Shown here one piece after another: positions 1 to 54,080 of a DNA stretch of 54,080 bases (the stretch's first letter is position 1; every line of letters begins with the position of its first letter). The position numbers were made by a program, and so were the translations under genes. The notes beneath the pieces are model-generated. The model made no database searches, was not told the DNA's origin, and saw only the letters and a program-made list of their open reading frames with translations. The stretch spans positions 1-54,080 of the forward strand of contig CANRKX010000004.1 in NCBI GenBank assembly GCA_947631325.1, given 5' to 3'. Source of the DNA: an uncultured Clostridia bacterium. Its GTDB lineage: Bacteria > Bacillota > Clostridia > Christensenellales > Borkfalkiaceae.

Positions 1-49
1 CACTTGTGCGCAGCCTGTACTGATTAGGGCTTTGCCCGAAAATGAAATA

Positions 50-74
50 CCACCCGCTATGCGGGTGGATTTTT
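50..74 (+). terminator. Rho-independent terminator upstream of the NTPase gene
   Basis: An 8-base perfect stem (CCACCCGC / GCGGGTGG) with a 3-base loop is followed by ATTTTTATT. It ends whatever gene lies to the left. Bases 1-27 contain an open frame ending in TAG at 25-27 that could be the tail of that gene, but it is too short to identify. A second small hairpin (GGGC-TTT-GCCC) lies at 27-37. Confidence 0.75.
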
Positions 75-166
75 ATTGTTGTATTTATCTTGATAATATA
101 TCCGTTTAAATGGTAAATTTCGGTATTATAATATTATTAGAATAGTTATATTGTAAATGTGTTAAT

Positions 167-3100
167 ATGGATAAATATGCAAGAGACGAAGTATCCGAGG
201 AACAAGAAGAAATTAAATTGACATCTACAGTACCGGTCTGCGATAAAAAACGATATGGGGACTATGTCGAAATATTACATCAAAGGGTTTTAACTCAAAA
301 TATACATAATATAGGCATTATTGCTCCTTATGGAGCAGGCAAAAGTAGTTTACTTGAAACGTATAAAAAGACAAAATATAATTACTGGTCTCGTAAAAAA
401 ATTACAACCATATCTTTGGCAAATTTTAATTCTTCTCCAGATGCATTGGATGGAACAGATAAGCCCTCAGATGATTCCCACAAGGAAGAATATAAGAGAC
501 ATATTCAGGACATTGAATGTAGCGTTGAAAAAAGCATCTTACAACAGTTCATTTATAAAGTTAAAAAATATAAGTTGCCCCACTCACGACTTGATAGAAT
601 AGATACAAGACATTTTTGGTTCTCCTTAATAATATCGGTCACTTTAATAGCTACAATTGCGTTGATTGGTTGTGGCGTTTTAGAGTTTTTAAAATTATTA
701 CCATATTCACAAGGCAATAATTTTTATTATTTCTTTGGCGCGGCGGCTATTAGTGTGTTCTTGCTATTGTTTTTCCTTATTTACAGTCATAGGTTAAATA
801 GAATATCAATCAAAGAAATTGAAACAGAATTTTGTAATGATAAGAATACTTCGGTACTTAATACTTTTATAGATGAATTGATATATTATTTTAGTAAAAC
901 TAAAGTAGGCGTTGTAATAATTGAGGATTTAGACAGATTTAATAATACTAATTTATTTGCAAAATTAAGAGAAATAAATTTTTTGGTTAATAATAGTGAC
1001 ATTGTTAAGCAAAAAGTAACTTTTATTTATTCTGTCAAAGACGATTTATTTAAAAGTGAGAACGACAGGGCAAAATTTTTTGATTTCATAATATCATTGG
1101 TACCAATCTTAAGTTTTACAAACGCGAGGGAAAGTATTCAAAAGGAAATGGAAAAGTTATGTCCCTCATATATGCTTTTACCAGAATCATATATTTATGA
1201 AATTTCTCATTTTGTAACCGAGATGAGGATTCTTAAAAATGTAATTAATGATTATATCATTTATTATAGAGTGTTAAAGCTTAAAACTTTTCCGCATAGA
1301 GATAAAAATGTTAAGTTGTTTTCTTTAATTCTTTATAAAAACTTACGACCGTCAGATTTTGCGGCTTTGCAATTTGGTCGTGGACAATTAGTTGAGTGTT
1401 TTAAAGAAAAAGATAATAAAACTAATACTGAAATCAGCTTATTAAAGGAAGAACTATATGGATTGGAAGAAAGGCAAAAAGAAGCCGCAGAAAATAGTAT
1501 AAAATCATTTAATAATTTGAAATCTTTGGTTAAAGGATTGATTATCGACCATCAAGAATCCACAAGTAATTCATTATATTCTGATTTGACTTACCTAAAA
1601 ACATTTACGAACGTAACTGATGGAATAAAATTTTATATTCATGGTTATTGGTGCTATTGCTCTAAAAATACAATTGAAAAACTTTTGGGATATTCATTAG
1701 TTGATATGGAGAAAAATATAATTGACAGGGAAGAACAAAACAAGACTGAAATTGCTAATGAGATATTGGAAAAAAGAGCAAAAATCAGAGATTTACCTAA
1801 TTTTTCGATGAAGGAATTTTTAACTTCAAATAGCAGATTTATAGAAGATGAATTGATTAGTTTCTTTTTAGCCAATGGCTATATAGCTGAGGATTATAAA
1901 GATTTTATAGCACACAATGATCAGGAATTGCTCTCTTCAAAAGATAATGAATTCGTTAGAAATATATTAGCGAAAAGGAGTATGGAATACAGTATTAAAT
2001 TGGATAATCCATTGAATGTTATAAGAGAAATTCAACCTGAGAGATTTTCCGATATATATGTATTTAATTATGATTTAATAAAAGCATTATTAAATTATTC
2101 GGGAGATAAAAGTGATTATATAGTTAAAAGAAATAATGTTATACGCTTTTTATCTTCAATGAATTTTCAAGTTAAGAATTTTTTGAAAAATTACTTAAAT
2201 GATGGACAAGATATAAACATTTTAGTTAATAATTTAAAAACTATAGATTTAACTTCGGAGATACTGGAAGATGAAAAGATAAATGGTGACATCAAAAAAC
2301 AGTTTATAATTGCTTTATTGCGCAATTTAAATAAAGAAGAAATAATTAAACAAAATAAAGAAAATATATTAGAGAACTATCTTAATGATGAAAATAATGT
2401 TATAGAGACTATTGGTTCGCAAAATAAAGAAATGTTTAAGTCAATAGCAGTAAATTTGAATTTAAAAATTAAATCGATTTATTGCGAAGAAGCAAATTAT
2501 GATATAGCAAATTTTATCGTCCAAAATAAATGTTACGAGATAAATTATGAAAACTTAAAGTTTATTTCTTGCAGTCTCCATTCTGTTGATATGCAAGATT
2601 TTGATACGGCTCCTCTTACATGCATGTTTGAATTAAATAACGAAATATTTGTTACACAAATTAAAGACAATATAGCATCGGTATTGGATTTGTTTATTAG
2701 TCAAGAAAAGGAATATAGTGAATCGCAAAAGACATTAGAAGTAATCTTAAATAATAAAACTCTATCTGAAAATACAAAGCAATTATTTATAGAAAAACAA
2801 AATATTAAATATTCTTATTTTGACAACATTGAGAAAAATATCTTGCAGTTCATGTTCGATAATAATAAAATAATCGCTCAATGGGATAATGTAATTAAGG
2901 CTAATAGTAGTGGGGGAATTTTATTATCTAACATAGTACAATATTTAAATCTTAATGCAAGCGAATTAGGGGCAGATTCTTTGGATAATAAAGAAAAGAT
3001 TTTGACGTTATGCAATAAGATTGAGTACAATAATAACTTGGAAGGATTTTCAGAATTTTCAAAGGCTTTTAGAATCGAATTAAAAATCCAAGAAATCGTT

Positions 3101-3679
3101 AAAGATAATATTAGCTCAATATTGGTAAAAAACGGCATAATATTAAGCAATGAAACGAATCTGAAAAATGCAATAAATAAACCCTTATCAATCGCTCAGC
3201 TTTTGATTGCAAATCCAAATTTGGTGGATTTGATAAATTTAACATCGTTTAGTAATAGTATTATTGAGCAAGTCTTTTTATTTGAAGGGTTGACGGATGG
3301 CGTTAAGACAAAATTGCTTATATCATCACACTACATGCCATCTTCTGAAGAAGCAATATCTAATGTGAAAGATTTTTTAGTCCGTGTGCAGGTTGGCAAT
3401 TGCGAAATAGCATTGCTAAAGAAAATTATTGGAAGTGGGAAGGCGGTCAAAGAAGAGTGCTTAACTATTCTGAGTAATAATGATTGGAAGTTAAGTCAGC
3501 AAGAAAAATTTGATTTGCTAAAACTTGTAGAACCGAAATTAAATAACTTGCAAAATGTTAAAGAGCAAAATATCAATGTCGGTGAACTTGATAATGAGAT
3601 ATTGAAATTTTTGAGCAATAAAAATTTATTTAAGGTTACAACCTATTCTCGTGTAATCAAGTTAAGGAAGCTATTTTAA
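167..3679 (+). CDS. KAP/YobI-like P-loop NTPase with membrane insertion
   Basis: A 1,170-residue protein. Residues 51-61 hold a Walker A motif (APYGAGKSS, Lys59) and residues 247-257 a Walker B motif (VGVVIIEDLDR). Two hydrophobic segments (about 151-178 and 188-210) lie between them. A P-loop core split by a membrane hairpin is the layout of KAP and YobI-type NTPases. The remaining roughly 800 residues are alpha-helical, charged and without a domain I recognise; they may be a sensor. The gene is very AT-rich (AAT, AAA, TTA codons) and unlike its right-hand neighbours, so it was probably acquired by transfer. Large NTPases of this class often sit in defence islands, so a phage-defence role is possible but inferred. 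There is no clear ribosome site. ATG at 167 is chosen because it opens the frame shortly before the conserved part. Confidence 0.75.
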   Translation: MDKYARDEVSEEQEEIKLTSTVPVCDKKRYGDYVEILHQRVLTQNIHNIGIIAPYGAGKSSLLETYKKTKYNYWSRKKITTISLANFNSSPDALDGTDKPSDDSHKEEYKRHIQDIECSVEKSILQQFIYKVKKYKLPHSRLDRIDTRHFWFSLIISVTLIATIALIGCGVLEFLKLLPYSQGNNFYYFFGAAAISVFLLLFFLIYSHRLNRISIKEIETEFCNDKNTSVLNTFIDELIYYFSKTKVGVVIIEDLDRFNNTNLFAKLREINFLVNNSDIVKQKVTFIYSVKDDLFKSENDRAKFFDFIISLVPILSFTNARESIQKEMEKLCPSYMLLPESYIYEISHFVTEMRILKNVINDYIIYYRVLKLKTFPHRDKNVKLFSLILYKNLRPSDFAALQFGRGQLVECFKEKDNKTNTEISLLKEELYGLEERQKEAAENSIKSFNNLKSLVKGLIIDHQESTSNSLYSDLTYLKTFTNVTDGIKFYIHGYWCYCSKNTIEKLLGYSLVDMEKNIIDREEQNKTEIANEILEKRAKIRDLPNFSMKEFLTSNSRFIEDELISFFLANGYIAEDYKDFIAHNDQELLSSKDNEFVRNILAKRSMEYSIKLDNPLNVIREIQPERFSDIYVFNYDLIKALLNYSGDKSDYIVKRNNVIRFLSSMNFQVKNFLKNYLNDGQDINILVNNLKTIDLTSEILEDEKINGDIKKQFIIALLRNLNKEEIIKQNKENILENYLNDENNVIETIGSQNKEMFKSIAVNLNLKIKSIYCEEANYDIANFIVQNKCYEINYENLKFISCSLHSVDMQDFDTAPLTCMFELNNEIFVTQIKDNIASVLDLFISQEKEYSESQKTLEVILNNKTLSENTKQLFIEKQNIKYSYFDNIEKNILQFMFDNNKIIAQWDNVIKANSSGGILLSNIVQYLNLNASELGADSLDNKEKILTLCNKIEYNNNLEGFSEFSKAFRIELKIQEIVKDNISSILVKNGIILSNETNLKNAINKPLSIAQLLIANPNLVDLINLTSFSNSIIEQVFLFEGLTDGVKTKLLISSHYMPSSEEAISNVKDFLVRVQVGNCEIALLKKIIGSGKAVKEECLTILSNNDWKLSQQEKFDLLKLVEPKLNNLQNVKEQNINVGELDNEILKFLSNKNLFKVTTYSRVIKLRKLF

Positions 3680-3734
3680 AAAATTCCTTCCATTTAGTAT
3701 CATGTTTAGAGCTTAAAAATTATTAAAACGGTCC

Positions 3735-3766
3735 AAATGCTTTGTCGTTTTCGGCAAAGCATTTTT
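3735..3766 (+). terminator. Terminator after the NTPase gene
   Basis: A 10-base perfect stem (AAATGCTTTG / CAAAGCATTT) is followed by a T-rich tail. It lies 55 bases beyond the NTPase stop codon and should end that transcript before the element boundary. Confidence 0.8.
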
Positions 3767-3775
3767 ATATGATTC

Positions 3776-3804
3776 TTGCAATTGCCCGCCATATATGCTA
3801 TAAT
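3776..3804 (+). promoter_or_regulatory. Sigma-A-type promoter pointing out of the element into sigG'
   Basis: TTGCAA at 3776-3781, a 17-base spacer, then a perfect TATAAT at 3799-3804. It lies on the element side of the sigG junction, just after the NTPase terminator. In the integrated form it would transcribe the truncated sigG. In an excised circular form it would read across the joined ends into the other end of the element. Confidence 0.65.
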
Positions 3805-3821
3805 GAACGCAATAAATTTTT

Positions 3822-4337
3822 ATGGAATTTCGCAATACAAGTGTCATTCCCATGATTTTGGGGGAGATAAAGAGGTATCTGAGGGACGGAAACAGCCTCA
3901 GGGTGTCGAGGTCGATAAGGGACACAGCCTATCAGATCTTAAAGGTCAGGGAAAGGCTCGAGGAGACGGAGGACGAGGTGACTTACGACAAGATTGCAGG
4001 CAAGATGAATATCGCCGTGTCCGAGGTCGCCTATGCGCTCGACGCCATCTCCGACCCCGTGTCACTGTACGAACCCGTCTATAACAAGGCGGGCGACACG
4101 CTGCTTTTGATGGACCAGCTCTCGGACGACAAGAACAACGACGAGGTGTGGACGGAGAAGGCGGCACTGTACGACGCTATTAACAGGCTGGAAAAGCGCG
4201 AGCGGCGAATACTCTTTTTAAGGTATTTCGAGGGCAAGACGCAGACGGAGATTTCCGCCGAAGTGGGCATATCGCAGGCGCAGGTTTCCCGCCTTGAAAA
4301 GACGGCGATAAAGCAAATCAGAGCCTGCATATCATAG
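3822..4337 (+). pseudogene. sigG: sigG, 3' portion only (forespore sigma factor, 5' part missing)
   Basis: The frame matches the C-terminal part of the forespore sigma factor SigG from the end of region 2.4 (PMILGEIKRYLRDGN) through regions 3 and 4. It includes the SigG-like RVSRSIRDTAYQ and DPVSLYEPVYN blocks and the region 4 helix-turn-helix (SAEVGISQAQVSRLE). About 100 N-terminal residues are absent: core-binding region 2.1-2.2 and nearly all of the -10 recognition region 2.3-2.4. Family members have about 260 residues; only about 161 are recognisable here. The first eight or nine residues (MEFRNTSV) match SigG poorly and come from or across the junction. The ATG at 3822 has no ribosome site. 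The downstream ylmC gene fits the ancestral sigG neighbourhood, so this is the native locus. Alone, the fragment could not act as a normal sigma factor. Confidence 0.9.
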
Positions 4338-4354
4338 TTCTTATGCATAATATT

Positions 4355-4388
4355 AAAATCCCGATGATAGACAAAATCGGGATTTTTG
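4355..4388 (+). terminator. Terminator after sigG fragment
   Basis: An 11-base stem (AAAATCCCGAT / ATCGGGATTTT) with a 10-base loop ends in TTTTTGTTG, 17 bases after the sigG stop codon. Confidence 0.85.
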
Positions 4389-4399
4389 TTGTAAAACGC

Positions 4400-4428
4400 T
4401 TGACTTATAGGGTGCGGTCACATATAAT
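4400..4428 (+). promoter_or_regulatory. Sigma-A promoter for degV
   Basis: TTGACT at 4400-4405, a 17-base spacer, and TATAAT at 4423-4428. It lies 31 bases upstream of the DegV start codon and directly after the sigG terminator. Confidence 0.8.
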
Positions 4429-4459
4429 TGTCTAAAAATAATAGACGGAATTTAAAAAT

Positions 4460-5275
4460 ATGTTGACTATCATTACCGATTCATCGAGCAATATCACGGC
4501 GGAGCAGGCTGAAAGGTTGGGGATAATCGTCATGCCGCTCACAATATCGTTCGGCGGGAAGGAGTTTCGCGACGGCATAGACATAGACAGCGACGGCTTT
4601 TACAAAATGCTGATGTCGACGAAGGAGTTTCCGCACACCTCGCAGCTCTATGAGGAGCAGGCGGAAGCGGCTGTCCGAAAGGCTAAAACTAAGACGGACG
4701 AGGTTCTCATTATGCCCATTGCTTCCGCGCTGTCGGGGTCGTTTGAGAGGTGCGAGCGGGTGGCAAAAAGGTATGAGGGGGTATACGTTTACGACACAAA
4801 ATGCACCTCTGCAATGCTCGCTATGCTCGTCTTAAAGGCGGCGCAAAACGCCCGAAAACCCATGGGCGAGGTAATAAAAATTCTCGACGCCTTCAGACCC
4901 AAAATCAAGCTCTTCGCCGCCCTCGACACCATAGAATATCTCGCAAAAGGGGGAAGACTCTCAAAGCTCTCCGCGCTCCTCGGCACGGCGCTTAAAATAA
5001 AGCCCGTCATAACTATTGACGGCGGGGGAAAGGTGGCGCTCGTCTCCAAACAGTTCGGAATGGCGAAGAGCATAAATTATATAGCTGAAAGGGCGGCTAA
5101 GGCTGATATAGATTATGGCGAGCCCGTCTATCTTCTCTACACCGCCGACGACAGAAATTGCAGCGAATTAATCAGAAAAACGGGTATAAAATTCTCCGAA
5201 AAGTGCAATATCTGTCCCGTGATAGGGACGCATATAGGTCCCTTCGCGGCGGGATTGGTCTATGCCGAAAGATAA
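4460..5275 (+). CDS. DegV family fatty-acid-binding protein
   Basis: A 271-residue protein of normal DegV length. It opens with the family signature MLTIITDSSSNI, followed by GIIVMPLTISF and the HTSQ loop (about residues 54-60) that closes over the fatty-acid carboxylate. The second half carries the conserved EYLAKGGRLSK block. DegV/FakB proteins bind a fatty acid and present it to the FakA kinase for phospholipid synthesis; no FakA gene is in this window, so partner and ligand are inferred. It is a single-gene unit with its own promoter. A clear ribosome site is lacking; ATG 4460 is the only start that preserves the first beta strand. Confidence 0.9.
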   Translation: MLTIITDSSSNITAEQAERLGIIVMPLTISFGGKEFRDGIDIDSDGFYKMLMSTKEFPHTSQLYEEQAEAAVRKAKTKTDEVLIMPIASALSGSFERCERVAKRYEGVYVYDTKCTSAMLAMLVLKAAQNARKPMGEVIKILDAFRPKIKLFAALDTIEYLAKGGRLSKLSALLGTALKIKPVITIDGGGKVALVSKQFGMAKSINYIAERAAKADIDYGEPVYLLYTADDRNCSELIRKTGIKFSEKCNICPVIGTHIGPFAAGLVYAER

Positions 5276-5292
5276 ACTTTTAAGTAAAGTCG

Positions 5293-5321
5293 TTGACAAT
5301 CTTTGCCGATAAGTATATAAT
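5293..5321 (+). promoter_or_regulatory. Sigma-A promoter for the CvpA-like gene
   Basis: Perfect TTGACA at 5293-5298, a 17-base spacer and perfect TATAAT at 5316-5321. This is one of the best consensus promoters in the window. A GGAGGT ribosome site follows at 5328-5333. Confidence 0.85.
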
Positions 5322-5339
5322 TATCGCGGAGGTAGGTCG

Positions 5340-5897
5340 ATGGGTGCCGATTGGATTGTAATTTTATGCGCGCTCGGTGTGTGCGCTCTGGGAGCCTTTA
5401 TAGGATTCGGAAAGGGATTGAGATTTCTGACCAAGGGATTGGTGGGATTTGCGATTTCCATATTTATCTGCTACTGTATCGGCGGGCTCATTCTCGATAT
5501 CGACGCGATACGCAACCTCCTCGGCGACCTTGCGGCGAAGTGGGAGCATATAAGCTTCTTAAAGATAATACACCTTGAGATAATAATTTACTATATCGTC
5601 CTCTTCTTGGTTGCGCAGGTGGCGAGAATTCTCATCACAAGGCTTGTCGCGAAGATACTTGAAATAAAGATACTCCCCATGAAGATAATCAACGCGGTGG
5701 GCGGCTCGCTGTTATTTGTCGCGCTGTTTATGCTTATACTTCTTCTCGTATTCCAGATTATCTATTGGATAGGCGGAACGACGGCGGCGAACTTCGGCGA
5801 ATCGCTTGCGGGCAGCTGGCTGGGATTGGACGAACTGTTTGCCCACAATCCCCTTATAAAGATGGTCGACTACATCAACCGCGCCGCGCATATCTGA
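5340..5897 (+). CDS. CvpA-like integral membrane protein
   Basis: A 185-residue protein with four probable membrane segments (about residues 5-22, 34-55, 79-97 and 119-145). The N-terminal GFGKGLRFLTKGL turn between the first two helices resembles the CvpA/colicin V production family, whose members are inner-membrane proteins of poorly known function. The C-terminal 30 residues are soluble. It has its own consensus promoter, a strong ribosome site (GGAGGT, 6 bases before ATG) and its own terminator, so it is expressed singly. It lies between degV and ylmC. The CvpA assignment rests on topology and the glycine-rich turn. Confidence 0.65.
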   Translation: MGADWIVILCALGVCALGAFIGFGKGLRFLTKGLVGFAISIFICYCIGGLILDIDAIRNLLGDLAAKWEHISFLKIIHLEIIIYYIVLFLVAQVARILITRLVAKILEIKILPMKIINAVGGSLLFVALFMLILLLVFQIIYWIGGTTAANFGESLAGSWLGLDELFAHNPLIKMVDYINRAAHI

Positions 5898-5951
5898 AAA
5901 GGCTATCCTATCAAAGCGCAAAATAAAAAAATTCAATACACGTAAAAAGTT

Positions 5952-5990
5952 TATGCGGAAGGCAAATTTTCAAGCTTTCCGCATATATTT
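5952..5990 (+). terminator. Terminator after the CvpA-like gene
   Basis: A 12-base stem with one wobble pair (TATGCGGAAGGC / GCTTTCCGCATA) is followed by TATTT. It ends right at the ylmC start codon, so ylmC translation starts in or directly after the hairpin tail. Confidence 0.65.
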
Positions 5991-6332
5991 ATGTATATGG
6001 AAGTTACGTATTCCTCGTTGAAACAGAAGGACGTGATAAATCTTTCGGACGGCAAGCACATGGGCAAGGTGTGCGACCTCACCTTTTGCTTCCCCGAAAA
6101 CAGGGTGACGGGCTTTACCGTCACAGGCTGTAAGGGCTTCAAGTTTACGCGGCAGGAGCTGTTTATACCCATAAAGTGCGTCACGAAGATTGGGGAGGAC
6201 GCCGTCCTCATAAACTTCGGCGGCGAACAGCCGCCCCCGCCAAAGTGCCCGCCTAAACACCCGCCCGAATTCGCTCCGCCGCCACCGCCCCCGCCGCCAC
6301 AGCCGAGGCGCAGTTTTGACGAGTACGAGTAG
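5991..6332 (+). CDS. ylmC: YlmC/YmxH family sporulation protein (PRC-barrel)
   Basis: A 113-residue protein whose first 75 residues form a PRC-barrel-like domain (DVINLSDGKHMGKVCDL, then a strand rich in G and F ending in IPIKCVTKIGEDAVLINF). This is the YlmC/YmxH sporulation family. The tail (residues 76-113) is a low-complexity proline run with poly-Pro stretches, longer than in typical members. In other spore formers ylmC lies just after sigG; here degV and the CvpA-like gene intervene. Either ATG 5991 or ATG 5997 may be used; neither has an obvious ribosome site because a terminator hairpin sits immediately upstream. Its molecular role is unknown. Confidence 0.8.
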   Translation: MYMEVTYSSLKQKDVINLSDGKHMGKVCDLTFCFPENRVTGFTVTGCKGFKFTRQELFIPIKCVTKIGEDAVLINFGGEQPPPPKCPPKHPPEFAPPPPPPPPQPRRSFDEYE

Positions 6333-6710
6333 TTAAAAGATATTTTCGAGCTTTAAGGTATAGGCGTCGGGCATGTTCTTCGCCACCTCTTTCAACACCT
6401 CAATTTTCGCCAGCGCGAGGTCGTATTTTTGGGAATATATGAGCCCGCAAGCCTCGCTCAGCCAATAATCGACGTAAGATATGTCGTTGTGCGGCACAAA
6501 TATGTGCAGTTTTGACTTCTTGTCGTTCCAGAGCGAACGCACGGCAAATCCGTCCTCTCGGTTGGCGGCGCCGTCCTCAATCTTTGTGTAAAGAGTGTCG
6601 AGGGCGGCGGAAAAGTCGTCGAACTGCGAGTTGACGTACCATTCGGTGAATATGAAGAGGGCGATACACAAGAGTATCGCGGTCAACGTGTAAATTATGG
6701 ATTTTACCAT
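6333..6710 (-). CDS. DUF4363 family membrane-anchored protein
   Basis: A 125-residue protein with one N-terminal membrane segment (residues 5-23) followed by an extracytoplasmic helical domain rich in W, Y and acidic residues. This matches DUF4363, a family of unknown function that is usually encoded right after a DUF421 (YetF-like) gene. Here the two genes overlap by 7 bases in that order, which supports both calls. Its stop codon directly abuts the ylmC stop on the other strand, leaving no room for a separate terminator. Confidence 0.8.
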   Translation of the reverse strand: MVKSIIYTLTAILLCIALFIFTEWYVNSQFDDFSAALDTLYTKIEDGAANREDGFAVRSLWNDKKSKLHIFVPHNDISYVDYWLSEACGLIYSQKYDLALAKIEVLKEVAKNMPDAYTLKLENIF

Positions 6711-7378
6711 CTTTCGGACACCTGTATTTTGAGTATTTTATATCTTTCGCCCTTCTTCTGGAAGTACACCCGCCCGTCGCCGTTTACCGTCATAGCGACT
6801 ACCTGACGGGGCGTTGCGTCCTGTTGCTTCAAAAAGCTCTTCAATCTCTCCCCGTCTATTCCGCATCGGGAGAGATTTTGTTTATCTGCTTTTCCGAGGT
6901 CGATGACGATCAAGGGAAGAGAGGGCGCAGTCTTTTCGGACTTTGCGAGGGCGGAGAACTGCCCGTTGGACTCATACAGCCCATAGTATACGTCGTCGAG
7001 ATTGAAATATCCCGCCGCCCGCATGCTCTCCACGAGGTCGCCGACGTTTAAGTTGTTGCGCTTCAACTGATATACGTCTATGCCGTCGCGGTTTATTACG
7101 ACTGAGGGTCTGCCGCAGACAATTGTTTTGACGGGCTTGAACCATAAATCCAAAAGCCACACCGCCTGATGAAGGATAAATATGGTGACAATGGCGATTA
7201 TGCCGTATAATAGTGGAATTGAGGAGTCCGCCATGGGTATGCAGGCGAGCTCGGCAATCAACAGAGTTATCACAAATTCAAAGGGCTGCATTTCGCCAAT
7301 CTGACTCTTGCCCATAAGTCTCATGACGAGAAGGAGGGTTATAAAAATTACAGTCGTGCGTATGAGTACAAGCGCCAC
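6704..7378 (-). CDS. DUF421 domain protein (YetF-like)
   Basis: A 224-residue membrane protein with three N-terminal hydrophobic segments within about the first 80 residues. It contains the family signature LVMRLMGKSQIGEMQPFEFV and the downstream PVKTIVCGRPSVVINRDGI block that starts the soluble YetF domain. The Bacillus relatives YetF and YdfR/YrbG form dimers through the soluble domain; family members have been tied to spore germination, but the function here is not known. It is the first gene of a two-gene unit with the DUF4363 gene and diverges from folC, sharing the 7379-7501 intergenic region. Confidence 0.88.
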   Translation of the reverse strand: MALVLIRTTVIFITLLLVMRLMGKSQIGEMQPFEFVITLLIAELACIPMADSSIPLLYGIIAIVTIFILHQAVWLLDLWFKPVKTIVCGRPSVVINRDGIDVYQLKRNNLNVGDLVESMRAAGYFNLDDVYYGLYESNGQFSALAKSEKTAPSLPLIVIDLGKADKQNLSRCGIDGERLKSFLKQQDATPRQVVAMTVNGDGRVYFQKKGERYKILKIQVSERW

Positions 7379-7443
7379 TTTGTCGTCTCCCGAAAATAGT
7401 TCATATTTATTTTCAGTATCGGCAAAAAATATCTTAATATTCT

Positions 7444-7473
7444 TGATTTTTATGGGGTGCGTGTGCTATAATT
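7444..7473 (+). promoter_or_regulatory. Promoter of the folate operon
   Basis: TTGATT at 7444-7449, an 18-base spacer and perfect TATAAT at 7468-7473. It lies 28 bases before the TTG start of folC. Confidence 0.7.
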
Positions 7474-7501
7474 CGCTTAAAGCAAAAAGGGGAGAATTTA
7501 G

Positions 7502-8701
7502 TTGGACAGCGCCTTTTCCGCCCTTGAAAAACTCAATAGCCGCGGAATGAAATTCGGCACCGAGGAGACGGCAAGGCTGTTAAAAGCCCTCGGCTCGCCC
7601 GAAAGCGGGCTTAAAATAGTGCACATTGCGGGCACAAACGGCAAGGGCTCGGTTGCCGAATATATCTCTCAAATACTCATCGCAGACGGCAAAAAGACGG
7701 GCGTATTCACTTCTCCCGCCGTCTACTCCCAAGAGGAACAAATCCGCGTGAACGGAGAGCCGCTGTCACCCCAATCCATAAAAAATTATATAGACAGCGT
7801 GATGAATGTCGCAAACGGCGAGACCACGTCGTTCGAGGCTTTGACGGCAGCCGCCCTCGTCGCCTTTGAAAAAGAGGGGTGCGAGTACGCCGTCATCGAG
7901 TGCGGCTTGGGCGGAAAGCTCGACGCGACCAACGCCATAAAAAATAAGGAGCTTGCGCTGATTGCTTCGATCGGCAAGGAACACACCCGATATCTCGGCG
8001 ACAGCATACAATCAATATGCGAACACAAGGCGGGGATTATATCAAATTGCCCCGCCGTCGCAAGCGCCCTTCAACCGCCCGAAGCCCTCGCGTTTTTCAA
8101 AAAGAGGGGCATATATATTGCGGACAAGCCCATAAAAATTTTGAAATCCGAACTTTCGGGGCAGCAATTTACATACGGCGGCGAGGAGTTTTCAATAAAG
8201 ATGAACGGCTTCGCCCAGCCCTATAACGCCGCTCTCGCGATTGAGGGAGCGAGGATATTAAAGGTTGGTGAGAACGCGATAAAAAACGGTCTCGCCACCG
8301 CGTTTTTGGGCGGCAGGATAGAATATATAAAAAGGGGAAAGGGCGAATATATCCTCGACGGCGGTCACAACCCGTCGGGCACGCTGCCCCTTGCAAACTT
8401 TATAAGGGAGAGCTTCGGCGGAAAAAAGACGCTCATTTACGGCTGTCTTTCCGACAAGGATATAGACGGCAACTTAAAGCCCCTTGAAGGTCTTTTTGAA
8501 GATGTAATATGCGTCCGTCCCGACAGCCCTCGGGCGATGGACGGAGATAGAATAGTAAATACTGCGAAAAAATACTTTGACCGCGTCCGCATGGCGGAAA
8601 GCCTTGAAAGGGCTCTTATATCGGCGCGCGGAAGGGTGGTCGTGAGCGGATCGTTCACACTTTTGAAGGAGGCACGGGAATGGATAGAGAAAAGGTCATA
8701 A
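7502..8701 (+). CDS. folC: Dihydrofolate/folylpolyglutamate synthase
   Basis: A 399-residue Mur-ligase-like enzyme that adds glutamate to dihydropteroate and to folates using ATP. The P-loop GTNGKGSV lies at residues 44-51. The central domain carries ECGLGGKLDATN and IGKEHTRYLG, and the C-terminal domain the ILDGGHNPSGT substrate loop. Length is slightly below the usual 420-430. The start is TTG at 7502, preceded by AAAGGGGAG; no ATG fits before the P-loop. First gene of folC-folE-folP-folBK, all on one strand with overlaps or gaps of 15 bases or less, so the group is one operon for tetrahydrofolate synthesis. Confidence 0.93.
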   Translation: MDSAFSALEKLNSRGMKFGTEETARLLKALGSPESGLKIVHIAGTNGKGSVAEYISQILIADGKKTGVFTSPAVYSQEEQIRVNGEPLSPQSIKNYIDSVMNVANGETTSFEALTAAALVAFEKEGCEYAVIECGLGGKLDATNAIKNKELALIASIGKEHTRYLGDSIQSICEHKAGIISNCPAVASALQPPEALAFFKKRGIYIADKPIKILKSELSGQQFTYGGEEFSIKMNGFAQPYNAALAIEGARILKVGENAIKNGLATAFLGGRIEYIKRGKGEYILDGGHNPSGTLPLANFIRESFGGKKTLIYGCLSDKDIDGNLKPLEGLFEDVICVRPDSPRAMDGDRIVNTAKKYFDRVRMAESLERALISARGRVVVSGSFTLLKEAREWIEKRS

Positions 8702-9225
8702 AGGCGGTCGAGGATTTGCTTGACGCCCTCGGCGAGGACAGAACGCGCGAAGGGCTGAAGGACACGCCGAGGAGGGTGGCGGACGCCTATGCCGAGCTGC
8801 TCTCGGGCGAGGGGCAGACGTGCGATAGTCACCTGTCCCGCACTTTCACGGCGGACGGCGGCGACATAGTCATAGAGAGGGATATCGCCTTTTCTTCAAC
8901 CTGCGAGCATCATCTCATGCCCTTTTTCGGCAAGATAGCCATTGCCTATATCCCCGACGGCAAGGTGGTCGGAATATCCAAGCTCGCGAGGACGGTTGAG
9001 GTGCTGTCAAAGAGATTGCAGCTTCAGGAAAGGCTCACTTCGCAGATAGCCGAGGAAATTATGCGCTGTCTTTCCCCCAAGGGCGTATTTGTGGTGTGCG
9101 AAGCCGAACACACCTGCATGACCTGCCGCGGCGTAAAAAAACCGGGGAGCAAGACGGTTACTTACGCCGTCGCGGGCGACTTCCCCGAAGATAAAAAGAG
9201 AGAGGTGTTCGCACTTCTGAAATGA
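8680..9225 (+). CDS. folE: GTP cyclohydrolase I
   Basis: A 181-residue enzyme that converts GTP to 7,8-dihydroneopterin triphosphate, the first step of folate synthesis. The zinc and active-site residues are present: CEHHLMPF with Cys75 and His78, and HTCMTCRG with Cys146. The N-terminal DTPRRVADAY block is also typical. The start overlaps the last 22 bases of folC and has its own AAGGAGG ribosome site at about 8665, so translation is coupled but independently primed. Length and motifs are ordinary for type I enzymes. Confidence 0.96.
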   Translation: MDREKVIKAVEDLLDALGEDRTREGLKDTPRRVADAYAELLSGEGQTCDSHLSRTFTADGGDIVIERDIAFSSTCEHHLMPFFGKIAIAYIPDGKVVGISKLARTVEVLSKRLQLQERLTSQIAEEIMRCLSPKGVFVVCEAEHTCMTCRGVKKPGSKTVTYAVAGDFPEDKKREVFALLK

Positions 9226-9998
9226 AGATAGGTTCCGAAATCTTTGAAAGGGGCACCTATGTAATGGCGATAATCAACCTCACCCCCGACAGCTTCTTTG
9301 CACCCAGCCGCAAGGACGAGAGCGATATCCTCTCCGCCGTCGAAAGGGCGCAAGAGGAGGGAGCGGCGATTATCGATATAGGCGCGCAATCCACCCGCCC
9401 CGGATACGTCGAGGTGAGCGCGGACGAGGAAATAGCCCGTTTTTCCCGCCCTTTAAAGTTAATAAAGCAAAATTTCGATATCCCCGTTTCGGTGGATACC
9501 TATTTTTCAAAATCCGCCCGAGCCGCTCTCGATTTGGGCGCGGACATGATAAACGATATATGGGGATTATCCCGCGATAGGGATATGGCAAGGACGGTTG
9601 CTGAGTACGGCGCCGCAGTCTGCATAATGCACAACTCGCCGACCCCCGTTATTGACCTCTGGGGCGAGGAAGAGGAGTTTTTAAAGGGGCAGATAGCTCT
9701 TGCGCTTGAAAGCGGCGTTTCGGCGGATAAGATTGTCGTGGACGGCGGCATAGGATTTGCCAAGACCAAGGAGCAGAATTTCGAGCTTTTGGAGGGATAT
9801 GAAAGGCTTTTGAAGCTGGGCTATCCCACCCTCTTGGGCTGTTCGCGCAAGTCGATGTTCGGCGGAAGGGTGGAGGACAGATTGAAACCCACCCTCGAAG
9901 CCACCCGCCTCGCCTGCGAAAAGGGCGCGCTGTTCGTGCGCGTCCACGACGTCGCCCAAAATGCCGAGGTCATACGCCGATATTACTCTTCCCTATAA
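9222..9998 (+). CDS. folP: Dihydropteroate synthase
   Basis: A 258-residue TIM-barrel enzyme that joins 6-hydroxymethyl-dihydropterin pyrophosphate to p-aminobenzoate; the family is the sulfonamide target. Conserved blocks are seen in order: MAIINLTPDSF (residues 15-25), DIGAQSTRPG, PVSVDTY, DMINDIWG, CIMHN, VVDGGIGFAKT, LLGCSRKSMF and VRVHDV. The common DIGGESTRPG is DIGAQSTRPG here. ATG 9222 overlaps the folE stop (ATGA), a standard coupling arrangement. Slightly shorter than most bacterial forms. Confidence 0.95.
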   Translation: MKIGSEIFERGTYVMAIINLTPDSFFAPSRKDESDILSAVERAQEEGAAIIDIGAQSTRPGYVEVSADEEIARFSRPLKLIKQNFDIPVSVDTYFSKSARAALDLGADMINDIWGLSRDRDMARTVAEYGAAVCIMHNSPTPVIDLWGEEEEFLKGQIALALESGVSADKIVVDGGIGFAKTKEQNFELLEGYERLLKLGYPTLLGCSRKSMFGGRVEDRLKPTLEATRLACEKGALFVRVHDVAQNAEVIRRYYSSL

Positions 9999-10013
9999 AA
10001 GTAGGAGAAAATT

Positions 10014-10811
10014 ATGGACACTGTTTTAATTCGCGGGCTGGAAGTCAGCGCCTGCCACGGCGTCCGCCCCTTTGAAAAGGTGACGCCGCAAAAGTTCATA
10101 TTCGACGTCGATATCTGTTGCGACTTTTACGCCGCCGCAGAGGACGACGACCTTTCAAAGACGGTGAATTACTCGCTCGCCTGCGACGTTATCGCCGAAT
10201 TCTGCAAGGGTCACACCTTCGATTTAATTGAAAAACTTGCATATAGTTGCGCATTTTTGCTGCTTGACAGCTTTTCTTCGGCAAACAAAGTAAAGCTATC
10301 CCTATATAAGCCCCAAGCCCCCGTCAAGCAAAAAATTTCAACCGTCGGCGTCGCCGTCGAAGTAAATAGGGAGAGGGCGTTTTTGTCCTTGGGCTCGAGC
10401 CTCGGCGATAAAAGGGCATATCTCGACGAGGGGATAAAAAAGCTCGCAAAGACGGCGGGGATAAAGGTCAAAAAAGTCTCCTCATATATGGAGACCGAGC
10501 CCTACGGCGGAGTCGCCAAAAATAAATTTTTAAACTGCGCCGCCGAGATTGAGACCTATCTCACCCCCCGAAATCTCTTGAACGAGATACACCGCATAGA
10601 GCTCGAGTGCGGGCGGGAGAGGAAGGAGCGTTGGGGCGACAGGACGCTCGATATAGATATAATCTTCTTCGGACGGCAACAAATCAGCGAAGAGGGGCTT
10701 GAAATTCCCCACCCCGAATACTTGAAGAGGGACTTCGTCTTAAAGCCATTGAAGGAGATTGCGGGCGGCTTTATCTGCCCGAATTTGAACAAAAAACTGT
10801 CCGACCTCTGA
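10014..10811 (+). CDS. folBK: Bifunctional dihydroneopterin aldolase / HPPK
   Basis: A 265-residue fusion of two consecutive folate enzymes. Residues 1-117 are dihydroneopterin aldolase (FolB: VLIRGLEVSACHGV at the start, then VNYSLACDVI and FDLIEKLAYS). Residues 121-265 are 6-hydroxymethyl-dihydropterin pyrophosphokinase (FolK: AFLSLGSSLGDK, ETEPYGGVAKNKFLN, ELECGRERKERWGDRTLDID, IPHPEYLKRDFVLKPL). Such FolBK fusions are common in Clostridia. It is the last gene of the operon, 15 bases after folP, with ribosome site AGGAG. No gene for removing the phosphates of dihydroneopterin triphosphate is nearby. Confidence 0.94.
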   Translation: MDTVLIRGLEVSACHGVRPFEKVTPQKFIFDVDICCDFYAAAEDDDLSKTVNYSLACDVIAEFCKGHTFDLIEKLAYSCAFLLLDSFSSANKVKLSLYKPQAPVKQKISTVGVAVEVNRERAFLSLGSSLGDKRAYLDEGIKKLAKTAGIKVKKVSSYMETEPYGGVAKNKFLNCAAEIETYLTPRNLLNEIHRIELECGRERKERWGDRTLDIDIIFFGRQQISEEGLEIPHPEYLKRDFVLKPLKEIAGGFICPNLNKKLSDL

Positions 10812-10891
10812 AATTTTCACTTTTTAAGCCGAAAAATGGCTGATTATACAAAAATGTTTAGTGCAATTTGCACAAAAATTTTTAAAAAATC

Positions 10892-10920
10892 TGTACAAAT
10901 TAAATATAATATGTTATAAT
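10892..10920 (+). promoter_or_regulatory. Promoter of the ppx/gppA gene
   Basis: TGTACA at 10892-10897, a 17-base spacer and perfect TATAAT at 10915-10920. Transcription should start near 10927, inside the left arm of the leader structure that follows. Confidence 0.65.
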
Positions 10921-10921
10921 T

Positions 10922-10981
10922 CCCACGGTGAAAAGTATCGGCTTTTCTAATCGGTGTGCGTGACGCACCAACCGTGGGGAG
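10922..10981 (+). promoter_or_regulatory. Structured 5' leader (three-way junction) over the ribosome site
   Basis: An outer stem pairs CCCACGGT (10922-10929) with ACCGTGGG (10970-10977). Two hairpins lie inside: GAAAAG/CTTTTC (10930-10947) and GTGCG-TGA-CGCAC (10956-10968). The right arm of the outer stem runs into GGGGAG, the ribosome site for the TTG start at 10989, so the folded state should hide it. I do not recognise it as a known riboswitch class. The folding is read by eye. Confidence 0.5.
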
Positions 10982-10988
10982 TATTATT

Positions 10989-12503
10989 TTGGAAAAGATA
11001 GGCATTATTGATTTAGGCTCGAACTCTGCAAGGCTCGTCATCGTCAATCTCTTCGCGGACGGCTATTTTATGGTCGTGGACGAGTTAAAGGAAAGCGTAC
11101 GCTTGGGTCAGGACATGGAGCGCGACGGATTTTTGAAGCCCGCGCGCGTTGCCGACACAATCAAGACGCTTAAAATGTTCAGAAAGCTGTGCGACGCAAG
11201 CGGCGTCAACCGCATTATCGCCGTGGCGACCGAGGCGGTCAGAAGGGCGAAGAACCAGCGCAGCTTCCTCGACGAAATACAGGCAAACTGCGGCATTAAA
11301 ATTCGCGTCCTCTCCGCGGAGGAGGAGGCGATTTACGTCTACCGCGGCGTCATAAATTCGATGGATATACCCAAGGGCGTCATTCTCGAAATAGGCGGCG
11401 GCTCGACGAAGATAGTCTACTACAACAGGCGGAATTTGCTTGAATACGCCACCCTGCCCTTCGGCGCGGTGACGCTTACGGGGCTGTTCTCGGGCGACGG
11501 ATTAAAGCCCGAAGAGCAAGCCGCCAAAATCGAGGAATTCTTTACCGAACAGTTAAAACAGGTGGAATGGCTGAAAGAGCTCGATTCCGAAGTGCAGATG
11601 ATAGGCGTCGGCGGGTCGTTCAGGAACCTCTTCAAGATAACCAAGATGGTGCATAAGTATCCCCTTGATACCGTGCATAATTACAGGATGCCCATCGAGG
11701 ACTTCATGCCCATATACGACATGATCAAGGTCCTCGACCTCGACAAAAAGAAGAAGATAAAGGGGCTTTCCGCCGAGCGCGCGGACATTCTTCCCGCCGC
11801 GCTTGCGGTCATAAAGTCGTTCGTAACCTATATGGGGCTGGATTCGTTTACCCTGTCGGGCTGCGGTCTGAGGGAGGGCATAATGTTCAACCAAGCCCTT
11901 CCCATGACCCTCGAAAAGCCCATTGCCGACGTCCTCAACTATTCGCTAACCACCCTCGTCAAGTACTATGACTGCGACGAAAGGCATGTGGAGCACGTCG
12001 TCAATCTGAGCATACAGCTGTTCAAACAGCTGCGCGTTCTGCATAAATTCCCCCGTCAGTATCTGAAGATATTGAAGGTTGCGGCTATGCTTCACGACTG
12101 CGGCATGAGGATAAAATATTACAACCATCAGCGGCACAGCTGGTATATGATTTTAAATTCCACCCTATACGGCGTGAGCCATAGGGAAATAGTTTTGGCG
12201 GCGTTTACGGCGTGCTGCCATAAAAAGGAGGACATAAACGCCTATGACTGGGCGAGATATCGCGACCTCGTCTCCGACGACGACCTTGAAATCGTCAAAA
12301 AACTCGGGGTTATGCTGAGGATAGCCGAGAGTCTCGACAGGTCCAATTCGGGCTCGATAAAGAGCATAAACTGCGATATATTGGGCGACTCCGTGATTAT
12401 GAAGACGGAGGTGGAGGGCGACGCCACCCTCGAGATACGCAACGCTCTGGCGGCGGGCACCGAGTTCAGGAAGTCCTTCCACAAAAATCTCGAAATATTA
12501 TAA
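10989..12503 (+). CDS. Ppx/GppA phosphatase with HD domain
   Basis: A 504-residue protein. Residues 1 to about 300 form the sugar-kinase/Hsp70-fold exopolyphosphatase/guanosine pentaphosphatase core (IDLGSNSARLVIV at 6-18, then ATEAVRRAKN and the phosphate loop LEIGGGSTKIVYY). Residues from about 320 form an HD-type helical domain with MLHDCGMRIKYYNHQRHS. This is the long Ppx layout. It hydrolyses polyphosphate or pppGpp; which one cannot be told here. I choose TTG 10989 over an in-frame GTG at 10956 because GGGGAG sits 7 bases before the TTG and the earlier codons encode unconserved sequence inside the leader hairpins. Single gene. Confidence 0.88.
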   Translation: MEKIGIIDLGSNSARLVIVNLFADGYFMVVDELKESVRLGQDMERDGFLKPARVADTIKTLKMFRKLCDASGVNRIIAVATEAVRRAKNQRSFLDEIQANCGIKIRVLSAEEEAIYVYRGVINSMDIPKGVILEIGGGSTKIVYYNRRNLLEYATLPFGAVTLTGLFSGDGLKPEEQAAKIEEFFTEQLKQVEWLKELDSEVQMIGVGGSFRNLFKITKMVHKYPLDTVHNYRMPIEDFMPIYDMIKVLDLDKKKKIKGLSAERADILPAALAVIKSFVTYMGLDSFTLSGCGLREGIMFNQALPMTLEKPIADVLNYSLTTLVKYYDCDERHVEHVVNLSIQLFKQLRVLHKFPRQYLKILKVAAMLHDCGMRIKYYNHQRHSWYMILNSTLYGVSHREIVLAAFTACCHKKEDINAYDWARYRDLVSDDDLEIVKKLGVMLRIAESLDRSNSGSIKSINCDILGDSVIMKTEVEGDATLEIRNALAAGTEFRKSFHKNLEIL

Positions 12504-12544
12504 AGATATGCCGTCCCGAGCGGACGGCATTACACTTTAAGGTC

Positions 12545-13102
12545 ATGGAATACGTGCTTGCGAGCGCCTCGCCGAGGCGCAGGGAACTTTTAAGACAGAT
12601 AGTTACGGCGTTCGAGGTGCTGCCCGCCGAGGGGGAGGAAGAGGTCAACCTTTCGCTCTTCCCCGAAAAGATGGCTTGCGCCCTCGCCGAGCATAAGTGC
12701 GACGAGGTGTTTGAAAAGAGACCCAACGCCACCGTGATAGGCTGCGACACTATCGTCGTATTCGACAAGGAGATACTCGGAAAGCCCAAAGATAGCGCCG
12801 ACGCGGAAAGGACGTTAAAGCGGCTCTCGGGCAAGACGCACCTCGTAATCACGGGCGTGTGCGTGAGAAACCGCTATATGAAGGCGGTGGACTTCGACAG
12901 GACGGAAGTCACCTTCAACACCCTCTCGGACGAGTTCATACATAACTATGTTTTAAGCGGCTCGCCCCTCGACAAGGCGGGCAGTTACGGCATACAGGAC
13001 GAGGGGATAGTTAAGCAATATTACGGAAGTTATACAAACGTCGTGGGCTTGCCCGTGACTCTTACAAGAAAACTGCTTGATAAAATCAGGGTGGACAAAT
13101 GA
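12545..13102 (+). CDS. maf: Maf-family nucleotide pyrophosphatase
   Basis: A 185-residue protein that hydrolyses dTTP/UTP or modified nucleotides to monophosphates. It has the family opening VLASASPRRRELL, the CDTIVVFDKEILGKP block, the LSGKTHLVITGVCV strand and the SPLDKAGSYGIQ loop. A 9-base hairpin without a good T run (ATGCCGTCC / GGACGGCAT, 12508-12530) lies in the short gap after ppx and may only partly terminate that transcript. The 3' end overlaps the mreB-like start by 4 bases, so both are co-translated; maf next to mreB is a common arrangement. Confidence 0.93.
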   Translation: MEYVLASASPRRRELLRQIVTAFEVLPAEGEEEVNLSLFPEKMACALAEHKCDEVFEKRPNATVIGCDTIVVFDKEILGKPKDSADAERTLKRLSGKTHLVITGVCVRNRYMKAVDFDRTEVTFNTLSDEFIHNYVLSGSPLDKAGSYGIQDEGIVKQYYGSYTNVVGLPVTLTRKLLDKIRVDK

Positions 13103-14115
13103 ACAGGATTGCAATAGATTTGGGGTCGGGAGTGACCAAAATATATCTGTCGGGTTGCGGGGTCGTGTTGACCGAAGCGACGTGCGTCGCCGTCGACGAG
13201 AGCCTGCAAGAGGGTAAGAGGAAGTACACCGTAAAGGCTTACGGTGACAAGGCGCGCGCCCTTTCGGGGCGGGCGGCGCAGTCCACGCACATCGTCAACC
13301 CCGTCGATAAGGGCGATATAGTGCACGAAAATCTCGCCGCGCTATTGCTTTCGCACTTCCTCGAAAAGATTGAAATCCCCTTCAGAAAGGCGAAGAGGAC
13401 GGAGGCGCTGTTCATCGTTCCCTGCGGCATAAAGGCGGAGACAAAGCGCAAATATCTGCATATCGCCGAGGAGTGCGGGCTGGGCGGAGTGTACTTCACT
13501 CAAACTCCCTTTGCCGCCGTTCTCGGGCACAACGTCGCCATAAACGAGAGCCAGCCCATGTTTTCGCTCGATATAGGATATTCGCTTACGAATATCGCCG
13601 CAATATCGCAGGACGGAATAATTTACGGAGTGAGCGTGGGGTTGGGAAGCGGCGCGATAGACGTTAAGCTCATGGACGACCTCGCCGAAAATTCCAACTT
13701 CAAGATAGGCGCGCTGACAGCCGAAAAACTCAAAAACACGGTGGGGAGCCTGCTTGCCGACGACAATAAAATGGCTGTCGTCGACGGGCGCGAAATCTCG
13801 TCGGGCGCACCCGCTTCGCTCGCCGTGAATTCGGGAATGATAGCCCCGATAATCTCCGCATATGCAGATAAAATAGTCGAATACGTGCAGTTCGTATTGA
13901 CAAAACTTCCCGCCGAAGTCTCTTCGGGGGTGATGAGAGGGGGGATATATCTGTCGGGCGGATTTATGATGCTCGACGGGCTTCCCGAATATATAGAAAA
14001 GAAGCTGAATATCCGCGTAAATATGCCAGAGGAGCCCCGCCTTGCCGCTGTAATGGGCGGCGGCGCGATACTCGCCGACGACGATTTATTGGAACGCTTC
14101 TGCACCACGGAATGA
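13099..14115 (+). CDS. MreB/Mbl-like actin-fold protein (divergent)
   Basis: A 338-residue protein with the actin/Hsp70 ATPase fold of MreB. Phosphate 1 loop is IDLGSGVTKIYLSG (MreB normally has DLGTANT), the ED block is MFSLDIGYSLTNIAAIS, and the adenosine loop is GGIYLSGGFMMLDGL. The order and spacing fit rod-shape proteins, which polymerise under the membrane and guide cell-wall synthesis. The motifs are clearly diverged, so it may be a specialised paralogue or a regulator rather than the main MreB. It overlaps maf by 4 bases (ATGA). Downstream mreC/mreD are absent; the gene ends at a large palindromic terminator. Confidence 0.75.
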   Translation: MNRIAIDLGSGVTKIYLSGCGVVLTEATCVAVDESLQEGKRKYTVKAYGDKARALSGRAAQSTHIVNPVDKGDIVHENLAALLLSHFLEKIEIPFRKAKRTEALFIVPCGIKAETKRKYLHIAEECGLGGVYFTQTPFAAVLGHNVAINESQPMFSLDIGYSLTNIAAISQDGIIYGVSVGLGSGAIDVKLMDDLAENSNFKIGALTAEKLKNTVGSLLADDNKMAVVDGREISSGAPASLAVNSGMIAPIISAYADKIVEYVQFVLTKLPAEVSSGVMRGGIYLSGGFMMLDGLPEYIEKKLNIRVNMPEEPRLAAVMGGGAILADDDLLERFCTTE

Positions 14116-14154
14116 AAAAAGGTGCGGGAATATGCCTTAATTAACCATAAAATT

Positions 14155-14193
14155 ACGGCGGCGGTTGCGAAAATTTTTCGCAACCGCCGCCGT
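14155..14193. terminator. Bidirectional terminator between mreB-like and dapB
   Basis: A perfect palindrome of 39 bases (ACGGCGGCGGTTGCG... pairing with ...CGCAACCGCCGCCGT, A and T tracts at the tip). It sits between convergent genes and can act for both strands. Confidence 0.85.
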
Positions 14194-14210
14194 CGCTTTA
14201 CGCTTTATCT

Positions 14211-14966
14211 TCACGTATCTTTCAGCACGTCGTCCATGCGGTAGTTCCCCGCGGGCTTGCCCGCAATCCACTTTGCCGCCCTGACCGCGCCCGCCGCAAA
14301 CACCTTTTTGCTGCGCGCCGAGTGGGTGAGGGTGATTATCTCGTCCTCGCCCGCAAACATGACCTCGTGTTCGCCGACGATATTTCCGCCGCGCACGGCG
14401 TGGATGCCGATTTCCTTTCCGCGCTTTCCGACTTGACCCTGCCTGCCGTATACGTATTGCTTTCCGCCCTCAAACGCCTCTTTCGCGCTGTCCGCAAGCA
14501 TTAAAGCGGTGCCCGAAGGCGCGTCGGCTTTAAGCTTATGGTGTCTTTCCACTATCTCAATATCGAAATTTTCGCCGAGAGCGGCTGCCGCCTCGCGCAC
14601 AAGCTTTACGAGCAGATTTACTCCCACCGAAAAGTTGGCTGTCCTGAACACCGCAACGCTCTTTGACGCCCTCTCTATCATCGCGATATCTTCCGAAGAA
14701 TATCCCGTCGAGGCGAGAACCAAGGCGGCTTTGTGCTCTTCCGCCCAAAAAATCTCGTCCTTTAAGGCGGCGGGGGAGGAGAAGTCGATTATAACGTCGC
14801 AGCTCTCCTTGACGTCGCCGAAGGACTTATATACGGGGATATCCCCGCAATTTCCGCCCGTAATATCCACGCCGAACGCCACGCGCATATCGCTTTCAAG
14901 TCCGACGGCTTCGCGCACGAACGCGCCCATCTTGCCCCAAAAGCCCAATATTCCGACAGATATCAT
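14211..14966 (-). CDS. dapB: 4-hydroxy-tetrahydrodipicolinate reductase
   Basis: A 251-residue enzyme of the lysine/diaminopimelate pathway that reduces hydroxytetrahydrodipicolinate with NAD(P)H; the same route supplies dipicolinate for spores. The nucleotide loop is VGILGFWGKMG (residues 4-14), with FW where most members have a small residue pair. The catalytic block ERHHKLKADAPSGTA (140-154) keeps His142, His143 and Lys146. The start ATG overlaps the dapA stop (4-base overlap). Last gene of asd-dapA-dapB under lysine-riboswitch control. Confidence 0.95.
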   Translation of the reverse strand: MISVGILGFWGKMGAFVREAVGLESDMRVAFGVDITGGNCGDIPVYKSFGDVKESCDVIIDFSSPAALKDEIFWAEEHKAALVLASTGYSSEDIAMIERASKSVAVFRTANFSVGVNLLVKLVREAAAALGENFDIEIVERHHKLKADAPSGTALMLADSAKEAFEGGKQYVYGRQGQVGKRGKEIGIHAVRGGNIVGEHEVMFAGEDEIITLTHSARSKKVFAAGAVRAAKWIAGKPAGNYRMDDVLKDT

Positions 14967-15850
14967 ACCCCTTTCAACCCCGCTCTCTCAATTTCCTTCA
15001 AAAGCCTTATCTTGTTTGCTTCGGACATCTCGGTGAGGGGAGGACGGGGTACGCCCGCGTTGAAGCCGAGCATGTTGTACGCCGCCTTTATGGGTATGGG
15101 GTTGACCTCGTAAAAACATGCGTCCTCGAGGGGGAGAAGGAAGTCCTGTACCTCGTTCGCCTCGTCGAGTTTGTTGGATTTAACGAGGTCGTACATTCTC
15201 TTCATGAGAGCGGGCGCAATGTTGGAAGTTACCGAAATGAGCCCCGCGCCGCCTATCGCGAGCATGGGGAGATTTAAGAAGTCCTCGCCCGAGAAGAGGT
15301 CGAGTTTTCCGCGTATGCGCCTCATCGTCTCGACCACCTGCGCCATATTTCCGCTCGCCTCCTTAATTCCCGCCATGTTGGGGATATCGGCGAGCTTCTC
15401 GCACGTCTCGGGCAAGATGTTGACCGCCGTGCGCGAGGGCACGTTATAGGCAATGACGGGCAAATTCACCGAGTCGCAGATAGCCTTGTAGTAGAGATAG
15501 AGCCCCTCTTGGGTGCACTTGTTGTAGTAGGGGGTGACAACGAGCACGCCGTCTGCGCCCAGCTTTTCGGCGCGTATTGAAGCTGCAACCGCCTTTTTGG
15601 TGTCGTTGCTGCCCGTGCCGACGATTATCTTTATCCGACCCTTGAAGTTCTTCACGGCATACTCTATGGTCTCCGTCTTTTCCTCTTCGGTCATGGTGGC
15701 AGGCTCGCCCGTGGTGCCGAGGACGACAACGGCGTCCGCGCCGCCCTCTATCTGATATTCAATCATCCTGCCGAATTCTTTTAAGTTTACCCCCTTATCG
15801 TCAAAGGGTGTGACCATTGCGGTAATAATACCTTTAAAACAACCTGTCAT
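14963..15850 (-). CDS. dapA: 4-hydroxy-tetrahydrodipicolinate synthase
   Basis: A 295-residue TIM-barrel aldolase that condenses pyruvate with aspartate semialdehyde. Key residues are all present: the Schiff-base lysine Lys163 in MAGIKEASG, Tyr135 in VIAYNVPSR with Arg140, and the Thr46-Thr47 pair in VLGTTGEPATM. Length is usual. It follows asd by 63 bases and overlaps dapB by 4 bases. Being second in the riboswitch-led operon, its level should fall when lysine is plentiful. Substrate-level control by lysine cannot be judged from sequence. Confidence 0.96.
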   Translation of the reverse strand: MTGCFKGIITAMVTPFDDKGVNLKEFGRMIEYQIEGGADAVVVLGTTGEPATMTEEEKTETIEYAVKNFKGRIKIIVGTGSNDTKKAVAASIRAEKLGADGVLVVTPYYNKCTQEGLYLYYKAICDSVNLPVIAYNVPSRTAVNILPETCEKLADIPNMAGIKEASGNMAQVVETMRRIRGKLDLFSGEDFLNLPMLAIGGAGLISVTSNIAPALMKRMYDLVKSNKLDEANEVQDFLLPLEDACFYEVNPIPIKAAYNMLGFNAGVPRPPLTEMSEANKIRLLKEIERAGLKGV

Positions 15851-15913
15851 ATAAACTCCGCGGGCGTAATTGCGCCCATATTATTTTATGTGTATGGTAC
15901 AGTAGGTGTGAAG

Positions 15914-16990
15914 TCAGTCGAAATATCCCTTTGCGGCGAGAAGTTCGGCAAGCAGAACTGCGCCGCCCGCCGCTCCGCGCAGAGTATTGTGCGAAAATCC
16001 GACGAACTTGTAGTCGAAGAGGTTGTCCTCTCTCAGCCTTCCCGCGCACACAGCCATGCCGTTCTCGGTGTATCTGTCGAGGGCGGGCTGGGGACGGTTG
16101 TCCTCTTCGAAGTAGTGTATAAACTGCTTGGGCGCGGAGGGAAGCGCAAGGGCTTGCGGCTCTCCCGAGAACTCCGCCCACGCCTTTAAAATTTCCTCTT
16201 TGGAAGGCTTGTTTTTGAACTTCACGAACACCGTCGCCGTGTGTCCGTCGGAGACGGGCACCCTCACGCACTGCGCCGTGATTATGGGGGAGGAGGCGGG
16301 CACAATCTTCCCGTTTTGTATCTCGCCCCAAATCTTCAAGGGCTCCTTTTCGCTCTTTTCCTCTTCGCCGCCTATATAGGGGATAACGTTGTCGAGTATC
16401 TCGGGCATGGTCTTAAAGGTCTTGCCCGCGCCCGAAACAGCCTGATAGGTGGAGACGGCTGCGCACTCTATCCCATATTTTTTCAAGGGGTGCAAGAGGG
16501 GCACGTAGGATTGAAGGGAGCAGTTGGATTTGACGGCTATAAACCCGCGCTTTGTGCCGAGACGCTTTTTCTGCGCGGCGATTACGGCGAGGTGATCGGC
16601 GTTTATCTCGGGGATAATCATGGGCACGTCGTCCGTGAAGCGGTGCGCCGAGTTGTTGGAAACTATGGGGCACTCAGCCTTGGCGTAAGCCTCCTCGAGG
16701 GCGCGAATCTCGTCCTTTTTCATGTTGACTGCGCAAAAGCAGAAATCAACTGCCTTTGCAATCTTTTCCAAATCCTTTTCGGCGTCAACCACCGTCATAT
16801 CCGCAAACTTTTGGGGCATGGGGTCGGCAAGCTGCCAAAGTTTTATGGCGTCTTTGTATTTTTTGCCCGCCGACCTTGACGACGCGGCAATCACTTTCAC
16901 CTCGAATTGGGGGTGATTTGCAAGCAGAACCAAAAATCTCTGCCCGACCATTCCCGTGGCGCCTATAACGCCAACCTTGTACTTTTTCAT
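15914..16990 (-). CDS. asd: Aspartate-semialdehyde dehydrogenase
   Basis: A 358-residue NADPH-dependent enzyme that reduces aspartyl phosphate to the semialdehyde for lysine, threonine and methionine synthesis. The nucleotide loop VGVIGATGMVGQRFL opens the protein, and the catalytic cysteine is Cys157 in VKSNCSLQS. The SNNSAHRFTDDVPMIIPEIN block resembles the archaeal/fungal-type subfamily, not the classical enterobacterial one. The frame stays open for 93 codons upstream, but that stretch is the riboswitch and its terminator. The start is therefore ATG at 16990, where GAGG precedes and MKKYKVGV begins the fold. First gene of the operon. Confidence 0.95.
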   Translation of the reverse strand: MKKYKVGVIGATGMVGQRFLVLLANHPQFEVKVIAASSRSAGKKYKDAIKLWQLADPMPQKFADMTVVDAEKDLEKIAKAVDFCFCAVNMKKDEIRALEEAYAKAECPIVSNNSAHRFTDDVPMIIPEINADHLAVIAAQKKRLGTKRGFIAVKSNCSLQSYVPLLHPLKKYGIECAAVSTYQAVSGAGKTFKTMPEILDNVIPYIGGEEEKSEKEPLKIWGEIQNGKIVPASSPIITAQCVRVPVSDGHTATVFVKFKNKPSKEEILKAWAEFSGEPQALALPSAPKQFIHYFEEDNRPQPALDRYTENGMAVCAGRLREDNLFDYKFVGFSHNTLRGAAGGAVLLAELLAAKGYFD

Positions 16991-17001
16991 ATAGACCTCT
17001 T

Positions 17002-17032
17002 TAAAAAATAAGCGGCAGTACGCCGTACTGCC
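17002..17032 (-). terminator. Riboswitch expression-platform terminator
   Basis: Read on the minus strand, a perfect stem (GGCAGTAC / GTACTGCC, 3-base loop) is followed by GCTTATTTTTT. It lies between the lysine aptamer and the asd ribosome site, and is the off state of the switch. Confidence 0.85.
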
Positions 17033-17050
17033 AACAAAATTCAACCGACA

Positions 17051-17219
17051 ATTAGCGCAACACAATAAACTGTGACAGTCGCAAAGGTATTGACCCGTGC
17101 GCCCGACGCGGGCAAGGAAGCCGCATCTCGGCGGAGGCGCCCTTTCGCCGCGGCGTAAGCGGAATATCCCTTGAAATATCCCTGTCCGCGGGTACTTTTG
17201 CCCGTCCGCTCCTCTAATC
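17051..17219 (-). promoter_or_regulatory. Lysine riboswitch (L-box) controlling asd-dapA-dapB
   Basis: Read on the minus strand, the conserved L-box blocks appear in order: GATTAGAGGAGCG, AAAAGTA, AAAGGGCG...GCCGAGA, GGGCGCACGGG and GACTGTCACAG. The closing stem pairs ATTAG at the 5' end with CTAAT at 17051-17055. Bound lysine should let the downstream terminator form and stop transcription of asd-dapA-dapB. Placement ahead of lysine-pathway genes agrees. The 16991-17346 gap holds this element, its terminator and two diverging promoters. Confidence 0.9.
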
Positions 17220-17228
17220 AGTATGCTT

Positions 17229-17257
17229 ATGATATCATACATCTTTTCAATTGTAAA
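17229..17257 (-). promoter_or_regulatory. Promoter of the asd operon
   Basis: On the minus strand, TTTACA (17257-17252), a 17-base spacer and TATCAT (17234-17229). It starts transcription just ahead of the riboswitch. Confidence 0.65.
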
Positions 17258-17287
17258 GATTTTTTGCAATCAGTACTGTAAAAATTA

Positions 17288-17316
17288 TTGAAAAAATTTT
17301 CCTTATATGATAAGAT
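17288..17316 (+). promoter_or_regulatory. Promoter of the 17.3-22.6 kb operon
   Basis: TTGAAA at 17288-17293, a 17-base spacer and TAAGAT at 17311-17316, 30 bases before the first start codon. It diverges from the asd promoter. Confidence 0.65.
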
Positions 17317-17346
17317 AGAAAGTGAATTTAAAGGCGGAAAAGCAAT

Positions 17347-18594
17347 ATGGCTGAACTCAACGGAATGCAGGGCAACGAGATTGCCGACGATTATAAGAGA
17401 AAATACGTGCCGCAGGGCAGGTGGCGCGACACTTGGGACGTGTTCAAATCCAACTTCTTCAAGCTGGTCTTATTGAACATATTCGTCCTCATAACCTTTG
17501 CCCCGGGCATAGCGATTGTCTATGTCCGCGCAAACTACGTCACAAATATGGGGCTTATATATCCCTTCAACTCCAGCGTGCTCTATCCCTATTACACGGA
17601 CGTGCGCGGGCTCTCCGAAAGGGTTATAATCTCGGCGGACTTGCTCTTCTATTCGCTTTTGTTCGTGGCGGGATTTATCGCTTCCTTGGGCATTTCGGGC
17701 TCGGCGTACTGCATAAGAAAGCTGATTTTGACCCACGGAGAGTTTAAGGTAAAGAACTTCTTCCACGGCATAAAGGTGGGATATTTCAACACCGTCGTGC
17801 CCGTGACTCTCTTTATTCTCTTCGTATTCGGCAGTATATTGATAGGCGATTGGAAGGACTTCGTCATTGCAACGGGCGGCAACGCCGCGGGCGCGATAAC
17901 GGCATACGTATTCATGATTATAGCGACCGTCGCGGCGGGGCTTTACCTCGCGTGGGTGTTCTCCGTCGGCGTGAGCTACAGGGTAAAACTCAAATATTTA
18001 ATCAAAAATTCCTTCGCGCTCTTAATCGGCACCCCCGTGCAGACGGTGTTTATCGCGGGCTTTGCGCTCATTCCCGTCTGGTTCATGTTCGGCGGCGGGT
18101 TCTGGATGATTATATCCTACGTGCTCTTTATATTCTTCGGATTCTCATATATCCTCTTGGTATGGCTCAGCTTCTCGCAGTGGGCTTTCGATCTCTTTAT
18201 AACCCCCAACTTAAAGGCGGAAAAGGAAGCGGCGCGCGCACAGAAGAGCGAGAAAGAGCTCTTGGCGGAGAAGGCGGAAGAGGACAGGCGGGTTGCCCGC
18301 GAACTGCTCGCCGCAGGGAAGAGCGAACTTATAGCCCGCCCCATAATGCCCATAGAGGACGGCTCTTCGCCCAAGTGCTTGGGCTATACCTTTACGAGGG
18401 CGGAGATATCTTCCGCCGCAGAGAGCCGCGAAAAGCTCGGCGAGGATATAGCCGCATATGAAAAGCAACACGCGGGTGACTCGGTGTACGTCGAATACAA
18501 CAAGATGTTTGCCGAGCGCGAAAAGGCGCTTTCCACCCCCGACGACAAGAAGGGCAAGAAGAAAAAGATAAGCTCGGACAACCTTTTAAAATGA
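17347..18594 (+). CDS. YesL/DUF624-like multi-span membrane protein with charged tail
   Basis: A 415-residue protein. Residues 25-285 hold about six membrane segments, with the first after an RWRDTWDVFKSNFFKL motif. The layout (short amphipathic start, WxxFKxNFxK, six helices) resembles YesL/DUF624 proteins, whose function is unknown. Residues 290-415 are a cytoplasmic, highly charged and partly coiled-coil tail (KAEKEAARAQKSEKELLAEK) ending in a lysine-rich patch. It is the first gene of a five-gene operon whose genes overlap by 4 bases or nearly touch; its stop overlaps the methyltransferase start (ATGA). No specific role can be assigned. Confidence 0.7.
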   Translation: MAELNGMQGNEIADDYKRKYVPQGRWRDTWDVFKSNFFKLVLLNIFVLITFAPGIAIVYVRANYVTNMGLIYPFNSSVLYPYYTDVRGLSERVIISADLLFYSLLFVAGFIASLGISGSAYCIRKLILTHGEFKVKNFFHGIKVGYFNTVVPVTLFILFVFGSILIGDWKDFVIATGGNAAGAITAYVFMIIATVAAGLYLAWVFSVGVSYRVKLKYLIKNSFALLIGTPVQTVFIAGFALIPVWFMFGGGFWMIISYVLFIFFGFSYILLVWLSFSQWAFDLFITPNLKAEKEAARAQKSEKELLAEKAEEDRRVARELLAAGKSELIARPIMPIEDGSSPKCLGYTFTRAEISSAAESREKLGEDIAAYEKQHAGDSVYVEYNKMFAEREKALSTPDDKKGKKKKISSDNLLK

Positions 18595-19316
18595 GGGGGA
18601 AGGCTTATTCCGCCCTCGGCGGCGTGTTCGAATATCTCAATTGCGACTGCGGCTATGAACAATGGTCGCAGTATTTAATTGAAAGGCTGCAAAGCGAGGG
18701 TGCAAAGCCCTTCGGGGCGGACGTGGGGTGCGGCAACGGCTATTTCACCCGCGCGCTCACGAGGGCGGGCTTTAAGACGGTGGGGATAGACATCTCGCCC
18801 CAAGCTCTCTCGGCAGCGGTCGATATTGCCCGCGGCGAAGGGCTTAATATAGAATTTTTACTCGGCGATATAACCAAACTAAAATTGCCGTCCAAAACGG
18901 GCTTTATAACCGCCGTCAACGACTGTATTAACTATGTGCCGCAATCTCAACTTGAAAAGACCTTCTCTCGGGTGGCGTCCAACCTCGTAAAGGGCGGCGT
19001 CTTCATCTTCGATATAAGCTCGGAGCGGAAGTTGAGGGAAGAGGTCGGCAACAACACCTTCGCCTCGGACGACGAGAGGGCGCCCTTCATATGGTTCAAC
19101 AGCTTGGAGGGCGACCGTATCAAGATGGATATAACGGTGTTTACGTTGAATGGCGACGGCACGTACGCCCGCCGCGACGAAAGTCAGATACAATATATCC
19201 ACAGCGAAGCCCATATCCTCTCCGCACTCGAAGTTGCGGGATTTTCGGCAAGGGGCGAGGGGCACCTCGGCGGGGATAAGGCGGACAGAATAAATTTTAT
19301 ATGCAAAAGACTATGA
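18591..19316 (+). CDS. Class I SAM-dependent methyltransferase
   Basis: A 241-residue Rossmann-fold enzyme. Motif I is ADVGCGNGYFTRAL (about residues 43-56), the acidic end of strand 2 is TVGIDISPQAL, motif II is FLLGDITKLKLP, and motif III is LVKGGVFIFDIS. The C-terminal half (IWFNSLEGDRIKMDITVF, then SEAHILSALEVAGF) is like small-molecule methyltransferases of the Clostridia. The substrate cannot be inferred. It overlaps its neighbours on both sides by 4 bases (ATGA), so it is translationally coupled in the operon with Hsp33. Confidence 0.85.
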   Translation: MRGKAYSALGGVFEYLNCDCGYEQWSQYLIERLQSEGAKPFGADVGCGNGYFTRALTRAGFKTVGIDISPQALSAAVDIARGEGLNIEFLLGDITKLKLPSKTGFITAVNDCINYVPQSQLEKTFSRVASNLVKGGVFIFDISSERKLREEVGNNTFASDDERAPFIWFNSLEGDRIKMDITVFTLNGDGTYARRDESQIQYIHSEAHILSALEVAGFSARGEGHLGGDKADRINFICKRL

Positions 19317-20137
19317 ATAAGCTGTATAAATCACTCGTGTACGACGGGCAGGTCTCTCTGTCGGTGCTCGAAACAACCCAACTCGTACAGAGCGCGATAA
19401 AAATTCATAACCTCGCGGACGGACCCGCAAAGATTTTGGGCGAAATGCTGACGGCATGCGCTTATATGGCGGGCTGTTTGAAGAGCGAGCGCGGCGCAGT
19501 GTCCTTGACTGTAAAGTCGGGCGGCGGAAGCGCGACGGTGAGCGTTTCGGGAGACGCCGAGGGGCATATCCGCGGCTATATCGACGGCGGCGAAGGCGGC
19601 TTGAAGGGGGGAACGCTGACAGTCATAAAGGACGACGGCTTTTCCCGCCCCTTCGTGGGAACGTGCGAGCTGAAAGCCCCCGACGTGTCCGAAAATCTCA
19701 TGCAATATTTCCACATGAGCGAGCAAATTCCCACCGCAGTCGCCATAGGCGCGGACGTGCAAAATGGCGTTTGCCGCGCGGCGGGCGGAGTAGTCATGCA
19801 GCTTCTCCCCGGCACTTCGGAGGAGAATATGGACAGGGCTGAGGAGAGAATGCAGGCTTTCGTCAATCCCACCAAAATCGTCGAGGAATACGGCGCGGAC
19901 GGCATAATCGAAAACTTTTTCAAGGGCGAAACAGACCGCTGCGGGCTATATATGTACTTCCCCGAATACAAATGCAACTGCTCGCGAGAGAAGATAGCGG
20001 GCGTCGTCGTCTCCCTCGGAAGAAAGGAAGTTGAGGACATAATTGCCGAAGAGGGCGCCGTAAAGGTGCACTGCCACTACTGCAACAGAGATTACATATT
20101 CGGCGAAGAGGACGTTGAAGAACTTTTCGGAAAATAA
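19313..20137 (+). CDS. hslO: Hsp33 redox-regulated chaperone
   Basis: A 274-residue cytoplasmic holdase that is switched on when its zinc site is oxidised. The N-terminal substrate-binding domain is recognisable (LGEMLTACAYMAGCLK, RGYIDGGEGGLKGG). The four zinc-binding cysteines are in place: Cys221 and Cys223 (CNCS) and Cys254 and Cys257 (CHYC). ATG 19313 overlaps the methyltransferase stop as ATGA, which I prefer over the in-frame ATG at 19301. A single hslO copy is visible. Its place in the operon does not suggest a special partner. Confidence 0.93.
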   Translation: MNKLYKSLVYDGQVSLSVLETTQLVQSAIKIHNLADGPAKILGEMLTACAYMAGCLKSERGAVSLTVKSGGGSATVSVSGDAEGHIRGYIDGGEGGLKGGTLTVIKDDGFSRPFVGTCELKAPDVSENLMQYFHMSEQIPTAVAIGADVQNGVCRAAGGVVMQLLPGTSEENMDRAEERMQAFVNPTKIVEEYGADGIIENFFKGETDRCGLYMYFPEYKCNCSREKIAGVVVSLGRKEVEDIIAEEGAVKVHCHYCNRDYIFGEEDVEELFGK

Positions 20138-20140
20138 TTT

Positions 20141-21808
20141 ATGAAAAAGACGGTTGAGATAGACTTTTCCGACGACAGGCTAATTGGCATTGCCGCGGAC
20201 ATGGTCGACGAACACAACTATATAGGCGCGCTCAAGATGCTCAACAAGAACGCCGCCATGACGGGCAACGACGCCGATTGTTTTATGCTGTACGCCGAGA
20301 TTTTCGACGATTTGGGGCTGCATATGCAGTGCATCAACAATTGGTTCAGGTTCATGGACGTCGTTGACGACGAGGAGGATTTAACCGAGTGTTACGAGGG
20401 GCTTGCCGTCAACTATATGGAGCTCGGCAACGAGGAGTTTTCGGCATACTATTATCATAAACTTCTCGTCTCCTCGGACGACGGCGAAGCCGCCGCCGAA
20501 CTGCGCGACGACCTCATGAAGGACTATGTATCCTCCGAGGAAAATCCCTTAAAATTCGTCTATCCGCCCGAGATTGCCGACCTTTCGGACGTCATTTCAG
20601 ACGGAATAACGCACATGAAAGAGGGCGACTATGCAAAGGCGCGCGAACTCTTCGAGTCGGTTCCCGAAAACAATCCGCAGTGGGCTTCGGCGAGGAACTA
20701 TCTCGCCATGTGCCTTATCATAGACGACAAGGACGGCGAGGCGGAGAGGGAATGCAGGTCGGTGCTCGAAAAAAATCCCGACGACGTGCAGGCGTTGACC
20801 ACACTTGCCGCCGTCTTAACCGAGAGCGGCAAGAGTGAGGAAGCCAATAAAATAACCAAAAAATTGCTCTCGCTCGACGTGAAAGGGCAGGACGATATAT
20901 ATAAAATTGCCACTGTGTGCTGCGAAAACGGCATGCACGCCCAAGCATATGAGCAGTTCTGCAAGATGGACAGCGACTTCGGCAATGACCTTACGATACT
21001 CTTCTTTAAAGCCGTGTCCGCCTTCAACTGCGGGATGTACGACGAGAGCTTTGCCGCCTTCGACAAACTGACTACTATCTATCCCGACGCGGTGACGGCG
21101 CGATATTACTATAACCTCGCGAGGGCTTTAAAAGAGCAGGGCGCGGACGACAAGTTGGGATATTTTTACAGACTCCCGCAGGAGATGAGACAGTCGTCAT
21201 TAAAACTGCTTGCGGCATATGTCAGATTGCCGCACAAAAAGGCAGAGCTCTTCGCCCAAGAGGTGGATATATCCTCCCTCGTCAAGTGGTGTTTCGACGA
21301 AGCCGAGCCGTCGGGGGTGGGAGATCTTCAATATCTCGCCATGCACGCCGCAATCAAGGCGGAAATGAACGACTATCTGAGGGATTTGCTTTTAAACGCC
21401 TTCCTGCCCGAAAAATTCAAGCTCGAAACTCTCGAATTGCTCGCCGAGCGCGACGTCTATGACGACTTCGGCATAGTCGTCTGCAACGTGTTCAGGCGGG
21501 TGACGACGCGCAAACTCAAGATAGGCAGAATGAAGAAAAAGGCGTTCGTCAGCGCATATGCCCGCCTCGTTGCCCACTTTGCGGTGATTGAGGACGAGTA
21601 CGGCGATAAGTTCGCCCGTTCCGCCGAGAAGCTATACAGAAAACTCCAAAAGGAAGAGAAGTTGGACGTGGCGGACGACATAGAGGCTTTGACCGCCGCC
21701 GTATTCTATGAATCAAAGGTGCGCGACGCCGGCGTCACGACAGAAAATATATGCAGCTTTTTCAACGTCTCGGAAGAGAGACTTGAAAGGGCGAGGGGAA
21801 TGATATGA
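20141..21808 (+). CDS. Tetratricopeptide-repeat protein, function unknown
   Basis: A 555-residue soluble, acidic protein with no signal peptide. Several TPR-like helical pairs can be seen: ALKMLNKNAAMTGNDADCFM, YAKARELFESVPENNPQW, AERECRSVLEKNPDDVQALT, and AAFDKLTTIYPDAVTARYYY. The second half (from about 360) has no clear repeat and ends in a helical domain (YESKVRDAGVTTENICSFFN). TPRs bind other proteins, so an adaptor role is likely but the partner is unknown. It follows hslO after 3 bases and overlaps the next gene by ATGA, which suggests that the two helical-repeat proteins work together. Confidence 0.75.
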   Translation: MKKTVEIDFSDDRLIGIAADMVDEHNYIGALKMLNKNAAMTGNDADCFMLYAEIFDDLGLHMQCINNWFRFMDVVDDEEDLTECYEGLAVNYMELGNEEFSAYYYHKLLVSSDDGEAAAELRDDLMKDYVSSEENPLKFVYPPEIADLSDVISDGITHMKEGDYAKARELFESVPENNPQWASARNYLAMCLIIDDKDGEAERECRSVLEKNPDDVQALTTLAAVLTESGKSEEANKITKKLLSLDVKGQDDIYKIATVCCENGMHAQAYEQFCKMDSDFGNDLTILFFKAVSAFNCGMYDESFAAFDKLTTIYPDAVTARYYYNLARALKEQGADDKLGYFYRLPQEMRQSSLKLLAAYVRLPHKKAELFAQEVDISSLVKWCFDEAEPSGVGDLQYLAMHAAIKAEMNDYLRDLLLNAFLPEKFKLETLELLAERDVYDDFGIVVCNVFRRVTTRKLKIGRMKKKAFVSAYARLVAHFAVIEDEYGDKFARSAEKLYRKLQKEEKLDVADDIEALTAAVFYESKVRDAGVTTENICSFFNVSEERLERARGMI

Positions 21809-22638
21809 AAATTTACGATTTCGACGCGATGTTCGACGAAAAACTGAGCGACTACATTTCAAAAAATTCGGGCAAGTATAAGGAGAGCGAGTGGGAGGAT
21901 ATGATACCCAAGCTCTACAAAAAATTCGGCGATACGCCCATAAAATCGATAGGTAAATCGCCCAAACAATTTTATGCCGAAATGTCGGGCGACGACCTCG
22001 TGAGGTGCTTAAAAACGCATATATCCCGCAATATTTCGGTGCCCGAGTTCCTCTGCGACGAGATTGAAAAGAGGGATGTGTATGAATTTCTCGCTCCCCT
22101 TCTCGACGGCAGCGAGGGCGAGCGCGACTATGCCGTGAACCTTATAGGCGCAGACAGACGGGCGGCGAAAAAGTACCTTGAAATGCTGTTAGCAAGCGAC
22201 GACGCCGACTTCAAAAATAAACTTTCCGACAACCTAAAAGAGCTTGCCGACGAGGTGGCGACTGAGGCTTTGCAGGCGTATAAAGAGGGCAAGGATAGTG
22301 AATATATGCTTGAAATTTTGTCACGGACGACGGCTCGCGACGATAAGATTTTCGAGGTGTTGTTGAACGAATTCCGCTCCGACGACGAAAATATACCCAT
22401 GCATGCGAGCTATCTCGCGGCGTACGGCGACGAGCGCGCCCTTCCCTACCTTCTCGAGAGGATTGACGGCGAGGGGATAACCTATATAGAATATCAGGAA
22501 TTGAAGTTTGCGATTGAAGCCCTCGGCGGCGAGTACGAAAAGGAGAGGGACTTTTCAAACGACGAATACTACAAGATGATCAAGGAGTCGTCTGCTTCTG
22601 CGGCAGATATATTCTCGCTCTTTTCGGACAAAAACTGA
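21805..22638 (+). CDS. HEAT-like helical repeat protein, function unknown
   Basis: A 277-residue soluble, acidic, nearly all-alpha protein. Short helical pairs (YEFLAPLLDGSEGERDYAV, DRRAAKKYLEMLLASDDADF, DERALPYLLERIDGEG) look like HEAT repeats and suggest a protein-binding solenoid. No catalytic motif or known domain is recognised. The N-terminus, MKIYDFDAMFDEKLSDYISKN, resembles uncharacterised clostridial proteins in similar operons, as far as I can tell. It is coupled to the TPR gene by an ATGA overlap and ends the operon 49 bases before the spore-coat pair. Confidence 0.6.
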   Translation: MKIYDFDAMFDEKLSDYISKNSGKYKESEWEDMIPKLYKKFGDTPIKSIGKSPKQFYAEMSGDDLVRCLKTHISRNISVPEFLCDEIEKRDVYEFLAPLLDGSEGERDYAVNLIGADRRAAKKYLEMLLASDDADFKNKLSDNLKELADEVATEALQAYKEGKDSEYMLEILSRTTARDDKIFEVLLNEFRSDDENIPMHASYLAAYGDERALPYLLERIDGEGITYIEYQELKFAIEALGGEYEKERDFSNDEYYKMIKESSASAADIFSLFSDKN

Positions 22639-22687
22639 AGTATAATGCCCATAAATAAGGTCAATAACCTTGTCGGAGGTATTATAT

Positions 22688-22876
22688 ATGCAGGAACTTA
22701 CTTCAAAGGAACTCGAACTCATCTCCGACGCGCTGACGGCGGAGGGACTTATCTGCAAGAAGGCGCGCGTCTACTCAAAGACGTTGACCGACGTCGATTT
22801 GGCGCAGTGCATGACCAAAATTGCGGACGAACACGAACAGCGTTACAATGCGCTTCTCAATCTTATAGGGGGTTGA
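22688..22876 (+). CDS. Small CotF-like spore coat protein
   Basis: A 62-residue all-helical protein beginning MQELTSKELELISDALTAE, with a C-terminal HEQRYNALLNLI. Small helical proteins of this kind sit beside CotF-family genes in many Clostridia and are annotated as spore coat proteins. The ATG at 22688 has a good CGGAGGT site 8 bases upstream; an in-frame TTG at 22670 lies before that site and is rejected. The gene is 4 bases before the larger coat gene, so the two are made together. A CATAAATA box near 22653 could belong to a sporulation promoter, but the -35 part is not convincing. Confidence 0.6.
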   Translation: MQELTSKELELISDALTAEGLICKKARVYSKTLTDVDLAQCMTKIADEHEQRYNALLNLIGG

Positions 22877-22880
22877 CGCT

Positions 22881-23174
22881 ATGAAACTCACCAAGAGCGA
22901 CACGACGCTGAACGAAAAGGACGCCCTTCAGGACATGCTTGAATCGGAAAAACAGCTGATGACCATCTACACGACGGCGATATTCGAGGGCAGCACAAAG
23001 GCGATAAGAAAGAGTTTTTCGGTTAATTTTACGGGCGTTGCCGACAACCAATACGACCTCTTCAACCAGATGTCGTCGCGCGGATATTACGAGCCCGCGC
23101 CCGCAAACAAGAACATGATCGACACCGCCAACCAAAACTACAAAAAGCAAAAAAGCGCACTGCGCGCCAACTGA
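22881..23174 (+). CDS. CotF family spore coat protein
   Basis: A 97-residue helical protein with the CotF signature NEKDALQDMLESEKQLMTIY followed by a second helix and a C-terminal YEPAPANKNMI block. Members are spore coat components in Bacillus and Clostridia, made in the mother cell late in sporulation. It forms a two-gene unit with the 62-residue protein and ends at a strong terminator. The intact coat genes contrast with the broken sigG and spoIIID at the window edges. Confidence 0.8.
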   Translation: MKLTKSDTTLNEKDALQDMLESEKQLMTIYTTAIFEGSTKAIRKSFSVNFTGVADNQYDLFNQMSSRGYYEPAPANKNMIDTANQNYKKQKSALRAN

Positions 23175-23190
23175 AAAATCACAAAAATTC

Positions 23191-23232
23191 AGGGGCGGCG
23201 AGGGTTAAATTTTAACCCTCGCCGCCCCTTTA
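23191..23232. terminator. Bidirectional terminator between coat genes and thioesterase
   Basis: A perfect 39-base palindrome (AGGGGCGGCGAGGGTTAAA pairing with its complement, tip A/T) followed by TT on the plus strand. It lies between convergent genes. Confidence 0.85.
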
Positions 23233-23280
23233 AAAATGCCGAAAATTTGCATATATATTGATATTTTTGCCCTATTTCAT

Positions 23281-23784
23281 TCAGAAAATTTCAATCTCTT
23301 TCAAGCCGTCGTCCACCAGATAGCAAAGCTCCTCATGGGGCACGGTGTCGGCGGCGATTTTGGATACGTCGAGCTTTATGTACTTTATTATTGCGGTGGC
23401 GAGGGGCTGACCGTCGCGGTCGAGAATTTTCGCGTCGGCGGTGAGGAAGTTGCCCGTCTCCTTCTGTATTTCCGCCCTGCCCAAAAGTTCTACGCCGTAA
23501 GGCACGGGCTTTCTGAACTTCGTCTCAATCGACATGGTGACGCCGAAGGTCTTTTCACAGCCCTCCTTCGCCCAGAGAGCGCGCAGTCCCAATTCGTCGA
23601 GCATGGCGGTAATAAGCCCGCCGTGCACCCGCCCGGGGTAGCTCTGGTGCTGTTCGCGATAGCAAAAAAGGCTTGCAACGCTGTCGTCCTCCATGGAATA
23701 AAAGGGGGCGCGCAGCCCGTATTCGTTGTCCAATCCGCACATTATGCACATCTTGCTGTTGCGCTGTTTTTTAACTACGTTCAT
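23281..23784 (-). CDS. PaaI-type hotdog thioesterase
   Basis: A 167-residue hotdog-fold protein. The central helix block GRVHGGLITAMLDELG is the PaaI-family signature, with the Asp in that helix as likely catalytic residue; the C-terminal strands (FLTADAKILDRDGQPLATAI) complete the fold. It should hydrolyse acyl-CoA or a similar thioester, substrate unknown. A cysteine pair near the N-terminus (MCIMCGLDNEYGL) is also seen in related clostridial proteins. I start at ATG 23784, which has GAGG 6 bases upstream; an in-frame GTG at 23805 would add 7 residues. Single gene. Confidence 0.85.
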   Translation of the reverse strand: MNVVKKQRNSKMCIMCGLDNEYGLRAPFYSMEDDSVASLFCYREQHQSYPGRVHGGLITAMLDELGLRALWAKEGCEKTFGVTMSIETKFRKPVPYGVELLGRAEIQKETGNFLTADAKILDRDGQPLATAIIKYIKLDVSKIAADTVPHEELCYLVDDGLKEIEIF

Positions 23785-23828
23785 ATGTTTTTCCTCGATT
23801 TGCACCCCTTTCTGGAGATTAAAATTAT

Positions 23829-23860
23829 TGCGGCGACGCCCTAATAAAGGCGTCGCCGCA
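23829..23860 (-). terminator. Terminator of the tRNA-Ser transcript
   Basis: A 12-base perfect stem (TGCGGCGACGCC / GGCGTCGCCGCA) lies 4 bases past the tRNA 3' end and is followed, on the minus strand, by AATAATTTTAAT. Confidence 0.6.
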
Positions 23861-23864
23861 TTTC

Positions 23865-23955
23865 TGGCGCGGATGGCGAGATTTGAACTCGCGCTACGGT
23901 TTCCCGTACTACTCCCTTAGCAGGGGAGCCCCTTGAGCCACTTGGGTACGTCCGC
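23865..23955 (-). tRNA. tRNA-Ser (anticodon GCT)
   Basis: A 91-base class II tRNA on the minus strand with CCA encoded. The acceptor arm pairs GCGGACG with CATCCGC with one C-A mismatch. The anticodon loop is CTGCTAAG (anticodon GCT, reads AGC/AGU). It has a long variable arm (GTAGTACGGGAAACCGTAG) and the GTTCAAATC T-loop. Confidence 0.95.
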
Positions 23956-24041
23956 CCGTCAATTGTCAAGCTAACACAATATACCATAAATTTGCGCGTT
24001 TGTCAAAGCTTTTTTATATTTTCGCACACAAATTTCAATTC

Positions 24042-24070
24042 TTTACTTGCAATGGGCAAAAGTATATGAT
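24042..24070 (+). promoter_or_regulatory. Promoter of the SGNH hydrolase gene
   Basis: TTTACT at 24042-24047, a 17-base spacer and TATGAT at 24065-24070. The start codon follows 28 bases later. Confidence 0.65.
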
Positions 24071-24098
24071 AAAATAAACGTCGAAAGAGGGAAAAAAT

Positions 24099-24707
24099 AT
24101 GAAGATTGTATTTTTCGGCGATTCCATAACAGACTGCGACCGCGACCGTTCGGACGAAAAGTCGCTCGGCAACGGCTATGTAAAGATACTTGCGGACAAG
24201 CTTCTGCCCATCTATCCGGATACGGACATAGAGCTTATCAATAAGGGCGTCACGGGGGACGAGGTGTGCGACCTATTATCCCGCGTTCAAAAGGACGTTA
24301 TCGACCGCAAGCCCGACGCCGTCGTCATAATGATAGGCATCAACAACACCTTGCACAAGTTCAAGTACAACAAGGAACTCAACTTCGCGCAGCTCAGAAG
24401 CGACTTGACCCTTCTTCTGAAAAAACTGAAGGAGGCGGGGATTGTCATAATCTTCCTCGAACCCTTCCTTTTGCCCGCGCCCGATAAACTGAGGATGCGC
24501 AAGCTCTTCAACGACGAGCTCGCCGTCATAAACGACGTCGCCCTTCCCCTTTCGGACGAGTTTGTCGCCTTTGACGAGATGTTCAACGGGCTTACGGTCA
24601 CCATTCCCTACACCGAGTACTCCCTCGACGGCGTTCACCCCACCCACCGCGGCTCCCGCCTCATTGCTGACACCGCGATAAAGGCGATACGCAAGCATCT
24701 GCTTTAA
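24099..24707 (+). CDS. SGNH/GDSL hydrolase (esterase-like), cytoplasmic
   Basis: A 202-residue single-domain enzyme. Block I is FFGDSITDC with the nucleophilic Ser; block II Gly is in LINKGVTGDEV; block III is MIGINNTLHKF with the oxyanion Asn; block V is SLDGVHPTHRG with the catalytic Asp and His. All four SGNH residues are present. No signal peptide is seen, so it acts in the cytoplasm, probably as an esterase or deacetylase. The ribosome site is GAGGGAAAA. It is flanked by its own promoter and terminator. Confidence 0.92.
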   Translation: MKIVFFGDSITDCDRDRSDEKSLGNGYVKILADKLLPIYPDTDIELINKGVTGDEVCDLLSRVQKDVIDRKPDAVVIMIGINNTLHKFKYNKELNFAQLRSDLTLLLKKLKEAGIVIIFLEPFLLPAPDKLRMRKLFNDELAVINDVALPLSDEFVAFDEMFNGLTVTIPYTEYSLDGVHPTHRGSRLIADTAIKAIRKHLL

Positions 24708-24741
24708 AAGGGCTAAATTTTTATACATTTATGCATAATTT

Positions 24742-24774
24742 TGCGCCTACGGTCGACGCCGCGGGCGCATTTTT
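24742..24774 (+). terminator. Terminator of the SGNH hydrolase gene
   Basis: A stem TGCGCC / GGCGCA with a 16-base loop is followed by TTTTT. Apart from this and the promoter at 24937, I see nothing else definite in the 24708-25069 gap, which becomes AT-rich towards the promoter. Confidence 0.6.
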
Positions 24775-24936
24775 CGTGTGTTTCCCGCCGAAAAGATAAG
24801 AAAATTTTCAGCCTTTCCGACCTGTTTTTGGGGTATATAGGGGCAAAAGCGCGGCATAAAAGGGATAAATATAACCCCGACTTATCGCTCCATAAAAAAC
24901 AATAATATAAATTTAATTAAAAAGCGACCAAATCAG

Positions 24937-24965
24937 TTGAGTTTTTAGCCGTTCGGGTGTATAAT
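24937..24965 (+). promoter_or_regulatory. Promoter of the surface-protein block
   Basis: TTGAGT at 24937-24942, a 17-base spacer and perfect TATAAT at 24960-24965. It leaves a leader of about 100 bases before the first lipoprotein gene. Confidence 0.75.
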
Positions 24966-25069
24966 GTGATAGTATTTCGTTCTGCGCGATTAATATCCGT
25001 CGTCGAGGCGGCGGTCGGCGCAGATAAAAAGGGGCTTTAAAAGCCAAACTAACATAGAGGAAAGTAAAG

Positions 25070-28000
25070 ATGAAATTATTCAGAAAACTGATGCTCATAA
25101 TTCTCGCGGCGGCATGCGTAGGCTGCGTAAGTTTCGCGGCGGCATGCGCCAAGGGCGACGACGACGGCACTTTCTATACGGTCGTATTCCAAAAGACCAA
25201 CGGCGTGACGTACGTCCTTCCCGAGGGGCTTTCGAGCGGCATGCAGGTAAAGGAGGGAACGGAAATTTCCTTCTCCGTTCAGGTTGACTCTGCGGCGCAG
25301 GGCGAAGCCGAAGTATACGCCGCCGTCACCAAGACCGTGTTCAACGCGGAAGCCGAGGGCGGTGCGGAACAGGTTACGGAGGAGAACAAGCTCACCCCCG
25401 ACGGCGGAAATTACACTTTCACCGTCGTCGGCAACACGAGGGTGCACGTCGACGGAATAAACGCCGTGGGCGACTACAATCTGATAACTTTCAAAAACAA
25501 CGCGGGCGTCACCTTCACGAGCGACGTAAAGAGCGGAATGTATGTCAAGAGCGGCTACACCGTCTCATTCAAGATAACCGTAAACGAACACTACAAGGGC
25601 ACGCCCTTGGTATATGCCAAGTCTCTCGACGGCACGGACACGCAGATTATCGCGGATGCGGAGGGCAACTACTCCTTTGAGATGACCTCGCCCACCGAAG
25701 TGCGCGTTGAGGGGCTTGTGAGGAGCAACAGGGTCACCTTCGACAAGCACGACGAGGAGGGCAACGAGGTAAGGGCTTGGCTCAGATACAGCTATGAGGG
25801 CGACAACGGCACTCAAAGCGGCAGTCTCGAAAGCGCGGACGGCGTACTCGTGGACACGGGCAAGACCTTCAGCTTCACCGTCGACGTCAGCGTATACTAT
25901 AAGCAAGAGTACGACGTGGTTGCAAACACCGTCATAGTAAAGCCCGATTCAAACGGCGTATATAATTACAAGCTCGAATCGGACGGCGACGTCGTCATAA
26001 ACGTGATGGGGCTCGAGCTCGACGACAGCTTTGTCACGAGGGCGGACGGCGGCAACGGCACGGCGGCAAATCCCTTCAAAATCGCACGTCCCATCGACCT
26101 CTATGAGATGGCGATGTTCATAAACGGCGGCTGGTATACGGACGGCACATTCTATGCGGGCTATTACAGCCTTGAAAACGATATCGACCTCGAGGGCGAA
26201 CAGCTCTTCATAATAGGCGACAACGGCGCGGCGAACGGCACGGCTGTGTTCTGCGGCGACTTCAACGGCAACAATCACACGATAAAGAACTTCTATATCA
26301 GCGACACAATGATAGACCAAGAGCTGTATGTCCCCGTATTCATGCCCAATATCGGCATGTTCGGCTATGCAACGGCCACAACCACCCATCAGCCTTCGAT
26401 ATATAACCTCACCCTCGACGGCTTTGAAATCGACGTCGACGCGGGCGTAATAACCGAAGAAGAGGGCACAAATATCTTTGTCGGCGGAATAGTCGGCTGC
26501 GGAATAGGCGTGAATGTAGTGGGCTGCAATGTCAAAAACGCAGTAATGAACGTCATCGCGGACGACAACTATTATGCCTATGTCGGCGGTATAGTCGGCT
26601 TCCAGCAACCCGCGATAGGTACTTCGAGATTCTATTCGTCCGTCTCGTCCTGCACGGCGGACGTCGAGATAAACGCGCTTGCGGGCTCGGTATACGCCCT
26701 CGGCGGCATAACGGGCATGCTCGTCACCAATGAGTCGGATTGCAGCGCATACGTCCTCAACTGCGCGTCCTCGGGCTCACTTTCGGGCGCGATGCGCACG
26801 GGCGGCGTCGTCGGCTGTATGTCCGAATACACCGCGGTCATGAACAGCTATTCCATCTGCGACGTATCGGCTTATACTTCCCAGACCACGTCGAGCGTCA
26901 CCAATCCCATCGCGGCTAATTCGTATGCGGGCGGCGTCGTCGGCTATGCGGGATTCAACTCGGTCGTATCGGGCTGTTTCTCAAAGCAGGATAATCTGCA
27001 GGCGACCGCAGCCGAGGGCACGTCTCACGCATATACGGACAAGGTGCTCGGCGGCACTCTTGAAGACGGCGAGCCCGATATCAACAGCTTCTCTGCGGTA
27101 ATATATAACTGCCACCCCGTCGGCGACGAGTCCGTCACCCTTTCCAAAAGCTATATCCGCGACACGATGAAGTGGGGTTCACAGGACTGGTCGTTTACCG
27201 ACGGCAGGGCTGTGCCCAACCTCGGCAGTACGGCTGCAGATACAGGTAAGGACTATACGATCACGTTAAATTACGGCACGCAGCGGGTGGGCTCTGCGTC
27301 CACAAAGGCGCTTGCCGTCAAGATAAGTGGCAACGCCCAATTGGGCGAAAAGATGGGCTACTATCCCCTGTCCTATTGGTACAACAATTTCTCAAGCGAA
27401 ATTCCCGAGTTTATCGAGAGCGACGGACATATGCGGTCGTACGGCTACTTCTTCGACTCTGATTGCACAGAAAGAGTGCCCGCTATCTTCGTTCCCACCG
27501 ACGATATAACTCTCTATGTCGGCTTTGCAAATTATGCTTCCGTGGCGGGCAAGTACTATCTCGCCGCAGACGGCAATTCGCCCGTCATCACGATAGAGCC
27601 CGACGGCACTTTCGAGTACCGCAACGGCGCGCTGACGGCGGCTTCAAACTATCTGTATAACGGCACATATATAACCCTCATCAACGCCTACCTCGGCGAG
27701 CTGTATGATTTCGACAGCGACCTTGAAAGAGAGCAGTATCTCTCGCAGATGTACACCTACAAGGCGGTTGTTGACAGTGCAAAGAATACCATAACCATCA
27801 CGGGCGGATATGTCGAGGAAATGGACGTTCAATTGGTGGAGGGCGAAATTTCCGCTACCCCCACGGGCAACCATATCACCCTGTTCCCCGATGCGGCTCC
27901 CCTCAAGGGCATGAAGCTCAATTCCGCGTTCACATACGGCACGTATTACGGAAGCGACGTCGAGTACACTTTCAGACCCGACGGCACGGGCGTCCGCACA

Positions 28001-30052
28001 AGGACGGGTTCGGCTGCGGAGTTCACCTATACGGTCGACGATACTACGATAACCTTAAATTACGGCGGCAGCGAGTCCTATACCGGCACAGTCACAGATG
28101 GCGTTGTCAAGACTGTCGATAATGACGTTTCCGTCTCCGCATACGACAAGTTCATGGGCACTTGGGAGAAGTCGGCGACTTCGCATAAGGAGTTCACTTT
28201 CGACGGCAAGAACGGCTGGAAGTATGAGTACTTCGGCTATGAGGACGGAGAAAAGACTTCAATAGAGACAAAACAAGGCACATATACCATTCAAGGCGGC
28301 GAAATGACCCTTTCGGGCGACATTACCGCAACCGCACAGTTCAATGCCGACGGCTATCTCGAAATAACCCAAAACGGCTATACCGAAGTTTACTATAAGG
28401 ACGGCAGCTATGTCGGCGATTGGTACTTCGGCAACGTCCGCAACAACTTCAATCTCTCCTTCCTCGGCATAACAAACGAGGGATACGGCGAGGTCAAAGT
28501 CGTCGCAACCGACGGCGCAGAGCGCACGTACGGCTATTCGGCTTCCCGTACTTCGGGCGCGAGCGCGAGCGACGTTATAACCATATACAACAGCTACAAT
28601 ATCTATGCCGTGCTCACATTCAACGCCGCAGACAGCACGTTGAGGGGCACGATTGACGGCGTTTCGGCGCGGTTCACCTTGACCGACGAGTTCAAGGGCG
28701 TTTGGATAAGCAATGAAGATAATATGGAGACTTTGAACTTCGACGGCAACGGGCTGTATAACCTCAACGGCGACTCCTCGACGGGCGCGATAGCCGTCAA
28801 GGGCTATGTGAGGATAACTTCGGGCGCGACGACGAGCACATATTCCTACCTTCTCGAAAAGGCGACGATGAAGGGCTCTTTCTCCATCGGCTCGACAAAG
28901 TATACCATTGAATATCTCGAAAGCGAGGGCAAAGTCAAGATAACGCCTCCCTCGGGCAGCGGCGAAGAGTTTGAAATCTTCCGTCTCGACATATGGGCAA
29001 ACCGTACCCTTGTCGACGGCGACGGCACCAAGTACACCTTCGACGGCAAGGGCAGCCTTGATAAAGGCGGCACCATGACCGCGAAAGAGGTTGGCGAATC
29101 CATCGGCGACCAATACACATATAAAATCGAGGGCGAAACCATAAACATTGAAAGCCAGACGGCGGGCAGCGGAACAATTACCGTCGATGGCAATAGTTGG
29201 AAACTCTCGATAGGCACGACAAATGAGACGCTCACGCTGTACACGCCTTTCACGGGCGATTGGCACGTCGGCGGGCACCCCTCGGGCAGCCTTACCGTCG
29301 GCACGATAGGCAAAGACCTCACGGCAACGGGCTCCTTCTATGACGATAGTGAAGTCACCTTCACCTATTCTGAGGAAGAGGAGTATCTGACATTTGAATA
29401 CGACGGCACGACCCTCGCGTCGACATACGGCGGAAAGACGGTATATCTCAAAGCCGTAGAGGGCGAGGGCGGCTATGAATTGCGGCTTGGAACTACCCCC
29501 GAAAACTGCAACGTCATCTGCGTTGACGAGGCGGACAGCTTGAGCGGCAGACAGTTTAAGGACAGCGGCAACAATACCCTCGTATTCGACGGCGCAGGCA
29601 CGACGACTTTGGGCAGCGGCATCGCAATTGTCACCACCCCGTCGGGTCAGACGGCGGCTATATACGCATACGTAATGGACGATTTCGGGCATGCCTATAT
29701 AAACGGCGACACGCCCATGATATTCGCCCCTTGCGAAGCGACCGAAAGCGACGCATATACCGAGGGTGGAGAGAGCTTCCGCTTCGTCATTCCCGACTCC
29801 GTATACGGTTACAGAATAAAGGACGTTGAAGACAGCGAGACGACTTATACTTTCGACGGTCTCGGCAACGTCACCCAAAGCGACGGCGTTGACGACACAG
29901 TATATAAATATGTAATAGAGAGCGTTGACACCGTTGCGCACACCATAAGGCTCACCTTCACGGCAGACGGCGGCGCGATATACACCGCGGTCATCAACTA
30001 TGCTTCCTCGAACAGAGATAATTGGACGCTCACCCTGACCCAACAGGCATAA
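25070..30052 (+). CDS. Giant repeat lipoprotein with GLUG-like and FDGxG repeats
   Basis: A 1,660-residue exported lipoprotein: the signal peptide ends in the lipobox FAAAC with Cys26. Three regions follow. Residues about 35-320 hold three tandem beta modules, each with a GM-V-GxxFSFxVxV pattern. Residues about 325-700 contain a GLUG-like beta-helix (FNGNNHTIKNFYIS, then repeated GGIVGCG, GGIVGF, GGVVGC, GGVVGYAG). Residues about 820-1660 hold at least seven modules of 60-110 residues, each with a TFDGKGxxx-type strand (IEPDGTF, FRPDGTG, TFDGKNG, NFDGNGL, TFDGKGS, VFDGAGT, TFDGLGN). No enzyme motif is recognised. It probably binds a polymer or other surface proteins. Ribosome site GAGGAAAG. 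It is the first gene of a long run ending with polyferredoxin; the gap to the next gene is 14 bases. Confidence 0.8.
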   Translation: MKLFRKLMLIILAAACVGCVSFAAACAKGDDDGTFYTVVFQKTNGVTYVLPEGLSSGMQVKEGTEISFSVQVDSAAQGEAEVYAAVTKTVFNAEAEGGAEQVTEENKLTPDGGNYTFTVVGNTRVHVDGINAVGDYNLITFKNNAGVTFTSDVKSGMYVKSGYTVSFKITVNEHYKGTPLVYAKSLDGTDTQIIADAEGNYSFEMTSPTEVRVEGLVRSNRVTFDKHDEEGNEVRAWLRYSYEGDNGTQSGSLESADGVLVDTGKTFSFTVDVSVYYKQEYDVVANTVIVKPDSNGVYNYKLESDGDVVINVMGLELDDSFVTRADGGNGTAANPFKIARPIDLYEMAMFINGGWYTDGTFYAGYYSLENDIDLEGEQLFIIGDNGAANGTAVFCGDFNGNNHTIKNFYISDTMIDQELYVPVFMPNIGMFGYATATTTHQPSIYNLTLDGFEIDVDAGVITEEEGTNIFVGGIVGCGIGVNVVGCNVKNAVMNVIADDNYYAYVGGIVGFQQPAIGTSRFYSSVSSCTADVEINALAGSVYALGGITGMLVTNESDCSAYVLNCASSGSLSGAMRTGGVVGCMSEYTAVMNSYSICDVSAYTSQTTSSVTNPIAANSYAGGVVGYAGFNSVVSGCFSKQDNLQATAAEGTSHAYTDKVLGGTLEDGEPDINSFSAVIYNCHPVGDESVTLSKSYIRDTMKWGSQDWSFTDGRAVPNLGSTAADTGKDYTITLNYGTQRVGSASTKALAVKISGNAQLGEKMGYYPLSYWYNNFSSEIPEFIESDGHMRSYGYFFDSDCTERVPAIFVPTDDITLYVGFANYASVAGKYYLAADGNSPVITIEPDGTFEYRNGALTAASNYLYNGTYITLINAYLGELYDFDSDLEREQYLSQMYTYKAVVDSAKNTITITGGYVEEMDVQLVEGEISATPTGNHITLFPDAAPLKGMKLNSAFTYGTYYGSDVEYTFRPDGTGVRTRTGSAAEFTYTVDDTTITLNYGGSESYTGTVTDGVVKTVDNDVSVSAYDKFMGTWEKSATSHKEFTFDGKNGWKYEYFGYEDGEKTSIETKQGTYTIQGGEMTLSGDITATAQFNADGYLEITQNGYTEVYYKDGSYVGDWYFGNVRNNFNLSFLGITNEGYGEVKVVATDGAERTYGYSASRTSGASASDVITIYNSYNIYAVLTFNAADSTLRGTIDGVSARFTLTDEFKGVWISNEDNMETLNFDGNGLYNLNGDSSTGAIAVKGYVRITSGATTSTYSYLLEKATMKGSFSIGSTKYTIEYLESEGKVKITPPSGSGEEFEIFRLDIWANRTLVDGDGTKYTFDGKGSLDKGGTMTAKEVGESIGDQYTYKIEGETINIESQTAGSGTITVDGNSWKLSIGTTNETLTLYTPFTGDWHVGGHPSGSLTVGTIGKDLTATGSFYDDSEVTFTYSEEEEYLTFEYDGTTLASTYGGKTVYLKAVEGEGGYELRLGTTPENCNVICVDEADSLSGRQFKDSGNNTLVFDGAGTTTLGSGIAIVTTPSGQTAAIYAYVMDDFGHAYINGDTPMIFAPCEATESDAYTEGGESFRFVIPDSVYGYRIKDVEDSETTYTFDGLGNVTQSDGVDDTVYKYVIESVDTVAHTIRLTFTADGGAIYTAVINYASSNRDNWTLTLTQQA

Positions 30053-30066
30053 CCCAAGAGGTAAAT

Positions 30067-33000
30067 ATGAAAGGCAAAATAAGAAAGATAACTTTAGCCG
30101 CGCTGTCCCTCACAATGGCGGCAACTATATCGGCGAGCTCCGTCATTGCGTTCGCCAGCGATCCGTCGAGGAAAATTGCGGCGGACAGCATGTCTGTGCA
30201 ACAGGTGAAAACCGAGGAATTGACGGGCAAAGTCGATATGTCCGAACTTGCAAGGAGCAACTTCACCGATAAGGTGGAGGACACGGGCGAGCAAGCGACG
30301 GCAAAGTCGATAAATTCTACCGAGACTTTAATCGTCAGTCTCGATACTCCCTCGATAACCGACAGGACGGGCGGCGACGCCGATATTTCCGAATACCTCA
30401 ACACGACGGAAGGGAGAAGAGCGGCGGAAGAGATTGCAAAGTCTCAGAACGACTTTTTGGCGGCGCTCTCGGGCACGGGCGTCAGCTATAAGCTGGTTGC
30501 AAGATATTCAAAGGTATTGAACGGCGTGGCGATAGAGGTAAACACCGCCCACGCAACCAAAATTCAGCGTCTTTCGGGCGTCTCGATGACGGGGCTTTCG
30601 CGTACGTATGCGGCGTTGGACGCGCAGAACGTCCAGACCAACCCCAGCAACGTATACGGCACGGGTATTTACGATTCTTCGGAATATGATTACGACGGCA
30701 GCGGCGTAACCGTGGCTATCCTCGATACGGGTCTCGACTACACGCACGAAGCCTTTCAGACCATGCCCGAAACGGAAAATCCCAACTTTACGAGGGATAA
30801 GATAGCCCAAGCCGTCGAAAAGACGGGAAACGAAGCCCTCTCATCTAAAAATCTCACCGCGCAGAGGGGCGGAAATTTAACCGTTGACGACGTATATATC
30901 AACGCAAAGGTGCCCTTCGCATACGACTATGCCGACAAGGACGCCGACGTCTATCCCTCATATTCCCAGCACGGCACGCACGTCGCGGGCATTGTCGCGG
31001 GGCAGGCGGATACCTATATAGATAAAGACGGGCACGTCGTCGGGCAGAAGGACGACGATGTCAACGATTTCCTCGGCGTCGCGCCCAACGCACAGCTTGT
31101 AATATGCAAGGTGTTCACCGACGACCTTGAAAGCAAGGATTTGGGCGGCGCGACGAGCGAAGATATAATCGCCGCCCTCGACGACTGCGTGACCCTCGGC
31201 GTGGATATCATAAACATGAGTCTCGGCACGGCTTGCGGCTTCTCAATGACGAGCAATATCCCCAACGACAGCGAGGGAGAACAGCTCAACAGGGTGTATA
31301 ATTCCATAAAGAATCAGGGCATAAGCCTTATCACTGCGGCGGGCAACGAGTACAGCTCGGGCTATGGCAGCGATTACGGCACCAACCTCATAAGCAATCC
31401 CGACTCGGGCACCGTCGGCTCGCCCTCTACTTTCGCGGGCGCAATTTCGGTCGCTTCGGTAAACGGGCAGACCGCGCCCTACATGGTCTCCAATCCCACC
31501 GAAAACGGCGGCGCGGCAATCTACTTCAACGAAGCCAACGACGCCAACTCCGTTCCTTACGACTTTGCCGAGGAACTCATGGGCGCGGGGGTAACGCAGG
31601 GTAAATTCAAGTACTATGTCATTCCGGGCACAGGTCAGGCGGGCGACTATTCTTCGTTCAGAAGCCAGCTGACCCCCGTATCCGAGGGCGGAACGAAGGC
31701 AGACGGAGAAAAGGTTCTCGTCGTCGTCCGCCGCGGCAATATCGACTTCAAGACGAAGGTCGAAACGGCTTGCAGAATGGGCGCGGACGGCATAATAATA
31801 TACAACAACGTCCCCGGCACAATCAGAATGACCCTCGGCGATATAGCCGAAGAGGACAGAATACCCGCCGTCTCGGTGGACATGAGCGCGGGCACGAGCC
31901 TGACTTACGACCCCCAGAACCCTTCGAGATTGAGAAGGGAGGGCGAGATAGAGATAAATACAAGCTATCAGGCGGGTCCTTTCATGAACGATTACTCGTC
32001 ATGGGGCGCAACGCCCGACCTCAAATTGAAGCCCGACGTCACCTCTCACGGCGGCGAGATAACTTCGACCGTCGCGGGCGGCTATGAGGAGATGAGCGGC
32101 ACGTCCATGGCGACCCCCAACCTCGCGGGCTTTATGGCGCTCGTCAAGGACTATCTGAGGGAGAAGAACGGCGCGATGAACGCGAGCGAGCTCACCCGTC
32201 TCACCAATCAGATAGTCATGAGTTCGGCGACCCTCCTTTTCGACGAGGACAAACTTCCCTATTCGCCCAGAAAACAGGGCTCGGGGCTTGCCACGCTTGA
32301 AAACGTGTTCACCACCAAGGCATATCTTTGGACGGACGGCGAGAAAGCCGCAGAGGACAACAGACCCAAAGTGGAATTATACGAGGACGAGGAGAAGAAG
32401 GGAGAGTATGAGTTCTCTTTCAAACTCACCAACACCGACTCTCAGCCCCTCACATTCACCATAATTCCCCGATTTATGACAGAGACGATAGCGGCGGGCG
32501 GCATTGCCGTCGCTGAAGCGGCATATATGCTCGACGACAATCCCGCACGGCTCACCGTCGCGGGACAGCCAAGCGACGGCAACGTCACCGTAGAGGGCAA
32601 CGGCACGGTGGAAATAGGCGTGAAGCTCACCCTATCCCCCGCCGAAAAGGAATATCTGAATAAATTCCCCAACGGCATGTATGTCGAGGGCTTCATCTCG
32701 CTTGACAGCAAGACGGACGGTCAGTGCGACCTCAACCTTCCCTTCATGGGCTTCTATGGCGATTGGGAGTCTGCGCCCATGCTCGACTATGACGCATACG
32801 AGATAGCCGAGATTGAAAAGGACACCTCCTTAAAGGACGACGAAAAGCCGAGCGAGTGCGTCTTTGCAACCCAGCTCTATTCCACATATTATAATGAGAA
32901 ATACGCCGTTCCCATGGGCGGATATGCCTATGTACAGGACGAGGACGCCGATCAGATATACGTAGAGGAGGACCACTGCGCCGTCTCCCGCTTCAACGAA

Positions 33001-36000
33001 TACAACGGACCCACCGCCACCGACAGCTACATGACGTCGACGGGCATCCGCTCTCTCTATGCGGGACTTTTGAGGAACGCAGAGCTCGTCACGTACGATT
33101 TATACAACGCCGACACGGGCGAACTTGTCACGCAGGGCGAAAAGTACCGCGTGGGCAAGGCATATGCGGGCGGCGGCAGTTCGCGCCCCGCGCTCGTCGA
33201 CTTAAAGCTCTCCACCGAGGACTTGGGGCTTGTCAACAACGGCAAGTACAGAATTGAATTCAAATTCTATATGTACGCCAAGGACAAAAACGACCCCGAA
33301 AAGCAAAATACCGAAAACACCTTTGCTTCAAATTTCTATGTGGACTATGACGCACCCATGCTCGAGGGCGCGAAGATAAGATTTTATAACTACACGCAGG
33401 ACAACAGGGTAAAGCAGAGAATTTACCTTGACCTCGACATATACGACAACCACTATCCCCAGTCCGTATTGTTGGGTTACGACCCCGAGAGGAAGAGTTC
33501 GGGTCAGGCGGAAGAGATAAAGATGGCGACGGAGTACGTCACCCCCGTCTACAACGCCAAGAGAAACGGCACGACTTCCGTCTCCATTGAGATAACCGAC
33601 ATTTACGACGAGTGGAAGGATAACCTCTATGTCCAGATTGACGACTATGCCTTGAACCATAGGGTGTACGGCATAACTTCTACCGAGGCAAAAACCCTCA
33701 ATCAGGACGGCGCGATATCCTTTGCCGACGACAGAATTACACAGGACAATAGTGGCAATTATAATCTCGATCTGAGCCTTAACGAGGCGTACAGAATCAA
33801 CCTCGACTGCGGAAATTCAAACCCCGCAAACTATGAGTGGAATTCCACGAGAAACGACATTGTCAAGATTAAGGACGGCGAGATATTCGCCGCAAAGACG
33901 GGCAAATCTATAATCACCATACGCGGCGGAAGCGGCACGAGGGCGTTACGGCTCAACGTCAACGTCTCGGGCGACAATCCCAAGCCCCTTTCGCTGTATT
34001 CGCTTTCGTTCACGCCCATCGAAGACAATCACGAGAGTCTGCACGTCGCGGCGGGCACCGTATCCGTCAACGCGGGCAGAACATTTGACATTAAGGTCGT
34101 TCCCGACCCTTGGTACTTCCCCCTCGAAGATTACGACTTCAATTGGACGTGTTCGAGTGATAAGGCTAAGGTCGTCGCCGACGCAACCGACCATACGAAG
34201 GCTACCGTCACCACGGGCAACACGCGCGGCAGGTCTATTCTGAACGCTGCCATGGTCGATAAGACGACGGGCAACGCCACCAGCTATTCGGCTACCGTCA
34301 TTTTGAGCGTACAGGACCCCTATGTCATATCGAGTATGACGCTGTCGCGCTATTACGGCAGCGAGCCCAACGTCGTCCTTCCCGACGATAAAAATATAAT
34401 GACAATCGGAGAGGAGGCGTTCAAGGACAACACGACGATGGAGAGCATCGTCATTCCCAAGACGGTCACCGATATAAACGAGCGCGCCTTTTTGAACTGC
34501 ACCGCGCTTAAATATGTTTACTTCATCAAGGAGACGGATGACGGCGACCAACCCGAGGACGACCTCGCCGCACTCAATATAATATATGCCACGGCGTTCC
34601 AGGGCTGTACAAGCCTTGAAAGGTTGGATTTGACCAACGTCAAAGTTATAACCGTCGGCGCGCGCGCCTTTGCCGACTGCGAAAATCTTAAAAAGATTGT
34701 GCACATGGAGAAGATAGGCATTGCCGACGAATACGCCTTTGCGGGTTGCACTAAGCTCGAAAGCATAGATATTTCGGGTCTGCACACCGCCGCGCCCAAC
34801 GTGTTTATGGACTGCACCGCTCTCAATTCGGTTACTACCGATAAGTTCACCATGATAAGCGAGGGCATGTTCTATGGCTGCACCAATCTTGAAGAAATTG
34901 AAATAAACAACGCGCGCGTTTCGGGCAACAGAGCTTCATACGCAACCTATTACGGCATGGATGCCGATGGAAATCAGACTTTTGAAACAGCAGTTTACGG
35001 CGGCGGCGCATTCCAGAACTGCACAAAGCTCACAACTGTGACCTTCGGCGGCACGTCTGCGGCGGCGGGCACTGTCTACAGAATCGACCCCTATGCATTT
35101 ATGGGTTGCACTCAACTTCAGACCGTAAACTTCAATAATAATCAAGTATCATATATCGGCGATTACGCCTTTTCGGGTTGTACCAATCTTTCGACCTTTA
35201 CAATGCCCGCGGGCAATCCCGTGCTCGGCAACGATGTATTTTTGGGTTCGAATACTACTATAACTTGGGGCGGCGACTATGTAACCGAAAGTCAAGCCGT
35301 TTACAGCGGCAAGACGCTCGTCAAGGCTCCGTCAACCATAAGCGAAACCTTTACCCCCAAGAGCGGCACCGAAGAGATAGGACCTTACGCCTTCTCGGGC
35401 ACGACTTTCTCGGGCGGCGCGTCAATCAACTTGACGGGCATAACACATTTGGGCGAGGGCGCGTTCTATGGCGTAAAGGGGCTTGCAACAGTCACATTGC
35501 CCGAGACTTTGACGGAAATTTCCGACTATGCCTTTGCGGAAAGCTCTTTGACCTCGATAACCATTCCCGCCAATATCGAAAGGATAGGCGCAAACGCGTT
35601 CGAGGGAGCCGAAAACCTTGCAACAATCAGCTTTAGCGGCTCGTCGCAGCTCAAGGAAATAGGCTCATACGCCTTCTCGGGCACGGCGATAACTCAGATA
35701 GAACTTCCCGACGGCGCGGCAACCATGGGCTCGCGGGTGTTCGGCGACTGCACGCACCTCACCACGGTGACCCTGCCTTCTGTTACTTCGCTCGGCGGCT
35801 ATACCTTTGTCGGGTGCACCGCCCTTCAAACGGTAACTTTCGGCAACAGCGCCACGGCTTCGGGCGACTACACATTCTTCCCGGGCTATGACTTGACGGG
35901 AATGTTGACGAACAACCTCACGAGCGTTACCCTTTCCGATACCATGACCGCGATAGGCGACAGCACATTCTTGGGCTGCTCTGACCTTGTATCGATAGAC

Positions 36001-37755
36001 CTTAAAAACGTCAAGTCGGTCGGAACCTCGGCTTTCCATGACTGTACAAGTCTTGCAACTGTCACGGGGCTCGATAAATTGACGGATATCGGCAATTATG
36101 CCTTCCTGAATACGGCGATAACGGCTATAAACATTCCCGCCGCGGTCACGATAGGCAATAACGCCTTCTCCAAGGACAGAGTTGGTAGCGTATTATCAAC
36201 TTCGCTTACCCTCGGCGCGGCAGAGAAGATAGGCACGTATGCCTTTGCGGGCAACAATCTCACCTCAGTTTCCCTGCCCGCAACCTTAAAGGATATCGGC
36301 GCGGGAGTATTCCTCAATAATACAAATCTTGCAACCATAACGGTCAATGAGGGCAACCAAACGCTGTTTGCCGACAGCAACGTGCTCTATCGCAAGATAG
36401 TGAACTTCTCCACGGGCGAAACGACGTACGAACTCTGCTGTTACCCCGCGGGCAAGCGCACGGCGACATATAAGGTACTCGACGAAACTTCGTCCATTCA
36501 GGCGTTTGCCATGGCATATCTTCCCGCAGCGGCTCTCCGCACGGTGGATTTGCCCTACAGTCTCAAGACGATAGGCGACGGCGCATTCTATAAAAGCAAT
36601 ATCACAAGGTATAACTTCTACAGTATCGCCGCGCCCACGCTTATAACAGAGTATCGCAACCTTGCAACCGTCGTGAGCAATCCCGACTTCGAGCAGTTCC
36701 GTTCGCTCTATTACAGGAACTTCAACAATGACTTTATATGGTATTCGCCCGTTTTGACAAGCCCGCAGTCGAGTACTGTGACTATCGGCTATCCCGAAAA
36801 CGGCACGGGTTATGATAACTATGTATTCAGCCGCTACTTCGGCACAAAGGTAAGTTTGGGCGTATGTTGTGCGGACGATACCCGCAACCTCATCAAAGCA
36901 ATAGACGGCTTTATGAGTATTGACGATATCAAAAATTGGAACTCGGCGGAAGTAACCGACGCAAACAAAGCGGCTGTCATGGAGTTCTCGGAAAGGGTTA
37001 AGGACGCACACCGCCTGTTGAACAATATCTTAAACGACGAAAAACAGCTTGCCTTCCTCAACGATGGTCAGAACAGGGAGCAAAAGCTCTATGACATCGA
37101 GGCGGCGTTGAAGCCCGTCAAGAGCCGTTTCGGAATCCCCGTTTCCATTCAGCTGTTGAGCGTGGACGAGTCCTCGACCCATAAGACGGAGTATAAGGTA
37201 GGCGAAAAGTTCGTCCTCGACGGTCTTGTCATCGCCGTGACGTACGACGACTACTCAATAGAACTCGTGTCCGATACTTCGCTCATGTCGGTAGCTTCGG
37301 GCTATGACGGCGCGCTCACAACCGATTTCACCTATGTAAGGGTCAATTACGGCGGAGATTCGGTGTATGTTCCCATAACCATAGTGGAGGGAACGGTTGA
37401 CGAAGGCGGAAACGGCGAGGGCGAAGGGGACAACAACCCCTCTTCCGACGGCAAACAGGGCAATATGTTGGGACTGTGGATAGGTCTCGGCGTGGGTATA
37501 CCCGTAGCTTTAATTGCGGCGGCGGTTGTCGCGATATTGATTATCCGCAGCAAGAAGAACAAGGTCAATTCGGGTTCTGACGATAGCGAAGTAAACGTTG
37601 AAAATACTGTCTCCGACGATAGCGATACGAACGCCGAAAATACAGCTTCGGAAGATAGCGAAATGAACGCCGAAGACACGACTTCGGACGACGGCAATGC
37701 GGACGCCGAAAATGAAGAGTCACAAAAGGGGAATGATACAGTTGAAAAGGATTAA
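30067..37755 (+). CDS. Cell-surface subtilase with PA domain, BspA-type LRRs and membrane anchor
   Basis: A 2,562-residue secreted S8 serine protease. A signal peptide (residues 1 to about 35) and a propeptide-like region precede the catalytic domain: Asp220 in AILDTGLDYTHEAF, His302 in HGTHVAGIVAG, Ser680 in GTSMATPNLAG. A protease-associated domain is inserted at about 540-610. Fn3-like and Ig-like (BIG2-type, about 1235-1305) modules follow. Residues about 1440-2190 hold many BspA-type leucine-rich repeats (IGDYAFSGCTNLSTFTMP pattern), and a Big_4-like module lies at 2360-2400. A membrane helix at about 2467-2496 is followed by a cytoplasmic RSKKNK stop and a 60-residue acidic repeat tail. 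It likely degrades or processes host or dietary proteins at the surface. ATG 30067 has AAGAGGT upstream; an in-frame start at 30022 would overlap the previous gene and precede the signal peptide, so it is rejected. Confidence 0.92.
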   Translation: MKGKIRKITLAALSLTMAATISASSVIAFASDPSRKIAADSMSVQQVKTEELTGKVDMSELARSNFTDKVEDTGEQATAKSINSTETLIVSLDTPSITDRTGGDADISEYLNTTEGRRAAEEIAKSQNDFLAALSGTGVSYKLVARYSKVLNGVAIEVNTAHATKIQRLSGVSMTGLSRTYAALDAQNVQTNPSNVYGTGIYDSSEYDYDGSGVTVAILDTGLDYTHEAFQTMPETENPNFTRDKIAQAVEKTGNEALSSKNLTAQRGGNLTVDDVYINAKVPFAYDYADKDADVYPSYSQHGTHVAGIVAGQADTYIDKDGHVVGQKDDDVNDFLGVAPNAQLVICKVFTDDLESKDLGGATSEDIIAALDDCVTLGVDIINMSLGTACGFSMTSNIPNDSEGEQLNRVYNSIKNQGISLITAAGNEYSSGYGSDYGTNLISNPDSGTVGSPSTFAGAISVASVNGQTAPYMVSNPTENGGAAIYFNEANDANSVPYDFAEELMGAGVTQGKFKYYVIPGTGQAGDYSSFRSQLTPVSEGGTKADGEKVLVVVRRGNIDFKTKVETACRMGADGIIIYNNVPGTIRMTLGDIAEEDRIPAVSVDMSAGTSLTYDPQNPSRLRREGEIEINTSYQAGPFMNDYSSWGATPDLKLKPDVTSHGGEITSTVAGGYEEMSGTSMATPNLAGFMALVKDYLREKNGAMNASELTRLTNQIVMSSATLLFDEDKLPYSPRKQGSGLATLENVFTTKAYLWTDGEKAAEDNRPKVELYEDEEKKGEYEFSFKLTNTDSQPLTFTIIPRFMTETIAAGGIAVAEAAYMLDDNPARLTVAGQPSDGNVTVEGNGTVEIGVKLTLSPAEKEYLNKFPNGMYVEGFISLDSKTDGQCDLNLPFMGFYGDWESAPMLDYDAYEIAEIEKDTSLKDDEKPSECVFATQLYSTYYNEKYAVPMGGYAYVQDEDADQIYVEEDHCAVSRFNEYNGPTATDSYMTSTGIRSLYAGLLRNAELVTYDLYNADTGELVTQGEKYRVGKAYAGGGSSRPALVDLKLSTEDLGLVNNGKYRIEFKFYMYAKDKNDPEKQNTENTFASNFYVDYDAPMLEGAKIRFYNYTQDNRVKQRIYLDLDIYDNHYPQSVLLGYDPERKSSGQAEEIKMATEYVTPVYNAKRNGTTSVSIEITDIYDEWKDNLYVQIDDYALNHRVYGITSTEAKTLNQDGAISFADDRITQDNSGNYNLDLSLNEAYRINLDCGNSNPANYEWNSTRNDIVKIKDGEIFAAKTGKSIITIRGGSGTRALRLNVNVSGDNPKPLSLYSLSFTPIEDNHESLHVAAGTVSVNAGRTFDIKVVPDPWYFPLEDYDFNWTCSSDKAKVVADATDHTKATVTTGNTRGRSILNAAMVDKTTGNATSYSATVILSVQDPYVISSMTLSRYYGSEPNVVLPDDKNIMTIGEEAFKDNTTMESIVIPKTVTDINERAFLNCTALKYVYFIKETDDGDQPEDDLAALNIIYATAFQGCTSLERLDLTNVKVITVGARAFADCENLKKIVHMEKIGIADEYAFAGCTKLESIDISGLHTAAPNVFMDCTALNSVTTDKFTMISEGMFYGCTNLEEIEINNARVSGNRASYATYYGMDADGNQTFETAVYGGGAFQNCTKLTTVTFGGTSAAAGTVYRIDPYAFMGCTQLQTVNFNNNQVSYIGDYAFSGCTNLSTFTMPAGNPVLGNDVFLGSNTTITWGGDYVTESQAVYSGKTLVKAPSTISETFTPKSGTEEIGPYAFSGTTFSGGASINLTGITHLGEGAFYGVKGLATVTLPETLTEISDYAFAESSLTSITIPANIERIGANAFEGAENLATISFSGSSQLKEIGSYAFSGTAITQIELPDGAATMGSRVFGDCTHLTTVTLPSVTSLGGYTFVGCTALQTVTFGNSATASGDYTFFPGYDLTGMLTNNLTSVTLSDTMTAIGDSTFLGCSDLVSIDLKNVKSVGTSAFHDCTSLATVTGLDKLTDIGNYAFLNTAITAINIPAAVTIGNNAFSKDRVGSVLSTSLTLGAAEKIGTYAFAGNNLTSVSLPATLKDIGAGVFLNNTNLATITVNEGNQTLFADSNVLYRKIVNFSTGETTYELCCYPAGKRTATYKVLDETSSIQAFAMAYLPAAALRTVDLPYSLKTIGDGAFYKSNITRYNFYSIAAPTLITEYRNLATVVSNPDFEQFRSLYYRNFNNDFIWYSPVLTSPQSSTVTIGYPENGTGYDNYVFSRYFGTKVSLGVCCADDTRNLIKAIDGFMSIDDIKNWNSAEVTDANKAAVMEFSERVKDAHRLLNNILNDEKQLAFLNDGQNREQKLYDIEAALKPVKSRFGIPVSIQLLSVDESSTHKTEYKVGEKFVLDGLVIAVTYDDYSIELVSDTSLMSVASGYDGALTTDFTYVRVNYGGDSVYVPITIVEGTVDEGGNGEGEGDNNPSSDGKQGNMLGLWIGLGVGIPVALIAAAVVAILIIRSKKNKVNSGSDDSEVNVENTVSDDSDTNAENTASEDSEMNAEDTTSDDGNADAENEESQKGNDTVEKD
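34378..36640 (+). repeat. BspA-type leucine-rich repeat array within the subtilase
   Basis: The coding sequence here gives more than 20 repeats of about 23 residues with the pattern IxxIGxxAFxGCTxLxxVxLP. They are imperfect at DNA level but share the blocks encoding YAF(S/A)GCT. Such arrays form curved binding surfaces and can change in copy number. Confidence 0.85.
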
Positions 37756-39124
37756 AATTATCTTGATTTTGGCGTGCGTCTCTCTGACTGCGTTTGCCGC
37801 TGCCCTGATATGCGCATGCAGTATAGGCGAACCCTCGGCAAATACCGAAGGGCTCGACGCCTATGTCACATATTATTCCAACGGCGGCGAATTGCAGCAG
37901 GGCAACCCCATGATGTATCAGACGTTGCGGTTTGCGGACGGCGCGCCCATTCTCGATATCGGCACGGATACGGTAAAGGATATCACCTTTGCGCTCTCCA
38001 AAAGCAATTATGAATTCGGCGGCTGGGCATATGCCGAGCTCGACGAGGGCGGCAAGCCCATTCTCACCGACGCGCAAGGTCAAAAACTGACCGTAAGGGA
38101 TTCGGGCAGTCCCGATATGTTGGACAGCAACGGCAGGGAGATAAACGAGCAGGAAAAGGTGTTCTCGGCGCAAGTCAAAATGGAGAACGGCTCGCCCGTG
38201 CTCGCCTTCAAGGACGGCGCACATCCCAAGGCGGATAAGGATAATCACATCTATCTTGCAGCCTATTGGGTGCCTTCGGTAAAGATAAACTATGTCGTCG
38301 CCGCAGACGACGCGATAACCTTCGCGCCCGCTGATGGGGGAGACAAGCTCACCTTCCAACCCGACGACGTGTTTGCAAACGACAACTTCGGCTCCTTCAA
38401 CGAGTTTACGTTAAAGCCCGACGAAATGCCCCTCGACGGCTATTCGCCCGAAGGTTATTCCTTTATAAATCTCTATCTCGATAAGAATTGCACAAATCCC
38501 GTGCCCGACGGCTACAAGGTGGCAAAGCCCCAACCCGACGAGACGGGCAAAGCCGAAAGCGTAACCATATACGCCCGCTTTAAGGAGGGCGAGTGGACGC
38601 CCTTAAGGGACGCCGACGACGTGAGGAGCATGCTCGGCAAGTCCAACAATTCGGACAGCTACATTCTCGTCTATGATATAGATATGCAGGGCGCAAGCGC
38701 GATAAGGCGCAACGAGAGGGTGCGGTCCTCGTTCACGCTCGAGGGCGAAAATCACACCATAAAGGGTCTTAACTTTGCATCCACCCCCGGCGCAGGACTC
38801 AGCATTTCTATGTTCGGCGATATCGCGGCGACTACAAAAATTAAGGACGTGACGTTTGAGGATATCACCTTCACGCTCTCGGCAAGCAGGGGCAGCTGTT
38901 CGTTCTATCTGCTGTTCAGCACGTTTGCAGAGGGCGCGACAATCGAGAACGTAAAGGTGGACGGAGTTGAAGCGACCGTAACTCTCACGGGCTCGGGCGC
39001 AATCGGCAATATGCAGTTGGGCTACAAGAGTAATTGGCTTTACGGCGGCTCTTCAACCGACGCAGAGTTTGAAGCGGCTCACGGCGATATAGTCGTCAAC
39101 GAGAACGTGACAATAAATAATTAA
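37733..39124 (+). CDS. Surface lipoprotein with InlB-like and GLUG-like segments
   Basis: A lipoprotein of about 463 residues. The hydrophobic signal (KIILILACVSLTAFAAALICAC) ends in a lipobox-like ICAC. An InlB B-repeat-like beta module is seen early (VTYYSNGGELQQGN, then YEFGGWAY), and a second at the centre (INLYLDKNCTNPVPDGYK). The C-terminal part has a GLUG-like beta-helix (TLEGENHTIKGLNFAS, then IKDVTFEDITF). The start is uncertain: ATG 37733 overlaps the protease gene and sits too close to AAAGGGG, while TTG 37742 has 10 bases spacing and gives a standard signal peptide. No enzymatic residues are recognised. Co-transcribed with the protease and the peptide transporter; it may bind substrates. 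Confidence 0.7.
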   Translation: MIQLKRIKIILILACVSLTAFAAALICACSIGEPSANTEGLDAYVTYYSNGGELQQGNPMMYQTLRFADGAPILDIGTDTVKDITFALSKSNYEFGGWAYAELDEGGKPILTDAQGQKLTVRDSGSPDMLDSNGREINEQEKVFSAQVKMENGSPVLAFKDGAHPKADKDNHIYLAAYWVPSVKINYVVAADDAITFAPADGGDKLTFQPDDVFANDNFGSFNEFTLKPDEMPLDGYSPEGYSFINLYLDKNCTNPVPDGYKVAKPQPDETGKAESVTIYARFKEGEWTPLRDADDVRSMLGKSNNSDSYILVYDIDMQGASAIRRNERVRSSFTLEGENHTIKGLNFASTPGAGLSISMFGDIAATTKIKDVTFEDITFTLSASRGSCSFYLLFSTFAEGATIENVKVDGVEATVTLTGSGAIGNMQLGYKSNWLYGGSSTDAEFEAAHGDIVVNENVTINN

Positions 39125-39170
39125 AAAAAATCAGTAAATATACTTTTCAAAAGTTTTCAGGAGGACAACT

Positions 39171-41792
39171 ATGAAAAAATTCACCAAAGCGCTGCTGTGC
39201 GCACTGACGGGATTGACGATGGTCTTTGCCGCGGCTTGCGGTCCCAAGGAGACCCCGCCCGACCCCAACGACAATTCCAACAGAGTGGTAAGCGACCCCG
39301 AGACGAGACCGCTGTCAATGTCGATAAGCGCATTCGACGGCAACTTCAATCCCTTCTTTTCCACCTCATTGAGCGACGCGCAGATTATCAGCCAGACGCA
39401 GGCGCAGCTCATAAGCGCGGATAAGGACGGCAACCCCGTCGCGGGCGAAGATTGGCCCACCGTCGCGCAGGACTTCAAAATCACCTATAAGAACAGCGCG
39501 GGCACGGTGGTCAGCAACGGCACGCAGGACGGAACGACGGAGTATGAGTTCCTCATAAAGGACGGAATGAAGTTCTCCGACGGCACCGCCCTCACCATAA
39601 AGGACGTCCTCTTTAACTTCTACGTCTATCTCGACCCCGTATATACGGGTTCGAATACCATGTATTCCATAAATATCAAGGGACTTTCGGCATATCGCGC
39701 CAACGACTCCACCAAGCAGGACGGCACGGGCAGCGACAATTCGGCATACTATGCCGCGGCTCAGGCGAGGTTGGATAACCTTGTAAGTTGGTCAAACGGC
39801 GACATAACCACTCTCACCGATGAAATGAAGAACGACCGCGACAGGATATACGCCCTGTTTAAGGAAGAGCTCGAAAGCGACTGGAACTCCAACGAGTCGA
39901 GCTGGAGCACCACCTATAAGGATGAATATGCCTTTACCGCCGCTTGGCAGGCTTATCTGTTGCTCGAAGGTGTAGTTTACGACCAGCAAAAGCAGGAATC
40001 CAACGGCACTTACAGCGATATTAAGGATGCAAACGGCAAAAAACTCACCACCCTCAACGAGTGGGCAACCGACGCTCACGGCGGCACTCCCGGCACGATT
40101 GGGGCGCAGGATATAATTGACGATATCGACGCATTGACCACTCCCGAAAAGATTCAGGCTAAAATGGCGGAGCTCGGCGAGGGCGCTACAGAAGATTACG
40201 CAGAACTGCAGATTACAAAGGAATATTGCGTAAACAGGGTCTATGAAAACTATGCAAACCAATCGGGCATATTGACCATAATCGGCGGCTATGTAACTGG
40301 TTCGACGGCTCTCAACGAGTTTATGGCGGAGGAGCGCGCAAAGGCAATCGCAAATTCCTCGCACCCCGTCGACAGCATTAGCGGCATAACCACTTCAAAG
40401 ACTTCAAACTTCAACGGCAAGGAGCTCGGCAAGGAGCAGGACGTGTTGAAGGTGGTCGTAAACGGCGTCGACCCCGCCGCAATCTGGCAGTTCGGCGTGT
40501 CCATCGCCCCCATGAGTTACTATTCCTCCAAAAACTATAACGGCGTAAACTATATAGATACTTTCGACGGCGTCACCAAATTCGGCATAAAGGCGCGCGA
40601 CCCCAAGTTCTTCAGCGACGTGTTGCGGTCTACCGATAAAAACGGTCTGCCCATGGGCGCAGGCCCCTACATGGCGTCCTCTATAAGGGGCGGCGCGGCG
40701 CAGTCGGACAACGACTTCGAGAGAAACAACATTATCTATTACGAGCGCAACCCCTATTTCGAGACGATGGGCGCGCAGATTGACAACGCAAAGATAAAAT
40801 ATCTGAGATATCAGGTCATCGACGAGGACAAGATAATCTCCTCTATTGCCGACGACAACGGCGTCGATTACGGCGAACCCAACGCGACGAGCACCAACCT
40901 AACCACGGTCGGCGGCAATCCCATTCTCGCGCACGTTGACTACAACACCAACGGCTACGGCTATATAGGCATCAACCCCAAGTACGTGCCCGATATCGAG
41001 GTGAGAAGGGCAATAATGATGTCCATGGACACAGCTTCCATAAAGAGGAACTATTACGGCGACCTTGCGACAACCATTTATAGACCCATGTCCCTCACTT
41101 CGTGGGCATATCCCACGGGCACCAATTCCCTTCCCGACGAATTGAAGTTCCAGACCAACGCAAACACTATAAAGAAAGTGATTACGGATGCGGGCTATAC
41201 CGACAGGGGCGACGGCGTATATAAAAAGGGAGATCACGCCCTTGTGTACACCTTCACCATAGCGGGCGCAAGTCAGGATCACCCCGCATATCAGCTGTTC
41301 ATGGATTCGGCGAAGACCCTCAACAAGATAGGCTTCAAAATCACCGTCCTGAACGACCCTCAAGCCCTCAAAAAGATGGCGGGCGGCGAGCTCGCTGTAT
41401 GGGCGGCGGCGTGGTCCTCGGGCATTGACCCCGATATGTATCAGGTCTACCATAAGGACAGCACGGCAACCAGCGTCCTGAACTGGGGCTATCCCACGAT
41501 ATTGAACGGCGCGGACGGCGACGGATACGAGGAAGAGCGCGAAATCATAACAGATTTAAGTACTTTAATCGAAAATGCGAGGAAGACGACTTCCCAGCCC
41601 GAGCGCGCAAGCATTTATGAAGATTGCCTTGACCTCATTATGGACCTTGCGGTTGAACTTCCCACCTATCAGCGTCACGACCTCTGCGTGTACAGGGGCG
41701 ACATAATCGATACATCGACCCTCAACCCCGAACCAAACGACAAGCTCGGACTTATTTCCGAGATTTGGAAGGTCAACTACTATTTGGCGTAA
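39171..41792 (+). CDS. Oligopeptide ABC transporter substrate-binding lipoprotein (OppA-like, extended)
   Basis: An 873-residue extracellular lipoprotein: signal peptide with lipobox FAAAC, Cys23. The family 5 solute-binding fold is recognisable at both ends (PLSMSISAFDGNFNPFFSTS, FKITYKNS...YEFLIKDGMKFSDGTALTIKDV near the start; VPDIEVRRAIMMSMDTASIKRN and a C-terminal LPTYQRHDLCVYRG). Typical members have 530-600 residues. About 250 extra residues, mostly helical and rich in D, E and Y, lie at roughly 180-440 in domain I. It delivers peptides to the permease encoded immediately downstream. Ribosome site AGGAGGA 7 bases before ATG. It follows the lipoprotein gene by 46 bases without a terminator. 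Confidence 0.9.
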   Translation: MKKFTKALLCALTGLTMVFAAACGPKETPPDPNDNSNRVVSDPETRPLSMSISAFDGNFNPFFSTSLSDAQIISQTQAQLISADKDGNPVAGEDWPTVAQDFKITYKNSAGTVVSNGTQDGTTEYEFLIKDGMKFSDGTALTIKDVLFNFYVYLDPVYTGSNTMYSINIKGLSAYRANDSTKQDGTGSDNSAYYAAAQARLDNLVSWSNGDITTLTDEMKNDRDRIYALFKEELESDWNSNESSWSTTYKDEYAFTAAWQAYLLLEGVVYDQQKQESNGTYSDIKDANGKKLTTLNEWATDAHGGTPGTIGAQDIIDDIDALTTPEKIQAKMAELGEGATEDYAELQITKEYCVNRVYENYANQSGILTIIGGYVTGSTALNEFMAEERAKAIANSSHPVDSISGITTSKTSNFNGKELGKEQDVLKVVVNGVDPAAIWQFGVSIAPMSYYSSKNYNGVNYIDTFDGVTKFGIKARDPKFFSDVLRSTDKNGLPMGAGPYMASSIRGGAAQSDNDFERNNIIYYERNPYFETMGAQIDNAKIKYLRYQVIDEDKIISSIADDNGVDYGEPNATSTNLTTVGGNPILAHVDYNTNGYGYIGINPKYVPDIEVRRAIMMSMDTASIKRNYYGDLATTIYRPMSLTSWAYPTGTNSLPDELKFQTNANTIKKVITDAGYTDRGDGVYKKGDHALVYTFTIAGASQDHPAYQLFMDSAKTLNKIGFKITVLNDPQALKKMAGGELAVWAAAWSSGIDPDMYQVYHKDSTATSVLNWGYPTILNGADGDGYEEEREIITDLSTLIENARKTTSQPERASIYEDCLDLIMDLAVELPTYQRHDLCVYRGDIIDTSTLNPEPNDKLGLISEIWKVNYYLA

Positions 41793-41814
41793 AATAAAAC
41801 CGAGAAGTTAAATT

Positions 41815-42813
41815 ATGGTAAAGTATATAGTAAAACGACTGCTCTTGTCAGTGTTCATAATGTTCGGCGTGTCCTTTATAATTTACTTTATTATAAGGCT
41901 CATGCCCATGGACTATATCGACACGGCATTTGCGCCGCAGTTGAATAACGGAACGCTCAAGCCCGAAGATTTGCAGAGAATCAAGGAACAGTACGGCTTG
42001 GCGGACAGCAGCTTTTTAGGCATAATAAACGGCTATTTCGGCTGGCTGGGCAACTTCCTCCGCGGGGATATGGGCATATCGTTCAAGTACGGCGACAAGG
42101 TGGAGGATATAATCCTCGAAAATATAGGTATATCTTTCGGCATATCCTTTGTCTCGCTCATCTTCGAACTGATAATCGCCATTCCCCTCGGCGTAAAGTG
42201 CGCCGTAAACCAATACGGCAAGCTCGACTACACCGCGACGGTAGTCTGCATGACCTTGACGGCGTTTCCCACGTTCTTCCTCGGCAACCTCTTTATAAAG
42301 TGGTTTGCGGAAGATTTGGGTTGGTTCCCCGTCTATGGCTTGCAGTCGCCCAATATGCCCGTCACCGCTTCGGGATTTCAGATTTTCGGCGATATGCTCT
42401 GGCACCTCGTCCTGCCGATGATTGTGCTCGTCATGCTCAACGTCGGCTCGTACATGAGATATCAGCGCACCAACACTCTCGAGGTGCTGTCCGCCGACTA
42501 TATCCGCACGGCTCGCGCCAAAGGTCTTTCGGAGGGCAAAGTCGTGTATAAGCACGTCTTCCGCAACACCATGATACCCCTTGTAACGGTCATGGCTTCG
42601 ACCCTTCCCATGCTCTTCGGCGGCGCGATGATAACCGAAACGGTCTTCGGAATTCCGGGAATAGGCAAGATAACGTACGACGCATTGAGCGTCGGCGACA
42701 TACCCCTTGCAATGGGCTATAATATGTTCATTGCCATACTTACGGTCATTGGCATACTGCTCTCTGATATTATGTACGCCGTCGTCGACCCTCGGGTCAA
42801 GCTCGGCAAATGA
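41815..42813 (+). CDS. oppB: Oligopeptide ABC transporter permease (OppB-like)
   Basis: A 332-residue inner-membrane permease with six helices. The EAA loop that docks to the ATPases is seen as YIRTARAKGLSEGKVVYKHVFRN (about residues 225-247). The N-terminal helix block MVKYIVKRLLLSVFIMFGVSFIIYF is typical of OppB/DppB. It pairs with the OppC-like permease that overlaps its end. Part of an oppABCDF operon downstream of the surface protease, which suggests uptake of the peptides the protease releases. Length is standard. Confidence 0.94.
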   Translation: MVKYIVKRLLLSVFIMFGVSFIIYFIIRLMPMDYIDTAFAPQLNNGTLKPEDLQRIKEQYGLADSSFLGIINGYFGWLGNFLRGDMGISFKYGDKVEDIILENIGISFGISFVSLIFELIIAIPLGVKCAVNQYGKLDYTATVVCMTLTAFPTFFLGNLFIKWFAEDLGWFPVYGLQSPNMPVTASGFQIFGDMLWHLVLPMIVLVMLNVGSYMRYQRTNTLEVLSADYIRTARAKGLSEGKVVYKHVFRNTMIPLVTVMASTLPMLFGGAMITETVFGIPGIGKITYDALSVGDIPLAMGYNMFIAILTVIGILLSDIMYAVVDPRVKLGK

Positions 42814-42821
42814 GGAAAGGC

Positions 42822-43970
42822 ATGGAAGAAAAAGAGAACATTGCCGTTACCCCCGACAGCGTTTTATCGCCCGTTGACGGCGAGAAAACGCCCGTTGACG
42901 GCGCATTATCGCCCGAAACAGAGCAGTCGGCAAACGGCGGCAAGCAAAACTTCAACGACAATCTCCACGGCGAAAACTTAACCGAAAGGGCTAAGGCTCT
43001 GTCGCCCGCGGCTACCGTTGCAAAGCGGTTTTTCCGCTCAAAACTGTCGGTTATCGGGCTTGTAACGCTCATTCTGCTGTTTTTATTCGCGTTTATAGGA
43101 CCGCTGTTTTCGCCTTGGGGCGAGACGGAAGTGGATAAAAATCCCGAAAATATCGCCGTCGTGTACGACATGCGCGCCTTCACCTATACGGTGGACGGGC
43201 AGACGTACAGCAGCGTTTCCGAGACGGAACGCTTCCCCGACACCAACATTTTGGGCGGCATTTCGGGCGAGCACTGGATGGGCACCGATAATTCGGGCTA
43301 CGATATCTTCACAAGGCTCATGTACGGCGGAAGAGTTTCGCTTACCATAGGCTTCGTCGTCGTCTTTTTGGAGACGCTTATCGGCGTCGTATTGGGCGGC
43401 ATCGCGGGCTATTTCGGCAAGTGGGTTGACGGCGTGATAATGCGAATAGTCGATCTGTTGAGCTGTATTCCGACAATCCCCCTGATGCTCATATTGGGCG
43501 CAGCCCTCGACGGATTGGGCATGGGCAACTCGATAATGAAATTATATATCATAATGGCGGTGCTATGTCTTATCGGCTGGGTGGGCACGGCGCGGCTTGT
43601 CCGAGGGCAAATTCTGTCCTTGCGCGAGCAGGAGTTCATGCTTGCCGCCAAGTGTTCGGGGCTCTCCACGGGCAAAAAGATATTCAAGCACCTTCTGCCC
43701 AACGTCATTCCCCAGCTCATCGTCTCGATGACTTTGGGGCTTGGCAGCGTTATACTTATGGAAGCGACTTTGGGCTTCCTCGGCATAGGCGCGCCCCTCT
43801 CGACTGCAACTTGGGGCAATATGATAAACTGCTCGTCGCAGTCGCGGTTCAGACAGTACTATCCCAATATGTGGATAGGTTCGGGCATATGCATAACCCT
43901 TGCAATACTTGCGTTTAACTTCGTGGGCGACGGTCTGCGCGATGCGTTCGACCCCAAGATGAAGAGGTAA
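42822..43970 (+). CDS. oppC: Oligopeptide ABC transporter permease (OppC-like) with long N-terminus
   Basis: A 382-residue permease. About 70 cytoplasmic residues before the first helix are polar and repetitive (SVLSPVDGEKTPVDGALSPE), longer than the usual 20-40. The first helix (LSVIGLVTLILLFLFAFIGP) is followed by the periplasmic-type loop, five more helices and the EAA loop (EQEFMLAAKCSGLSTGKKIF). The C-terminal GDGLRDAFDPKMKR is typical of OppC/DppC. ATG 42822 has GAGG 6 bases upstream, and ATG 42810 overlaps the oppB stop; I prefer 42822, but either is possible. Confidence 0.93.
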   Translation: MEEKENIAVTPDSVLSPVDGEKTPVDGALSPETEQSANGGKQNFNDNLHGENLTERAKALSPAATVAKRFFRSKLSVIGLVTLILLFLFAFIGPLFSPWGETEVDKNPENIAVVYDMRAFTYTVDGQTYSSVSETERFPDTNILGGISGEHWMGTDNSGYDIFTRLMYGGRVSLTIGFVVVFLETLIGVVLGGIAGYFGKWVDGVIMRIVDLLSCIPTIPLMLILGAALDGLGMGNSIMKLYIIMAVLCLIGWVGTARLVRGQILSLREQEFMLAAKCSGLSTGKKIFKHLLPNVIPQLIVSMTLGLGSVILMEATLGFLGIGAPLSTATWGNMINCSSQSRFRQYYPNMWIGSGICITLAILAFNFVGDGLRDAFDPKMKR

Positions 43971-43973
43971 ATA

Positions 43974-45290
43974 ATGTCTGATAACAGGTCACAGGAAAGA
44001 AAAAAACATTATATATCCCATAAGGAATCGCGCGAGATAGCCAAGGAAAATTCCCAAAAGATTCGCTACTTCGAAAAGCGCAAAAAGCGCCGCGTGAAGC
44101 CCGAGGAATACGTCACCGAGATGAAGGACGATAAAAATCTCGTCGAATTCGACGATTTACACACCTTTTTCTTCTCGGACGCGGGCACCGTCAAGGCGGT
44201 AAACGGCGTAACCTTTTCGGTCCCTGCGGGTTCCACGGTGGGCGTCGTCGGCGAGAGCGGCTGCGGCAAGAGCGTCACTTCTCTCTCCTTAATGCAGCTC
44301 GTGCAGGCGCCCAGCGGTCAGATAGTGAGCGGTTCCATTCGCTTCCGCGCCGATATGTTCAAACTCGACTCGCGCGGGAGAAAGATTCCCGTCTATGAGA
44401 GCGAGGTGGACGAAAACGGCGTTGAGAAGTTTAAGCTCGACGCGCGCGGGAGAAAGATAATAAAGAAAAACGAACTCGGCGGCAACACCTATGAGATGGT
44501 GACCGAGGTCGTCGATATTGCAAAGATGCCCACGGAAGCAATGCGCACAATCCGCGGCAGAGAGATCTCGATGATCTTTCAGGAGCCGATGACGTCGTTA
44601 AATCCCGTGTTCACGATAGGCAACCAACTCGACGAGGTGGGAAAGTTGCACATTCAGGGCATATCCAAGGCGAGGGTAAAGGAGCGCAGCATAGAGATGT
44701 TGAAGCTCGTCGGCATTGCCGACCCTGAGGGAGTGTACAAAAAGTACCCGCACGAGCTGTCGGGCGGCATGCGGCAGAGGGTGATGATAGCGATAGCGCT
44801 CCTCTGCAACCCCAAGCTCATCGTCGCGGACGAGCCCACAACCGCCCTCGACGTCACCATTCAGGCGCAGATTCTCGACCTTTTGAGAGAAATAAAGGGC
44901 AAGATAAACGGCAGTATTATGCTCATAACCCACGACTTGGGCGTCGTCGCTGAAATGGCGGATTACGTCGTCGTAATGTACGCGGGCAAAGTAATCGAAA
45001 TGGGAACGGCGGAGGACATATTCGACCGCCCTCTTCACCCCTACACGATAGGCTTGCAGAAGAGCAAGCCCACGGTGGACCAGACCGCCGATTCCCTCTA
45101 TTGTATTCCGGGCTTCGTCCCCAATCCCATAAATATGCCAAACTACTGCTATTTCCGCGACAGGTGCGAGAGGTGCAAAGCGGAGTGCTCGGGCGACTAT
45201 CCCGAATTTATTCAGGTGACGCCCACGCACAAGGTCGCATGCTATCTCTATAAGGACGGCGAAAGTGCAAAGGAGGAGAAAAATGGCTGA
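43974..45290 (+). CDS. oppD: Oligopeptide ABC transporter ATPase (OppD-like) with insertion
   Basis: A 438-residue ATPase. Walker A GESGCGKS is at residues 93-100, signature LSGGMRQR at 262-269, and Walker B IVADEP with Asp286-Glu287. A C-terminal cysteine-containing Opp block (CYFRDRCERCKAEC) is like the FeS-type tail of OppD/DppD. A 60-residue lysine/glutamate-rich extension precedes the domain. About 45 extra residues sit between Walker A and the Q-loop, where the segment KLDSRGRKI is repeated as KLDARGRKI 24 residues later. Other OppD proteins have a short loop there. It works with OppF as the ATPase pair. The start codon is 3 bases after oppC. Confidence 0.93.
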   Translation: MSDNRSQERKKHYISHKESREIAKENSQKIRYFEKRKKRRVKPEEYVTEMKDDKNLVEFDDLHTFFFSDAGTVKAVNGVTFSVPAGSTVGVVGESGCGKSVTSLSLMQLVQAPSGQIVSGSIRFRADMFKLDSRGRKIPVYESEVDENGVEKFKLDARGRKIIKKNELGGNTYEMVTEVVDIAKMPTEAMRTIRGREISMIFQEPMTSLNPVFTIGNQLDEVGKLHIQGISKARVKERSIEMLKLVGIADPEGVYKKYPHELSGGMRQRVMIAIALLCNPKLIVADEPTTALDVTIQAQILDLLREIKGKINGSIMLITHDLGVVAEMADYVVVMYAGKVIEMGTAEDIFDRPLHPYTIGLQKSKPTVDQTADSLYCIPGFVPNPINMPNYCYFRDRCERCKAECSGDYPEFIQVTPTHKVACYLYKDGESAKEEKNG

Positions 45291-46518
45291 TTTGACCCAA
45301 AATGAAGTTCAGACGCCCCCCGATGCATATCTGAAAGTGGAAAATCTCTGCAAGCACTTCGTCGTCGGCAAGGACTTTTTCGGTCGCCCCAACGCATGGC
45401 TCAAAGCGGTGGATAACGTCTCCTTTTCGGTGCAGAAGGGCAAGACCCTCGGCATAGTCGGCGAAAGCGGCTGCGGCAAGACAACCATGGGCAGAACAAT
45501 ACTTCGCCTGTACGACGTAACTTCGGGCGACGTATGGTTCAACGGCGAAAAGATTTCGGCTCTCAAAAACAAGGAGTTCGACAAACGCCGCCCCAACATG
45601 CAGATGATATTTCAGGACCCCTATGCAAGTCTCTCCCCGAGACTCACGGTGGGTGAAATAATCGGCGAAGCCGCCCGCCAACACAAGCTCGTCGACAAGA
45701 GCGGATATTACGACTATGTCGTCGACGTGATGAAGATGTGCGGGCTTCAACCTCACTATTTCGAACGCTATCCCCACGAGTTTTCGGGCGGACAGCGTCA
45801 AAGAATTTGCATTGCCCGCGCCCTCGCGTTAAAACCGGGGCTTGTCATATGCGACGAACCCGTCTCCGCCCTCGACGTCTCCATACAGGCGCAGATTATA
45901 AATATGCTTATCGATTTGCGCAAGACGTTAGGGCTCACCTATTTGTTCATATCGCACGACCTCTCTGTCGTCAAGCACATTTCCGACGAGGTCGGAGTCA
46001 TGTATTTGGGCACAATGGTGGAGTACGGCAAGAAGGAAGATATCTTCAACAACACCCTTCACCCCTACACGAAGGCGCTTTTCTCGGCGGTGCCCGTTCC
46101 CAACGTGCACGTCAAGATGAACAGGGTTATATTGCAGGGCGACATTCCCTCGCCCGTCAATCCCCCCAAGGGCTGCAAGTTCCACACGCGCTGTTCGGAG
46201 TGTATGGATATATGCACGAAGGCTGTGCCCGAGTACAGGGAGATAGAGCCCGGTCACTTCTGCGCCTGCCATCTCTTCAACACCGAGGAAGATTCTTTAC
46301 GCCTTTTAAACGAGGCTAAGGAGCGCGAAGAGCGCGAGAGGGAGGAGGAAGCGGCAAAGCTCAAAAACAGATTAAAGGCTAAAATTTCATCTTTGAAAGA
46401 TAAAAAGCCCTCTTCAGACGCCGCCGCAGAGGAAAAAGCCGACAATGGCGATATAGCCGAAAAAGTAAACGCAGACGTCGGCGAAAGCGCGCAGAATAAT
46501 AAAGAAGATAAATCATAA
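45283..46518 (+). CDS. oppF: Oligopeptide ABC transporter ATPase (OppF-like) with charged tail
   Basis: A 411-residue ATPase. Walker A GESGCGKT is at residues 60-67, signature FSGGQRQRI about 165, Walker B VICDEPVSALD about 185. The cysteine block near 305 (CKFHTRCSECMDIC) is the usual OppF tail. About 80 further residues are a charged, coiled-coil-like extension (EREEREREEEAAKLKNR) ending in an acidic stretch, which most OppF proteins lack. ATG 45283 has AAGGAGGAG immediately upstream and overlaps the oppD stop; an in-frame start at 45265 is rejected. Confidence 0.94.
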   Translation: MADLTQNEVQTPPDAYLKVENLCKHFVVGKDFFGRPNAWLKAVDNVSFSVQKGKTLGIVGESGCGKTTMGRTILRLYDVTSGDVWFNGEKISALKNKEFDKRRPNMQMIFQDPYASLSPRLTVGEIIGEAARQHKLVDKSGYYDYVVDVMKMCGLQPHYFERYPHEFSGGQRQRICIARALALKPGLVICDEPVSALDVSIQAQIINMLIDLRKTLGLTYLFISHDLSVVKHISDEVGVMYLGTMVEYGKKEDIFNNTLHPYTKALFSAVPVPNVHVKMNRVILQGDIPSPVNPPKGCKFHTRCSECMDICTKAVPEYREIEPGHFCACHLFNTEEDSLRLLNEAKEREEREREEEAAKLKNRLKAKISSLKDKKPSSDAAAEEKADNGDIAEKVNADVGESAQNNKEDKS

Positions 46519-46520
46519 TA

Positions 46521-46805
46521 ATGTCCGACGATAAAAAGAAGAAAAAGAAGAAAAAGAAGAAGCAAAAGCCCGTCCTCGACACCGAGACCACCTTTGCGAA
46601 CATGAACGTTGAGGGCTTCAAGTGGTACGACCCGGGGCTTGAAAAGCGGCTCGAAAAGCAAAAAAACGTCGTGCCGCCCAAAGTTACGAGAAAGGAGTAT
46701 TGGCAGATGGTGCGCGGCGCATTCTTGGCGTTTTTGCCCTATCTTGTCGGCATAGTACTCATCTTCGGGATAATGGTGGGCATTGGCTATCTTTGGTTGA
46801 TGTAA
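46521..46805 (+). CDS. Small lysine-rich single-span membrane protein
   Basis: A 94-residue protein. Residues 5-16 are almost all lysine, the middle is polar (KWYDPGLEKRLEKQ), and residues 68-91 form one membrane helix (FLAFLPYLVGIVLIFGIMVG). The long basic N-terminus should lie in the cytoplasm. I do not recognise a family. It sits 2 bases after oppF and 1 base before the next gene, so it is part of the transporter/redox transcript. It might interact with the acidic OppF tail by charge, which is only a guess. Confidence 0.65.
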   Translation: MSDDKKKKKKKKKKQKPVLDTETTFANMNVEGFKWYDPGLEKRLEKQKNVVPPKVTRKEYWQMVRGAFLAFLPYLVGIVLIFGIMVGIGYLWLM

Positions 46806-46806
46806 A

Positions 46807-47625
46807 ATGGAAAAATTCACTGTAAAAACCTGCAAAACCGTGCGCCTTACATTCGGTATAACACTCTCCGTGTATACCGTCATATTGGGCGCGCTGTTTA
46901 TTTGGCAGATACTCGATATCTACCTCGGCGGGGTGGCGGCGGGGCTTACTTCGCCCTTCGACTATATGGACGTCAAGTCGCGCACGCGGGGCATTTTGGC
47001 TGCGCCTTTCTGGATATGGATAGCCTTAATCTTTGTCGGGCTCATCCTCTTTGAAATATTCCCCGTAAAGCAAAAGCGGCAGACTATGGACGACCCCGTC
47101 TACATATTAAACCGCCTTAAAAAGCGCCTTCCCAAGCAAGTTTCTGAAGATTTGAAAGACTCTTTCGACTTCGTGAAGCGGGAGGAGAGGACGCTTTTAA
47201 TCCTCAAAGTTATATGCCTTTTGGCGGGCGTCGCGGGCTGTATTTATTCTGTTATTTACCTTGCAACCCCCTCCAACTTCCCCAACGTCGATAAGACTGC
47301 GGATATGTTGAACCTCGCCCTGCACGTCTTAACTTTCGCGGCGGCGGTGTTTATAATCGCCTGCGGCGTGGCGTATTTCGAGGCGTTTTCGGCTAAAAGA
47401 CAGTTACCTTATGTAAAGAAATTGATTGCGGGAACAAAGCCCCCCGCAGTCACCGAGAATAAAATTTCGGCGTTTTTTGACAATAAATACTTCATATTGG
47501 GCGTCCGCATCGCCGTACTCTGCGTGGGAGTGGCGTTTATTATAGCGGGCGCGTTGAACGGCAGCGTGAGCGAAGTATTCAACAAGGCGATAAGAATCTG
47601 TACGGAGTGTATCGGTCTTGGCTAA
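46807..47625 (+). CDS. Membrane protein with C-terminal CD1871A-type CXXC motif
   Basis: A 272-residue protein with about five membrane segments (residues 12-38, 67-90, 129-150, 170-193, 230-250). It ends in KAIRICTECIGLG, with the CXXC cysteines at 265 and 268. This tail matches the CD1871A family, small membrane proteins that are generally encoded next to a polyferredoxin and a TlpA-like thioredoxin, as here. In the usual short form the protein has about 60 residues; here the motif is carried at the end of a much longer membrane protein. The cysteines lie just after the last membrane helix, well placed for thiol exchange with the fused thioredoxin domains downstream. It overlaps the next gene by 8 bases. 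Confidence 0.7.
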   Translation: MEKFTVKTCKTVRLTFGITLSVYTVILGALFIWQILDIYLGGVAAGLTSPFDYMDVKSRTRGILAAPFWIWIALIFVGLILFEIFPVKQKRQTMDDPVYILNRLKKRLPKQVSEDLKDSFDFVKREERTLLILKVICLLAGVAGCIYSVIYLATPSNFPNVDKTADMLNLALHVLTFAAAVFIIACGVAYFEAFSAKRQLPYVKKLIAGTKPPAVTENKISAFFDNKYFILGVRIAVLCVGVAFIIAGALNGSVSEVFNKAIRICTECIGLG

Positions 47626-49855
47626 GATATTTTCGCGAATTAAAGGCGGCTTTTGCGCCGTCGGCAGATGGATTAAAAATCACGCCCCCACGCGGCGCAG
47701 AATAATCCAGCTGTATGCCGCCCTTCTCACAAACGCAAATATAAAGGGCTTCGTTTCGGGCAGAATTTACACGGGCGACACCAAAAATATTTGCGCCCCC
47801 GGGCTCAACTGCTATTCCTGCCCCGGTGCGGTCGCGGCATGTCCCCTCGGCGCCCTCCAAAATTCCCTCGGCTCCTCGGGCACGACGACGCCCTATTACA
47901 TATTGGGAATTATCGCCCTGTTGGGGCTGTCGCTCGCAAGGACGATCTGCGGCTTTTTATGCCCCTTCGGGCTGGCACAGGAACTTGTATATAAGGCAAA
48001 GACGCCCAAACTCAAAAAGAGCAGATACACCCGCCTTTTGAGCTATTTAAAATATGTATTGCTCGTCGCGCTCGTCATTGCCGTGCCCCTTATCTATCAC
48101 AACGTGCCCGCATTCTGCAAATATATCTGCCCTGCGGGAACGTTTGAGGGGGCGGGAGGGTTATTATCCAACGGTGCGAACGCCGACTATTACTCAATGC
48201 TCGGGTATCTGTTCAGTTGGAAAGCCGTGCTTCTCGTCTGTTGCGTGGTCGCGTGTGTGTTTATCTATCGCGCGTTCTGCCGCTTTATATGTCCGCTCGG
48301 CGCCATTTACGGCTTCTTCAACAAGATATCGCTACTCGGCGTCAAGCTCGAAAAGAGTAAGTGTATAGACTGCGGCGCGTGCGTGGCGACCTGTAAAATG
48401 GATATTCGGCACGTCGGCGACCACGAGTGTATAAACTGCGGCGAGTGTATCCCCGTCTGCCCAACAAAGGCGATAAGTTGGAAGGGCTCGAAGATAGTTT
48501 TGCAAGTGGCGTCCTTCAACATTTCGGGAATTCCGAGCGAGCAAAAGGCGGATATTTCGGCAATATTGTCGGGCGGCACATCCAAAGTCGCCGCACCAGC
48601 AAATTCAGTTCAATCCTCAATCTCAGAGAGCGGAATTGAAGTAGAGAGCGCACCCGCCGATACCCCCGAAGTTGTCACCGTAGATACAGCGCAATCCGCG
48701 CCAAAAGATAGCGAAATTGAAGCAGAGACCCATTCTGATAATCTCTCAAAGCAGACGGAAGGGGGAGAGAACGAGCTTCAGGCGGCAATCAAAAAGGTAA
48801 AACGCCGCGGACTCATCATGGAGATAGCCGCGTGGGTGCTTGCGGCGGCGGTGCTTATAACCGCGCTCGTCTACTACAACGCGATAGCTCCCTCGCCCGT
48901 CACCCAAAACGTGACCCTTCCCCAATTTACGCTTGCGGCGTATGACACGGCTTACAGCGGCGAAACGTTTTCCTATCCCGACGATATCGACCCCGACAAG
49001 CCCCTCGTCATGGCGTTCTGGAGCACGCGCAACGAAAACAGCGCGCTGTATATAACGTCCTTTGCCGAGTCTGCGGAAAAACTGAAAGACAGCGCAAACT
49101 TCATCGCCGTCCACGTCAGCAACAGCGACGACAGCGCGACGGTGCAGGCAAAGATAGCCGAGAACGGCTGGCAAAATCTCGCTATCCCCATATTGCAGGA
49201 TACGGCGGAGCTCGACCTCTATTCAAAGTCGGAGGGGGGCGGCGCCTTCCCGACGACGGTGTTCGTCACCATCCACGGCGAAATAAAGGTCAAGTCCGAA
49301 AAGCCGTTGACCCAAGAGGAAATTTCGGGGCACATAGACGACACGGTTTACTCCACAATCTATCGCGAGGGCGACAAACTGCCCGTAATTAAAAATATCA
49401 AGACCTATGAAAGCTCGTTCAAGGGGCAAACGTACTCCACGGACGAGGCGCTCGGCAAGGTGCTCGTCATAAACTTCTGGTATGTGAGCTGCGGTCCGTG
49501 CGTGGAGGAGCTGCCCTATTTCAACGAAGTGCAGAAGGAGTTCGGCGACAGTATAGTTACCCTCGCCATCCACTCGGACAACGGCGAGCAGCCCCAGCCC
49601 TTTATAGATAAGGTCGATAAAGACCACAACAAGGAAAGCTGGTCGGATTATTCGATAATCTTCGGGCAGGATAAGAGGTCTGAGAACTTCAAAAAGGACG
49701 GCTATATATACGGAATTTTGGGCGGCACCGGACCCTATCCCATGACCGTCATAGTAAACGCCGAGGGCTATATAACAAAGGTAATGCTAAGCTCGGCGAT
49801 AAACAGCAATAAGGACGACTTGCGCCCCGCCATATTGAAAGCCCTTGCAGGCTGA
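47618..49855 (+). CDS. NapH-like polyferredoxin fused to two TlpA/thioredoxin-like domains
   Basis: A 745-residue membrane protein. Residues 55-80 contain CYSCPGAVAACPLGAL (Cys65, 68, 75) with Cys59 before it. Membrane segments alternate with CGFLCPFG, CKYICPAG and CRFICPLG motifs, followed by two ferredoxin-type 4Fe-4S sites (CIDCGACVATC, CINCGECIPVC) near 248-290. After a linker rich in S, E and P, a further membrane helix (about 405-425) leads to two extracytoplasmic thioredoxin-fold domains. The first (about 440-580) has AFWSTRNENS where a CXXC would stand, so it lacks the active cysteines; the second (about 590-745) has WYVSCGPCVEEL with Cys625 and Cys628. It should carry electrons across the membrane to thiols outside. 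Start is TTG 47618, overlapping the previous gene. Confidence 0.85.
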   Translation: MAKIFSRIKGGFCAVGRWIKNHAPTRRRIIQLYAALLTNANIKGFVSGRIYTGDTKNICAPGLNCYSCPGAVAACPLGALQNSLGSSGTTTPYYILGIIALLGLSLARTICGFLCPFGLAQELVYKAKTPKLKKSRYTRLLSYLKYVLLVALVIAVPLIYHNVPAFCKYICPAGTFEGAGGLLSNGANADYYSMLGYLFSWKAVLLVCCVVACVFIYRAFCRFICPLGAIYGFFNKISLLGVKLEKSKCIDCGACVATCKMDIRHVGDHECINCGECIPVCPTKAISWKGSKIVLQVASFNISGIPSEQKADISAILSGGTSKVAAPANSVQSSISESGIEVESAPADTPEVVTVDTAQSAPKDSEIEAETHSDNLSKQTEGGENELQAAIKKVKRRGLIMEIAAWVLAAAVLITALVYYNAIAPSPVTQNVTLPQFTLAAYDTAYSGETFSYPDDIDPDKPLVMAFWSTRNENSALYITSFAESAEKLKDSANFIAVHVSNSDDSATVQAKIAENGWQNLAIPILQDTAELDLYSKSEGGGAFPTTVFVTIHGEIKVKSEKPLTQEEISGHIDDTVYSTIYREGDKLPVIKNIKTYESSFKGQTYSTDEALGKVLVINFWYVSCGPCVEELPYFNEVQKEFGDSIVTLAIHSDNGEQPQPFIDKVDKDHNKESWSDYSIIFGQDKRSENFKKDGYIYGILGGTGPYPMTVIVNAEGYITKVMLSSAINSNKDDLRPAILKALAG

Positions 49856-49913
49856 AATCAAGCTGACGTTAATTTGCATACACTAAAATTTTTTTCATTC
49901 ATCTCCTTTGGCT

Positions 49914-49937
49914 CCCCACGCCCTGCGGCGTGGGGGG
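49914..49937 (+). terminator. Hairpin after the polyferredoxin gene
   Basis: A perfect 9-base stem (CCCCACGCC / GGCGTGGGG) with a 4-base loop, followed by TTCCCTTTT. It ends the surface block on the plus strand, together with the hairpin that follows. Confidence 0.6.
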
Positions 49938-49950
49938 TTCCCTTTTACAA

Positions 49951-49984
49951 AAAATCCTCTCGGTTTTTGCCGAGAGGATTTTAA
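49951..49984. terminator. Bidirectional terminator between the convergent redox genes
   Basis: A stem AAAATCCTCTCGG / CCGAGAGGATTTT with a 6-base loop. T runs lie on both sides, so it can serve the plus-strand surface block and the minus-strand lipoprotein pair. Confidence 0.8.
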
Positions 49985-50003
49985 AGTTGATTTAATTAAA
50001 TTT

Positions 50004-50429
50004 TTACGCCTTTTCAAGCATCACTTCGATTTCCGTGGGGAAGCTGCTCTTGTTGTATCTGCCGTAATAGAAGCCGTTCTCCTCGCCCGAATTTCCGTGC
50101 TTGTAACCTGCAACGTTCAGAATGTGAACTTCCGCCTTGGTAATACCGGGCACGGTGAATATTTTGGCTACCTCGATATCCACTTTGCCGTCCTCGCCAA
50201 GCGTCTCGTTTACGGTGCATGCGCCCAACGTGCCGTTGTCGTCAATAAGGCAGAACTGCACGCTTATATTGCCGTCGCCCTTTACAACATTTCCGTTCTC
50301 GTCCACAACGCGCACGCGGACGTATCCGTCGGGCACTTTACTGCCGCATGCCGAGGCAAACACCGCTATGCTCGCCGCGGCTACAACCGCAAGCGCAATT
50401 ACCAAAATGCTCTTTGCAAATTTTTTCAT
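50004..50429 (-). CDS. Small exported lipoprotein
   Basis: A 141-residue protein with a signal peptide and lipobox FASAC (Cys28). The mature part is a single beta-rich module beginning VRVRVVDENGNVVKGDGN, like a carboxypeptidase-regulatory or Ig-type domain, ending in EIEVMLEK. The same kind of module appears near the N-terminus of the large lipoprotein encoded just upstream, 24 bases away, so the two probably share a partner or surface. Ribosome site AAGGAG. No enzymatic function is evident. Confidence 0.7.
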   Translation of the reverse strand: MKKFAKSILVIALAVVAAASIAVFASACGSKVPDGYVRVRVVDENGNVVKGDGNISVQFCLIDDNGTLGACTVNETLGEDGKVDIEVAKIFTVPGITKAEVHILNVAGYKHGNSGEENGFYYGRYNKSSFPTEIEVMLEKA

Positions 50430-50453
50430 GATATTTTCTCCTTAATTATTCTT

Positions 50454-53417
50454 TCAGTTAGCCTTATCCTTCCAAGCCGTCGTGCCATAGTAGTGGTAGT
50501 AGAAGGCGAACGCTTCCCAAGCTCTCGTATCAACGCCGCAGTCGTCGTCCGACTGACTTGTCATGAATTCGCTTATTATTCTCACAAGCTCGTTGTTGGC
50601 TTCAACCATTCCGTACAGCGGGTCGTCTTCTTCCTTGCCCTCTTTGGATTGATTGAAATATTTCAGCATTGTCGCTTGATTTTCCCCGAACATGTTGTTT
50701 TCAACATAGTATTGGAGGGTGTTGAAGGTGGGACCGTTCATCATGCAAGGTCTGGTGAAGCTGATATACATTACCGAACCTTTGTCGTTGCCCGAACCCA
50801 CAACGTTGTAATACTGCGCCGTTGTCTCCGAGCCTTGAACGGTTACGGGAACTGCAAGGTAGTAGGTGTGGGTCATGTCGATATTGCCCTGTTCGTCGAT
50901 GTCCGCCGTCCATAAGCCTTCGCCCGTCGAAGCGATTTCAAGATTCCAATATTCCTCGGCAAGATATTCCACTTTTACTTTATATTTGCCGGGGTTGTCG
51001 TTCAAGCCGCCCGTCGTGAGCTGTGCGTATACGCTTTCTCCCTCATCGAGATAGACGAGGAGTTTGAAGTTGGGGTAGTAATCGGTTTTAAACCTCTCCA
51101 TGCCCAAGGGCTCGTCACATTCCGCAATGTAGTTGTAATCTTCATCCCATACGAATACGCTGGGGTCTATCTGACGGGTGGTGTCGCGGTCGGAAGATTC
51201 AATGGAATATACGCCCGCGTCTGTCGCCGTAAACTTATAGAACTGTCCGCCGAGCTGATTTCTCTTCGTGGAGGTGGTTGTGTTGATATCTGTCAACGTG
51301 TTAAGTTCCAACTCTTTTGCGAAGGTGATTGTAAGCCCCTTGGCGGGATTTTCGTATGAAAGACATATGCCGCCCTCGGGGTGTTCGGTGTTCATGGGAT
51401 AGTGATTGAAGTAAGAGCATATCTCCAACCACGAATCCTCTGTAACAGCCTTGGTATCGCCGAACTCGCTCTCGTTATGGACCTTATTTACAAACGCCGC
51501 GAGCGCGTCCTTCATGTCTTGGTTTACGGGTATAGAGGTGCCGCCGAGCGCTTCCTGCGCATAGTAGCCGTCGATTATCGCCGTCGTGAACCTCTTGTTA
51601 TCGTCCGCGTTATCCGTAAGGCTTATCAGAATGGGCTGTTGATTATCTTCGCTCGAAGTGATGGCGTTGCTGAACTTGTAGTAGCAGATAAAGTATACGG
51701 ATTTTTTGACGTTGCCGCCCTCGGTGTTTTGAAGTACATATTCGGGTATGCGGTAATCCGTCCAGACTGTTATATCCTGCAAATCTACCATAACGAGGGG
51801 TCCGCTTTCACTGCCCACGTGGTAGAAGCCGTCCGTATTGTTTAAAACAACTTCGGTGTTGTCCTTTCTCTTGAGCGCTCCGCTGTTGTCAAAGCTGAAA
51901 AAGCTTCTCTCAACGTCGGTCGCCGAAGTTATGTCGCTCTCGCTGAACTTGTGCACCTTCAAATGCCGCAACATTACGCTCTCGCCGTCAATCGTTATGT
52001 CCGCACTCTTGACGTACATTATGGTGAGCTTGATGACCGTCTGCCTGTTGGCGGTGTACAGCGTCACGGTCTGCCAACCTTCGCTCGTGCCCGTGAATAC
52101 GGTGTCATAGTTGTAGGTGTCGTTGATTATAATGTACAGCGCGTCTCTCGATTCGGTGTCGTAATTAATCTGTATGGACAGCTCGTCGCCCTCTTCAAGC
52201 GATATGCTCGTGTGCAGGGTGGAGAAGGTGGCGTCCGTTCCCTCGCCTATGTTGGAGGGTTGCAGATATGTTCCGTCGCTTCCCACGATAAAGGGCCATG
52301 AAAGCTCGCTGTCGTCGGTCTCCGTCTCGTTGGAGTAGGTGAGGTCGAGCCCGTCGGTGAAAGCCGCGTTTATCGCCGCGTCGTCGGGCATCGTTATGCC
52401 TTGGGGAGGAGCTTTGTAGTCAACCGTGCCGTCGCCCGTCTCGCCGCCCGTCTCGCCGCCGCTGACGTTCTGCGTGTAGTCGTCGCCGAGATATCTCTCT
52501 ATTAAAGCCGTCCACGACCTCTCTTCGGGTATCGAGCCCGTGTGCCTTGAACATATAACGCCGAACCTGTCTACAAATACGGTGGTGGGGTAGCTCGTCA
52601 CGCCGAAGCGGGAGGTGAGGGCAATGGAGTCAAGAGCCATATAGAAGTCCAGCCCCATATTGTTTTTGTAATTTCTTACCAAAGATACGGTGTCGCCCTG
52701 ATTGGGGTCGCCGAGCGCGATAACCGCAACGTCGCTTGTGTAATTAGAGTATGCGCTGTTGAGCGCGGGGAATTCGGAAGCGCAGGGTCCGCACTGGGTG
52801 TAGAAGAAGTTTAAAATGACAAGTTCCTTGTCCTCGAGAACTTCCGAAAGGGTTATATCAATGTCGTCGCCGTCGGTCACGGTGAAGTCGTACATTATGT
52901 CGCCCGTGCCGTAAATATAGTTGACGGGGATAGTCTGATCGATGACGAATGACGAGAAGCGCGAAGTGACGTTCTTGTGCTCGTCGTCGATAACCTTCAC
53001 GATATCGTCGCCCTCAAAATATCCCGCGGGCAAATTTTCGTACGTTATGCTATACGAACCCGAGTTGATGGGGAAAATCACCTTGCCGCTCGAAGAAGAC
53101 ACGCCCGAAGTGGTCACGCCCGCCGCGTTCTCGAGGGTGACGCGCATGCCCTTTAAGGGTATGCCGCCCAAAGACAGGGTGTTGACGATATAGCTGTTCT
53201 CCTCGTCGACAAAGTCGTCGGGGTTGATGCCGTGGGGATAATAGAAGTCGTTCACGCCGCCGGGGTTGTTGGGGTCGAAAGTGCCGTCGTCGGCAATGCC
53301 CCCCTCGGGAGTGCGGAAATTGGGATTGCTTTTGCTGCATGCCGCAAGCCCGAAAGCCATACATACGGCAAGGCAGGCGGATAATACACATAAAAACAAA
53401 ACTTTGAATTTTGACAT
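50454..53417 (-). CDS. Large exported TlpA-like thioredoxin lipoprotein
   Basis: A 987-residue lipoprotein: lipobox GLAAC with Cys27. Residues about 75-145 form a carboxypeptidase-regulatory-like beta module (GIPLKGMRVTLENAAG). Residues about 170-310 are a TlpA/AhpC-type thioredoxin fold with the active site QCGPCASEFPAL (Cys209, Cys212) and the cis-proline loop GVTSYPTTVFVD. A GGETGGETGDGT linker leads to about 670 residues of beta-rich modules, one (about 720-830) resembling a PPC-type domain (GQFYKFTATDAGVYSIESSD). It probably reduces or shuffles disulfides outside the membrane, fed by the polyferredoxin-thioredoxin fusion encoded convergently. Ribosome site GAGG; it leads the two-gene minus-strand unit. 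Confidence 0.85.
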   Translation of the reverse strand: MSKFKVLFLCVLSACLAVCMAFGLAACSKSNPNFRTPEGGIADDGTFDPNNPGGVNDFYYPHGINPDDFVDEENSYIVNTLSLGGIPLKGMRVTLENAAGVTTSGVSSSSGKVIFPINSGSYSITYENLPAGYFEGDDIVKVIDDEHKNVTSRFSSFVIDQTIPVNYIYGTGDIMYDFTVTDGDDIDITLSEVLEDKELVILNFFYTQCGPCASEFPALNSAYSNYTSDVAVIALGDPNQGDTVSLVRNYKNNMGLDFYMALDSIALTSRFGVTSYPTTVFVDRFGVICSRHTGSIPEERSWTALIERYLGDDYTQNVSGGETGGETGDGTVDYKAPPQGITMPDDAAINAAFTDGLDLTYSNETETDDSELSWPFIVGSDGTYLQPSNIGEGTDATFSTLHTSISLEEGDELSIQINYDTESRDALYIIINDTYNYDTVFTGTSEGWQTVTLYTANRQTVIKLTIMYVKSADITIDGESVMLRHLKVHKFSESDITSATDVERSFFSFDNSGALKRKDNTEVVLNNTDGFYHVGSESGPLVMVDLQDITVWTDYRIPEYVLQNTEGGNVKKSVYFICYYKFSNAITSSEDNQQPILISLTDNADDNKRFTTAIIDGYYAQEALGGTSIPVNQDMKDALAAFVNKVHNESEFGDTKAVTEDSWLEICSYFNHYPMNTEHPEGGICLSYENPAKGLTITFAKELELNTLTDINTTTSTKRNQLGGQFYKFTATDAGVYSIESSDRDTTRQIDPSVFVWDEDYNYIAECDEPLGMERFKTDYYPNFKLLVYLDEGESVYAQLTTGGLNDNPGKYKVKVEYLAEEYWNLEIASTGEGLWTADIDEQGNIDMTHTYYLAVPVTVQGSETTAQYYNVVGSGNDKGSVMYISFTRPCMMNGPTFNTLQYYVENNMFGENQATMLKYFNQSKEGKEEDDPLYGMVEANNELVRIISEFMTSQSDDDCGVDTRAWEAFAFYYHYYGTTAWKDKAN

Positions 53418-53458
53418 TTACTTTACCTCATAGCCGCAAAATTCCATGCGGCAATATA

Positions 53459-53487
53459 ATAATATCATATTTATCGCGCGCGCGCAA
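53459..53487 (-). promoter_or_regulatory. Probable promoter of the minus-strand lipoprotein pair
   Basis: On the minus strand, TTGCGC (53487-53482), a 17-base spacer and TATTAT (53464-53459). A small hairpin (GCCGCA / TGCGGC, 53433-53452) lies in the leader. Confidence 0.45.
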
Positions 53488-53593
53488 GGGATAAGAGCGT
53501 CGGATTTATATTTTTGCGATAAAAATTTTGCATAGGGGCATAAATTTATTATTATACATCGCCCGCCCTATCTTTCACATAACATAAAATCCG

Positions 53594-53622
53594 TCATAGC
53601 CCGACAAAGAACGACATAAAAT
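53594..53622 (+). promoter_or_regulatory. Putative sigma-E promoter of spoIIID
   Basis: TCATAGC (53594-53600), a 14-base spacer, and CATAAAAT (53615-53622). Sigma-E promoters use about KHATATT, 14 bases, CATACANT, so the match is 5 of 7 and 7 of 8 with the correct spacing. spoIIID is a known sigma-E gene in Bacillus, which supports the reading. The start codon is 32 bases downstream. Confidence 0.5.
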
Positions 53623-53653
53623 AATAATACTTTTATTGCTCGGGGGAGAGAGT

Positions 53654-53803
53654 ATGCAGGACTATATTTCGGACAGGGTGATAAGGGAGGGGCTGTACGT
53701 AATCGAGACGTTCAGCACCGTCCGCGCCACGGCGGAGTACTTCAAAATAAGCAAATCCACTGTGCATATAGAGGTAACATTACCGAACGTTTTGTGTGGG
53801 TAG
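53654..53803 (+). pseudogene. spoIIID: spoIIID, 5' portion only (mother-cell regulator, interrupted)
   Basis: The first 38 codons match SpoIIID, the mother-cell transcription regulator that acts with sigma-E and sigma-K. MQDYISDRVIREG, a YVIETFSTVRATA helix and ISKSTVH line up with the conserved start and with the first part of the helix-turn-helix. After His38 (base 53767) the similarity stops; the next 11 codons and the TAG at 53801 are foreign. Full-length SpoIIID has about 90 residues. The cut removes part of the recognition helix and the C-terminal basic region that also contacts DNA, so the remnant should not bind DNA. Ribosome site GGGGGAG and promoter are intact, so the damage is recent or reversible. 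Confidence 0.9.
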
Positions 53804-53821
53804 TGGAATAAAACGACCAAA

Positions 53822-53857
53822 ACGAGGCAAAATCAAGTGTTTTGCTTCGTTTTTCTT
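53822..53857 (+). terminator. Terminator just inside the right-hand element
   Basis: An 11-base stem with one wobble pair (ACGAGGCAAAA / TTTTGCTTCGT) and a 7-base loop is followed by TTTTCTTT. It would stop transcripts from spoIIID entering the element. Confidence 0.75.
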
Positions 53858-53910
53858 TATGAACCGCTTCGTTACGCATATTTGGCCGTAACAGAACGGT
53901 CGAATAATTT

Positions 53911-53969
53911 CGCCAAAAATCGGCTTAATTCTCCGCCAATCGTCGGAAAAATTTTTCGCCAACTATCGG
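53911..53969 (+). repeat. Three direct repeats of CGCCAANNNTCGG with 23-base period
   Basis: Copies at 53911-53923 (CGCCAAAAATCGG), 53934-53946 (CGCCAATCGTCGG) and 53957-53969 (CGCCAACTATCGG). The two steps are both exactly 23 bases, about two helical turns, and the last copy ends 7 bases before the -35 box of the next promoter. They look like binding sites for a regulator or recombination accessory protein. Confidence 0.75.
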
Positions 53970-53976
53970 AAAAGTA

Positions 53977-54005
53977 TTGATTTATGGCCGATTCTATGGT
54001 ATAAT
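53977..54005 (+). promoter_or_regulatory. Promoter of the DUF4143-type gene
   Basis: TTGATT (53977-53982), a 17-base spacer and perfect TATAAT (54000-54005), directly after the 23-base repeats. A GAGG ribosome site lies at 54024-54027. Confidence 0.75.
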
Positions 54006-54037
54006 CGGGTTAATAAATCAAGTGAGGCAGTTTTGGG

Positions 54038-54080
54038 ATGAAAGAATACAAAAAACGCATTGCGGACAGTATCTTGCAGA
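54038..54080 (+). CDS. Start of a probable DUF4143/AAA_14 ATPase (cut by window edge)
   Basis: Only 14 codons are visible (MKEYKKRIADSILQ). This opening is typical of the small ATPases with an AAA_14 plus DUF4143 layout, whose P-loop normally follows about 10 residues later and would lie outside the window. They are common in Bacteroidales and Clostridia genomes, often near mobile or accessory genes, and their function is not settled. The strong promoter and GAGG site upstream show that a real gene starts here; the family call rests on a short stretch. Confidence 0.45.
   Translation, partial: MKEYKKRIADSILQ

Follow-up and report, generated by a model that had tools for sequence, protein, structure and literature searches.

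A mobile element of a widespread family interrupts the sporulation gene spoIIID in gut Clostridia

Intervening elements of sporulation genes are reported from sigK, spsM, spoVFB, gerE, and yabG, these being the targets named in the excerpted text of one report (PMC10747680). In skinCd, the sigK element of Clostridioides difficile, the large serine recombinase (LSR) CD1231 is expressed constitutively from a sigmaA promoter, and the directionality factor CD1234 is under the control of sigmaE and SpoIIID (PMC5025042). The gin element of Bacillus cereus, which resides in gerE, is a non-phage element with restriction genes and is excised by the serine recombinase GirC together with GirX (42 aa) (PMC5595907). 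The yin element of Clostridium botulinum, in yabG, encodes an LSR and a putative factor, and its integrated and circular forms coexist in culture (PMC10747680). A 2022 survey of LSRs found that diverse recombinases converge on a single conserved coding site (PMC10083194); unlike the elements described below, the clusters in the surveyed portion of that text target a Mg-chelatase/ATP-dependent protease and a prolyl isomerase, and the string “spoiii” has no occurrence in its main text, although its supplementary tables may include some of the LSRs treated here (PMC10083194). No report of an interrupted spoIIID was found in the open-licence literature, and the original prediction, too, was aware of no described intervening element in this gene.

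The DNA analysed here (the window, 54,080 nucleotides) is the entire contig C4 of an uncultured Clostridia genome (G000; 1.46 Mb, 78 contigs). Judged from sequence comparison, an integrated mobile element belonging to a widespread family interrupts spoIIID in this genome, and we consider it probable that the element is excised in a programmed manner in the mother cell; indirect support for excision of this kind comes from the promoter of a small gene within the elements, from undecayed spoIIID halves, and from duplicated 5' halves. The spoIIID elements resemble skinCd in that an LSR element occupies the gene of a mother-cell regulator and, outside the genus of the window genome, in that the LSR and a small gene have the same two kinds of promoter. 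They differ from skinCd, as described in the excerpted report, in targeting spoIIID rather than sigK, in spanning many genera, in an attP that lies inside the LSR gene, in their varied cargo, and in a small protein of another family, for which no sequence match was found. With gin they share restriction genes, a location in a small mother-cell regulator gene, and a serine recombinase accompanied by a small protein, but the gene and the hosts are others, and gin has three recombinases. They are like yin in placing an LSR and a putative factor in a sporulation gene, but yin is prophage-like, is reported from one strain, and occupies a different gene. The original prediction called the locus exactly the situation of skin, which overstated the likeness, because the family spreads horizontally and its cargo is varied.

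Table 1. Features around the left junction of the element, in positions of the window.
Feature	Position	Strand	Basis
Putative sigmaE-like promoter of spoIIID, GTCATA-N16-CATAAAAT	53593..53622	+	By eye
5' part of spoIIID, codons 1-38, including the core	53654..53766	+	PF12116 1-41; TIGR02844 1-41
Recombination core CA (attL)	53765..53766	+	Common to attL and attR; in-frame join; centre of the L141 phage attP repeat
Element side of attL, without a stop in the LSR frame up to its end (YRGNITERFVWVVE, then stop); predicted severed C-terminal tail of the LSR	53767..53811	+	Frame translation of attLs; phage contigs L140-L143
Hairpin followed by a T run, possible terminator	53821..53857	+	By eye
Start of first cargo gene (MKEYKKRIADSILQ...), interrupted by the contig end	54039..54080	+	Sequence

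Codons 1-38 of spoIIID (53654-53767) match PF12116 (E 4e-12) and TIGR02844 (E 4.3e-11; 43 bits, under that model's full-length cut-off), and the homology ends there; a ribosome-site-like GGGGGAG (53642-53648) precedes the gene, and the -10 sequence CATAnAAT is also found 5' of spoIIID in several members of the genus. Beyond codon 38 the DNA is foreign up to the end of the contig, 314 bases past the core, and because the window is the whole of C4, the assembly break falls within the element. The first cargo gene (Table 1) probably encodes an AAA ATPase like that of the first gene in G117, G059, and G040, a likeness judged by eye. Just 5' of spoIIID, the window encodes two large proteins (47618-49855 and 50454-53417) with iron-sulphur or lipoprotein-like starts and stretches that appear thioredoxin-like by eye.

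The remainder of the gene, which the original prediction had expected to the right of the element, is present in the same genome on contig C65 (5,494 bases), where positions 1010-1150 match PF12116 over model positions 34-80 (E 2.8e-18). As had also been anticipated, an LSR is found at this end: its open frame lies directly 5' of the spoIIID 3' half in a different frame, runs off the contig start, and covers only residues equivalent to 184-517. A gene for a protein MSKLLGIDVGSTTVK... lies 3' of spoIIID on C65, and the same kind of gene is found in the genus loci that were read downstream. Joining C4 up to 53766 to C65 after the core (1019-1020) restores the frame, giving an 88-residue SpoIIID of 138.9 bits, for which the reference is the 129-156 bits of the 28 intact genes behind the model. 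Rejoining at CA yielded a full-length, in-frame SpoIIID in 10 of 10 joins, the nine besides G000 scoring 112-152 bits (lowest in L081 and L080). Both halves in one genome, and the same junctions on single contigs of other genomes, bear out the claim that spoIIID is split by an insertion. The middle of the element was not recovered from the G000 assembly, in which a PF00239 search gave only an LSR on contig C27 (L052:11978-13810; 610 aa), a distant relative that is ~33% identical to the LSR of G017 over 251 residues.

The dinucleotide CA within codon 38 is common to the 5' and 3' junctions, and by this comparison attB is the stretch of conserved spoIIID codons for K-S-T-V-H-K-D. The original prediction had placed the junction at 53767; codon 38 holds, but the exact point does not, as the exchange falls on the CA at 53765-53766 and the T at 53767 is already element DNA. 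When the element arm of attL is translated in the LSR frame, it is open for ~15 codons, and 15 of 16 attLs end in a tail of the ER(F/L/Y) type, the arm of L129 having a stop after five residues; the LSR is therefore predicted to read through attP in the circle. A scan of viral contigs gave eight LSR relatives, of which four are full-length (L140-L143), although L141-L143 are near copies, such that the phage set amounts to two independent cases. In all four, an uncut LSR runs through attP, with the tails LERFIWLIS and IERLIWRIK, and the attP of L141 is a perfect 8-base inverted repeat centred on CA; searches of the viral contigs with attP and attL DNA patterns gave 0 matches for both. After integration, the LSR ends at the host's own TAA (ACA TAA) in 65 of 76 loci and continues out of frame into spoIIID in 11. 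These comparisons place attP inside the LSR gene, and integration thus removes a conserved tail of about 15 residues from the LSR. Neither an attP within the recombinase gene nor a spoIIID gene rebuilt by duplication occurs in the excerpted descriptions of known elements.

Across 93 genomes of the genus, PF12116 matched 83 and had no match in 10. Full spoIIID with no separate half above the cut-off was found in 68, halves only in 11 (G000, G004, G005, G017, G040, G052, G059, G117, G121, G126, and G130), and a 5' half together with a full copy in four (G044, G045, G047, and G053). The LSR (E 1e-80) is encoded in seven genomes (G000, G005, G017, G052, G117, G126, and G130), all of them split, and in 7/7 it adjoins the spoIIID 3' half (attR); this distribution (7/11 split genomes vs. 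0/82 others) gives a Fisher value of 3.5e-8 for genomes that are not independent. The LSR is absent from the assemblies of the split genomes G004, G040, G059, and G121; the assemblies of G040, G059, and G121 show the left junction only, and that of G004 has bare ends only, including a bare 3' half. Contig C22 of G004 ends with ...CTACCGTACA and C19 begins with ACACAAGG, both stopping at the core with a 3-base overlap; a de Bruijn assembly of mixed empty and filled sites would break in this way, which is a hint of excision, and a mixture of strains would have the same effect.

Complete elements are available on single contigs. In G017, both spoIIID halves lie on one 304-kb contig and flank an element of 21.4 kb; in G117, the halves are 25.8 kb apart; and in the isolate Schaedlerella arabinosiphila DSM 106076 (L129, 6.3-Mb contig), they are about 5.3 kb apart. 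In the G017 element, the gene at attL encodes an AAA/DUF4143 ATPase, and that at attR encodes the LSR (523 aa). Between them lie genes for a helicase, an RNase III-like protein, type I restriction-modification proteins, and a protein with sigma-70 region 4, together with small genes; a tyrosine-recombinase-like gene stands among the hsdS-like ones. Names that lack a Pfam match were given by eye. The G017 LSR has Resolvase (PF00239, E 3.6e-33), Recombinase (PF07508, 1e-25), and zinc-ribbon (PF13408, 5.9e-13) domains. On inspection by eye, neither the complete elements of G017 and G117 nor six short ones showed recognisable phage structural genes; a relaxase candidate in G017 had no Pfam match, and no transfer genes were recognised in the 5-kb elements. 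Within the G017 element, the inverted hsdS-like genes around the tyrosine-recombinase-like gene (L037:8803-11886) look like a phase-variable type I specificity switch.

Searching 84,980 genomes (one per species) with the LSR alignment gave 203 relatives, of which the best 80 were analysed. The spoIIID 3' half follows the LSR directly in 76 of these best 80 of 203; in 76/76 it is undecayed, reaching model position 86-90 of 92, and the junction codons are His-Lys/Met-Asp (H-K/M-D). Of the loci in which no 3' half adjoins, L079, L089, and L114 have other sequence next to the LSR, and the contig of L065 ends 6 bases beyond the core. Cultured Blautia, Extibacter, and Schaedlerella are represented among the hosts, of which examples are Blautia schinkii, B. 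glucerasea, B. massiliensis, Extibacter muris, [Ruminococcus] torques ATCC 27756, Angelakisella massiliensis, Agathobaculum butyriciproducens, and Schaedlerella arabinosiphila. Pairs of LSR genes that are 92-99% alike mostly have host flanks that are unalignable or align in short pieces only, and where at least 1 kb of flank does align, the flanks are 67-84% alike. The exception is the pair L097/L101 (LSR 97.2 vs. flank 93.5), in which the element was perhaps shared by descent. Near-identical LSRs in distant hosts show horizontal spread, and most insertions look recent by this comparison, so that intact halves alone are little proof of programmed excision.

It is against this background that the elements could be read as ordinary mobile DNA, for which spoIIID is a convenient conserved target, with excision that is rare and not tied to sporulation, and with carriers that sporulate poorly until the element exits. 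LSRs more than 92% identical in hosts whose flanks are unalignable or differ by 16-33% are as expected under such a reading, as are the mobilisation genes in some elements (such as Mob_Pre in L098, E 1.4e-50) and the phage contigs with the same LSR. So is the use of one site by three LSR lineages, as described for LSRs on other conserved genes in the excerpted survey (PMC10083194). The 76 loci without a decayed 3' half speak against it, although recent insertion would explain them too. Given in addition the mother-cell-like promoter before the small gene and the repaired spoIIID genes of hosts in which the LSR is absent, both described below, we regard ordinary mobility of this kind as unlikely.

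The two further lineages became apparent in an even sample of the class (196 genomes, 148 with SpoIIID), in which partial spoIIID was found in at least six genomes (G172, G182, G184, G250, G278, and G000), G278 having only a 3' part, at a contig end. In the single-contig genome G250, the spoIIID halves are 64.7 kb apart, with the LSR at the left end. Identity to the G017 LSR is about 50% for G250 and G182 and about 33% for G172 and G184; by these comparisons, three LSR lineages converge on the same spoIIID codons. The G250 element (L156-L159, 64.7 kb) has a 17-base end sequence common to both ends; its cargo, named by eye, comprises conjugation-like genes as well as a gene for a Cas9-like protein of 1037 aa. 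In named phages, the LSR had one match only, at 52%, on a 6.4-kb faecal phage record, and in plasmids there was none at E 1e-60.

The LSR is accompanied by a small core gene, encoding a family of ~55 residues (K-L-N-Y-R-F-H-N-P-N...), on the LSR strand and 157 bases to 8.7 kb 5' of the LSR. It was identified in 68/80 loci (best 80 of 203 LSR relatives), including 30/30 in which at least 9 kb upstream of the LSR is available, and the phage loci L140, L141, and L143 have it as well. Within the genus it occurs in 5/93 genomes (G005, G017, G052, G117, and G126), all LSR-bearing; the contigs of the other two LSRs start in or at the LSR. For the protein, no relative was found in Pfam, NCBIfam, or PDB sequences, and we regard it as a candidate directionality factor for the main LSR lineage only. 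At E 1, neither G250 nor the available stretches of G172, G182, and G184 yielded a family member, and other LSR lineages would thus need another factor.

The pattern T[AT]TTT-N12-YCATA precedes the small gene in 45/68 upstream regions, with a spacer of 12 in all 45. These 68 include repeats (for example, G017 twice, and phage L141-L143); of the 47 distinct regions, 30 have the pattern (vs. 11/1033 control ORF upstreams), and 17 do not, including those of phage L140 and G005. A three-part form with GGACAA occurs in 22/47 distinct regions vs. 0/1033 controls (28/68 vs. 0/941 undeduplicated). Because the pattern was framed after the sequences had been seen, and because related elements are not independent, these odds in favour of a promoter are flattering. 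The pattern resembles sigmaE- or sigmaK-dependent promoters, of the mother-cell type, and GGACAA fits the SpoIIID consensus, WWRRACARNY. On sigmaE genes, SpoIIID acts as a repressor as well as an activator, and a leading G is favoured in its strong sites (PMC517825, in the excerpted text). As SpoIIID could act only after excision, a SpoIIID box would more likely turn the factor off.

Outside the genus type, 44/70 loci have a loose two-box sigmaA promoter upstream of the LSR vs. 187/956 controls, and 38/70 vs. 139/956 have an exact TATAAT. In the genus elements, including the nearest relatives of that of G000, the LSR begins where the small gene ends, such that both may be made together. A leader, GTAACAGA, is located shortly downstream of the LSR -10 region, with little variation in position; it is exact in 53/78 loci and resembles the attP arm GTAACAAAATAGAACGG. 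The leader may be a SpoIIID site; common descent or LSR autoregulation explains it equally well.

Four genomes of the genus (G044, G045, G047, and G053) retain a truncated spoIIID 5' half with its attL tail in addition to a full spoIIID, and have no LSR at E 1e-80. The full gene is to the right of the truncated half on the same contig in G053 (24 kb) and G047 (9 kb), and on another contig in G044 and G045. The promoter and 5' half of this full gene match those of the truncated copy at 87-100% per 30-base step; measured from the core, the gap-free copy is about 120 (G045, G047), 180 (G044), or 240 (G053) bases long, and the likeness extends somewhat further with gaps and then ends. This duplication of promoter and 5' half would be explained by selection for a functional spoIIID once the LSR had been lost, the order of events being reconstructed.

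Returning to programmed excision, we propose that the LSR alone would integrate the element into the spoIIID attB, and that the ~55-residue protein, expressed in the mother cell from the sigmaE-type promoter, would act as the recombination directionality factor. The element would leave only the doomed mother-cell chromosome, where SpoIIID would be made, and the forespore would retain it. The LSR would be expressed from its own sigmaA-type promoter in many hosts outside the genus, and directly after the small gene within it; in some hosts, the LSR would have been lost and spoIIID rebuilt by duplicating the promoter and 5' half. A fuller version, which is possible but which we hold as doubtful, would make spoIIID the home of widespread mother-cell-excised elements with two-gene control: sigmaE would turn the factor on, the element would exit, and newly made SpoIIID would bind the GGACAAAG box over the factor start and turn the factor off, the LSR itself also differing between the free and integrated states by loss of the ~15-residue tail.

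Sporulation genes of the hosts bear on whether the insertion is dead, that is, whether sporulation has been abandoned and spoIIID is a decaying pseudogene. A SpoIVA match was found in 61/93 genus genomes and none in 32/93, many of which keep SpoIIID; this suggests that some members of the genus have partly lost sporulation, and to that extent favours a dead insertion. G000, however, encodes a 509-residue SpoIVA frame and two sigma-factor frames without stops: one, of sigmaK type and 235 aa, scores 302 bits (cut-off 298.65), and the other, labelled sigmaE-type, has 232 aa and at 258 bits falls short of the sigmaK cut-off. In addition, both spoIIID halves are open and rejoin in frame, which makes a dead insertion very improbable. 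The insertion is in spoIIID and not in sigK; the sigK-type gene of G000 has an unbroken frame. SpoIVA showed no significant link with the split (8/11 split genomes vs. 54/93 overall, p 0.35), and a literature search for spore reports on carrier isolates gave nothing usable. That C4 and C65 were each mis-joined to unrelated DNA is scarcely credible: C4 does end 314 bases past the core in an assembly of 78 contigs, but the same split junctions occur on eight single contigs (G017, G117, L080, L081, L082, L098, L104, and L129, the last from the S. arabinosiphila isolate), which refutes an artefact for the family and agrees with the view that this is not one genome's assembly error.

spoIIID is thereby a further target gene, situated upstream of sigK in the mother-cell cascade and occupied in many gut Clostridia. 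The comparable halves, recombinase, small partner, empty sites, and rebuilt genes constitute a natural experiment on mobile DNA in sporulation genes, and the family yields pairs of an LSR and a candidate directionality factor with a known core. Furthermore, a gut genome in which spoIIID is missing or truncated does not necessarily belong to a non-sporulating strain.

Two further loci are of note. In L116 (RGIG4678), an LSR and a spoIIID 3' half occur in a bin that carries the label of the non-sporulating Parabacteroides, which is probably a binning error. In Candidatus Faeciplasma pullistercoris (L121), two near-identical spoIIID 3' halves (2229-2372 and 4861-5001) lie 2.6 kb apart. The first of them follows the LSR, and an ABC-transporter-like gene separates the two; the arrangement possibly represents a stacked or decayed second element.
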